From: Candidatus Cottocaccamicrobium excrementipullorum
GTDB lineage: Bacteria; Bacillota; Clostridia; Lachnospirales; Lachnospiraceae
Assembly: GCA_018713255.1 (NCBI GenBank)
Contig: DVFL01000032.1
Coordinates: 1 to 38,240, forward strand
Direction of reading: 5' to 3'
Length of the DNA: 38,240 nt
Of the stretch, positions 1 to 38,240 are shown in pieces; the first letter of the stretch is position 1; the number at the start of each line of letters is the position of its first letter. The notes under the pieces are model-generated. The model was given only the letters and a program-made list of their open reading frames with translations. It was not told the DNA's origin and did no database searches. Both the position numbers and the translations under genes were made by a program.

Positions 1-19
1 CCTATTCAACCATAACCGC

Positions 20-46
20 AAAAAAAATATCCGGCCTAAGCCGGAT
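20..46 (-). terminator. Intrinsic terminator of the tRNA-Tyr gene
   Basis: A 7-bp perfect stem (ATCCGGC at 29-35 with GCCGGAT at 40-46, loop CTAA) is followed on the minus strand by a run of A on the plus strand (20-28), which reads as a U tract. It lies just past the 3' end of the tRNA, as expected for a Rho-independent terminator. Confidence 0.85.
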
Positions 47-52
47 AAAAAA

Positions 53-134
53 TGGGCGGAGGTGGATTCGAACCACCGAAGCGAATCGCAGCAGATTTAC
101 AGTCTGTCCCCTTTGGCCACTCGGGAATCCACCC
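53..134 (-). tRNA. tRNA-Tyr (anticodon GUA)
   Basis: The minus strand folds as a class II tRNA. The acceptor stem GGGTGGA pairs with TCCGCCC (one G-U pair), the anticodon arm CAGA-CTGTAAA-TCTG carries GTA, a long variable arm follows, and the T arm is GGTGG-TTCGAAT-CCACC. A long variable arm with anticodon GUA is typical of bacterial tRNA-Tyr. The discriminator base is A and the CCA end is not encoded, because the next bases are T; it would have to be added post-transcriptionally. Confidence 0.95.
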
Positions 135-139
135 ATATG

Positions 140-194
140 CTGCTTGTCTCTGACAAGCAGTTGTAATCATAGCATATCATCGAAAAAAAATCAA
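140..194 (-). promoter_or_regulatory. tRNA-Tyr promoter with a hairpin at the transcript 5' end
   Basis: On the minus strand TTGATT (194-189), a 17-nt spacer and TATGAT (171-166) form a sigma-A-type promoter. About 6 nt further begins a perfect 9-bp hairpin (CTGCTTGTC/GACAAGCAG, 140-160, loop of 3). It ends 5 nt before the mature tRNA 5' end. The 5' leader of the precursor would therefore consist almost wholly of this hairpin, which RNase P would remove. Confidence 0.7.
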
Positions 195-210
195 GAGCCT
201 TTTGTGAATT

Positions 211-1158
211 TTACGGAATCCATGAACCGTCAGCTCCAAAGGTATAGCTGACCCCATCCACTATACAGGTTTCTGACGCTGCCATCACTCCATCCGGCTT
301 TAAATAATACCACCTTTCGCCGTCCTGGAGCCATCCAGTTTGTTTTGCATAATCCCGATAATAGTAATACTGATCGTTGATCCGTCTCCACCCCGTCCCC
401 GCAAACAGCTGATGGTAATCCACAAATGCCACCTCAATACATACATCGCCGGTAATTCCAGCCACATGTCCAGCATCAGTGTACTGCCAAAGCGTCCGAT
501 TAGGATACTGATTTACCGAGGTCTCATATCGGGCATACCAAATATCATAGGGGATCTGGCTGGTATCCATGTAAGTTGTCAGCCACAAATGATTGGCATA
601 AACGGCAGGCCGATACCCAGCCTCTGCGATTACCTGACAGAAGGCGTTCACCTGATCCGTAATCTCCTGAGGCGTTTTCCCCAAATTCAAAAGCTGCTGG
701 GATTCCACATCATAGGCAATAGGATAAGAGATTGGATAATCCTTAACCTGATCCAGCACAAACCGCGCTTCCTCTCTGGCCTCCTCCACATCTTCCGCCT
801 GGGTGTAAAAAAATACGCCGGTCTGAATTCCCTGAGCCAAAGCCCCTTCCATATTTTGTGCAAAATAGGGATCCAGATCATTTAAATATCCCAGCCGAAT
901 CATAGCAAAGGAAACCCCGTCTGCCGCTGCTGCCGCCCAGTCAATCTCCCCTGCGCGGTTTTGGTATTTGGAAACAGTAATTCCCTTGGCCAGAGCTCCC
1001 TCTATGGCTGTCCCATTGGCCCGAATAAACTGCCCATTCTCCACGGTCAGCTGTTCCTCCAGCCTGGCGTAAGCTGGAAAGGCTCCTCCAAACAGGAAAA
1101 ACCAGACAGCTGCTGCCGCCAAAAACGTTTTCCTCCACTTTTGCCGCCATTCTGACAT
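211..1158 (-). CDS. Secreted GH25 lysozyme (muramidase) with C-terminal wall-binding repeats
   Basis: This is a predicted peptidoglycan hydrolase of about 315 residues. The N-terminus (MSEWRQKW...) has basic residues, a hydrophobic stretch and a plausible signal peptidase site near AYA-R. A GH25 fold follows: 'KGITVSKYQ', 'FAMIRLGY', 'GVFFYTQA', 'YPIAYDVES' (an Asp/Glu pair as in GH25 active sites), 'PAVYANHLW' and 'LWQYTDAG'. The last ~70 residues carry aromatic Gly-rich motifs ('TGWLQDGERWYYLKPDG') like choline/wall-binding repeats. The ATG at 1158 is preferred because GGAAGG lies upstream and it avoids overlapping the amylase gene, which stops 46 nt earlier. The two genes are probably cotranscribed. 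The GH25 assignment is secure; the cell-wall target is unknown. Confidence 0.88.
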   Translation of the reverse strand: MSEWRQKWRKTFLAAAAVWFFLFGGAFPAYARLEEQLTVENGQFIRANGTAIEGALAKGITVSKYQNRAGEIDWAAAAADGVSFAMIRLGYLNDLDPYFAQNMEGALAQGIQTGVFFYTQAEDVEEAREEARFVLDQVKDYPISYPIAYDVESQQLLNLGKTPQEITDQVNAFCQVIAEAGYRPAVYANHLWLTTYMDTSQIPYDIWYARYETSVNQYPNRTLWQYTDAGHVAGITGDVCIEVAFVDYHQLFAGTGWRRINDQYYYYRDYAKQTGWLQDGERWYYLKPDGVMAASETCIVDGVSYTFGADGSWIP

Positions 1159-1204
1159 AATCGCACTTGCCTTCCTTTCCATCTTTAACAGCAGGCCAGC
1201 CACA

Positions 1205-3331
1205 TTACTGCAGCCCTGCCGTACTGTAAAACTCATCTGCATGGGTAATTAACAGCACACTGCTTACCGGAGGCATTTTCAGGAAAGCATTCCCATGATG
1301 AACCTCCACTTTAACAATTCCCACATTATATCCTTCTTCCGTGGTCAGCATAATCCGCGCCAGGGTCTCGTGAGGTTCCACGCCAAGAAGCCATACCGGC
1401 ACTTCCACATCCCGTTCTGTGTCTCGGTTATTCAGCACAACAACTGCTTTATACTTTCCATCCATTCGGCCGTAAGCCAGAAAATGACGTCCTGCCAGAA
1501 GCGGCTTTACGCTCCCCCGCTTCAGCACAGGAAGGCGCTTGTGCATCCCGCACAGATACCGGTGGAATTCCAGCAGCTCCAGATCTTCATGGCCCCAAGG
1601 ATAGGTTCTCCGGTTGTCCGGATCTGTCCAGCCGCACAGCCCCACTTCATCTCCATAATAAATCGTAGGCGCTCCAGGCCAGGTCATTTGCACCATCACC
1701 GCCTCCCGGAACACGCCATAGCGAATTCCTTCCGACGCAGCCTCTGCTCCCATGGTGGCCAGCCGGCCTACCGTCTGATTCGTCCGAGTAAGAAAACGGG
1801 AATGATCGTGATTGGACAATTCATTCATCGCTACCATAATCGACGGCGTCTGCATCCGGCTCATATGATAACTCATGGCCCGGAAAAACCCTTCTCCATC
1901 TCCATAAAGATGGCTGTCATATTCATCGCTGTGTTTCTCCATTCCTGTCAGGAACCAGGTAACCGGCTCCATAAAGGCGTCATAGTTCATAACCGAATCC
2001 CATTCGTTTCCCCGCAGCCAGCCGCTGGGGTCACCGTAATGCTCCGCCAAAATCAACGCCTCCGGATTCGCTTCCTTCACCGCTTTGCGGAACTGCTGCC
2101 AGAAATAATGATTAAATTCTCCGCTGTGCCCCAAATCTGCCGCCACATCCAGACGCCAGCCGTCTGCATTGTAGGGCGGAGATACCCACTTTCGGGCAAT
2201 ATTCAAAATATACTCCTGAAGCTTTGGAGACTCTTCGTAATTTAATTTGGGGAGAGTGTCATGACCCCACCAGCCGTCATAGCTGCCATTGTACGGCCAA
2301 TTTTCTCTTCCTTCTTGATGAAATTTAAAGAACGTGTGATAGGGGCTGTCCGCCGATACATACGCTCCAGGCTCATAGCCCTCCGCGCTTTCATAAATCC
2401 CTTCCCGGTCCAGCCACTTATTGAAGGAACCGCAGTGATTAAACACCCCGTCCAGGATTACCCGCATTCCTCTTTCATGCACCGCCTCCACAAACCGGGC
2501 AAAGAATGCATCGGAAGCCGCCAAATTCTCCGGATCAGTAACCCGGCGAATATATTTTTCCGCCTTTTTATTCTCCTCTCTCCGGTCGTCTTCTCCGCCT
2601 CCCAGACGAAGCTCTCCTCCCAGAACGCTTCCGCCGTCCTTTACCACAACGGCATAATGAGGATCAATATGCTCATAATCCTGACAGTCATATTTGTGAT
2701 TAGATGGGGATACGAAGACAGGATTAAAATAAATCACCTCAACGCCCAAGGCTTTCAGGTAATCCAGCTTATCCCACACGCCCTTCAAATCTCCTCCATA
2801 AAAATATCCCACATCCAAAGATTCCAAAGGCTTTTCCCAATCCTTTACTCCCTGCACCGGCTGACCGATATAAATGTACTCTCCCGTCTCCACATCATTG
2901 GAAGGATCTCCGTTGCAAAACCGGTCAACGTAAATCTGATACATAATCGCGCCTTTAGCCCACTCCGGCGTATGGAAGCCTGGGGTGATGCAAAAAGCAA
3001 AATCAGGCAGCGCTTCCTCCTGGACGCCCAGGCGGTTATAAATACAGGTTCCGCTGCCTTTTTTTATTTCAAAATAATAACGAATCTGTTCTTTTCCTGT
3101 TTTAATACGGCACTCGTAATAATCAAAGTAAGTGTCGCTGGCGGCCTTAACCATCTCCTGACCCAAGTCCCGGCCGCATTCTCTATGAATTATCCGGTCC
3201 ACATCCTCACGTCCCGTTCGGAAGCGCAAAGTAACTTCCTGATCCGCATCCGGCTCTGCCGGAATTCGGTAGTCCTCCGTTTCCGCACAGAATAAGGCTT
3301 CCCTGTTCAAATAGCAAACATCTGCATTCAT
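1205..3331 (-). CDS. GH13 alpha-glucan hydrolase, neopullulanase/cyclomaltodextrinase-like
   Basis: This is a cytoplasmic alpha-amylase family enzyme of about 708 residues with no signal peptide. An N-terminal beta domain resembling CBM34 precedes the catalytic barrel. All four GH13 signature regions are present: DGVFNH (I), GWRLDVA with the nucleophile Asp near residue 394 (II), LILAEHYGD with the acid/base Glu near 428 (III), and NHDHSRF with the third Asp near 506 (IV). A hydrophilic, Gly/Glu/Lys-rich insertion of ~40 residues ('GGGEDDRREENKKAEK') interrupts the catalytic domain before region I. The start is the ATG at 3331, which has AGGAGGGG 7 nt upstream; longer TTG starts lack a ribosome site. 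The family predicts hydrolysis of maltodextrins, cyclodextrins or pullulan, but the exact substrate cannot be read from sequence. Confidence 0.9.
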   Translation of the reverse strand: MNADVCYLNREALFCAETEDYRIPAEPDADQEVTLRFRTGREDVDRIIHRECGRDLGQEMVKAASDTYFDYYECRIKTGKEQIRYYFEIKKGSGTCIYNRLGVQEEALPDFAFCITPGFHTPEWAKGAIMYQIYVDRFCNGDPSNDVETGEYIYIGQPVQGVKDWEKPLESLDVGYFYGGDLKGVWDKLDYLKALGVEVIYFNPVFVSPSNHKYDCQDYEHIDPHYAVVVKDGGSVLGGELRLGGGEDDRREENKKAEKYIRRVTDPENLAASDAFFARFVEAVHERGMRVILDGVFNHCGSFNKWLDREGIYESAEGYEPGAYVSADSPYHTFFKFHQEGRENWPYNGSYDGWWGHDTLPKLNYEESPKLQEYILNIARKWVSPPYNADGWRLDVAADLGHSGEFNHYFWQQFRKAVKEANPEALILAEHYGDPSGWLRGNEWDSVMNYDAFMEPVTWFLTGMEKHSDEYDSHLYGDGEGFFRAMSYHMSRMQTPSIMVAMNELSNHDHSRFLTRTNQTVGRLATMGAEAASEGIRYGVFREAVMVQMTWPGAPTIYYGDEVGLCGWTDPDNRRTYPWGHEDLELLEFHRYLCGMHKRLPVLKRGSVKPLLAGRHFLAYGRMDGKYKAVVVLNNRDTERDVEVPVWLLGVEPHETLARIMLTTEEGYNVGIVKVEVHHGNAFLKMPPVSSVLLITHADEFYSTAGLQ

Positions 3332-3765
3332 TATTCTGCCCCTCCTGATCCGTCTAAGCAAACAGCCCTATCTACGAACTCAGCTCTCCCGTGAATACTT
3401 CTCCATCTCTCAATGCCGGACCATCCGACGGTAATATGATTATTAATAGACTAATTGTAAACGATATCAATGGATTATACAATGGGGAAATGTCACGAAA
3501 ATCACAGTCGAAATTTGGAAATGAACCCCGGTATCCTTCAGAATTTTCCGCCTTTTCGGCGGCAAAATCATATAAAGGAGAAAAGTAAAGAAGCCGGCCA
3601 AAGGCCGGCTTCTTCAGGAGAAGGTATTTCGTTTCTTATGGGGTGTAGCAAAAACTATATAATGTATTGGGGGGGTTACGTCTATTATAATAGCACAGGT
3701 TTCCAAATAAGTGTGCACAAAGTTCACATATTTTGCCCTTCACTTTTGTGCACTTTGTATATCTT
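3332..3765. other. Gene-free 434-nt region between ftsH and the GH13 gene
   Basis: No convincing gene was seen; short open frames here lack ribosome sites and family features. The region holds a 12-bp hairpin (3588-3614), a small CCGCC/GGCGG hairpin (3550-3564), a run of seven G near 3670-3676, several TATAAT-like blocks between 3655 and 3700, and a 9-bp inverted repeat GTGCACAAA...TTTGTGCAC (3713-3721 and 3745-3753) just after the ftsH stop. The GH13 promoter probably lies here. A loose candidate is TTGATA with TATTAA 16 nt later on the minus strand near 3440-3470. Confidence 0.5.
3588..3614 (-). terminator. Probable terminator after ftsH
   Basis: A perfect 12-bp stem (AAGAAGCCGGCC / GGCCGGCTTCTT) with a 3-nt loop is followed on the minus strand by a pyrimidine-rich, T-containing tract (TACTTTTCTCC). 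It lies ~150 nt past the ftsH stop. The U tract is interrupted, so termination may be partial. Confidence 0.6.
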
Positions 3766-5583
3766 CTACTGATTTTCCGCCTGGAAGAGCTTTTCAAACT
3801 CCTCCTGGCCAATCTTTTCTTTTGCCAGAAGCAACTGGCTGCAGGAATGAAGCACCTGTTCATGCTCCAGAATAATGGCTTTCGCCTTCTGATAGCATTC
3901 ATCAATAATCCGCTTTACTTCCTCATCGATTACTGTAGCCACCGCTTCCCCATAACTCTTAGTATGAGCCAGATCCCGGCCGATAAATACCTCGTCCTCA
4001 TCGCTTCCGTAATTGATCATGCCCACTTTCTCTGACATTCCATAACGAGTTACCATTGCCCTGGCAATTCCCGTGGCCTGCTTAATATCCTGAGATGCCC
4101 CTGTGGTAATATCGTCAAAAATCAGCTCCTCGGCAATCCGGCCGCCTAAAGCCACCATAATATGCTGAAGCATCCGGCCTTTGGTCATGTACATCTCATC
4201 CTTTTCCGGAAGAGGCATGGTATAACCGCCGGCTCCATTTCCTGTAGGAATGATAGATACGGTGTGAACCGGCCCCACATCAGGAAGCACATGGAACAAA
4301 ATGGCATGACCAGACTCATGATACGCCGTAATCTTTTTATCCTTATCGGAAATCACCTTGCTCTTCTTCTCTGCGCCGATTCCCACTTTCACAAAAGCTT
4401 TGTCAATATCTTCCTGGCGGATATAATGCCGGCCTTCTCTTGCCGTCACAATAGCCGCCTCATTCATCAGATTTTCCAGGTCTGCTCCCGTAAACCCAGC
4501 AGTGGTCCTGGCCACCCGCTCCAGATCTACATCATCGCTTAAGGGCTTTTCCTTGCTGTGGACCTTAAGAATATCCAGCCGGCCCTTTACATCCGGCCGT
4601 CCCACAGATACCTTCCGGTCAAATCTGCCCGGCCGCAGAATAGCAGGGTCCAGAATATCCACCCGGTTAGTTGCCGCCATCACAATGATTCCCTCATTTA
4701 CGCCGAAACCATCCATCTCCACCAACAGCTGGTTCAATGTCTGTTCCCGCTCGTCATGGCCGCCGCCCATGCCGGTGCCTCTTCGTCTGGCTACTGCATC
4801 GATCTCATCAATAAATACAATACAGGGAGAATTCTTTTTGGCATCCTCAAACAAATCCCGCACCCGGGAAGCTCCCACGCCGACAAACATCTCCACAAAA
4901 TCAGAACCAGAAATCGAAAAGAACGGGACTCCCGCTTCTCCTGCAACCGCCTTGGCCAAAAGAGTCTTTCCTGTTCCTGGAGGCCCCACCAAAAGAAGGC
5001 CTTTCGGGATCCTGGCCCCCACGCTGGTGTACTTCTGGGGCTGGCGAAGGAAATCCACGACTTCTTCCAGTTCTTCCTTCTCTTCTTCTAGTCCTGCCAC
5101 ATCTTTAAAGGTTACCTTGCTGCTGCGGCTGAGTCTGGCCCTGCTCTTGCCGAAATTCATCATTTTAGCATTCGCTCCGCCTCCTGCCGCCCTGGCGTTC
5201 ATGATGGAAATCAGCACTACCACAACTACCGTGGAAAGCATAATCGGAAGAACAATACTTAACAGATAATTCTCCTGAGGAACATCCATGTTCATGTAAT
5301 CGATCCCTTTCTCCTGGAGAAGTTTCTGTTCCGCCACCACATCGGAAGTATAATACTGCCGCGTGCTGCCGTCCTTCATCTTCAAATTCAGCTCTCCCGT
5401 AGGAGTCTGCTGATTCTGATTAATGATTACCCGTTCCACACTGCCGTCATCCAAGGCGGTCAGGTACTCCTGGTAACTGATATCATCGTTAGTAAAAAGC
5501 TGTCTGGGAAATGTGGTGACCAATAGCAGCATCAACACAATAATCAGCACAAATCCCAGTCCTCTGAATTGCTGCTGTCTCAA
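3766..5583 (-). CDS. ftsH: ATP-dependent zinc metalloprotease FtsH
   Basis: This is a membrane-anchored AAA+ protease of 605 residues that degrades misassembled membrane proteins and short-lived regulators. Two transmembrane helices (about 10-24 and 106-128) flank an extracytoplasmic domain. The Walker A GPPGTGKT is near 200-207, Walker B IVFIDEID near 255-262, and the second-region-of-homology RPGRFDR near 317-323. The HESGH zinc site at 422-426 supplies the catalytic Glu. It starts at a TTG with AAGGAGG 7 nt upstream, so the common ATG start is absent. The hpt stop codon lies inside the ribosome-site region 12 nt before, giving tight coupling as last gene of the tilS-hpt-ftsH group. Length and order match the family. 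Confidence 0.97.
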
Positions 5584-5595
5584 CTGACTGCCTCC

Positions 5596-6120
5596 TTACT
5601 GTTCTACTACTCCAATATATGGCAGATTCCTGTACTTCTGATCATAATCCAGGCCGTACCCTACCACAAATTCATCAGGAATGGTAAAACATGTATACTT
5701 AACCTGCACCTGTTTCTTTACCCGCCGCTCCGGCTTGTCCAGCAGCGTGCACAGCTCAATGCTCTTTGGATTTCTCTGCTTTAAGATCTCCATCAAATAA
5801 GCCAGGGTTCTGCCGGAATCAATAATATCTTCTACGATAATTACTTCCTTTCCGGCAAGGGGCTCATCTAAGTCCTTAATGATCTTTACAATTCCTGAAG
5901 ATTCCGTGCCGCCTCCATAGCTGGAAACTGACATAAAATCCAGAGATACCGGAACCGTCAGCCGTTTAGCCAGCTCGCAGGTAAAGAAAACGCCGCCCTT
6001 CAGAATACAAATCAAATGCACCTGTCTGCCTGCGTAATCCCGGTTGATTTCCCCTGCGATCTCGCTGATTCTCGCATTCACTTCTTCTTCCGTCAGCAAC
6101 ACCCGAATCTTATCTGCCAT
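5596..6120 (-). CDS. hpt: Hypoxanthine phosphoribosyltransferase
   Basis: This is a 174-residue purine salvage enzyme that converts hypoxanthine (and usually guanine) plus PRPP to the nucleotide. The PRPP-binding signature VIIVEDIIDSGRTL lies in the middle of the protein, and a C-terminal 'PDEFVVGYGLDYDQKYRNLPYIG' segment is typical of Hpt. The start overlaps the tilS stop by 11 nt, with GGAGGAGAAGAAA before the ATG, so translation is probably coupled. The tilS-hpt-ftsH order is conserved in many Firmicutes. Confidence 0.96.
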   Translation of the reverse strand: MADKIRVLLTEEEVNARISEIAGEINRDYAGRQVHLICILKGGVFFTCELAKRLTVPVSLDFMSVSSYGGGTESSGIVKIIKDLDEPLAGKEVIIVEDIIDSGRTLAYLMEILKQRNPKSIELCTLLDKPERRVKKQVQVKYTCFTIPDEFVVGYGLDYDQKYRNLPYIGVVEQ

Positions 6121-7519
6121 TTTCTTCTCCTCCGCTTACGTGTACTTGCAAGACTCTCCTGGTCTGTGGAGTGATCTTGACTTTTTCGCTGATTCGTCTA
6201 CCTATGATCCACAAAATATGGTTTCCCTCTGCCAAAAGAAAAATCCCATCCCGCCTGTCCGCTGGAATCTTTTCATCGATCATATAGGATTTCACGGTTT
6301 TGCGCCCGCCTCCCGGCAGATAGAAATAATCTCCCGCCTGCCGGGTTCTGACCGACAACGCACCATTTATTCTATCATAGTCAAACCATTTCGTATACAG
6401 GTTTTCTGGAAATTTCATTCCTTTTTCCAATACAAAAACAGAATACTCTATCTGAGGAGGCCGGGATTTTGCCTGGCTCTTTTCCCTTTTTTGTTCCAGC
6501 ACCAGATATTTTCCCTGTCTTACCGCTCTCAATCCTTCCGGCAGATCTGCCTGCTTTCCAGACTGTTTTTGCAGCAGCTCTTCCAATGCCTGAATGTGAA
6601 GGGCGGACAGATCCTTCATTCCCTTTCCCATCTCCTGCACCATACAGCGAAGCACATAACTGCGAATGATTTCCGGCTCTTCCAAAAGCTTTTCTGCTTC
6701 TATCTGAATTCTTCCCGGCTCAACCGCTCCCTCGCGCCCAAGCCATTTCCCAGCTTGGAGCTCCAGGTATTCATCTGCCTGGGCAATTCGCTGGGCTGCC
6801 TGGCAGATATGAGGCACTGCCTGCGGGTTAATCCCAGAAGAAATCAGCGGCAGAACCTGATGGCGAATTCTGTTTCTGGTATAGGCCTGGGAAGCATTCG
6901 TAGAATCCTCGCAGAATTCTATTCCCTCCCAATTCAAAAATTCCCGAATTTCCTGTCCTGACGCCCAAAGCAAAGGCCGGATAATCCTCCCTCTTACCGG
7001 GGCAATTCCCGAAAGTCCCCGAAGACCGCTCCCTCTAAACAAGTGGTGAAGAACCGTTTCTGCATTATCATCCTGCTGATGAGCCACCGCAATCTTTACC
7101 ATGCGTCCTGATTCCTTCTCCCATTTTTCCGCTTCCGCGCAAAGCGCCTGATAACGCAGAATTCTCGCCGCTTCCTCCTCTGAAAGCCCTTTTTCCGCCT
7201 GAAATCCTTTCACATCCACCTGCTCCCAGGCAAAAGGCACATTCAATCTTTCCGCCGTTCTCTGGGCAGCCTTTCTGTCCCGATCTGCCTCTTCTCCTCT
7301 AAGACCATGATGAACATGAAATGCTCGGAGTTTCAAATTCCAGTCTTCCCGCATTTGCGCCAATACATACAAAAGGCAGACAGAATCTGCCCCGCCGGAA
7401 ACTGCCGCCAGAATCTGATCTCCAGATTCCGCCATATGATGCTGCCTGATAAACTCTTCCGTTTCTTTTCTCACCTGCCTGGTACCCTCTTTCTCCAGCT
7501 CTGTTTCTTTTATCATCAT
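6110..7519 (-). CDS. tilS: tRNA(Ile)-lysidine synthase
   Basis: This essential enzyme uses ATP and lysine to convert the wobble C of the CAU-anticodon isoleucine tRNA to lysidine, changing AUG to AUA decoding. The N-terminal PP-loop motif 'AAVSGGADSVCLL' is clear, followed by 'HVHHGLRG' and 'VAHQQDDNAETVLHHLFRGSGLRGLSG', all hallmarks of TilS. The C-terminal domain contains 'KWFDYDRINGALSVRTRQAGDYFYLPGGGRKTVKSYMIDEKIP'-type features (TilS C-terminal tRNA-binding region). The protein is ~469 residues. The start is taken as the ATG at 7519 (a second ATG follows directly) with a modest GGGGAT upstream; a TTG at 7534 is possible but has no ribosome site. It lies 54 nt after spoIIE. Confidence 0.95.
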   Translation of the reverse strand: MMIKETELEKEGTRQVRKETEEFIRQHHMAESGDQILAAVSGGADSVCLLYVLAQMREDWNLKLRAFHVHHGLRGEEADRDRKAAQRTAERLNVPFAWEQVDVKGFQAEKGLSEEEAARILRYQALCAEAEKWEKESGRMVKIAVAHQQDDNAETVLHHLFRGSGLRGLSGIAPVRGRIIRPLLWASGQEIREFLNWEGIEFCEDSTNASQAYTRNRIRHQVLPLISSGINPQAVPHICQAAQRIAQADEYLELQAGKWLGREGAVEPGRIQIEAEKLLEEPEIIRSYVLRCMVQEMGKGMKDLSALHIQALEELLQKQSGKQADLPEGLRAVRQGKYLVLEQKREKSQAKSRPPQIEYSVFVLEKGMKFPENLYTKWFDYDRINGALSVRTRQAGDYFYLPGGGRKTVKSYMIDEKIPADRRDGIFLLAEGNHILWIIGRRISEKVKITPQTRRVLQVHVSGGEENGR

Positions 7520-7573
7520 AACAGGAATCCCCAAAAAAGCAAATCTTTTCTTCCGTCTGCAGTGCCGGCCATC

Positions 7574-9061
7574 TTAAGACTTTTCCCAGATTCCTGCCGC
7601 CAAAACCGTCATGTCATCTCTGGCTCCCCCTGAAGACAAGGCAAAATTTAATACCTGGTCCGCTATTTCCTGAGGGCCAGAAGGAGGAAGGGCTTCTAAA
7701 AATTCCTTAAGAGTTTTTTCCTTGTCCTCTCCCCACAGCCCGTCCAGCACCCCGTCGCTTACCATCACGATTCGATCGTCATCCCAAAGCTTTTTGGACA
7801 GCAGCGCCGGCTCCACTGGGTTTAGAATCCCCATGGGCACATCGCCGGCGTCTAAAAGCTCCACGCCATCCCGCCCTATGACAAAGGAAGCAGCAGCTCC
7901 CAGCTTCATCACTTCCAAAACGCCGGTGTTCAAGTCCACGCATAAAAGATCCACCGCCGCCGGATGCTGTTCTGCTCCTGCAAGCAAAAGCACTGTATTC
8001 ACCAGTTTTAAAGAGGAACGGGCCGTAAAGCCGGCTTCCATCAGCTGTTCCGTCAAATCCACAATTTTCCCGCTTTCCCGGCTGGCCTGCCTCCCCGTTC
8101 CCATGCCGTCCGCAAGACTCATAATCACCTGGCCTTCCACATTTTTAAACAATACATAATTGTCTCCAGATACCTTTTCCCCTTGTCTCGGCGTCCTTGC
8201 CGCACCATAAAGCATCTGATACTTGCCTTCTTCCGTGAACCGCAAAGTTCCCAGCTGTCTGGTGACAATGGCTCGGCTGTCCCTGGCCGGATACCATTTT
8301 CTCCCTCCCATAGCATGTCCCAGCACCGCCGCCGCTTCCTTGGACGTAAGACAAGCGCCATGGGTAGTCCGCACAGTGAGATACGCCTCTCTCTGCTTAT
8401 TTTCATATTCTAAAACCAGCATCTTTTCCACCAGCATATGATGCTTTTTAAACGCCCGCTTTACCGCCTCCTCCTTCTCTGCCGTCACATCCAAAGCCTG
8501 TTCCATTTGATGGGAGAACTCCTCAATAATGGACGCCAGTTCCCGAAACTGAACCACCACCGCATCCCGGCTTTCCAAAAAACGATTTTTCCAGGAAAGA
8601 TTCATGGTCGCTCGTCCCAGACTGCTGTTTAATTGATTCAGATATTTTTCTTTATGAAAACAGGTCTGACGAAATAAAAGAGGCATATCCTCCATTCGCA
8701 CCGCTCCATGAACTTCAAAAGCCCTTAAAAGATAATATAGATAGTAGCTGTCCTCCCTGGCGCTGTCCTGATAGAGATTACACCGGCTGCAGCTGCCGCA
8801 TACCATTGCCGCCGCCGTCTGCATGGCTGCCGCCCCATCCTCTCTGCTTAAATGCCGTCCATCAATCTCTTCCGTAAAAGACTTTGCCAGGCGGCTCAAT
8901 GAAGCAGCCAGATCCGCCAGTCTAGCTGCCGTATATCCCGTTGCGTCCGCCATATCCAGACGCTTTTCTTTCCGCTTGAAAAAAAACAAAAAAATCCCTC
9001 CCCTTCGCATATCCTCTTTCGAATACTCAAAAAGATTATATGCGAAGAAGAGAGAAATCAT
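7574..9061 (-). CDS. spoIIE: SpoIIE-type PP2C serine phosphatase lacking the membrane domain
   Basis: In Bacillus SpoIIE dephosphorylates SpoIIAA to switch on sigma-F in the forespore. This protein has the linker region with the Cys motif CGSCSRC (around residue 90) followed by the PP2C domain: SGDNYVLF, SLADGMGTG, VMVSDGVLDGLWG and GGARDDMTVLAAG. It is 495 residues and shows no transmembrane helix, whereas B. subtilis SpoIIE is about 830 residues with ten helices before this region. The start ATG forms TAATG with the divIC stop and has GGAGGG 6 nt upstream, so the short form is not a start-site artefact. Recruitment to the septum would have to occur without the usual anchor. Confidence 0.88.
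   Translation of the reverse strand: MISLFFAYNLFEYSKEDMRRGGIFLFFFKRKEKRLDMADATGYTAARLADLAASLSRLAKSFTEEIDGRHLSREDGAAAMQTAAAMVCGSCSRCNLYQDSAREDSYYLYYLLRAFEVHGAVRMEDMPLLFRQTCFHKEKYLNQLNSSLGRATMNLSWKNRFLESRDAVVVQFRELASIIEEFSHQMEQALDVTAEKEEAVKRAFKKHHMLVEKMLVLEYENKQREAYLTVRTTHGACLTSKEAAAVLGHAMGGRKWYPARDSRAIVTRQLGTLRFTEEGKYQMLYGAARTPRQGEKVSGDNYVLFKNVEGQVIMSLADGMGTGRQASRESGKIVDLTEQLMEAGFTARSSLKLVNTVLLLAGAEQHPAAVDLLCVDLNTGVLEVMKLGAAASFVIGRDGVELLDAGDVPMGILNPVEPALLSKKLWDDDRIVMVSDGVLDGLWGEDKEKTLKEFLEALPPSGPQEIADQVLNFALSSGGARDDMTVLAAGIWEKS
9003..9047 (-). repeat. 10-bp inverted repeat at the 5' end of spoIIE
   Basis: CTTCGCATAT (9003-9012) and ATATGCGAAG (9038-9047) are perfect complements separated by 25 nt. 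In the mRNA the 3' arm contains the in-frame second ATG of spoIIE (9010), and its GAGG lies directly beside the stem. The 5' arm contains most of a TATAAT block (9040-9035). It could limit use of the internal start or be a coincidence of coding sequence. Confidence 0.5.
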
Positions 9062-9393
9062 TACTCGCCCTCCGAAGGTTTCAAAAGGATCTCGTCAGGC
9101 ATAACAAGTCCCAGTTTCTCCTTTGCCACCTCTTCAATATACTGCTTCGTCTGAACGTAAATCTTGCGCTCTTCAAGGTCCTTCGTCCTCTGCTCCTCTT
9201 CATCTTTCTGAGCCTGAAGATTCTCCTCCCGAATCTGGTATTCCAGATCTTTTGCCTTTAAAGACGCGCTTTTTAAATTTACCACAACTGCCAGGCTGAG
9301 CACCACCACTGTAATTCCGATCAAGGTCATCCGGTTCCCCCATTTGTCCCGTCTGTGCATCCGGGACTGTCTCCTCCTGGGCTTCATTTTCAT
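9061..9393 (-). CDS. divIC: DivIC/FtsB-family septum formation protein
   Basis: This is a small bitopic division protein of about 110 residues. A basic cytoplasmic N-terminus is followed by one transmembrane helix ('MTLIGITVVVLSLAVVV', near residues 22-38), then a charged coiled coil ('KDLEYQIREENLQAQKDEEEQRTKDLEERK') and the conserved C-terminal 'YIEEVAKEKLGLVMPDEI' of the FtsB/DivIC family. It would join FtsL and DivIB in the divisome. The start is uncertain: ATG 9393 has no clear ribosome site, while ATG 9360 has AGGAGGAG about 10 nt upstream and would give 99 residues. Either start lies well inside the out-of-frame 3' end of yabQ. The stop overlaps the spoIIE start. Confidence 0.88.
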   Translation of the reverse strand: MKMKPRRRQSRMHRRDKWGNRMTLIGITVVVLSLAVVVNLKSASLKAKDLEYQIREENLQAQKDEEEQRTKDLEERKIYVQTKQYIEEVAKEKLGLVMPDEILLKPSEGE

Positions 9394-9778
9394 CACCACG
9401 CTTACTGTCTGCCCTACTGCGACTCCGTCTGTTCTTACGTTTATAATGCTTTATTTTAATACGGTTGAAAAATTTTTGCAATACTTTCATCATATTTCTG
9501 CTGACTATCCGGTCGTAAACTGCCATCCCTAAAAACACTGCAGTCACAGCAAATCCTCGAAGGACACCGTCATTCAGCCGAAACAAAAGGTCAAATACAG
9601 AAAAACAGACATACATCCAATAGATTAGATCCTCCAGCCCTACCAGCCACCTATTCCTTCCCAGAAAAAAACGGCTGATCCGAAGAATATCGTAGCAGAT
9701 CATCAGCCATATTCCAAGAAGAAAGGACTGACTCAAAAGTCTTGCCTGGCTGTAAACCTCTCCGCTTACTTCCATCAT
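9200..9778 (-). CDS. yabQ: Spore cortex biosynthesis protein YabQ
   Basis: This is an integral membrane protein needed for cortex assembly in Bacillus, made in the mother cell under sigma-E. The first ~110 residues contain hydrophobic segments with the family-like 'LLLGIWLMICYDILRISRFFL' type helix and 'WLVGLEDLIYWMYVCFSVFDLLF' (quoted approximately by segment). A basic stretch 'KIKHYKRKNRRSRSRAD' follows. The final ~65 residues are hydrophilic, low in conservation, and read through the divIC coding region in another frame, an overlap of roughly 160-190 bp. Either the tail is real and overlapping or a small frameshift has extended the gene. The start is 5 nt after yabP and has no strong ribosome site, implying coupling. 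Confidence 0.82.
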   Translation of the reverse strand: MMEVSGEVYSQARLLSQSFLLGIWLMICYDILRISRFFLGRNRWLVGLEDLIYWMYVCFSVFDLLFRLNDGVLRGFAVTAVFLGMAVYDRIVSRNMMKVLQKFFNRIKIKHYKRKNRRSRSRADSKRGDENEAQEETVPDAQTGQMGEPDDLDRNYSGGAQPGSCGKFKKRVFKGKRSGIPDSGGESSGSER

Positions 9779-9783
9779 TGTTT

Positions 9784-10068
9784 TTACTTGAACAGCCGGG
9801 CAAGGAAAGATTCCCCGCTTCTTCGGAAGGCTTCATTGGAACTGTAAACCAAGCTCTCCGCCTGTCCGTCAATATCGATCTCTCCTTTGTCCAGCGTAAG
9901 CCTGCTGACGCACAAATCCCGGCCCTTAATGGTCAGGAGACCTTTATCCGTATCCAGCACCACCTGGTTCTCATCAAAGGAAACCACATCTGCAATCCCT
10001 GTAATACTTAATTTTCCCCGGTCTTCCATCATCAGACGATGAGGACGTCCGCCTATTTTTTCTTCCAT
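9784..10068 (-). CDS. yabP: Sporulation protein YabP
   Basis: This is a 94-residue YabP/YqfC-family protein. In B. subtilis YabP is sigma-E dependent and required for spore cortex formation. The sequence shows the family pattern: 'HRLMMEDRGKLSITGIADVVSFDENQ', 'LDTDKGLLTIKGRDLCVSRLTLDKGEIDIDG' and a C-terminal 'YSSNEAFRRSGESFLARLF' segment (each contiguous in the protein). The ATG at 10068 is chosen because TTAGGAGG lies 7 nt upstream. That ribosome site is one arm of a 10-bp inverted repeat, and a sigma-E-like promoter lies just upstream. It is followed directly by yabQ. Confidence 0.93.
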   Translation of the reverse strand: MEEKIGGRPHRLMMEDRGKLSITGIADVVSFDENQVVLDTDKGLLTIKGRDLCVSRLTLDKGEIDIDGQAESLVYSSNEAFRRSGESFLARLFK

Positions 10069-10073
10069 CAAAA

Positions 10074-10119
10074 AACCTCCTAACACACTGAACTGTTTGA
10101 TTCAGTATATTAGGAGGTT
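10074..10119 (-). promoter_or_regulatory. Hairpin burying the yabP ribosome binding site
   Basis: AACCTCCTAA (10074-10083) and TTAGGAGGTT (10110-10119) are a perfect 10-bp inverted repeat. An inner 6-bp stem ACTGAA/TTCAGT (10087-10092 and 10101-10106) extends the fold. In minus-strand RNA coming from upstream, the yabP Shine-Dalgarno TTAGGAGGTT is entirely paired. A transcript starting at the sigma-E-like promoter, at about 10097, would lack the 5' arm and leave the site free. Confidence 0.72.
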
Positions 10120-10133
10120 GGGCAAAATATGAC
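10104..10133 (-). promoter_or_regulatory. Sigma-E-like promoter of yabP-yabQ
   Basis: On the minus strand GTCATATT (10133-10126), a 14-nt spacer and AATATACT (10111-10104) match the sigma-E pattern of ATA-centred -35 and CATAYAMT -10 at all but one -10 position. The spacing is the usual one. yabP and yabQ are sigma-E genes in B. subtilis, which supports this call. The predicted start is about 10097. Confidence 0.68.
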
Positions 10134-10184
10134 TGCCAGTCCTCTTTTTCTCGGGAGGATCTGCTTTACCGGCAGCAGCTGTTC

Positions 10185-10424
10185 CTACAAGTACCGGTAA
10201 AGCTCTCTGGCCTCTTCTTTTTTCACCGTTTCCTGTACGTCAAGCACTTCCACCTTTACGGCTTTGGCGCCAAACTGTATTTCAATAATATCTCCCTCTT
10301 TTACATTGAGGGAAGCCTTCGCCGGCTTATCATTTACCAGCACCCGGCCGGCATCACAGGCCTCATTGGCCACCGTGCGCCGCTTAATCAGCCGGGAAAC
10401 TTTAAGAAACTTATCCAGTCTCAT
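10185..10424 (-). CDS. S4-domain RNA-binding protein (HslR/YabO type)
   Basis: This 79-residue protein is almost wholly an S4 RNA-binding domain: 'MRLDKFLKVSRLIKRRTVANEACDAGRVLVNDK' then 'KASLNVKEGDIIEIQFGAK' (contiguous in pieces). Its HslR/YabO relatives (recently named RqcP/RqcP2 in Bacillus) bind stalled 50S subunits during ribosome quality control, and this could be its role. The start follows the hup stop by only 3 nt with AAGGG abutting the ATG, so translation is probably coupled to hup. Its position between hup and yabP matches the B. subtilis order. Confidence 0.9.
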   Translation of the reverse strand: MRLDKFLKVSRLIKRRTVANEACDAGRVLVNDKPAKASLNVKEGDIIEIQFGAKAVKVEVLDVQETVKKEEARELYRYL

Positions 10425-10427
10425 CCC

Positions 10428-10703
10428 TTATGCATTCACCAGATCCTTTAACGCTTTTCCAGCTTTGAACTTAGGGCTCTTAGAAGCTGCAATCACCATA
10501 GGCTCGCCGCTCTTTGGATTTCTTCCCTCTCTCTCGCCTCTCTCAGAAACCTCAAAGGTTCCGAAACCTACCAGCTGTACCTTCTCACCCTTTACTAACT
10601 CCTCAGCAACCACATCGGTAAACGCCTTCAGCGCCTTCTCTGCATCCTTTCTGGAAATTTCTGCCTTCTCAGCAATCGCTGCAATTAATTCAGTTTTATT
10701 CAT
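10428..10703 (-). CDS. hup: HU-type nucleoid DNA-binding protein
   Basis: This is a 91-residue HU/IHF family protein that binds and bends DNA without strong sequence preference. 'MNKTELIAAIAEKAEISRKDAEKALKAF' forms the N-terminal helices. The DNA-binding arm shows 'GFGTFEVSERGEREGRNPKSGEPM', and 'KSPKFKAGKALKDLVN' closes the protein. CAGGAGGAATACG precedes the ATG. It is the first gene of the hup-S4-yabPQ run and has its own strong promoter overlapping the end of mazG. Confidence 0.96.
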   Translation of the reverse strand: MNKTELIAAIAEKAEISRKDAEKALKAFTDVVAEELVKGEKVQLVGFGTFEVSERGEREGRNPKSGEPMVIAASKSPKFKAGKALKDLVNA

Positions 10704-10788
10704 CGTATTCCTCCTGATTTGTCTGCGGGGGCGCCTGCTGACTTAAGCACAATCTTCATTCCCTCGCGCTAAAATGTGTACCTTATCA

Positions 10789-10817
10789 TTTATATCTGCT
10801 TCTGCCCTATTTGTCAA
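10789..10817 (-). promoter_or_regulatory. Strong sigma-A promoter of hup
   Basis: On the minus strand TTGACA (10817-10812), 17 nt and TATAAA (10794-10789) form a near-consensus promoter ~85 nt upstream of the hup start. The -35 overlaps the mazG stop codon. A strong promoter fits an abundant nucleoid protein. Confidence 0.82.
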
Positions 10818-11242
10818 GGTTTTTCGGCATTTTCCGCCGCATTTTCCCCCTCTTTCGCCCTCTTGTTTTTCGCCTCTTTTTCCTGTCTCTTAATCTCCTT
10901 CCAGAGGGCCAAACTTTCCTCCGGAGAGGACACTTTCACATCGCCAAACACATGAGGATGACGGCGAATCATCTTCTGGCTGACACCGTCAATTACATCC
11001 TCAATAGTGAAAGCTCCCATCTCCGCTGCAATCTGACTGTTCATCACCACCTGCAGCAGCACGTCTCCCAGCTCTTCACAGAGATTTTCCATATCCTCAT
11101 GATCAATGGCCCAAAATACCTCCTCCGTCTCATCAGCCAAGCATTTTTTCAGGCTCTGAAACGTCTGTTCCCTGTCCCAGGGACAGCCGTGCTCCGATCT
11201 GAGCTCAGCAATAATCTTTACAAAATCCTCAAATGTATACAT
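10814..11242 (-). CDS. mazG: MazG-family nucleoside triphosphate pyrophosphohydrolase
   Basis: This 142-residue protein has one MazG domain: 'RSEHGCPWDREQTFQSLKKCLADETEEVFWAI' carries the start of the metal-binding site, and 'NLCEELGDVLLQVVMNSQIA' gives the EExxD pattern. 'MIRRHPHVFGD' is a strong MazG hallmark. The family hydrolyses NTPs or dNTPs to monophosphates and pyrophosphate (nucleotide pool cleansing). B. subtilis YabN fuses this domain to a methylase domain; here it stands alone. The C-terminal tail is Lys/Glu/Ala-rich. The start ATG 11242 has AAGGAGAAGCG upstream; longer frames have no ribosome site. Confidence 0.93.
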   Translation of the reverse strand: MYTFEDFVKIIAELRSEHGCPWDREQTFQSLKKCLADETEEVFWAIDHEDMENLCEELGDVLLQVVMNSQIAAEMGAFTIEDVIDGVSQKMIRRHPHVFGDVKVSSPEESLALWKEIKRQEKEAKNKRAKEGENAAENAEKP

Positions 11243-11282
11243 CGCTTCTCCTTTTTTCACTGGATTTTTATTTTCTCCCACT

Positions 11283-11311
11283 ATTTTAACACGAGCTTTC
11301 CTTCCGCACAA
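11283..11311 (-). promoter_or_regulatory. Extended -10 promoter of mazG
   Basis: On the minus strand TTGTGC (11311-11306), 17 nt and TAAAAT (11288-11283) are preceded by TGT, giving an extended -10. It lies ~40 nt before the mazG start. Confidence 0.55.
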
Positions 11312-11320
11312 CAAATCATC

Positions 11321-11357
11321 AGCCGGCTGCAATTTCTTCTTTACAGCCGGCTGCAAT
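11321..11357. repeat. Direct repeat of AGCCGGCTGCAAT
   Basis: Two perfect 13-bp copies begin at 11321 and 11345 with a 24-nt period, between the divergent mazG and DUF554 promoters. Each copy contains the palindrome AGCCGGCT. Function is unknown; it may be a regulator site or a local duplication. Confidence 0.6.
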
Positions 11358-11390
11358 CATGTTAATATGTCAATGTTTACATGTTAACAT
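11340..11390 (+). promoter_or_regulatory. Promoter and PadR-type operator of the DUF554 gene
   Basis: TTTACA (11340-11345), 17 nt and TAATAT (11363-11368) make a candidate promoter. Overlapping it is a 32-bp near-perfect palindrome (11359-11390), ATGTTAATATGT-N8-ACATGTTAACAT, whose arms differ at one position. Its core ATGT-N8-ACAT is the known PadR-family operator pattern. A padR gene (12078-12680) lies just beyond the downstream gene. Confidence 0.7.
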
Positions 11391-11414
11391 TTTAATATTT
11401 GGAGGTATTTGCTT

Positions 11415-12113
11415 ATGCCAATTGGTGTTTTGATTAATTCTTCCGCCATTTTATCCGGCGGAATCATCGGCGCTCTGGCAGGAAGCCGGATTCCAGAACG
11501 GATTAACACATCCCTCACCGGCATCTTTGGTCTTTCCGCCATCACCATGGGACTCTCTCTGATTATTCAGCTAAACTCCCTTTCCGCTGTGGTTATGGCC
11601 ATGATCGTAGGCGCCCTGGTAGGAGAGCTGATCGGTCTTGAGGATCTCCTAAACAAAGGCCTGACCAGACTGGCCTCCTCTCTCCCAGGAAACAATCTGT
11701 CTGAAGAGCAGCTGGACAATCTGATCAGCATGATCATCCTGTTCTGCTTCAGCGGCACCGGACTCTTCGGCGCCATGAATTCTGCCATTACCGGAGATCA
11801 CTCTATTCTCATTGCCAAAGCAATTATGGATTTTTTTACCGCCATCATTTTCGGCGCCGTTTCTGGTTATCTGGTAGGTGTTATCGCGATTCCCCAGGTT
11901 ATTCTTGGATGCATTCTGTTTTATGCCGGAAATCTGATCATTCCTTTTTTATCCGACTACATGGTCAGCGATTTTAAAGCCGTAGGCGGTGTCATCACCA
12001 TGGCTGTGGGAATGAAAATCGCTAAAATTCGGTATTTCCGGGTGCTGAATATGGTTCCCGCTTTGATTCTTGTCTTTTTATTTTCCCGGATCTGGGAACT
12101 TCTTCCCTTCTAA
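11415..12113 (+). CDS. DUF554 family membrane protein
   Basis: This is an integral membrane protein of about 232 residues with six or more hydrophobic segments. The DUF554 (YdfK/YqgA) pattern is clear: 'PIGVLINSSAILSGGIIGALAG' at the N-terminus, 'GALVGELIGLEDLLNKGL' and 'FCFSGTGLFGAMNSAITGDHSIL', each a contiguous stretch. The family's function is unknown, though it is often described as a possible transporter. The ATG at 11415 has GGAGG 9 nt upstream. Expression is probably controlled by the PadR-type operator on its promoter. Its last 36 nt overlap the 3' end of the convergent padR gene. Confidence 0.9.
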   Translation: MPIGVLINSSAILSGGIIGALAGSRIPERINTSLTGIFGLSAITMGLSLIIQLNSLSAVVMAMIVGALVGELIGLEDLLNKGLTRLASSLPGNNLSEEQLDNLISMIILFCFSGTGLFGAMNSAITGDHSILIAKAIMDFFTAIIFGAVSGYLVGVIAIPQVILGCILFYAGNLIIPFLSDYMVSDFKAVGGVITMAVGMKIAKIRYFRVLNMVPALILVFLFSRIWELLPF

Positions 12114-12680
12114 TGCGCCTTCGCCGGCGCAAGCGCCGCCGGCGGCGGACTTAAGCTGACAAATACATTTCTCCAGCCATTCTATGGTCATCCTCTCCCG
12201 CATTACGCCATGTTCCAAAACCATATAATCCCCCAGCGCCGGATCACTGGCCTCAGGCAGGGCAGAATATTTTTCATATTCCTCAACCAGATGTGAAAGC
12301 CTTTCCTGATGAAGGCAGATTTGCTGCTGAAAAATCTCCTGCCTTTTTTCCGGTTCTAGAAAAGCGAGGAAATAGACTTTCAGCCGAAATACGTCCTTAG
12401 GCGCCGGCTCCAAATCTGTCTCCGCCTTAAGCCATCTCTTAAACTCCTGCTTTCCTTTATCCGTAAGGAAATAGCATTTCTTTTCCATTACTTCTCCCGT
12501 AATCTGGATGCTGAATTCCACCAGCCCTTCCTCTTCCAGCCGTTTTAATTCCGGATAAATCTGGCTGTGCTTTGCATACCAGAACTCATTTAACCGTTCG
12601 GAAAAAGTTTTTACGATATCATATCCAGTCATGGGCCGCTCCATTAACAGCCCTAAAATCACATATTTTAATGTGCGCAT
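12078..12680 (-). CDS. PadR family transcriptional regulator (AphA-like, with Vir_act_alpha_C)
   Basis: This is a winged-helix repressor of about 200 residues. The N-terminal PadR domain shows 'LKYVILGLLMERPMTGYDIVKTF', 'AKHSQIYPELKRLEEEGLVEF' and 'KKCYFLTDKGKQEFKRWL' (each contiguous). A C-terminal coiled-coil region of ~100 residues ('LAFLEPEKRQEIFQQQICLHQERLSHL') is the dimerization arm of the longer PadR class. The last ~25 residues are Ala/Gly-rich, encoded by a GC-rich inverted repeat region, and run antisense into the DUF554 gene. The ATG at 12680 follows AAGGGGATAAACGTT. It is a good candidate to bind the operator at 11359-11390. Confidence 0.88.
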   Translation of the reverse strand: MRTLKYVILGLLMERPMTGYDIVKTFSERLNEFWYAKHSQIYPELKRLEEEGLVEFSIQITGEVMEKKCYFLTDKGKQEFKRWLKAETDLEPAPKDVFRLKVYFLAFLEPEKRQEIFQQQICLHQERLSHLVEEYEKYSALPEASDPALGDYMVLEHGVMRERMTIEWLEKCICQLKSAAGGACAGEGALEGKKFPDPGK

Positions 12681-12744
12681 AACGTTTATCCCCTTCTCCC
12701 TCTGCATTCATCCCCAAATTCCCCTCCGCCATATCTTCTATAAC

Positions 12745-12776
12745 AAAAAACCCCATAGCTTAAACGCCATGGGGTT
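12745..12776 (-). terminator. Terminator of the rpsF-ssb-rpsR operon
   Basis: On the minus strand an 8-bp stem AACCCCAT/ATGGGGTT (12749-12756 and 12769-12776, loop 12) is followed by a T run. It lies 15 nt after the rpsR stop. Confidence 0.85.
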
Positions 12777-12790
12777 AAAGTTCTGCAAAA

Positions 12791-13057
12791 TTAATCGCAG
12801 GTATAAGGCATCAGAGCAATGTGACGTGCTCTCTTGATCGCTACCGTCAGAGCTCTCTGATGTTTTGCACAGTTTCCGGTGATCCGGCGGGGAAGGATCT
12901 TTCCTCTCTCGGACACGTATCTCTTTAATTTATTTACGTCCTTGTAATCAATTACGCCGTTCTTATCGCCGCAGAATACACAAACTTTCTTTCTTCTGCG
13001 AATGCCGCCTCTTCTTACTTTAGAAGCGTCTGCTTTATCACCTTTATTGAATGCCAT
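12791..13057 (-). CDS. rpsR: 30S ribosomal protein S18
   Basis: This 88-residue basic protein matches S18: '[42 protein letters not shown]' (in contiguous pieces) and '[23 protein letters not shown]'. It assembles with S6 on the small subunit platform. The N-terminal 'VCVFC' retains the zinc-ribbon-like Cys pair and a later Cys. It is the last gene of the rpsF-ssb-rpsR operon, 40 nt after ssb with AGGAGG upstream, and is followed by a terminator. Confidence 0.97.
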
Positions 13058-13097
13058 TGGTGTGTCCTCCTTTTCATATTATGGAACTGACGAATGC

Positions 13098-13568
13098 CTA
13101 ATTAAAGGGAAGGCCTTCGTCCTCAACTCCATCTGGAATGTTCATAAATCCGTCGCCAATCGCGCTGGATGGAGCCGGCTGCTGCGGTGCTGGCTGCTGA
13201 TAGCTGTTCCCGTAGCCGCTCATATCGGCTGAAGCGCCTTTGCTGTCGGCGAACTCCTGATCGTCTACAATGATATCAGTGGTATAAACTTTCTGACCGT
13301 CTCGGTTAATATAGCTGCCAGTCTGAATCCTTCCGGAAATCAGCACCCGCATTCCCTGGCGGAAATACTTTTCTGCAAACTCTCCCTGCCGGTCAAAGGC
13401 CACGCAGTTAATAAAGTCTGCCGTCTGGTCATTCCCTCCCTGGGCGTTTCTGCGGCCTCTCCGGTCTACTGCCAAGGTATATCTGGCAATAGCCATGGTA
13501 CGCTCGCCCTGAGAATATCTTAATTCCGGGTCTCTGGTCAGCCTGCCCATAAGAATCACTCTGTTCAT
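13098..13568 (-). CDS. ssb: Single-stranded DNA-binding protein
   Basis: This 156-residue protein has the OB fold of SSB at the N-terminus ('MNRVILMGRLTRDPELRYSQGE', 'FINCVAFDRQGEFAEKYFRQGMRVLISGRIQTGSY'; each quoted from a contiguous run), then a Gln/Pro/Ala-rich disordered linker. The acidic tip 'EDEGLPFN' is the usual partner-binding tail (DDDLPF-like). It protects ssDNA during replication and repair. It sits between rpsF and rpsR, the conserved arrangement in Firmicutes. Confidence 0.97.
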   Translation of the reverse strand: MNRVILMGRLTRDPELRYSQGERTMAIARYTLAVDRRGRRNAQGGNDQTADFINCVAFDRQGEFAEKYFRQGMRVLISGRIQTGSYINRDGQKVYTTDIIVDDQEFADSKGASADMSGYGNSYQQPAPQQPAPSSAIGDGFMNIPDGVEDEGLPFN

Positions 13569-13584
13569 ACACTCACTCTTTCTA

Positions 13585-13872
13585 TTATGCTTCCTGCTTT
13601 ACGATTAAGTATCTGATAACTGGTTCCATAATACGAACGTGAGCTTCAACTTCGTTCGGGCAGTTAGAATCGCCTTCGAACTGAATGAAGTAATAGTAGG
13701 CTTCTTTCATCTTCTGAATTTCGTAAGCCAGTCTCTTCTTACCCCACTCGTCTACGTTGGTAACGGTGCCGCCGAAGCGGGTGATATAACCCTTTACCTT
13801 CTCGATTGCCGCTGCTCTCTCTTCGTCTTCCAGCTTCACATTCAGAACAACTGCTAATTCGTACTTGTTCAT
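13585..13872 (-). CDS. rpsF: 30S ribosomal protein S6
   Basis: This 95-residue protein matches S6: 'MNKYELAVVLNVKLEDEERAA', 'WGKKRLAYEIQKMKEAYYYFIQF' and 'RIMEPVIRYLIVKQE'. S6 pairs with S18 in the 30S platform. AAGGAGGGAAACAAG precedes the ATG. The ribosome site can pair with an upstream CCTTG in the leader, which suggests feedback control. It is first gene of the rpsF-ssb-rpsR operon, with a clear promoter at 13948-13976. Confidence 0.97.
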   Translation of the reverse strand: MNKYELAVVLNVKLEDEERAAAIEKVKGYITRFGGTVTNVDEWGKKRLAYEIQKMKEAYYYFIQFEGDSNCPNEVEAHVRIMEPVIRYLIVKQEA

Positions 13873-13883
13873 CTTGTTTCCCT

Positions 13884-13976
13884 CCTTGTGGTCTCTGGCC
13901 CCTGATTATATTCCAGGAGCAAGGAAATTAATATGTCACGATATAATAGTCTACCAAATTTTTTCCGGACATGCAA
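13884..13976 (-). promoter_or_regulatory. rpsF promoter and structured leader (S6:S18 autoregulation candidate)
   Basis: On the minus strand TTGCAT (13976-13971), 17 nt and TAGACT (13953-13948) form the promoter. In the leader, CTCCTG (13919-13914) pairs with CAGGGG (13904-13899), and an outer CCTTG (13924-13920) can pair with CAAGG (13888-13884), part of the rpsF ribosome site. S6:S18-binding leaders that control rpsF translation are known in many bacteria. The fit here is by eye, not by covariance model. Confidence 0.62.
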
Positions 13977-13992
13977 GCACTTTTTTCCGATT

Positions 13993-14187
13993 TTATAACG
14001 CTTTTTTTAATCCTCTGGCATTTTTTTCCACCAGTTTTCTGGCCACCATCACCTGATGACCGCAGCCCATGCACTTCAATCGAAAATCCGCCCCTACCCG
14101 GAGGATTTCCCATTCCTGGCTGCCGCAGGGATGAGGTTTTTTTAATTTTACAATATCTCCAACCTCAAAATTCAGCTTCTCCCCCAT
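13993..14187 (-). CDS. DUF951 family small protein
   Basis: This 64-residue protein has the DUF951 pattern: 'FEVGDIVKLKKPHPCGSQEWEILRVGADFRLKCMGCGHQVMVAR' (continuous from near the N-terminus, here abbreviated by its motifs KKPHPCG and CMGCGH). The three Cys residues and His suggest a small zinc-binding fold, perhaps nucleic-acid associated. The function is unknown. It starts 9 nt after the aldo/keto reductase stop and lies just upstream of the rpsF promoter, a common neighbourhood for this family. Confidence 0.88.
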   Translation of the reverse strand: MGEKLNFEVGDIVKLKKPHPCGSQEWEILRVGADFRLKCMGCGHQVMVARKLVEKNARGLKKAL

Positions 14188-14196
14188 AAATGCTCC

Positions 14197-15186
14197 TCAT
14201 TTTAAAATCTCATCAATCTGCTTTAACTCATCCTCAGAAAATTCCAGATGCTCCAGACAGGCCACATTATCCTCCAGCTGTTTTACACTGCTGGCGCCAA
14301 TCAATACAGAGGTTACTTCAGGTCTTCTCAAAACCCAGGACAAGGCCATCTGCGCCAGACTCTGTCCCCGGTTCGCAGCAACCTCATTTAGCCTGCGGAT
14401 CTTTTCCAGATTCTCCGGCGTTAAATATCTTCCGCCGATACTGGTTCCCTTCCTTGCCGCACGGGAATCTGATGGAATTCCCTTCAGATAACGGTCCGTC
14501 AGCGCACCCTGCGCCAGAGGGCTGTAGGCAATGCAGCCGACGCCTTCTCTGGACAGAACATCCAAAAGTCCATCCTCAACCCACCGTTCGAACATATTAT
14601 ATCTAGGCTGATGGATCAGGCAAGGCGTGCCGTTCTCCCGAAGAATACGAACCGCCGCTTCTGTCTCCTCTGCCGAATAATTGGAAATTCCCACATACAG
14701 AGCCTTGCCCTGATGTACAATATCGCTCAAGGCGCCCATGGTCTCCTCAAGAGGAGTTTCCGGATCTGGGCGATGATGGTAAAACACATCCACATAATCC
14801 AGTCCCATGCGTTTTAAGCTCTGATCCAGACTGGCCATGAGATATTTTCGAGACCCCCAGTCGCCGTAAGGTCCTTCCCAGTTATCGTAACCAGCCTTCG
14901 TGGAAATAAACAGCTGGTCACGGTAGGGACCTAAATCGCTTTTTAAAATGGCGCCGAAATTTTCCTCCGCTTTTCCCCTTGCTGGAAAACCGTAATTATT
15001 TGCCAGATCGAAATGGGTAATTCCCAGATCAAATGCCCGGCACAAAACCTGGCGCTGATGCTCCAGGGGCTTTTCCAGCCCAAAATTCTGCCATAATCCC
15101 AGGGACACTCTGGGAAGAAGGACGCCGCTTCGTCCGCTGCGCTGATAACTCATTTTCTCATATCTATCTTCTGCTGCCTGATACAT
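14197..15186 (-). CDS. Aldo/keto reductase (YghZ / L-glyceraldehyde-3-phosphate reductase-like)
   Basis: This is an NADPH-dependent oxidoreductase of about 329 residues. The catalytic tetrad is visible: Asp and Tyr in 'HFDLANNYG', Lys in 'FISTKAGYD' and His in 'DVFYHHRPD'. The NADP-binding end carries 'LIGASSVKQLEDN'. 'GLWQNFG' near the N-terminus and 'SLDQSLKRMGLDYVDVFYHH' resemble the E. coli YghZ group, which reduces methylglyoxal and L-glyceraldehyde-3-phosphate. AGGAGGTT precedes two consecutive ATGs; the second (15186) has better spacing. It overlaps the 3' end of the sirtuin gene by 23 nt, so the two are cotranscribed. The physiological substrate is not known. Confidence 0.92.
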   Translation of the reverse strand: MYQAAEDRYEKMSYQRSGRSGVLLPRVSLGLWQNFGLEKPLEHQRQVLCRAFDLGITHFDLANNYGFPARGKAEENFGAILKSDLGPYRDQLFISTKAGYDNWEGPYGDWGSRKYLMASLDQSLKRMGLDYVDVFYHHRPDPETPLEETMGALSDIVHQGKALYVGISNYSAEETEAAVRILRENGTPCLIHQPRYNMFERWVEDGLLDVLSREGVGCIAYSPLAQGALTDRYLKGIPSDSRAARKGTSIGGRYLTPENLEKIRRLNEVAANRGQSLAQMALSWVLRRPEVTSVLIGASSVKQLEDNVACLEHLEFSEDELKQIDEILK

Positions 15187-15925
15187 CATAACCTCCTGTT
15201 ATCACTGATGAAACCGCCGCCTCAAGAGCATCTCCAATGGACCCGTTAATCACCAAATCAGCCCGGCTGTCCAGAGGCGTCACAGATTTATTGATCAAAA
15301 CTAAACGATTTCCCTGATAATCATCCACAAGACCTGCTGCAGGATACACCACCAGAGAAGTGCCGCCCACAATCAGCATATCTGCCTGACGGATATAGCG
15401 GACTGCCCGGTTTAATACGCCTTGATCCAGCCCCTCCTCATAAAGCACCACATCCGGCTTAATTACCCCGCCGCAGCTGCATCTTGGAACCCCCGGCTGC
15501 GCCATAATTTCCTCCAAACTGTAAAATTTATGACAGCGGGTACAGTAATTGCGGTGCACTGACCCGTGAAGCTCCAGCACCTCCCGGCTTCCCGCTTTCT
15601 GGTGCAGACCGTCAATATTCTGGGTAATTACCGCTTTAAGTTTTCCCTGCCGTTCCAGTTTTGCCAAGGCCAAATGCGCCCGGTTAGGCTGAGCATCAGG
15701 AAAAATCATTCGATCTTTATAGAACCGGTAAAATTCCTCAGGATTTTTTATGTAGAAGCTATGGCTGATAATCATCTCCGGCGGATATTTATACTTCTGA
15801 TGATACAGTCCGTCCACACTTCGAAAATCAGGAATTCCACTTTCCGTGGACACCCCGGCGCCTCCAAAAAAGACAATCCTGTCACTCTCCTGAATCCACT
15901 GCTTCAGCTGATCAACGCCTTTCAT
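15164..15925 (-). CDS. Sir2-family NAD-dependent protein deacylase
   Basis: This 253-residue sirtuin removes acyl groups from lysine using NAD. The motifs are complete: '[15 protein letters not shown]' (NAD binding), '[12 protein letters not shown]' and 'LELHGS' with the catalytic His. A four-Cys zinc site is formed by CxxC ('CTRC') and 'CSC', followed by '[13 protein letters not shown]'. GAAGGG precedes the ATG. It forms a two-gene unit with the overlapping aldo/keto reductase under its own promoter (15962-15990). An acetyltransferase lies directly upstream, so both acyl addition and removal functions are neighbours, but this may be coincidence. Confidence 0.94.
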
Positions 15926-15961
15926 CCCAATCCCTTCTTTCCTTCTAAGCCCTTTTCTTTC

Positions 15962-15990
15962 ATTATACGGAACCCGAGGAAAAATAACAA
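15962..15990 (-). promoter_or_regulatory. Promoter of the sirtuin gene
   Basis: On the minus strand TTGTTA (15990-15985), 17 nt and TATAAT (15967-15962) give a consensus -10 and a four-of-six -35, ~35 nt before the sirtuin start and directly after the acetyltransferase stop. Confidence 0.7.
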
Positions 15991-15992
15991 GG

Positions 15993-17036
15993 CTACACCA
16001 CTTCGTCCAGAAATATTTTCCCGCAGGTTTGGATTTTCTCTGCTTCCTCTGTTAATTCCTTCGGCGCCCTGCCATATCCCATAAGCCACTGCGTAAGAGC
16101 GCCAATGGAAAGTGATGGAACCATCTCTCTGCTGCCGCCCAACAGGTTGATCCGAGAACCATTTTCCTCCACTGTTACCAGAAAACAGCCGTTATTTTCT
16201 TCGAGAACCGGATCACTCAAGTTAATGATAAATTCCACCGGATCCTGCTTCTCTCCATCCGCCCTCTTTTTCAGCCGAATACTTTTCATAAATTCTGGAA
16301 GATCCAGAATTCTGGCCATAATGGCCGGCTTTGCAGATGGGTTCGCCGCAAGGTACGGCTCTTCTGCGTACAGGAAGCGTCTCTCCCGCTCCTCCTTCCC
16401 CCAAAAGCACTCCATGCCTCTCAGCCGGGAAGCCGAATCCCGCAGAAGAAAAATCTCTCCATATTCACTGTCAATCTCTTTTTTCTGACAATCCAGATAA
16501 GCTGCATCCCGCAGCGCATAAATCTGGTAACGGCGGCTAAGCCACTGTCCCAGCCATTCTCTTACTTCCTCTCTTTCCCGGGGACTATCTGCTGCCGGAT
16601 ATGATTCCAGCCCCTTCCCCAGACTATTCAGCTGAAAATCTGGCTGGTCAAATATCCAGTCAAAGCCAAACGGCGCATAAATCTTCCAGGAAGCCGGCAT
16701 CAGAAAAGTAAAAGGATTTTTCCTTGCCTTCTGTTCGCTCAGCATCCTCGTCAGCAGCCGTCTCATATATCCTTGATGCCGGCATTTTTCATCTGTAGCC
16801 ACGCCTACGATATAATCTAAAACATATTCGCCGGCAGGCATCACAATCCGATAAGGATTCTGATGCGCCATGGACAAGATCTCTCCCTGCTCTCCTTCCA
16901 GCACCAGAATCTGGTTGTCCCTGCATTTTTGCTGATAATAATAATCTAAAAAACGGGCCGAGTCCTCCGGGAAGCACTGCTCCCAGAGTTCTCTGCTCCG
17001 TTCCTTTTCCTGCTGATGAAGATACCGAATATCCAT
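15993..17036 (-). CDS. Eis-like GNAT acetyltransferase with C-terminal sterol-carrier-like domain
   Basis: This protein of about 347 residues starts with a GNAT domain: 'YVLDYIVGVATDEKCRHQGYMRRLLTRML' contains the acetyl-CoA binding V-x-x-x-x-R-x-x-G-x-[ML] pattern. 'TFLMPASWKIYAPFGFDWIFD' is typical of the Eis/YwbN-like tandem-GNAT proteins. The C-terminal part ('VEFIINLSDPVLEENNGCFLVTVEENG', 'LSIGALTQWLMGYG') resembles the SCP2-like domain of that group. Known members acetylate aminoglycosides or other amines, but the substrate here is unknown. The ATG at 17036 has GAGGGGG upstream and is 10 nt after the preceding gene, so it is third in a three-gene operon. Confidence 0.85.
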   Translation of the reverse strand: MDIRYLHQQEKERSRELWEQCFPEDSARFLDYYYQQKCRDNQILVLEGEQGEILSMAHQNPYRIVMPAGEYVLDYIVGVATDEKCRHQGYMRRLLTRMLSEQKARKNPFTFLMPASWKIYAPFGFDWIFDQPDFQLNSLGKGLESYPAADSPREREEVREWLGQWLSRRYQIYALRDAAYLDCQKKEIDSEYGEIFLLRDSASRLRGMECFWGKEERERRFLYAEEPYLAANPSAKPAIMARILDLPEFMKSIRLKKRADGEKQDPVEFIINLSDPVLEENNGCFLVTVEENGSRINLLGGSREMVPSLSIGALTQWLMGYGRAPKELTEEAEKIQTCGKIFLDEVV

Positions 17037-17046
17037 AAGGCCCCCT

Positions 17047-17982
17047 CTATTCCATTCGCTGACGAACCATATACTTTCTGGCATAACCAATGGGCTGATA
17101 ACTTAATTTTGCCTGCCGAAGACCCGGAATTCCCACATCATCCTCCCGGTTAACGATCTTGGCCTGGGGAAATTCATGGATCAGGAACTGCTGGTTAATA
17201 AACTGATACAGTCCTTTAATCTGGGGATTGGCCTTTTCAATGCTGATGACGGCCATTTCTTCTCTTGGATTATAGCTTCCTGCAGTAAAAGCTTCCAGCT
17301 TTCCGTCAATGTATACTCCGCCCATCTGTACCTGAAGCTGAGAACAATTCTTAAGGATCTCATGAATCCCCTGAACTTCATAATCCAGCTCCCAGGCCTC
17401 CTGGGTTTCTCCTTTCTGCTCTCTCCACACGCTCAGGAAATTCCATACATCCTGCCGGTCAGAACAGCAAAGACGAGAGTATTCATACCTTCCTTCATAT
17501 TCCCGTTTAAATGCATTAACCAGATTCTTTTTTTTGTGGAGCTTTTTCCCTGCCAACGTGCGCAGAGCCTCTCCATCATAAAGATAATCCTTTAGATCTT
17601 CCATCTCCGTTACCTGAAACTTGTCCGGATCGAGATTCAGGCAGCGGACAGCTTCTTCATCAGCCAGATAAATCCACAAAGGCTTATGAAGCTCCTGATT
17701 AAAATAGTCCACCATCTGGTGAAAAAAATAGGGAAGCTCCTCTTCCCGGCACAAGGGCATCGCTGTGGAAATTTCTCCTTCATCTTCCATCAGCCACTGT
17801 ACTGCCCGGCCTTCGCTGATGGCAAATCTGACCTTATACGCATCCCGCCACAAAAAGCTGTCCAGGAATACACTGTCGCAGGTTTTATTGCTCCGCAAAG
17901 AAAAGAACGGCGTCAGCCGTTCAATATCATCAGCCGTAATGGGCTTAAATTCTAATTTTGTGTTCTTATTATAATTGTCCAT
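17047..17982 (-). CDS. DUF2156 family protein (phosphatidylglycerol lysyltransferase C-terminal-like)
   Basis: This protein of about 311 residues has the DUF2156 features: 'LEFKPITADDIERLTPFF', 'SDSVFLDSFLW'-like segment (here CDSVFLDSFLW), 'YLYDGEALRTLAGKKLHKKKNLVNAFKREY' (pieces of one run) and a GNAT-like core 'GVYIDGKLEAFTAGSYN' / 'MAVISIEKANPQIKGLYQFINQQF' / 'IVNREDDVGIPGLRQAKLSYQP'. The fold is shared with MprF catalytic domains, which transfer amino acids to lipids, but this stand-alone form lacks membrane helices. Its substrate is unknown. The ATG at 17982 has AAAGGATACGAAC upstream. It lies between the zinc-ribbon protein and the acetyltransferase. Confidence 0.85.
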   Translation of the reverse strand: MDNYNKNTKLEFKPITADDIERLTPFFSLRSNKTCDSVFLDSFLWRDAYKVRFAISEGRAVQWLMEDEGEISTAMPLCREEELPYFFHQMVDYFNQELHKPLWIYLADEEAVRCLNLDPDKFQVTEMEDLKDYLYDGEALRTLAGKKLHKKKNLVNAFKREYEGRYEYSRLCCSDRQDVWNFLSVWREQKGETQEAWELDYEVQGIHEILKNCSQLQVQMGGVYIDGKLEAFTAGSYNPREEMAVISIEKANPQIKGLYQFINQQFLIHEFPQAKIVNREDDVGIPGLRQAKLSYQPIGYARKYMVRQRME

Positions 17983-18021
17983 GTTCGTATCCTTTGAGCA
18001 ACCCGCCAATGGGGTTAATCA

Positions 18022-18426
18022 TCAGCTCCTCTTAATAAAATCTGTATGGCATTTAGGACAGTGAATACTGACCCGCCCATGTCCTCTGGGAATCCGTATT
18101 TTCTGACCGCAGTTCGGGCAGCGGTAGATATGGTATTTCCGCGCCTGCTCCAATTTAAACTTCCATTTCTTCGCAGCTTCCGTCACCCGAAATCTCCAGC
18201 CCATATACCACTGATTTTCTTTAAATCTGGCAGAAATATTCCGGGAAAACATCCGATAATAATCATATATTAAAAGAATCACTGCCAGCCAATACAGCAC
18301 CTTTGTCCGGATGATCAGATTAATCACCAAAATTACCACAATGCATCCGCTTAAAAAACGGGAAAACTGGTCCGCCCCATACCTTCCCGTCATAAACTGC
18401 TGAAACTTACGTCTCCATTTATCCAT
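18022..18426 (-). CDS. Small membrane protein with C-terminal zinc ribbon
   Basis: This 134-residue protein has two adjacent hydrophobic segments ('FLSGCIVVILVINLII' and 'VLYWLAVILLIYDYYRMF', residues about 24-60), a basic linker, and a C-terminal zinc ribbon with CPNCGQ and CPKCH. No specific family function is recognised; similar zinc-ribbon membrane proteins are common in Lachnospiraceae. It is first gene of the operon that continues with DUF2156 and the acetyltransferase. It has a long (~115 nt) leader and only a weak ribosome site before the ATG. Confidence 0.8.
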   Translation of the reverse strand: MDKWRRKFQQFMTGRYGADQFSRFLSGCIVVILVINLIIRTKVLYWLAVILLIYDYYRMFSRNISARFKENQWYMGWRFRVTEAAKKWKFKLEQARKYHIYRCPNCGQKIRIPRGHGRVSIHCPKCHTDFIKRS

Positions 18427-18548
18427 TCCGTATATCTTTCAATCCTTTTCTTTATTCTGCCTGTTGGGCACAGGGATTCCGCCCTGCAGACATCATCCCC
18501 TGCCAGCGCCCATGTCCCATAGGAACACCTGCACTAAGGTACGATTAC

Positions 18549-18577
18549 AATATACCGTCAGGAACAAAGGATGTCAA
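18549..18577 (-). promoter_or_regulatory. Strong sigma-A promoter of the zinc-ribbon operon
   Basis: On the minus strand TTGACA (18577-18572), 17 nt and TATATT (18554-18549) form a near-consensus promoter. The start is predicted near 18542, giving a leader of ~115 nt. The leader contains complementary G- and C-rich blocks (for example GGCAGGGGAT against ATCCCTGTGCC) but matches no riboswitch that I recognise. Confidence 0.78.
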
Positions 18578-18650
18578 GGCAGGCATTTCTCTTTTTATGA
18601 TCTTTATGTTTTTTTCATGATTTCCTGCCTATTCCCGCAAATCTTCTTTA

Positions 18651-18659
18651 TGATATACT
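18651..18659 (+). promoter_or_regulatory. Extended -10 element upstream of the debranching enzyme
   Basis: TGA-TATACT is an extended -10 with five of six matches. No good -35 is seen at the usual distance, which an extended -10 can tolerate. It lies ~75 nt before the glgX start. Confidence 0.5.
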
Positions 18660-18731
18660 AGTATGAAACATTGCAACCTTAAGTGAATGCCTCTGCAGGC
18701 TGCAAAGGATTCACAGGAGAAAGGAGTACTT

Positions 18732-20885
18732 ATGGAACATCATTTACCTGCTTCTCAGCCTCGCCCGCAAAAAGCCCTTCCTCTTCTTCCAGAACTTCCT
18801 CCCCTGTCCCAGGATGATTTGGAAAATTTAAAACCTCAGGACTGGGCCGGAGGCTTCCGCATCCGTCCCGGGTTTTATGAAATCAACGGGGCCTGCGCTT
18901 TCCCTCATGGGGTAAATTTCACGATTGTTTCTTTTGCTGCAGTTTCCTGCCAGCTGCTTTTATTCCGCCGAACAGAGCAGACACCTTATGCCCGAATTCC
19001 TTTTCCGCCCCATTACCGGGTGGGCAATGTGTATTCCATGTTCGTGTTTGATTTAAAAATCGACGAATTTGAATACGCCTATTCCATTGACGGACCTTAC
19101 AATCCCAAAAAGGGCTTGATTTTTGACAAAACAAAATACCTTCTGGATCCTTATGCCAAAGCCGTAACCGGCCAAAGCGAATGGGGCAAACGCCTCTCTC
19201 CTGAAGGGTTCTACAAAGCCCGGGTAGTACATAACAACTTCCGCTGGGACCTTCCCAGCCAAACCTTTCCTCCTCTGAAAGACTGCATTATCTATGAAAT
19301 GCATGTCCGGGGCTTTACGAAAGATCCCAGCTCTTCCGTTGCTCACCCCGGTACTTTTGCCGGCATAGAAGAAAAGATTCCTTATCTTAAGGATTTGGGA
19401 ATTAACGCGGTGGAATTCATGCCCATTTTTGAATTTGATGAGACCAGAGGCATGCGGACCGTAAACGGCCGCCGGCTGCTGGATTACTGGGGCTATAATC
19501 CTGTATGCTTTTTCGCTCCAAATACCAGCTATACTTCTGAATCTGAGTACAATCGAGAAGGAACTGAGCTTAAGCACCTGATTAATGTTCTTCACCAAAA
19601 TGGAATTCAAGTAATCCTGGATGTGGTGTTTAATCACACCGCCGAAGGAAATGAAATGGGGCCGTATTTTTCATTTAAAGGTTTTGACAATCAAATTTAT
19701 TATATGCTGACGCCGGAAGGTTACTATTACAATTTCAGCGGCTGCGGAAATACATTAAACTGCAATCATCCTGTTGTCCGCGAGCTGATCTTAGACTGCC
19801 TGCGATACTGGGTCACCCAGTACCACGTAGACGGCTTCCGTTTTGACCTTGCCTCAATCTTAGGACGCAGCGAGGATGCTTCTCCCATGAGCCGTCCTCC
19901 CCTTTTAGAAAGCCTGGCCTACGATCCGATTCTCTACGGTGTAGATCTCATCGCCGAAGCCTGGGATGCCGGAGGTCTTTATCAGGTCGGCAGTTTCCCC
20001 TCCTGGAACCGCTGGGCTGAATGGAACGGAAAGTACAGAGATGACATCCGCAGTTTTCTAAAAGGCGATGACGGATACATCGGAGCCGCCGCCAGCCGGA
20101 TTTTAGGTTCTCCCGACCTTTATCCCCCGGAAAAACGCGGAAAAGACGTCTCCGTAAATTTCATCACCTGTCATGACGGATTTACGCTGTACGACCTGTA
20201 TGCCTACAATGAAAAACATAATTGGGATAACGGCTGGAATAACACAGACGGCGCCAACGATAACCGCAGCTGGAACTGCGGAGAGGAGGGAGAAACGAAT
20301 AATCCAGGAATTTTAGCCCTCCGCTTTAAAATGATAAAAAACGCCTGCGCCGTTCTTTTGTCCAGCCGGGGAACTCCCATGTTTTTCGCCGGTGATGAAT
20401 TCGGAAATACTCAGTTTGGCAACAATAACGCCTACTGCCAGGACAATGAAATCTCCTGGCTGGACTGGACACTGACTGAAAAGAATGAGGAAATCCTGGA
20501 TTTCTTCCGGTTTATGATTCATCTGCGCCGGGATCATCCTATTCTCCGCCAGGATACCTCCCCCTGCAGCCTTCCCTTCCCCTTTACCAGCCTCCACGGA
20601 ACCACTCCCTGGAAACAAGATCTCGGATGGAAGGACAAAATGCTTGGCGTTCTTTTTGCAGGAAAAGACCAGCAAGGCAAAGACGACATCCTGTATTTAG
20701 GAATCAACACCTACTGGGAGCCGATAGAAGTTGAACTTCCTTCTCTTCCTCAGGAATTTTACTGGGTCCCCATTGCCGATACCTCCCGAGGAGCTGAAGC
20801 GATTATCCATCAAAAAGAAGTCCTCAGCCAAAACCGCTATCTTCTGCAGTCCAGAAGCGTCTGCCTGTTTCAGGTTAAATCCTGA
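18732..20885 (+). CDS. glgX: Glycogen debranching enzyme, isoamylase/GlgX type (GH13 with CBM48)
   Basis: This protein of about 717 residues hydrolyses alpha-1,6 branches in glycogen or limit dextrins. An N-terminal CBM48 ('RPGFYEINGACAFPHGVNFTIVS') precedes the GH13 barrel. The signatures are DVVFNHTAEG (I), GFRFDLAS with the nucleophile Asp near residue 372 (II), AEAWDAGG with the Glu near 408 (III) and ITCHDGFTLYDL with Asp near 480 (IV). 'YNEKHNWDNGWNNTDGANDNRSWNCG' and 'FFAGDEFGNTQFGNNNAYCQDNE' are typical of GlgX. AAGGAGTACTT precedes the ATG at 18732. It stands alone here without other glycogen genes. A type I pullulanase role cannot be excluded. Confidence 0.93.
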   Translation: MEHHLPASQPRPQKALPLLPELPPLSQDDLENLKPQDWAGGFRIRPGFYEINGACAFPHGVNFTIVSFAAVSCQLLLFRRTEQTPYARIPFPPHYRVGNVYSMFVFDLKIDEFEYAYSIDGPYNPKKGLIFDKTKYLLDPYAKAVTGQSEWGKRLSPEGFYKARVVHNNFRWDLPSQTFPPLKDCIIYEMHVRGFTKDPSSSVAHPGTFAGIEEKIPYLKDLGINAVEFMPIFEFDETRGMRTVNGRRLLDYWGYNPVCFFAPNTSYTSESEYNREGTELKHLINVLHQNGIQVILDVVFNHTAEGNEMGPYFSFKGFDNQIYYMLTPEGYYYNFSGCGNTLNCNHPVVRELILDCLRYWVTQYHVDGFRFDLASILGRSEDASPMSRPPLLESLAYDPILYGVDLIAEAWDAGGLYQVGSFPSWNRWAEWNGKYRDDIRSFLKGDDGYIGAAASRILGSPDLYPPEKRGKDVSVNFITCHDGFTLYDLYAYNEKHNWDNGWNNTDGANDNRSWNCGEEGETNNPGILALRFKMIKNACAVLLSSRGTPMFFAGDEFGNTQFGNNNAYCQDNEISWLDWTLTEKNEEILDFFRFMIHLRRDHPILRQDTSPCSLPFPFTSLHGTTPWKQDLGWKDKMLGVLFAGKDQQGKDDILYLGINTYWEPIEVELPSLPQEFYWVPIADTSRGAEAIIHQKEVLSQNRYLLQSRSVCLFQVKS

Positions 20886-20984
20886 AGCAGGCAAAAAACT
20901 CGCTCCAAAGAAAGCCTCTGCATATTTTATCTCATCTGCCTCATATACATTTTTAAGTTCCTTATTCTGTTGAGGTAAAGCCTT

Positions 20985-21140
20985 ATGCAGTCCTGCGAAT
21001 TTGCCCTCTCCATCTCCGCTCTTGCTGCCGTTATTGCTGACGGCAAATCCCCTGAGGAAATCGCCCTGATCAGCTCCATTTTTATGCAGCTTGGGGACAC
21101 CTTGTCCACCATTGCCGCCCATCAGGCGCTGTGCAGCTGA
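20985..21140 (+). CDS. Small protein resembling the DUF6774 family
   Basis: This 51-residue protein reads MQSCEFALSISALAAVIADG, KSPEEIALISSIFMQLGDTL, STIAAHQALCS. The pattern of an N-terminal Cys, an acidic 'SPEEIALISSIFMQLGDTL' and a C-terminal 'ALC' matches my recollection of the small DUF6774 proteins, whose function is unknown. GAGGTAAAGCCTT precedes the ATG. Its stop is immediately adjacent, without a spacer, to the stop of the convergent gene on the minus strand. No terminator separates them. Confidence 0.72.
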   Translation: MQSCEFALSISALAAVIADGKSPEEIALISSIFMQLGDTLSTIAAHQALCS

Positions 21141-21401
21141 TCAAAGCACTGCTTTTACAGCCAGCGCCGGCGCTGCCGGTTCTGGCGGCTGTGCTGCTGG
21201 CTCTGCCGCCGGTTCTGCTCTCTTCCCCCCAGGCTTCTCTTCCGGTCCTGCTGCCTTTTCCGTTTTTTTCGGTTCCTCCGCAGCCGGCCCTCTTGCTGGT
21301 CCTGCTTTCGGCTGCTGAGAAAGGCAAACACCTCCAATCAAAACCATCCCAAGGACACATAACCAAAACATTATTTTTATCCAAAAATTTCGCTTACTCA
21401 T
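21141..21401 (-). CDS. Small Ala/Pro-rich membrane-anchored or secreted protein
   Basis: This 86-residue protein begins with a basic n-region and a hydrophobic segment ('MSKRNFWIKIMFWLCVLGMV', then 'LIGGVC'), followed by a low-complexity tail of Ala, Pro, Glu and Lys ('KAGPARGPAAEEPKKTEKAA'). The Cys near residue 26 sits where a lipobox Cys could be, but Val at -1 is not a normal lipobox. AAAGGAG lies 8 nt before the ATG, a strong site that supports translation. The ATG overlaps the stop of the preceding tiny ORF. The function is unknown; the composition suggests a wall-spanning or disordered extracytoplasmic tail. Confidence 0.65.
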   Translation of the reverse strand: MSKRNFWIKIMFWLCVLGMVLIGGVCLSQQPKAGPARGPAAEEPKKTEKAAGPEEKPGGKRAEPAAEPAAQPPEPAAPALAVKAVL

Positions 21402-21528
21402 GGTGACCGCTCCTTTTCTTAATGTCCTGATCTTCCGTCCAAAGAGAAATCAACCGGGTTATGGCCAATGCCCCCAGCGGAATCAACCACATGACCTTTG
21501 CCAAATGGGGCTTTACTGCAGCCCGCAA
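21394..21528 (-). CDS. Candidate tiny membrane protein, coupled to the next gene
   Basis: This ORF of about 44 residues reads in part AAVKPHLAKVMWLIPLGALA, ITRLISLWTEDQDIKKRSG, with a single predicted membrane helix flanked by charged residues. A TTG start at 21528 has GGAAGG 6 nt upstream; an internal ATG at 21492 is also possible. The frame is open back to the padR stop. Its stop codon overlaps the start of the 21401 gene (ATGAGTAA), an arrangement typical of coupled genes. No family was recognised, so confidence rests on the open frame, composition and coupling. Confidence 0.45.
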   Translation of the reverse strand: MRAAVKPHLAKVMWLIPLGALAITRLISLWTEDQDIKKRSGHHE

Positions 21529-21591
21529 AAAGATCCTTCCCTGCTGCTCCAGAAGATTGGGATTCTTCCTTTCCGGAACTTTTCCCCCTTA

Positions 21592-21915
21592 TCAGCTAAA
21601 TAGTACATCTAATAATTTCTTCATCGTATTCCATTCCTGAAGTCTCTGGTAAAAATACTTCTTTCCCTCTTCCGTAATTGAATAGTAACGTCTCCTGGCG
21701 CCGGCACTTTCATTTCCCCAATACGATGTTACATATCCCTGCTTTTCCAGACGCCGGACGGTAGTATAAAGAGTGGCCTCCTTCAGTTCATACTGCTGCC
21801 CTGATTTCTTGGAAATAGAGCTGTTTAAATCATATCCGTAGCTGTCTCCATCCATCAGACATCTCAGAATAATCCCATCTGTATAACCATAAATCATGTC
21901 CGATGTAATATTCAA
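21592..21915 (-). CDS. Short PadR family transcriptional regulator
   Basis: This winged-helix protein of about 107 residues shows the PadR core: 'YGYTDGIILRCLMDGDSYGYDL', 'KKSGQQYELKEATLYTTVRRLEKQGYVTSYWG' (pieces of one run) and 'RRRYYSITEEGKKYFYQRLQEW'. It belongs to the short class without a long C-terminal arm. The start is ambiguous: GGAGGTGAT, a perfect match to the 16S tail, ends only 2 nt into the ATG at 21921 but is ideally spaced (4 nt) for the TTG at 21915, so TTG is preferred. It probably regulates its own operon with the two small genes downstream. Confidence 0.85.
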   Translation of the reverse strand: MNITSDMIYGYTDGIILRCLMDGDSYGYDLNSSISKKSGQQYELKEATLYTTVRRLEKQGYVTSYWGNESAGARRRYYSITEEGKKYFYQRLQEWNTMKKLLDVLFS

Positions 21916-21936
21916 GAACATCACCTCCCAATAAAC

Positions 21937-21965
21937 ATCATATCGCATATTACCTCGCCATACAA
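21937..21965 (-). promoter_or_regulatory. Promoter of the short padR operon
   Basis: On the minus strand TTGTAT (21965-21960), 17 nt and TATGAT (21942-21937) end ~20 nt before the start codon. The predicted transcript begins downstream of the alternative ATGs at 21948 and 22008, ruling those out as starts for this transcript. Confidence 0.65.
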
Positions 21966-21990
21966 TGTAATCCAGCGAGAAAAAAGCCCC

Positions 21991-22015
21991 AAAAATCTTG
22001 ATGGTCAAGACTTTT
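21991..22015 (-). terminator. Terminator after the chromate-type transporter genes
   Basis: On the minus strand TCTTGA-CCA-TCAAGA (22010-21996) is flanked by AAAA before and TTTTT after, a small intrinsic terminator ~55 nt past the transporter stop. Confidence 0.65.
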
Positions 22016-22069
22016 GAGACTTTGCCAAAAACAACCGGTAAATTGGATAGCTAAGAGTATCCCTTGTCT

Positions 22070-22636
22070 TTACACTCCCCCAATTAATGCTGCAGCCACT
22101 TTCATCACTCCGGCCAGAATCATCACCAGGATTGGGTTCATCTTCGCTTTATCCAGCAGGAGAAAGCTAAGTCCGAAGATCACAACGAGAAGCCAGTCCG
22201 TCTCTTCCAAAAGGATTTTTTCTTCACTTCCCCAAAAAGCGGTAAGCAGAATCGAAACTCCCGCCGATGCAATCAACGCCACCACAGCAGGACGCAGAGC
22301 ATTCAGCACACCCTGCAGCAGATCCATTGTCCGGTATTTCAGATACAGTTTTGCAAGAAACGTAACGATAACACAGGAAGGAAGGATGCAGCCAATGGTG
22401 GCCACAATGGCTCCCGGGATTCCCGCAATATTAATCCCCACAAAGGTAGCCGAATTAACCGCAATCGGCCCCGGCGTCATTTGAGAAATCGTAATCAGAT
22501 CCGTAAACTCGCTCATAGTAAGCCATCCATGAGCATCCACAATCTGCGCCTGGATCAAAGGCATTGCCGCATATCCTCCCCCAAAGCTGAACAGACCAAT
22601 CTGCAGAAAGCTAAGAAACAGCTGCAGGTAAATCAT
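22070..22636 (-). CDS. Chromate transporter family, half-size subunit (second gene)
   Basis: This membrane protein of about 188 residues is one half of a CHR-family transporter. The family motif is clear in 'FLQIGLFSFGGGYAAMPLIQ' and 'DLITISQMTPGPIAVNSATFVG'. Five or six hydrophobic helices follow. Short CHR proteins normally occur as adjacent pairs with opposite topology, and this is the second member. The ATG overlaps the preceding stop (ATGA) with AGGAGGGAGAG upstream, so the subunits are translationally coupled. The family is named for chromate efflux, but gut anaerobes probably use it for another anion. Confidence 0.9.
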   Translation of the reverse strand: MIYLQLFLSFLQIGLFSFGGGYAAMPLIQAQIVDAHGWLTMSEFTDLITISQMTPGPIAVNSATFVGINIAGIPGAIVATIGCILPSCVIVTFLAKLYLKYRTMDLLQGVLNALRPAVVALIASAGVSILLTAFWGSEEKILLEETDWLLVVIFGLSFLLLDKAKMNPILVMILAGVMKVAAALIGGV

Positions 22637-23199
22637 CCTCTCTCCCTCCTTCTCTGCACCAAAGTCCGTATTAACCCAAATAATCCGCATATTATTACAA
22701 TATAAACCACATTTACTTCCAGAATACAAGCGGCCAGAAACGCGAAAACCATGATTGCCATAGATATGGGATTCTTTCCATGAACTACCCCGGCTGCCAT
22801 TTCAAAGACCACCGCTGCAATTACCGCGCCAACGCCTGCCTGCATGCCCTCCAGCATCTGACTTACCAGAAAATTGCCCCGAAAAGCATTGTAAAATACT
22901 GATATCAAAGAAATAATGACAAAGGGCGGAATAATGGTGGCAATGATCGCCGTAATTGCCCCAGCCATTCCCGCCAGCTTATATCCCACTACAATCGCTC
23001 CGTTTACGGCAATCGCCCCTGGAGATGACTGGGCAATGGCCACCAAATCCAGCATTTCATTTTCTTCAATCCAGTGATATTCGTCCACGAACTTCTTTTT
23101 CATCAGCGTCACGATCACATAGCCTCCGCCGAAGGTAAATGCGCTCAAGTACAGTGTGGAGAAAAACAAACTGATCAACACTCTTTTTTTCGATTTCAT
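22633..23199 (-). CDS. Chromate transporter family, half-size subunit (first gene)
   Basis: This membrane protein of about 188 residues is the partner of the next gene. It shows 'LFFSTLYLSAFTFGGGYVIV' and 'DLVAIAQSSPGAIAVNGAIVVG', the CHR motifs FGGGY and SSPGAIAVN. AAAGGAG lies 8 nt before the ATG. Both halves are the same length (188 codons before stop), consistent with an old duplication. It is divergent from a LysR regulator, which probably controls it. The leader contains a terminator-like hairpin (23245-23273). Confidence 0.9.
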   Translation of the reverse strand: MKSKKRVLISLFFSTLYLSAFTFGGGYVIVTLMKKKFVDEYHWIEENEMLDLVAIAQSSPGAIAVNGAIVVGYKLAGMAGAITAIIATIIPPFVIISLISVFYNAFRGNFLVSQMLEGMQAGVGAVIAAVVFEMAAGVVHGKNPISMAIMVFAFLAACILEVNVVYIVIICGLFGLIRTLVQRRRERG

Positions 23200-23244
23200 G
23201 AATTCTCTCCTTTTTGTTCCTGCGAAACCCCTTTTCTGCCCCAG

Positions 23245-23273
23245 TAAAAAACAGCCGGCAAAACCGCTGTTTT
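23245..23273 (-). promoter_or_regulatory. Terminator-like hairpin in the transporter leader
   Basis: On the minus strand AAAACAGC (23273-23266) pairs with GCTGTTTT (23255-23248), with inner GG/CC pairs and a run of T at the 3' side. It lies between the putative promoter (TATACT at 23291-23286) and the first transporter gene, so it could act as an attenuator. Confidence 0.45.
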
Positions 23274-23314
23274 CCCTTCTGGTATAGTATAACGGTTCTT
23301 GACCCATGAATAAA

Positions 23315-23329
23315 ATAGTATTATTCTAT
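23315..23329. promoter_or_regulatory. LysR-type operator ATAG-N7-CTAT
   Basis: ATAG-TATTATT-CTAT lies between the divergent transporter and lysR genes. The interrupted 15-bp dyad is of the T-N11-A kind bound by LysR regulators. It directly abuts the likely -35 of the transporter promoter. Confidence 0.62.
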
Positions 23330-23369
23330 TAAATACATAATAAATTTCTTATCTATTGGAGGAAAACCG

Positions 23370-24251
23370 ATGACGCTCCGGCATATGAAAATTTATACAG
23401 CAGTATTCCGCAGCAGCAGTGTTACCCGAGCTGCCGCTGAGCTTCATCTTGCCCAGCCCTCTGTGAGCTTTGCAATCAAAGAACTGGAAAATTATTATGG
23501 CATTCGGCTCTTTGACCGGATCGGCAGGCGGATCTGCCCCACCGAAGCCGGCCGGGAATTTTACGGCTACGCCAGCCACATTGTCTCCCTCTTTGAGGAT
23601 ATGGAAAAGCGTTTTAAAAACTGGGACGCTATCGGCACCATCCGAATCGGCACCAGCATTACAATCGGTACTCATATTCTTCCTGTGCTGATCCGTCGTT
23701 ACCAGCAGATTTTTCCTGATTTGAAAATAGAGGCGGTAATCAGCCGCTCCAGAGAAATTGAACAAGATCTCCTGGAGGGACGAATCGACATCGGACTCAT
23801 CGAAACTCAGCCGGAAGCCCCCTCTCTCTGCGCTATCCCCTTTATGAAAGACAGTTTGTGCGCTATTGTCTCCCCTGATCATCCGCTGGCCCAGGCGAAA
23901 ACGGTGTCCCTCACCCAGCTGGCTCAATATCCCTTTCTCATGCGGGAAAAGGGCAGCGCCGGCCGCGAAATCCTGGATGCCTGCTTTTCTATGCTTCAGC
24001 TTCCAGTCCATCCTGCCTGGGAAAGCTCCAGCACCCAGGCTATTGTAAAAGGTGTGGCTGAAGGCCTGGGAGTAGCCGTTCTTCCCTTTTTGCTGGTGGA
24101 ACGGGATATTCGTGAGCAGACCGTCCGTATGCTTCCTCTGGCTCAGCCCCTTGGACGAAATTTAAATATTATTTACCATAAAAATAAATTTCTTACGCCC
24201 AATATGAAGGCTTTTATTGAACTGTGCAAAAGCGATAAAAACGAAATGTAA
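23370..24251 (+). CDS. LysR family transcriptional regulator of the chromate-type transporter
   Basis: This 293-residue regulator has the N-terminal LysR winged helix ('MTLRHMKIYTAVFRSSSVTR', 'AAAELHLAQPSVSFAIKELE', 'LFDRIGRRICPTEAG') and a periplasmic-binding-like effector domain ('RIGTSITIGTHILPVLIRRY', 'DIGLIETQ', 'VAEGLGVAVLPFLLV'). GGAGGAAAACCG precedes the ATG. It is divergent from the transporter pair and shares the intergenic ATAG-N7-CTAT box, so it most likely controls the pair and itself. The inducer cannot be read from sequence. A strong terminator follows. Confidence 0.93.
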   Translation: MTLRHMKIYTAVFRSSSVTRAAAELHLAQPSVSFAIKELENYYGIRLFDRIGRRICPTEAGREFYGYASHIVSLFEDMEKRFKNWDAIGTIRIGTSITIGTHILPVLIRRYQQIFPDLKIEAVISRSREIEQDLLEGRIDIGLIETQPEAPSLCAIPFMKDSLCAIVSPDHPLAQAKTVSLTQLAQYPFLMREKGSAGREILDACFSMLQLPVHPAWESSSTQAIVKGVAEGLGVAVLPFLLVERDIREQTVRMLPLAQPLGRNLNIIYHKNKFLTPNMKAFIELCKSDKNEM

Positions 24252-24295
24252 TTTTCCCTGCACCGCCAGGCAGCAGCAGCTTTTCTCCGCTGAAA

Positions 24296-24341
24296 ACAGG
24301 GTCTGTGAAAAAACCATTCCATGTTTCTTCACAGACCCTGT
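24296..24341. terminator. Bidirectional terminator
   Basis: A perfect 14-bp stem (ACAGGGTCTGTGAA / TTCACAGACCCTGT) with an 18-nt loop separates the convergent lysR and solute-binding protein genes. A short T run is present on the minus-strand exit and TAAAATTTT on the plus-strand exit. Confidence 0.85.
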
Positions 24342-24391
24342 AAAATTTTACCATTTAAACCTGCTGCTTAATTTTTAATATGCGAAGCTGT

Positions 24392-25972
24392 TTATTCTTG
24401 ATTCAAAGATTCCACAATTAAATCGGACCATTCTTGTCCGTGTTCATCCTGGAAACGCTGATATCCTTCTTCTACCGATAAGCCGTTAACGACGCAATCC
24501 GTCACGATGCTTCTCTTTAAGGTAATTAAATCTCCGTTATACTGGCTTCGTGCATCTGAAGTTACCGGAAGCTCGTCAACTTTAGAATTTGCATTAAAAA
24601 TGTCTTGAGACGTCCTTGCTTCTGGAGAAACAATATCCTTTCCAGGATCATTTTCCATAGGATTAATCGTTAACAGCGGGTCAGTGTTTGCATTGGTAAA
24701 CTGTGCGCCAGGAGTATCTGGATTCTCCAACATATGGAATTCCCCCTCCTGATACGTGTTTCCGCATACTGTTTCTGCAGCTGTAGACCAATGTACGCCC
24801 TCTACACCGTAAGTCCAAAGAATCTGCATATCCCCGCCATCACAAGTTGATTCAATAAAATATTTCCAGACACCCTCCGGATTTTCACAACTCTTTGTGA
24901 TGCACATTACCGTTGCATTTCTTTCAATATAATGATCCAGCTCTTCTATTGGTTCAAGTACAACTAATTCACCGTCTAACCCATTGCTTTCCAAATTCGT
25001 TTTTAACTTTGTTGCCCAGCTTCCTGCCCAATAGGTAAACACGCCAAATTTATCTTCATAAAATTTATTCCGACAATCACTGGTTCCATTGGTCAAGGTT
25101 TCCCGATCTAAATATCCCTGATCATAAACGTATTTAAGCCGTTCAATTGCCTCCTTCATTGCATCTTCTGTAAAGCCGTCTACCCACGTTCCATCTTCCT
25201 TTTGATAAAATGTTGGGTAGGCATCTAAATAAATTTCCGGCAAATATGTAGTCGATACACCGCCGTCCGTTCCCAGGAGGCCTGCAGCCGATACTCCATA
25301 CGTATCACCATTAATTCCGTTCCCATCTGGGTCGCCATTTGTAAATGCATCTAACATATTCAGATACTCTTCATAATTTGTAGGCGCTTCAAGTCCGCAA
25401 TTATCAAGCCAAGACTTTTTAACATAGGTGATGCATCCATTTCCCCGCTCTTTAGAAAATCCATACAAATGTCCATCCAGCATATTAGCTTCTACAATAT
25501 CAGTATCTACATTTCCAGATTTTTTCAATTCAGAATTGTTCCACGCCTCTGTCATATCCCAAAAAGCGCCTTCATTTGCATATCCGCAATATTCCGTTGC
25601 TGAAAGCATAATTACATCCGGCCAATTCTCTGGGCCACTAGCAAAGGTCTGTCCTACGATATCTGTATACGCATCATGATCTGGTGTAATCAGCTCCAAT
25701 TCAATTCCAGTTAATTCCTCCCACCGGGCAATCCATTCATTTAATCCTGCTGTCTGTGTAAGCGTTCCCATATCATACAGAACTGTGATTTTTTCAGGCT
25801 TCTCGATTTTAGCCTCTGCCGATTCCTGAGTCTCAGATGCTTCTGATGTGCTTTCTGCTTCCTGATTAACTGCTGTGCTTTTTGCTGTCTCATTAGAACT
25901 GCATCCCGCCTGCATTCCCAGTGCTGCAACCGATAACAACAACATAAATTTTTTATTCATTTTTTTCATCAT
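24392..25972 (-). CDS. Extracellular solute-binding lipoprotein (ABC transporter family 1), orphan
   Basis: This protein of 526 residues or slightly less has a Lys-rich n-region, a hydrophobic core and the lipobox MQAGC, so it is predicted to be lipid-anchored outside the membrane. A Ser/Thr/Glu-rich linker follows, then a family-1 solute-binding fold ('KITVLYDMGTLTQTAGLNEW', 'VIMLSATEYCGYANEGAFWD', 'FGVFTYWAGSWATKLKTNLE'). No permease or ATPase genes are nearby, so it must share a transporter or act as a sensor. Possible ATG starts are 25972, 25969 and 25960; none has a ribosome site. All overlap a short upstream ORF that does. An AraC regulator is divergent. Carbohydrate is the usual ligand class. 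Confidence 0.9.
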   Translation of the reverse strand: MMKKMNKKFMLLLSVAALGMQAGCSSNETAKSTAVNQEAESTSEASETQESAEAKIEKPEKITVLYDMGTLTQTAGLNEWIARWEELTGIELELITPDHDAYTDIVGQTFASGPENWPDVIMLSATEYCGYANEGAFWDMTEAWNNSELKKSGNVDTDIVEANMLDGHLYGFSKERGNGCITYVKKSWLDNCGLEAPTNYEEYLNMLDAFTNGDPDGNGINGDTYGVSAAGLLGTDGGVSTTYLPEIYLDAYPTFYQKEDGTWVDGFTEDAMKEAIERLKYVYDQGYLDRETLTNGTSDCRNKFYEDKFGVFTYWAGSWATKLKTNLESNGLDGELVVLEPIEELDHYIERNATVMCITKSCENPEGVWKYFIESTCDGGDMQILWTYGVEGVHWSTAAETVCGNTYQEGEFHMLENPDTPGAQFTNANTDPLLTINPMENDPGKDIVSPEARTSQDIFNANSKVDELPVTSDARSQYNGDLITLKRSIVTDCVVNGLSVEEGYQRFQDEHGQEWSDLIVESLNQE

Positions 25973-26018
25973 ATTGTTCGAGACAGCAAATTCTAGCGCT
26001 ATTATAAGCCATCTCCAT
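25953..26018 (-). CDS. Short upstream ORF coupled to the solute-binding protein
   Basis: This ORF encodes 21 residues (MEMAYNSARICCLEQYDEKN then E). It has AGGAG just upstream of its ATG, while the solute-binding protein start has none. Its TAA lies within ATGAATAA at the third possible start of the lipoprotein, so ribosomes ending the short ORF could reinitiate there. No attenuator-type codon run is visible. It may be only a translation feeder. Confidence 0.5.
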   Translation of the reverse strand: MEMAYNSARICCLEQYDEKNE

Positions 26019-26143
26019 CCCTCTCCTAAATTCTACCGAACATGTTTGGTTTTGATGGTTTAATTATAATATTGTTCTTATCTATTTTTTAGAGCTGTTT
26101 CCGCCGTTTTTCGTTAATTTATGTCGTCTTTTTGTAAATTTTG

Positions 26144-26171
26144 TTGACTTTTCCCTTCCCTTTACTATAAT
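26144..26171 (+). promoter_or_regulatory. Promoter of the araC-type gene
   Basis: TTGACT (26144-26149), 16 nt and TATAAT (26166-26171) form a strong promoter 30 nt before the start codon, within an AT-rich region shared with the divergent lipoprotein gene. Confidence 0.78.
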
Positions 26172-26201
26172 AACTTATATATTCTACACAAGGAGACACC
26201 T

Positions 26202-27113
26202 ATGCAGCTGGAAAATTATCCACTAAATTTATCATTTGTTATTGGAAACACAACTTTTCATCTCCAGCGAATGGTATTGGAATCCATAATTTCTCCAATT
26301 CCGCTTCACAATCATGGAAATGGATGCTGTGAATTTCACTACATTCTCTCTGGACAAGGTTCTATTCTTTCCGATGGCACGACGTATCATGCAGCAGCCG
26401 GATCTTTTTATGTAACCGGTCCTTTAATTTCCCATGCTCAAACCTCCGATCCTGGTGCTGCGATAGAAGAATATTGTCTTTATCTAAAGACAACCGAAAA
26501 AAAGCAAGCCCCTCAGCATACTTCTCCCGCACTAAGGGCGTTCCTGAAAAAAATAAATCATACAAAATCTTATTTTTTGCCCTATGCACCCCAATTTGGA
26601 AAGTTAATGACTGCAATATTCAAAGAAATTCAGCATAAAGAAATTGGATATACCATACAAATTGAATCACTTTTTAGAGAAATCCTGGTTCTTTTAATTC
26701 GAAACAGCCAGAAAGACACGGATGCAGAAATGAAAAAGACCTCTTCTCTGGCAACCGACAAAACGCTCCTTCTTATTGATGAAGCCTTTCTCTATCGCTT
26801 CCAGGATCTAACCTTAAATGACCTGGCATTACAGCTGAACTTAAGCTGCCGGCAGACAGAACGGCTCTTAAAACAATATTATGGAAAAACGTTTCAACAG
26901 AAAAAAACTGACGCCCGTATGGCTGCCGCAGTCCTTTTACTAGAAAAACAACTATCCATTACTCAAGTTGCCGCTTCCATCGGCTTTTCTTCCATTGAAC
27001 ATTTTTCCTCCTCATTTAAACGATACTATGGGGTTAGCCCTTCCGTCTATCGAAAAGGCGCGGGCCTTCAACACGCTGGAAAAGAGAAACCGCTGGAACA
27101 TCACGTTTTTTGA
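26202..27113 (+). CDS. AraC family transcriptional regulator with N-terminal cupin domain
   Basis: This 303-residue regulator has an N-terminal cupin-type sensing domain ('IPLHNHGNGCCEFHYILSGQ', 'YHAAAGSFYVTGPLISHAQT') and a C-terminal double helix-turn-helix ('LTLNDLALQLNLSCRQTERL', 'QVAASIGFSSIEHFSSSFKR', 'YYGVSPSVYRK'). AAGGAGACACCT precedes the ATG. It is divergent from the solute-binding lipoprotein and probably activates it in response to a small molecule, likely a sugar. The gene pair is more AT-rich than the housekeeping cluster, which may reflect acquisition. Confidence 0.9.
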   Translation: MQLENYPLNLSFVIGNTTFHLQRMVLESIISPIPLHNHGNGCCEFHYILSGQGSILSDGTTYHAAAGSFYVTGPLISHAQTSDPGAAIEEYCLYLKTTEKKQAPQHTSPALRAFLKKINHTKSYFLPYAPQFGKLMTAIFKEIQHKEIGYTIQIESLFREILVLLIRNSQKDTDAEMKKTSSLATDKTLLLIDEAFLYRFQDLTLNDLALQLNLSCRQTERLLKQYYGKTFQQKKTDARMAAAVLLLEKQLSITQVAASIGFSSIEHFSSSFKRYYGVSPSVYRKGAGLQHAGKEKPLEHHVF

Positions 27114-27131
27114 CTTCCAGCCCCTTATTCA

Positions 27132-29264
27132 TCAGCGATTTCTTCTGCCTGCCAGCTCATAAAATACAAAAACACTCTTCTTAAACAACGGGAAATAGAG
27201 CAGGACAATACAGAAAATAAACGGAATTTGAAAAACAGAATTTTCAAAAGTCACAGCGATGACGCTTTGCGCCAAAAGCAGCGTATAACATGCTCCTTCC
27301 CGTCCCCAGCGAACCCGCATGGTAATAATGGATCGCAGGCTTTTCATACGGATCACCCAAAACAAAATATAACCTAAAAGGGTTGCAATGGACGCGCCGA
27401 AGGCTCCCATTTCAGGGATCAGCAAAAAGCTGAACCCTAAATGGACCAGAGCGCCGGAGAAATTTGTCAGCGCCGCCGTTTTTGTTTTTTTCACCGCCAG
27501 ATAAAAGCAGCCCAGGAAACGAAGCAGGCCGCTGAAGGCCGCTCCAACCAGCAGAATCGGCACATACTTCCACGATTCGAAAAAACTCTCAGAGTATAAA
27601 AACTTAATGAGAAAAACATTGATAAACATCAGTCCGGAGCACGCAAGCACAGACAATGCACTGTATATCATGTAAACGTTTCCAAGAAAACCATCTGTAT
27701 CATTTTGATCAAACTCTTCAATTGCAGAAACAGACCATGCATTGTAAAATATATCCTGCAGCACCGCAAGAATCGTTGGAATCTTATAGGCCGCTGTATA
27801 TAATCCGTTTGCCGCCGCGCCGCAGAATAGAAATAAAAGAAATTTGTCGCTGGCGCTGTTCAGCCACCATCCAATGGTTCCTGCGCTTAAGGGTATACTG
27901 TAAGCCAGCATGGAAGACAGCACCCCTTTGCGCCGGCCGTGTTTTGCCCGGCGAAACTCCGCCGGCAGATTTCCCAACAGAAACATGCCCAGATCCGCAA
28001 GAAAAAAACTGGTTACACTGGCAATCATATATCCATTAACCCCCAGACGGAAAACCACCAGCAAAAGAACGTTCAATATACAAGTCGCAGCGGCATTGAG
28101 GATTCCGCAGAAGACTAATTCTCTCATTTTGCCAACGGCTTTTAAATACATGGACAATACATTGTATGCAGAACCGAACAGATAGAAAAAGCAAAGAAAC
28201 AGCAGGTAGGTGCAGGAACCTTTATCTGAATATCCCCAATAAAACAACCCTTCGGCGGCGCCAAGAAACAACGTGCTCCATCCGATCATTCGGAATCCAT
28301 TCTCAATGACCACTGAAGAATCATATTCTGCATCTAACCCATAGCGCAGAATCGCCTCCTGAATATTAAGGGTAAGGACCGGGATCAGCAGCTGAACCAT
28401 AGTGATCATTAAGTCCACTGTTCCATATTCACTGGTTGTGAACACATGCGTATATAACGGTACCAAAAGAAAAGCAATGATTTTCGTACTGAAGTTGCTT
28501 ATCATAAAAAGTACCGTATTTTTTGTTAAATTCTGTAATTTACGTTTACTGTTCATGGGAATCCTTCCATTTAAAAGAATAGTTCCTGCATCGGACTCAT
28601 CCAATTTGTCCGCATCCCGATCGTCCTGAAGCAGAACATTCATATTTTCCATCCAGCTGTTCATTTCTTTTATTTCGGCGGCAGTTACCTCCATCTCTAT
28701 CCCGCCCACCGCGTTAACAGCGTCCATAAATCCATAAAAATTTATGACTGCATAGTCGTCCACATGAATTCCAAAATTGTATTCCAAGGTGGTTAACAGC
28801 AGAGAAGCACCGCCGTAGGCATAGGCGGCATTGATACGGTTATTTCCTGCACCAGGAATGGTACAGTAGATATCCCTCATAATGGAGGTCATAATTATTT
28901 CCTTGTTTTCCCGGTTAATAGAAACAAGAATCATGCTGTCGCTGCGGCTGCTCTCGTTCAAATTCCTTGCGTCCGTTCCCACCAGCAATAGGTGATATAC
29001 ATTTTTAGAATCATAAGGAATCTCTTCTTCTTGCGCCTTCAGATTTTCTTTCAAAGAATCCTCCAACGGATCCTCTTGGGATTTTGTTTCTTCCTCCGGA
29101 AAATCTTCTGCAGCCTTGACCGCCGTTTGGCTGCTTTCTATCCTCTGAATATTCATTTTACTGTAATAAAAATAGAAAACTCCGTATGCCGCAACCGGGA
29201 CAGCCCCAAGAAGAAGAAGGAGCAAAGCGATTACGAAACCGGCTTTCTTTCGTTTCTTTGTCAT
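27132..29264 (-). CDS. Fusion ORF: truncated LytR-CpsA-Psr domain joined to an oligosaccharide flippase
   Basis: One uninterrupted frame encodes about 710 residues. Residues 1-236 are the front of an LCP enzyme: a membrane helix (8-33), an acidic linker, then 'LLLVGTDARNLNESSRSDSM', 'SIMRDIYCTIPG' and 'NRINAAYAYGG'. It stops at 'GTILLNGRIP', just before the expected 'ALAYARIR...R..RQ' part with conserved Arg residues. From MNSKRKLQNL onward is a complete ~474-residue Wzx/MATE-like flippase with about twelve helices ('FMISNFSTKIIAFLLVPLYT'). The flippase has its own ATG (28556) with GGAAGGA. The LCP half, which would attach polymer to the wall, is probably inactive. The likely cause is a deletion that removed the glycosyltransferase genes between the two. 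The longer TTG start at 29369 has no ribosome site. Confidence 0.85.
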   Translation of the reverse strand: MTKKRKKAGFVIALLLLLLGAVPVAAYGVFYFYYSKMNIQRIESSQTAVKAAEDFPEEETKSQEDPLEDSLKENLKAQEEEIPYDSKNVYHLLLVGTDARNLNESSRSDSMILVSINRENKEIIMTSIMRDIYCTIPGAGNNRINAAYAYGGASLLLTTLEYNFGIHVDDYAVINFYGFMDAVNAVGGIEMEVTAAEIKEMNSWMENMNVLLQDDRDADKLDESDAGTILLNGRIPMNSKRKLQNLTKNTVLFMISNFSTKIIAFLLVPLYTHVFTTSEYGTVDLMITMVQLLIPVLTLNIQEAILRYGLDAEYDSSVVIENGFRMIGWSTLFLGAAEGLFYWGYSDKGSCTYLLFLCFFYLFGSAYNVLSMYLKAVGKMRELVFCGILNAAATCILNVLLLVVFRLGVNGYMIASVTSFFLADLGMFLLGNLPAEFRRAKHGRRKGVLSSMLAYSIPLSAGTIGWWLNSASDKFLLFLFCGAAANGLYTAAYKIPTILAVLQDIFYNAWSVSAIEEFDQNDTDGFLGNVYMIYSALSVLACSGLMFINVFLIKFLYSESFFESWKYVPILLVGAAFSGLLRFLGCFYLAVKKTKTAALTNFSGALVHLGFSFLLIPEMGAFGASIATLLGYILFWVIRMKSLRSIITMRVRWGREGACYTLLLAQSVIAVTFENSVFQIPFIFCIVLLYFPLFKKSVFVFYELAGRRNR
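28554..28570 (-). promoter_or_regulatory. Internal ribosome site and start of the flippase
   Basis: GGAAGGA lies ~5 nt before the ATG at 28556 on the minus strand, at the junction of the LCP and flippase parts. It looks like the original start site of the flippase gene and could still yield a separate 474-residue protein. Confidence 0.6.
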
Positions 29265-29298
29265 TGGTTCTGCTCGAATTCCTTTCAAACAAAAGCAT

Positions 29299-30000
29299 TT
29301 ACAGTCCAGAGATCTCTCTGCCAAGCCGGTCAATCTGCGAAAGACAGCGTCTGCCCAGCTTTTTTTCAATCATATTTCGTCCCTCTGCCAGGTTTGGCGG
29401 ACGGGTTGTCAGATTGTGACAATCCGATCCCAGCAGATGAGCCATGCCCTGGGAAAACAGTCTGAGCGCCAGACGCCTTGTTCTCCAGTTCAGAAGAGCT
29501 CCTCCATTTACCTGGGCGAGTATCGGAAGGGAGTACAGCCTGCGAATCATCCGCCGGTCTTTTTGATAGGGAATAAACCGCTCGATATGTGCCAGCAAAG
29601 GAGTTATTCCACGGGCAAGGAGCTGTTCCACCTCCTCGATATCGCGGCTGTTCCATTCCCGGGAAGGCATTTCAAGAAGGAGAATCGATGTGCCCCTAAT
29701 GGTCAGTTGTTGGATTCCGCCTGCATTTCCAATCCCGGGAAAAAAAGCGGCTTCAGCGCCTAAAAGCAAGGAAATCCCCCGGCAGGCAGCCGCATCCTGA
29801 ATGGTTAAGAACGCTGTCTCACGCCTTTTTAAAAACATATCCAGCGTCATCTGCTCAGCATAAAAATGAGGCGTTGCAGCTATCACATCGATCCCTTGTT
29901 CCTTTGATAACTTCAGCATTTGCTCTGACATTTCTGCCGTCTCACTGCCGTCATCCATCCCTGGGAGAATATGAGAATGAAAATCTATGATTGTACTCAC
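29299..30000 (-). CDS. CpsB/CapC-family manganese-dependent protein tyrosine phosphatase
   Basis: This 233-residue PHP-fold phosphatase removes phosphate from the Tyr tail of BY-kinases in capsule assembly. The metal-binding motifs are visible: 'IDFHSHILPGMDDGS', 'VIAATPHF', 'LLLEMPS', 'PLLAHIERF' and 'LLGSDCHN'. The gene starts at GTG (30000), overlapping the kinase stop (GTGA), with AAGGTGA upstream, so it is tightly coupled to its substrate kinase. The length matches the family. It is followed 34 nt later by the LCP part of the fusion gene. Confidence 0.93.
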   Translation of the reverse strand: MSTIIDFHSHILPGMDDGSETAEMSEQMLKLSKEQGIDVIAATPHFYAEQMTLDMFLKRRETAFLTIQDAAACRGISLLLGAEAAFFPGIGNAGGIQQLTIRGTSILLLEMPSREWNSRDIEEVEQLLARGITPLLAHIERFIPYQKDRRMIRRLYSLPILAQVNGGALLNWRTRRLALRLFSQGMAHLLGSDCHNLTTRPPNLAEGRNMIEKKLGRRCLSQIDRLGREISGL

Positions 30001-31520
30001 GATTTGTCACCTTCTTTTTCACCGGTAAAAGATCCCCTCTGCTTTCTTCGGCTCTTTTTAGGAAGATCCGAGAGATCTCCATAAGAGCTTTGTCTGGAAT
30101 AACCATAATGGTAACTGTATTTTTTATAAGCACGCCGGTCGGATTCCGTTGCCCCGGTAAAAACGAAGCCAAGAATTTTTGCCTTTGCCAGCTCCAGTTT
30201 TTTCACCGCGGCATCCAGCTCCGCCCGCTCTGCCACATCCTGTCTGGCCACTAAAATAGCGTCTGTTGCATATTTAGAAAGAATGGCTGCGTCCGGCATC
30301 ATTCCTAGGGGCGGCGTATCCATAATGATATAGTCGTACTGCTCAGACATCTGCGTTATGAAATGCTCCATCTTTTTCGATCCCAGCATTTCTGTCGGGT
30401 TAGGCGGAATGGTGCCGGCGGCCAGTACATGGAGCCCGTTCTTTAACACATGAATCACGCTCTTATCCTGGTCCATTCCCAGCATCAGATCCGTCAGACC
30501 AGGAGACTGCTTAAGTCCAAGGTATTTCGCAACGGAAGGAAGGCGCAGATCGCAGTCGATCAATAAAACCTTTGACTGGTTTTGCACAAAAGCAATCGCC
30601 AAATTAATGGATGTAGTACTTTTCGCTTCACCGCGCAGGCTGCTGGAAATCAGGATTACCCGTTTTTCCTGGTCAGGAGAGGAAAAAAGCACATTGGTGC
30701 GAAGGGTCTTATAAGCTTCCTGAACAGCAAAGGGAGCATTTTCCAGCAACATGTAAGGAACAGTACCTGTCTTGTTTTTTCCGTCTTTTTTCTTATAATA
30801 TCCATAGTCCGCCTGCTTTTTGTCCAGAAAATCAGGCACGGTTGCAATCAGGGGATATTTCCAGCGTGAGAAATCAGCGGCTGTCTGAATTCGCGTATCC
30901 ATCATTTCCCGAATAAACAGAAATCCAGAAACAAGGCAGATTCCAACCCCAAACCCCATGAGCGCCGTCAAGCTGTAATTGGGAAAAACAACGTCTTGGG
31001 GAATGCGTGCATAGCTGATCACTGTTACAGAACTTCCCCTTACAATGTCTGCAATCTGTTCCGGTGCAATCCTGGCAATAGAATCCACGATTTCTGCAGC
31101 GGTTTCAGGCGATGGATGGCGGACGGAAACCGTGAATACTTCCGTATCATTGACAGCCTTCATCTCCAGGATCTTCGCCAGATCATCAATCTCCATTTCA
31201 AGGCCGGCATCGTGGACAACATCTTCTAAAATAGAGTCGCTTAAAATAATGGCAGCATAAGTATTCACCAACTGAGTAGAGGCATAAAGGTCTCCCTGTG
31301 TAATATAGCCAGCGTTTTCCTGGGAAACGCTGTTATTCACATAAAGCGTTACAGAAGCCTCATATAACGGAGTAATGAAAAACCAAGAAACCGCAAAGAA
31401 GACAGCGGCCCCAACGGCTCCTCCCAGTAAAATGGGAAGCTTTCTTTTCCAAAGTCTTTGGATTAAATCAGGTATATATATGTTTTCAGAGTGGCTGTCT
31501 GCTGCCTGAAATGATTCCAT
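29997..31520 (-). CDS. Fused chain-length determinant and BY-type tyrosine kinase (CpsC-CpsD)
   Basis: This protein of about 507 residues combines a Wzz domain and a cytoplasmic tyrosine kinase. The N-terminal part has two membrane helices (near residues 30-50 and 185-205) around an extracytoplasmic region. The kinase has Walker A' 'VLLIDCDLRLP' and Walker B 'YIIMDTPPLG'. Its P-loop reads 'SSSLRGEAKSTTSINLA', with Ala where GEGKST is usual. The C-terminus has a Tyr cluster ('YKKYSYHYGYSRQSSYGD'), the autophosphorylation tail. AGGAGATACGACGTT precedes the ATG. The fused arrangement is common in Firmicutes of this type. Kinase activity may be reduced by the P-loop change. Confidence 0.9.
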   Translation of the reverse strand: MESFQAADSHSENIYIPDLIQRLWKRKLPILLGGAVGAAVFFAVSWFFITPLYEASVTLYVNNSVSQENAGYITQGDLYASTQLVNTYAAIILSDSILEDVVHDAGLEMEIDDLAKILEMKAVNDTEVFTVSVRHPSPETAAEIVDSIARIAPEQIADIVRGSSVTVISYARIPQDVVFPNYSLTALMGFGVGICLVSGFLFIREMMDTRIQTAADFSRWKYPLIATVPDFLDKKQADYGYYKKKDGKNKTGTVPYMLLENAPFAVQEAYKTLRTNVLFSSPDQEKRVILISSSLRGEAKSTTSINLAIAFVQNQSKVLLIDCDLRLPSVAKYLGLKQSPGLTDLMLGMDQDKSVIHVLKNGLHVLAAGTIPPNPTEMLGSKKMEHFITQMSEQYDYIIMDTPPLGMMPDAAILSKYATDAILVARQDVAERAELDAAVKKLELAKAKILGFVFTGATESDRRAYKKYSYHYGYSRQSSYGDLSDLPKKSRRKQRGSFTGEKEGDKS

Positions 31521-31567
31521 AACGTCGTATCTCCTGTTGATCACATTTTTTGATAGAGCCCTATTGA

Positions 31568-31813
31568 TCAGTGCTTCAACAGCCATTCGATCAATGCATT
31601 TCTGGTTTCCTCTGCATTAGTTCCTGGCCCCATCTCCCTGGTCAAATAATACAAAGCATCGTTCCACTCCCGGAGGTCAAAGGCTTCGGCTGGCAGGTGC
31701 CTCAGGATTTCCGCCAGCTTTTTGTGCTGATCTATACTCAAAAAACGCAGATCTGAAAGATAAGTACAGCCCATATGAATAGACATTGTATCCAACAGGG
31801 AAACTATCTTCAC
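31568..31813 (-). CDS. Small hypothetical protein at the head of the exopolysaccharide operon
   Basis: This protein of about 81 residues starts at GTG (31813) with AGGAGGTGA 7 nt upstream, an excellent site. It has no signal peptide or membrane helix and contains 'SIHMGCTYLSDLRFLSIDQHKKLAEILRHL' and 'WNDALYYLTREMG' (from one run), giving an alpha-helical impression. I do not recognise the family. It precedes the BY-kinase gene by 47 nt and is probably cotranscribed, so a regulatory role in the locus is possible. Confidence 0.65.
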   Translation of the reverse strand: MKIVSLLDTMSIHMGCTYLSDLRFLSIDQHKKLAEILRHLPAEAFDLREWNDALYYLTREMGPGTNAEETRNALIEWLLKH

Positions 31814-31968
31814 CTTTTCCTCACCTCCTCGTGCAAGTCTTTTGCTGTTCTTCAAACAAGCCCCTCTTAAAAGGGCCAGGAACGCGCTCCCATGATCTTC
31901 GAAAGAAATTGCAAATATGTAGATAAAGGATATGCTGCAAAAGGGATCTCATCTGACACAGCCATGGC

Positions 31969-31996
31969 TTTATATTTAAGTCTCTTGCTGGTTCAA
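31969..31996 (-). promoter_or_regulatory. Promoter of the exopolysaccharide operon
   Basis: On the minus strand TTGAAC (31996-31991), 16 nt and TATAAA (31974-31969) lie just after the HTH gene stop. The resulting leader is ~145 nt and includes a G/C-rich dyad near 31859-31878 (GGCCC...GGGGC with a TTTTAAGA loop region). No known regulator fold is recognised. Confidence 0.5.
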
Positions 31997-31999
31997 GTT

Positions 32000-32281
32000 T
32001 CATCTTTCTGAAGAGCTTTGCTTCCCAAGGGGATATGTGGCGGCCTCTGTCTCCGGCGCTGCCTGGTCTTCTGCTCCTGTCATATAATAAAATTTCCCCT
32101 TCGGTTCAAATACAATCTCATGCCCTGAATAAATCTCCGCCAGGAAATCGCGCACCGCCGCAATATCCCGGCCAAAAGTCCTTCGATTGATATCCATTTC
32201 AAAGCAAAATGTATCTTTGCTGATTCTTTTTCCGCAATAAAACTGCCAGAATAAAAGCAATACTCTCCCAACTTTATCCAT
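32000..32281 (-). CDS. Stand-alone HTH protein (WYL-regulator N-terminal-like)
   Basis: This protein of about 93 residues is a winged helix resembling the N-terminal domain of WYL/DeoR-like regulators: 'VGRVLLLFWQFYCGKRISKD', 'TFCFEMDINRRTFGRDIAAV', 'RDFLAEIY'. There is no WYL or effector domain; only a ~25-residue polar tail follows. AAAGGATATACGCTT precedes the ATG at 32281. It lies just upstream of the exopolysaccharide operon promoter, so it is a candidate local regulator. A perfect 7-bp inverted repeat ~45 nt upstream of its start could be its operator. Confidence 0.75.
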   Translation of the reverse strand: MDKVGRVLLLFWQFYCGKRISKDTFCFEMDINRRTFGRDIAAVRDFLAEIYSGHEIVFEPKGKFYYMTGAEDQAAPETEAATYPLGKQSSSER

Positions 32282-32561
32282 AAGCGTATATCCTTTCACC
32301 CTTACGCATACAGTAGCATCACCCAACGTCAAAATATGACGTTTCTGGAAGATTTTTCTGTAATTTACAGGAGATTTTCTTTATATTCTGAAATATGAAT
32401 ATACCACAGCCGATCTTATAGACAATGGAATTTTAAAAGAATTGTTCGACTATTCTTGAAAAACAGAAAAAAAGATTTTAAAGATTATATAGATTGTCTT
32501 TAATTTATACTCTGAAAAATTACTTTAAAGCCAGAATTTTTCCCCAAAAGGCTGCGCAAGC
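32282..32561. other. Gene-free AT-rich region with several palindromes
   Basis: No gene was seen in this ~280-nt stretch. It contains three dyads: AACGTCA-N5-TGACGTT (32325-32343), CTGTAA-T-TTACAG (32358-32370) and AAGAAT-N9-ATTCTT (32437-32457). On the minus strand the first overlaps TTGACG, a good -35, with a poor -10 (TATGCG) 16 nt later, placing a possible promoter directly before the HTH gene. Confidence 0.55.
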
Positions 32562-32611
32562 AAAAAAAGGTCCAAGAAACCTTTTTCGTTTAAGATTTCT
32601 TGGACCTTTTT
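32562..32611. terminator. Bidirectional-looking terminator after the esterase genes
   Basis: An 11-bp perfect stem (GGTCCAAGAAA at 32569-32579 with TTTCTTGGACC at 32596-32606) is flanked by seven A on one side and five T on the other, so it can terminate on both strands. The gene it serves is the minus-strand esterase ending at 32635. Confidence 0.85.
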
Positions 32612-32634
32612 AAAACCAGTCAACAAAATTTGTT

Positions 32635-33546
32635 CTAAACTCTTGCGCTGCGGATACTCCGTACAATCAAATCAGCAGCCTCTTTCCAATATTCTCCAAA
32701 ATGAGGAATAAAGCCATGACGTGCTTTCGTAAAACGCTTCACCGTCACTTCAACTCCCACAGAGGCCAGCCTTCCGGCGTATTCCTCATCCTCATAACGG
32801 AAATTGCAGCCCTCTGCAGAAATGACTAAAGCTCGAGGAACCAGGCGAAGCTGTTCATCAGAAGCATACACCGGAGAACCATAAGCACAGGCCATCCCCT
32901 CGGTGTCCCCTCCAAAATACAGCTCAGTAAACGTCAGCTCCCGCTCCGCCGCCATTATCCGATGATATCCGTCCTTTTTATACAAAGGATGAATAAGATT
33001 ATCCAGAGGAGGATAACCAAGTACCTGCAGGCACAGACGGAAGTCTCCCTTTTCTCCAGATTTCAAAGCCACGCCAGCAGCCAATGCTCCTCCAGCGCTG
33101 TAACCTCCGATGGAAATCCGGCCCTTGTCGCCGCCCCATGCTTCACACTGCTCAAAAGCGTACTGAGCCGCATCGTAAGCCTGGTCAAAGGCTACCGGCC
33201 AAGAAGCCTCCGCCGATGTGGTATAATCCAGATCCACTACAATGCCGCAGATCTCATGGGCAATGTAGGAACTGAACATGGAATCACAGGGAGCATGCGG
33301 CCCTACGAAACCGCCCCCATGAATATTAATATGAATCGGGCATTTCTCCACACGATTCTTTGCCCGGTAAATATACAGCTTATAATTGTAACCATCCACC
33401 TTGCGGGTTAAAATCTCCTCCTCGCTCAGCTTCAAAAAATCCTTGTATTCCTGAGGATATTCCGGCGCCGGGGCATTTTTCGGGCGCAGGGAGGTGCGGT
33501 CCAGCACCTCAAACAATTCTTTTTTCCGTTGTTCTGTTAACGGCAT
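32635..33546 (-). CDS. Alpha/beta hydrolase, hormone-sensitive-lipase-like esterase (copy A)
   Basis: This 303-residue cytoplasmic esterase of the HSL (alpha/beta hydrolase 3) group has the oxyanion motif 'HINIHGGGFVGP' and the nucleophile elbow 'GGYSAGGALAAG' with Ser near residue 152. 'KARHGFI' probably carries the catalytic His. At the place where the family normally has the catalytic Asp (D-P-L), the sequence reads 'SAEGCNFRYEDEEYA', so the residue appears to be Cys. AGGAGG lies 9 nt before the ATG. It is a clear paralogue of the adjacent copy B and is last in a transporter-esterase-esterase operon. The substrate is unknown; short-chain carboxylic esters are typical. Confidence 0.9.
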   Translation of the reverse strand: MPLTEQRKKELFEVLDRTSLRPKNAPAPEYPQEYKDFLKLSEEEILTRKVDGYNYKLYIYRAKNRVEKCPIHINIHGGGFVGPHAPCDSMFSSYIAHEICGIVVDLDYTTSAEASWPVAFDQAYDAAQYAFEQCEAWGGDKGRISIGGYSAGGALAAGVALKSGEKGDFRLCLQVLGYPPLDNLIHPLYKKDGYHRIMAAERELTFTELYFGGDTEGMACAYGSPVYASDEQLRLVPRALVISAEGCNFRYEDEEYAGRLASVGVEVTVKRFTKARHGFIPHFGEYWKEAADLIVRSIRSARV

Positions 33547-33583
33547 AAAACAAAACCTCCTTCCAGCTGCATCGAACGCCGCC

Positions 33584-34471
33584 CTACAGGCTGGCTTCTT
33601 TAATTGCGCGGATAATCAATTCCTGAGCCTGCTGCCACTGTCCCGCCATCCGAACGGTAAAACCATGAGGGCTGTCCATAAAGCACTTAATCGTTACTTC
33701 TGTTCCCATTGCCGCCATGCGCAGTCCGTAAGTTTCATTCTCCTTTTTAAATGGACAATGTTCGGCATTAATAATCAAGGTAGGCGGCAGCTCCTTCAGC
33801 ATATCATCTGTAGCAAAGGCAGGACTGCAGAAGGGCAGCTGCAGAACCCGGTCGTCTCCGTCTGCATACAACTTGGAGAACGCGTTGGAGCGCTCATTTG
33901 CCCCAGGCAAAACGGACTGATAATTGTCCAACGCCGCATAATCCAGCATCTGCAGGCACAATGCAATTTCTTTCGTTGCAGCAGCCCGCATGGATATCGC
34001 CGCTGTCAGGCATCCGCCGGCGCTATGTCCGCCAATGGAAATCCGCTTTGGATCTCCTCCCCATTCCTGACACTGCTCGGACACCCATTTTACTACCGCA
34101 TAACTCTGCTCAAAAGCGCAGGGAAATGGATGATCCCAGGAAGTAGCATAATCAATATCCACCACAATGCCGTGAATTTCAGCTGCCAAGTGGGCACAAT
34201 ACATATCGTCATCATGATCCTGCGGATAAACAAACCCGCCGCCATGCATATTTACATGGATTGGGCATTGATCCATTTTATCTTTAGCAGTGGAAATCAC
34301 CAACCGCACCGGACAAGCCGGCGCATCCAGCGGCAGAATTAGTTCTTTTTGTTCTACCTGATCCAGGTAAGCCACATATTCCGGGGGAATTACCCTCTCT
34401 CTGTTCCGGTGGCCGCTGGTACGTTCCAGAACTTCTTTATAATATTCTTTGTCAGCCTGCGTCAAAGCCAT
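33584..34471 (-). CDS. Alpha/beta hydrolase, hormone-sensitive-lipase-like esterase (copy B)
   Basis: This protein of about 295 residues is closely related in layout to copy A: 'HVNMHGGGFVYP', the elbow 'GGHSAGGCLTAA' and a C-terminal 'SPHGFT' with the catalytic His. The usual acid position again reads with Cys ('NAEHCPFKKENETYG'). GGAGGGTTTAACC precedes the ATG at 34471. It starts 20 nt after the SLC13-type transporter gene, so the three genes form one operon. The two copies have diverged clearly, so they may have different substrates rather than giving dosage. Confidence 0.9.
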   Translation of the reverse strand: MALTQADKEYYKEVLERTSGHRNRERVIPPEYVAYLDQVEQKELILPLDAPACPVRLVISTAKDKMDQCPIHVNMHGGGFVYPQDHDDDMYCAHLAAEIHGIVVDIDYATSWDHPFPCAFEQSYAVVKWVSEQCQEWGGDPKRISIGGHSAGGCLTAAISMRAAATKEIALCLQMLDYAALDNYQSVLPGANERSNAFSKLYADGDDRVLQLPFCSPAFATDDMLKELPPTLIINAEHCPFKKENETYGLRMAAMGTEVTIKCFMDSPHGFTVRMAGQWQQAQELIIRAIKEASL

Positions 34472-34490
34472 GGTTAAACCCTCCATTCAA

Positions 34491-35798
34491 TCACCCGTAC
34501 ACCGGGAAGAAAATATTCGCGCTGATAATCAGTGAAATCATCATAATAATGTCATAAGGCAGCGTAAACTTCAGCATCTTGATAGGATTGAAACCGCCTA
34601 CTGCAAAAGCAATCGTGGCAGCAGAACATCCTGTGGGGAATGCAATCGCCAAGCAGGAAGCCATGGATACCAGGGACACTACTGCCCGCGGATCCATTCC
34701 TCCAGCTACTGCTGTGGAAGCCGCAATAGGAGTCAGAATTGCCACAGTACCATTATTGGACATAAAGGTAGTCATCACCATTGCAACAGCCGTAAAGACA
34801 ATGGTTACCGTCAGTCCGCTTGGATTGCTGCCCAAAAGCTTCAGAACCAGATTGCCGATGTACTCTCCTGCACCAGACTGACTCAGAGCGGTAGAGAATA
34901 CCAGAACGCCAGCTACCATCCAGATCATATCTCCAGTCAAACCAGCAATGGCTTCGCGGCTGGTCATAACGCCGGAGAAGATAAAAACAATAACAATGAC
35001 TGCCGGAATCAGATACACATAGCTGCCCAGCCGATTGGAGAAGAAGAAGGAAACAAGAGTTACCAGGAATCCCAGATACACGATCATTTCGTGAGTCTGA
35101 GACATTGCCGCCCGGCCGCCCTGCTTGCCTGCCGCTCCCAGATCAATGGCATCCGTCCGCAGCTCCTGCTTAGGAACAAGTCTCCAGGCAAACAGACAAT
35201 AGATCGTGCCGATAATGGAAGGAAGCAGACCAACCTTCATAAAATCAAATATCCCCAGAAGCTGTGAAGAATCGCCGCCTACCAATCCTTCATAATATGC
35301 ATTGGTGGTCAGCGGCAGCGCCGCGCCCATCCCAACTGGGAAACGTCCAAACCAGGTACAGATCATTGTAGCGCACAGAAAAATCATCTTGGACTGGGAA
35401 ATGCCAGAAGCATCATCGTCCTTCAATGTCTGAACAAACAGCAGCATAATCGCCATAACGGCGGTCATTCCCATCAGCTGAGTCAGAAGAGCAGTAAAGG
35501 CACAAATCAAAAGAATCAGCAGAATTCCGCCTTTATCCTGTGCCTTCGTCATCAGACTACGGATTCGTGAAATCAGACTGGTACGGCTTAACTGACCGGC
35601 AATTACGATCATCGTCGCAATCAAAATAGTTGTTGTGTTGGAAAAGCCAGAGAATGCTGTCTGTACATCAATTACCCCTGCCAGAGTCAATACAACAACG
35701 CAGGTCATTGCGGTCAGACCATAGGACCATTTCTGAATTACGAATGAAACGATCATAAAGACCATAACCAGCAGCGTAATAATAAGGTTAAAATTCAT
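34491..35798 (-). CDS. SLC13/DASS-type anion permease
   Basis: This membrane protein of about 435 residues has ten or more hydrophobic helices. Two family-like halves are seen: 'FSGFSNTTTILIATMIVIAG' in the first, and 'FMSNNGTVAILTPIAAST' with 'AIAFPTGCSAATIAFAVGGF' in the second, the SNN and TGxS-type motifs of Na+-coupled di/tricarboxylate carriers. GGAGACTCTGTAAAA precedes the ATG at 35798; the longer frame lacks a ribosome site. It is first gene of the operon with two esterases, suggesting uptake of an anionic ester or export/import of its acid product. A LysR box lies upstream. Confidence 0.88.
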   Translation of the reverse strand: MNFNLIITLLVMVFMIVSFVIQKWSYGLTAMTCVVVLTLAGVIDVQTAFSGFSNTTTILIATMIVIAGQLSRTSLISRIRSLMTKAQDKGGILLILLICAFTALLTQLMGMTAVMAIMLLFVQTLKDDDASGISQSKMIFLCATMICTWFGRFPVGMGAALPLTTNAYYEGLVGGDSSQLLGIFDFMKVGLLPSIIGTIYCLFAWRLVPKQELRTDAIDLGAAGKQGGRAAMSQTHEMIVYLGFLVTLVSFFFSNRLGSYVYLIPAVIVIVFIFSGVMTSREAIAGLTGDMIWMVAGVLVFSTALSQSGAGEYIGNLVLKLLGSNPSGLTVTIVFTAVAMVMTTFMSNNGTVAILTPIAASTAVAGGMDPRAVVSLVSMASCLAIAFPTGCSAATIAFAVGGFNPIKMLKFTLPYDIIMMISLIISANIFFPVYG

Positions 35799-35960
35799 TT
35801 TTACAGAGTCTCCTTTCTTAGTGACCCAAAAATAAGGATTGTTTTCCGAAAACGCCGAAGATACTTCAATCCAGCTGCGCCGGCGGGCCCTACCGTACAA
35901 CGATCTCTTTATCGTCTTTTTTCACAGTTTTTTGATGTATCTTCGTCAAATTCTGTCTTA

Positions 35961-36026
35961 ATTTTACATACAGACACTGTGAACTGCAATCTGCAAAAAC
36001 TTTGGGAAAACATAGAGAAAATCTAT
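35961..36026 (-). promoter_or_regulatory. Transporter promoter with LysR box at about -65
   Basis: On the minus strand TTGCAG (35989-35984), 17 nt and TAAAAT (35966-35961) form a weak promoter. ATAG-AGAAAAT-CTAT (36012-36026) is centred ~65 nt upstream of the predicted start, the usual recognition position for LysR activators. A weak -35 fits an activated promoter. The adjoining ATCTATAGAT (36021-36030) is a perfect 10-bp palindrome. Confidence 0.6.
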
Positions 36027-36108
36027 AGATGAAAATAACAGATCAAAAACAAATTATTTCCGTCAAGAACGAATAACGGACTAAAAGAGCTGAAATTTAT
36101 ACAAAGAA

Positions 36109-36144
36109 TTGACAAATCCTGCGGTCATTCTATACAATAAGAAT
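36109..36144 (+). promoter_or_regulatory. Promoter of the tandem lysR genes
   Basis: TTGACA (36109-36114) is followed by TATACA after 16 nt or TACAAT after 18 nt. An inverted repeat ATTCT-N8-AGAAT (36127-36144) covers the -10 and could allow autorepression. Confidence 0.7.
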
Positions 36145-36192
36145 AGATTTTTGATTTTACTGATTGTTAAAAGCCGAAAGAAGGAGATTGCC

Positions 36193-37224
36193 ATGAATCT
36201 CAAGCAGTTACCATACTTCATTGCTATTGCTGAAACAGGCAGTCTGTCCGCTGCCGCTCGTCGGACAGGAGTTTCTCAGCCCACAATCAGCGATTATCTG
36301 CATGAACTGGAACATGAATTAGGAACACCGCTGTTCGAACGCCGTCAGCGCCGAATGCTTCCCACAGAGGCCGGTGCCGCCTATCTGCAAATGGCCCGTC
36401 AAGTGCTGATTCTGCAGACCCGCGCCCAGGACATGATTCAAAACCGACATCTTCAGAGAAAACAAAGCATTCGAATAGGCGTATCTCCTCACCGAGGCGT
36501 TCAGTGCTTAGCCGCACTTTATCAAAGCTTCAGCAAACATTTTCCTCAACAGGAAATCGACCCCGTAGAAGGCTATATGTCAGAAATTCTGGAAATGCTG
36601 CAGGAAGAAAAGGTGGATCTGTGCTTTGCCACTACTGCAAACTACGTCTTCGATGATTCCCTTTGTTTTTTGCCCACCCAGCAGGAAGAAATTGTGCTGG
36701 CACTGCCCGCCTTTCACAGACTTGCTTCTCATGCTTCCCAGGAAGCATCACAGGCAGCATTAATCAATCTGTCGGAATGCCAGGATATTCCTTTTATCCT
36801 GATGAGCCCGGACAGCACCATCGGTCAGGCCAGCCGACAGCTGTTCAGTCAATGCGGATTTAATCCTGTGATCGTATTTCAGTCCAGCAATGTTATCATG
36901 GTCAATGAAATGGTACATTCCGGCGCAGGGGCAGGACTGATTCCAGCGTATTATGCCAAGCCTTCCAAAGACGTGGTCTATCTTCGTCTGCAGGATCCGG
37001 CCTATCTCTTTTTTGCTGTAGCCTGGCGCAGTGATCATCAGCTGACTGAAGCTGAACGTTACTTAATCTATTTAAAAACCAGGCTGTGGGACAGCAAAAA
37101 TTCAAATAAGCTAACCCGCTTTCTGTGGCCGGAAAAACTGCACCGCATCTTCCAGGAATTTGAACCAGATTATCCGATTCCAAACATTCAAGAAGCCGCA
37201 CTGGCAAAGAGGAAACCATCATGA
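36193..37224 (+). CDS. LysR family transcriptional regulator (first of tandem pair)
   Basis: This regulator of about 343 residues has the LysR winged helix ('MNLKQLPYFIAIAETGSLSA', 'AARRTGVSQPTISDYLHELE', 'LFERRQRRMLPTEAG') and an effector domain ('SIRIGVSPHRGVQCLAALYQ', 'VHSGAGAGLIPAYY'). The C-terminal ~40 residues extend beyond the usual length. AAGGAGATTGCC precedes the ATG at 36193. It is divergent from the transporter-esterase operon, and the ATAG-N7-CTAT box lies between them, so it is the likely activator of that operon. Its stop overlaps the next lysR start by 4 nt. Confidence 0.92.
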   Translation: MNLKQLPYFIAIAETGSLSAAARRTGVSQPTISDYLHELEHELGTPLFERRQRRMLPTEAGAAYLQMARQVLILQTRAQDMIQNRHLQRKQSIRIGVSPHRGVQCLAALYQSFSKHFPQQEIDPVEGYMSEILEMLQEEKVDLCFATTANYVFDDSLCFLPTQQEEIVLALPAFHRLASHASQEASQAALINLSECQDIPFILMSPDSTIGQASRQLFSQCGFNPVIVFQSSNVIMVNEMVHSGAGAGLIPAYYAKPSKDVVYLRLQDPAYLFFAVAWRSDHQLTEAERYLIYLKTRLWDSKNSNKLTRFLWPEKLHRIFQEFEPDYPIPNIQEAALAKRKPS

Positions 37225-38096
37225 CCACACAGGTATTAGAATATCTTATTGCTATTGAAGAAGAGCACAGTCTGACCCGGGCAGCCGAACGCTTCTATCT
37301 GTCTCAGCCATCATTGTCCTATCATCTAGCCAAGGCAGAACAAGAACTGAACGTTAAGCTGTTTCAAAAAAAAGGGCGCTCTCTTCTGCCTACGGAGGAT
37401 GGCATCATCTTTTTCAATGCTGCCCGTGCCATTCTCCATACCGAAGCCCAAACCCGAAAACAAATCGAAAAAATCAAACAGCAGAAGCAGCGGCGGCTGC
37501 ATCTGTGCACCACCAAAGATCAGCTTAACTGGCTCCAAAAAACTGTACTGGCCCCCCTGAATCAAAACGCTACAAATATCCAGATACAACTGACTGACTG
37601 CGAAGAAGAAGAGGCCTTTCGTTCTTTAGAAGCCAGACAAACAGATGCCTTTTTTCTTTTCCACCGCGATCCTCTGCCCGCCGGGCCCTGGAAACAGCAA
37701 ACGCTTCGGCAGGATACCTGCTGTTTTGCAGTTCCTTATGAATGGGCCCAACGCCCCCTTCCCCCAGATCTGCTCCCACTGTGCTTTCTCACTCTTCAAG
37801 AAACCAGCCTGCAGAATCTTTGGGAAAAGGAAAGCTTAGCAGCCGCTGGATTACACCCTAATATGATCTGCACAGCTCCGGATCTGTCCACCATCATCAA
37901 TATGATAACTGCCGGACATGGTTGTGCATTTCTGCCTCAAAAAGCCATCGAATCCGCTAAAGAAAACATTGCCGTCAATTTCTCTATCCCATCCTGGAGA
38001 GTATACTGGTCCATTTGCTTCCAGCCTCCTCGCCATGCCGAACACGCCGCATCTCTGGAAGCATTACTGTCAATATTACAAAGCATATTAGGCTGA
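37221..38096 (+). CDS. LysR family transcriptional regulator (second of tandem pair)
   Basis: This 291-residue regulator has a LysR helix-turn-helix ('LEYLIAIEEEHSLTRAAERF', 'YLSQPSLSYHLAKAEQELNV', 'LFQKKGRSLLPTEDG') and an effector-binding domain with 'ITAGHGCAFLPQKAIE'. The ATG overlaps the previous stop (ATGA) with AGAGGAAACC upstream, so the two regulators are made together. It differs strongly from its neighbour, so this is not a recent duplication. It may control the gene starting at 38226, which has a LysR-type box upstream, or form mixed control of the transporter operon. Confidence 0.92.
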   Translation: MTTQVLEYLIAIEEEHSLTRAAERFYLSQPSLSYHLAKAEQELNVKLFQKKGRSLLPTEDGIIFFNAARAILHTEAQTRKQIEKIKQQKQRRLHLCTTKDQLNWLQKTVLAPLNQNATNIQIQLTDCEEEEAFRSLEARQTDAFFLFHRDPLPAGPWKQQTLRQDTCCFAVPYEWAQRPLPPDLLPLCFLTLQETSLQNLWEKESLAAAGLHPNMICTAPDLSTIINMITAGHGCAFLPQKAIESAKENIAVNFSIPSWRVYWSICFQPPRHAEHAASLEALLSILQSILG

Positions 38097-38152
38097 TTCT
38101 GCCGGGTTTAAAGATAACGTATAATTAATTTCGCAAAATCAATTTCATAAAA

Positions 38153-38167
38153 ATAGACATGATCTAT
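38153..38167. promoter_or_regulatory. LysR-type operator ATAG-N7-CTAT upstream of the last gene
   Basis: ATAG-ACATGAT-CTAT extends to a 15-bp dyad ATAGA-N5-TCTAT. About 10 nt downstream is an extended -10, TGG-TAGAAT (38175-38183). The box overlaps the expected -35, so binding here would more likely repress, or activate by direct contact. Confidence 0.58.
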
Positions 38168-38225
38168 AGCCGTTTGGTAGAATTAAGTCACCACAACAAA
38201 ACCCATCAAAGGAGGCTATAGAACC

Positions 38226-38240
38226 ATGTCCGATAAGATT
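38226..38240 (+). CDS. Start of an unidentified gene, cut by the window end
   Basis: ATG at 38226 is preceded by AAAGGAGG with good spacing, and five codons (MSDKI) are visible before the window ends. Product unknown. It follows the tandem lysR genes on the same strand after a 129-nt gap with its own LysR-type box. Confidence 0.65.

Follow-up and report, generated by a model that had tools for sequence, protein, structure and literature searches.

An inverted repeat in front of yabP that may combine a terminator, a ribosome-site lock and a sigma-E-type promoter in Lachnospirales

The window analysed here is the whole 38,240-nucleotide stretch of contig DVFL01000032.1 from Candidatus Cottocaccamicrobium excrementipullorum (Lachnospiraceae). 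On its minus strand lie, in this order, mazG, hup, an S4-domain gene of the rqcP/yabO type (which we take to be rqcP), yabP, yabQ, divIC and spoIIE. The part from hup to yabQ contains the following features:

10789 to 10817, minus strand: sigma-A-type promoter 5' of hup, TTGACA-17-TATAAA (one match in the window, 0.02 expected)
10428 to 10703, minus strand: hup (HU protein), a growth gene (Pfam PF00216, 2.7e-35)
10185 to 10424, minus strand: rqcP/yabO-like S4 growth gene (Pfam S4, 9.2e-13), directly before the element, last base 10185
10126 to 10132, minus strand: sigma-E-like -35, TCATATT (from sequence)
10104 to 10111, minus strand: sigma-E-like -10, AATATACT, within the hairpin 5' arm (from sequence)
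10100 to 10119, minus strand: hairpin 5' arm (from folding), missing from the predicted sigma-E RNA
10094 to 10099, minus strand: hairpin loop (from folding), with the predicted sigma-E start at about 10097-10096, placed from the -10
10074 to 10093, minus strand: hairpin 3' arm (from sequence and folding), including the yabP Shine-Dalgarno (SD) sequence at 10083-10074
10070 to 10075, minus strand: U6 tract at and after the stem foot and ahead of the start codon (from a terminator scan)
9784 to 10068, minus strand: yabP, the sporulation gene behind the element (TIGR02892, 2.3e-24, over its cut-off; Pfam PF07873, 1e-20), ATG at 10068-10066
9200 to 9778, minus strand: yabQ (Pfam PF09578), beginning five bases past the yabP stop, without a strong SD

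The initial annotation had derived read-through RNA from a vegetative hup promoter, and the consensus-like site at 10817-10789 could supply such RNA and is its likely source. Since yabQ has no good SD of its own, its translation is possibly coupled to that of yabP. If divIC starts at 9381-9399, the yabQ frame and the beginning of divIC share well over 100 bases (9200-9399). A weak sigma-A-like site (9/12 matches) lies within yabQ at 9453-9481 and could provide divIC with a growth promoter of its own, a point of importance should read-through end at the hairpin.

Read on the minus strand, AACCTCCTAA (10119-10110) is perfectly complementary to TTAGGAGGTT (10083-10074), the yabP SD, as previously noted. 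The pairing had been described as 10 bp plus an inner stem of 6 bp; the pairing stands, but the two-part layout does not, for the arms form one uninterrupted 20-bp helix (10119-10100 with 10093-10074) closed by a 6-nt loop and containing three G-U and six G-C pairs. Over 81 nt the MFE is -34.5 kcal/mol against a shuffle mean of -14.6 (z -6.8), and 0 of 200 shuffles are as stable.

Sigma-E promoters have a KMATATT-like -35 and a CATACAMT-like -10 about 14 nt apart. In the leader, TCATATT (10132-10126) is followed after 14 nt by AATATACT (10111-10104), which occupies the 5' arm just where the initial annotation had it, and transcription beginning 7 nt beyond it would start in the loop. Judged on sequence, the -10 match and its position fit an RNA start inside the hairpin, beyond the blocking arm. 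Computational folding of both RNAs, suggested with the initial annotation, gives a strong stem in the read-through RNA and an almost structure-free RNA from 10097, whose fold is weak (-3.5 kcal/mol, not more stable than that of shuffles) and leaves AGGAG unpaired in both MFE and centroid. The computed cost of opening the SD drops from 16.1 kcal/mol in the read-through RNA, a value matched by 0 of 100 upstream shuffles, to 2.3 in the predicted sigma-E RNA. In the computation, then, the SD of the long RNA is buried by the upstream arm, and the hairpin is absent from the short RNA, which lacks the arm it needs; folding in read-through RNA only had been claimed before, and the calculation agrees.

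Is this arrangement kept in relatives? Leaders were collected from a genus sample (gene present in 11/11 genomes), from named genomes (54 yabP loci, mostly labelled Lachnospiraceae) and from a family sample (PF07873 in 135 of 200 genomes, from which 30 loci and 75 stretches were taken). Among the loci L001-L171, 24 had no parsed rqcP-yabP pair and 129 distinct leaders were left; 126, mostly from Lachnospiraceae, were scored, L002, L058 and L067 being omitted for a wrong or remote start. The omitted L002, a second yabP copy (1500-1900), shows no SD hairpin by eye. For each leader the opening cost was computed in the RNA from rqcP, in the RNA from the predicted sigma-E start and in read-through RNA shuffled upstream with the promoter kept. 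The mean cost is 10.4 kcal/mol for read-through RNA, 2.4 for sigma-E RNA and 4.35 for the shuffled RNA, and burial of the SD is significant in 88 of the 126 leaders at p<=.05 and in 77 at.01; the read-through cost exceeds the leader's own shuffle mean in 117/126. The genus contributes 10 distinct leaders, every one of them significant. A sporulating laboratory strain, Lacrimispora xylanisolvens DSM 3808 (L027), is among the carriers of such a leader. The identical test on other starts of the same loci stays near chance (rqcP 5/122, hup 2/54, yabQ 5/59). Relatedness of the genomes inflates these counts, which are not independent events; the same-genome controls answer this in part.

Further out, 43 leaders were obtained from 97 order and phylum loci (53 loci were unparsed, among them all 28 fetched first by the phylum search). 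SD burial is significant in 18 of the 38 of these 43 leaders used for the other families of the order, and a hairpin at the SD is seen by eye in 4/23 yabP leaders of the wider phylum outside the order. The sigma-E-type promoter was assessed in 115 of the 126 leaders, selected by motif: in this set the 14-nt spacing occurs in 95 leaders, and promoter scores exceed those of shuffles at p<=.05 in 102. A strict hairpin criterion is missed by 52 of the 126 leaders, so the element is not indispensable. Among the 74 hairpin-positive leaders, the SD centre pairs 4 nt ahead of the -10 in 38, and all upstream SD partners precede the earliest allowed sigma-E start in 74/74, a figure that is partly built in because the strict criterion already demands five partners before the predicted start.

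The hairpin might simply be the intrinsic terminator of the hup-rqcP operon, lying so close to yabP that the SD falls in its 3' arm, with the sigma-E promoter restarting transcription. The terminator scan lists the window hairpin, with 20 pairs (6 G-C) followed by T6, although it finds 3 such sites in 3 kb against 3.1 expected, so that only the stem length is unusual here. Runs of at least four T between SD and start occur in 49/74 hairpin-positive yabP leaders and in 5/52 others, an association that argues for a terminator role, and by eye L058 and L206 have a sigma-E-like -10 within a terminator-shaped hairpin that leaves the SD uncovered. The combination of promoter with terminator hairpin and the burial of the SD are thus separable in relatives and joined in the window. 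A terminator and nothing else would, however, not explain why the SD is the centre of the pairing, with a constant spacing to the -10, nor why 25 of the 74 hairpin-positive leaders have no run of four T between SD and start (e.g., L069, L104 and L119, by eye); we regard this explanation as improbable. The hairpin probably has both roles, ending read-through and locking the SD. Of the initial interpretation, promoter-dependent masking of the SD is upheld computationally, but its silencing "without a terminator" has become doubtful in view of the U6 behind the window stem and the U-runs that track the hairpin.

The idea that hairpin-negative leaders carry a separate terminator instead was dropped, a separate upstream terminator being found in 1/52 of them and in 0/74 hairpin-positive leaders. 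Spacer length does not differ by hairpin status (medians 75 and 77).

The same build recurs at other sporulation genes. A function-blind scan covered 1.10 Mb of the 3.37-Mb genome plus the window and took in 3236 SD-bearing candidate starts, which yielded 175 SD hairpins after collapsing, ranked on sigma-E promoter score. Four matches score at least 18, namely yabP, cwlD, sipL and spoIIE; with the motif columns permuted, 200 trials average 0.11 such matches and never exceed 2. Two genes of the cotS family (16.8 and 15.9) lie between scores of 17.0 and 15.9, mixed with genes without a known sporulation role, and at a threshold of 15 the excess is no longer clear (reached by 18/200 permutations); only the top of the list is therefore safe. 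The scan replaced a bulge-free arm search of the genome, which gave 3 matches at its higher thresholds against a permutation maximum of 4, two of the 3 being the same yabP leader.

Of the genes found in the scan, sipL matches PF12673 (4.6e-49), cwlD matches PF01520 and, best, TIGR02883 slightly under that model's cut-off, and the cotS-family genes match TIGR02906, one above and one below the cut-off. They are preceded by a DivIVA-like gene (PF05103, 25.9 bits, cut-off 28), by a serine acetyltransferase-like gene (PF06426) and twice by proS-cca (PF09180, PF01743), and spoIIE is preceded by divIC. Two other leaders caught the eye: an IS200-like transposase (PF01797; L281, near base 12296, minus strand) has an SD hairpin in the scan, a type of protection familiar from these elements, and a 17-pair hairpin whose arms enclose TATACT covers the SD of a gene in which ferredoxin-like cysteine motifs are visible by eye (L306, near base 5749, minus strand).

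Contig C20 of the same assembly (L276-L284) holds a second rqcP-yabP pair (L002), a second proS-cca-cotS and another cwlD. It repeats genes that are single elsewhere, and the cwlD of the scan, one cotS and the second yabP copy are on it. Its tetranucleotide use differs from that of three other large contigs by 0.098-0.134, those three differing from one another by 0.039-0.057, so it may be a contaminant or a foreign stretch; the smaller window contig deviates as well (0.084-0.113). The leaders on C20 are still leaders of some genome.

Burial of the SD was then scored in the 30 best-matching loci of each family search for sipL, cotS, cwlD and spoIVA, of which 1 sipL, 2 cotS and 5 cwlD loci were skipped. 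Among the usable ones it is significant in 15/29 for sipL and 16/28 for cotS, and weak for cwlD (8/25). The test gene picked beforehand was spoIVA, a sigma-E gene, and here 24 of the 30 best-matching loci are significant, with mean costs of 12.9 kcal/mol in read-through, 2.2 in predicted sigma-E and 4.5 in shuffled RNA. Alternatively, the hairpin might stabilise the 3' end of the growth-operon RNA or give rise to a small RNA, with no role for yabP. A stable hairpin at the end of an operon can indeed protect RNA, but this would account neither for recurrence at unrelated sporulation genes nor for the constant arrangement of hairpin, -10 and SD, and we think it very unlikely.

The spoIIE match is in the window itself:

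8988 to 9055, minus strand: second element of similar build before spoIIE, with an 18-bp SD-covering stem (9055-9038 with 9012-8995), TATAAT at 9040-9035 and U7

Its TATAAT sits at the border of arm and loop. The hairpin reaches -38.7 kcal/mol (z -5.8), the start codon taken for spoIIE in the window (TTG 8989) being uncertain. In relatives 21/60 spoIIE leaders are significant, a noisy count with many starts mis-called, that of the window included. The spoIIE leaders L024, L030 and L039 have TTGACA or a near match and a TATAAT-like hexamer flanking the 5' arm, which we take to resemble a Spo0A-type promoter; the window leader shows only TATAAT, and the promoter type of this element is uncertain. 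SpoIIE (7574-9010) falls below the cut-off of TIGR02865 because the protein is short: its 478 aa as translated cover only positions 349-603 of the SpoIIE N-terminal model and the phosphatase, and the membrane-spanning part seems to be missing. Between 8800 and 11400 Rfam gives no match above the gathering score and three microRNA-model matches below it, at the spoIIE hairpin.

Covariation was measured without folding in 95 non-redundant leaders of the 126, the -10 serving as anchor for the 5' block and the SD for the 3' block. Leaders paired with their own arms have a helix score of 7.64, against 5.65 (sd 0.14) after exchange of arms among leaders (z 14.4; 13.8 if the 5' block is restricted to the 14 nt upstream of the -10), and 51/95 have an ungapped helix score of at least 7. 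The pairing proposed from the one sequence is thereby conserved in relatives, in SD burial as in covarying arms; the initial annotation had named a lack of such conservation as grounds for refutation. The arms themselves are highly variable, e.g., CTCCCGGCATATACATT/AATGTGTATGCCGGGAG, CCCCCGC/GCGGGGG and ACAACCTTTC/GAAAGGTTGT. Within the stems, G-U outnumbers A-C by 31 to 12 for yabP (60/95 leaders), 13 to 1 for sipL (12/29), 17 to 1 for cotS (18/28) and 5 to 1 for cwlD (9/25), or 66 to 15 pooled (p 8.6e-9 against equality and 4.5e-6 against the ratio in exchanged arms, 10.9 to 8.3). As G-U pairs exist only in sense RNA, the target of selection seems to be a sense RNA with both arms, in other words the read-through RNA. 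That the arms, an inverted repeat around the -10, are a DNA palindrome bound by a mother-cell regulator is extremely improbable, given that their sequences vary widely with pairing kept and that the G-U excess, unexpected at a DNA site, disfavours an operator.

How, then, could a sporulation gene sit inside a growth operon without leak? In the model that we propose, RNA of the growth operon (mazG-hup-rqcP) carries both arms and would fold in the cell into the computed 20-bp hairpin. With its U6 the hairpin would probably end part of transcription before yabP, and in the RNA that passes through, the yabP SD, buried by computation, would keep yabP untranslated during growth; yabQ would perhaps be silenced too, through coupling to yabP. 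In the mother cell, sigma-E would start transcription in the loop at about 10097, as the promoter match predicts, giving an RNA without the 5' arm, in which by computation the hairpin is impossible and the SD free. The build would be reused behind housekeeping genes in the family at spoIVA, sipL, cotS-family genes and some cwlD, and at spoIIE with a promoter of uncertain type. We consider this three-in-one leader, reuse at other sporulation genes included, to be likely as a whole. With less assurance, we lean towards the view that Lachnospirales sporulation genes directly behind housekeeping genes commonly carry terminator, ribosome-site lock and sigma-E promoter as one element.

If the model is true, a single short inverted repeat, found at unrelated genes, couples promoter choice to translatability, the sigma factor deciding whether an RNA can be translated, and growth operons can acquire mother-cell genes without leak. 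It also gives a sequence rule for locating sporulation promoters in anaerobes without genetics, and it cautions that growth-phase RNA-seq coverage of such genes need not imply protein.

Several known systems are related. In the transposase leaders of IS10, IS50 and IS200, RNA coming in from outside hides the SD, but these are mobile elements with no developmental sigma switch. Yeast LUTI mRNAs have an undecoded long and a decoded short isoform, through upstream ORFs and chromatin, and unlike the yabP leader involve no SD hairpin. The initial annotation knew of no description for yabP, and in the open-access literature (subscription papers lay outside the search) we found none, nor, besides sigG, any other sporulation gene of this build; the parts available of the C. 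difficile and C. phytofermentans start-site papers contain nothing on yabP. The principle of read-through silencing by a hairpin that contains a promoter is not new, having been described for T4 gene e and proposed for Bacillus subtilis sigG. According to the accessible parts of the source, long early RNAs of T4 gene e (lysozyme) bury the ribosome site in a hairpin, whereas RNAs from late promoters do not contain the 5' part and are translated well; related phages have a late promoter in the region encoding the 5' strand of the hairpin (PMC3014915). As in the yabP leader, the long RNA hides the ribosome site and the short one is without the blocking part; in contrast, timing and late sigma factor are those of a phage, and no terminator-like tail appears in those parts (PMC3014915). 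For sigG, the sections available relate the proposal that a hairpin of 20+ bp prevents translation of the read-through RNA, a hairpin that transcripts from sigG's own promoter are unable to form (PMC5942855, citing Masuda, 1988; Sun, 1991). Here too, as described there, a sporulation gene behind another operon has a read-through hairpin, but sigG is a forespore gene with a sporulation operon upstream and a sigma-F/G promoter, whereas the yabP-type elements stand at several mother-cell-type genes after growth operons, with a sigma-E-type promoter on the arm and a U-tract. Three things seem new: the principle serves mother-cell-type genes that follow growth operons, it occurs at several genes and in several families, and it is combined with a terminator-like tail.
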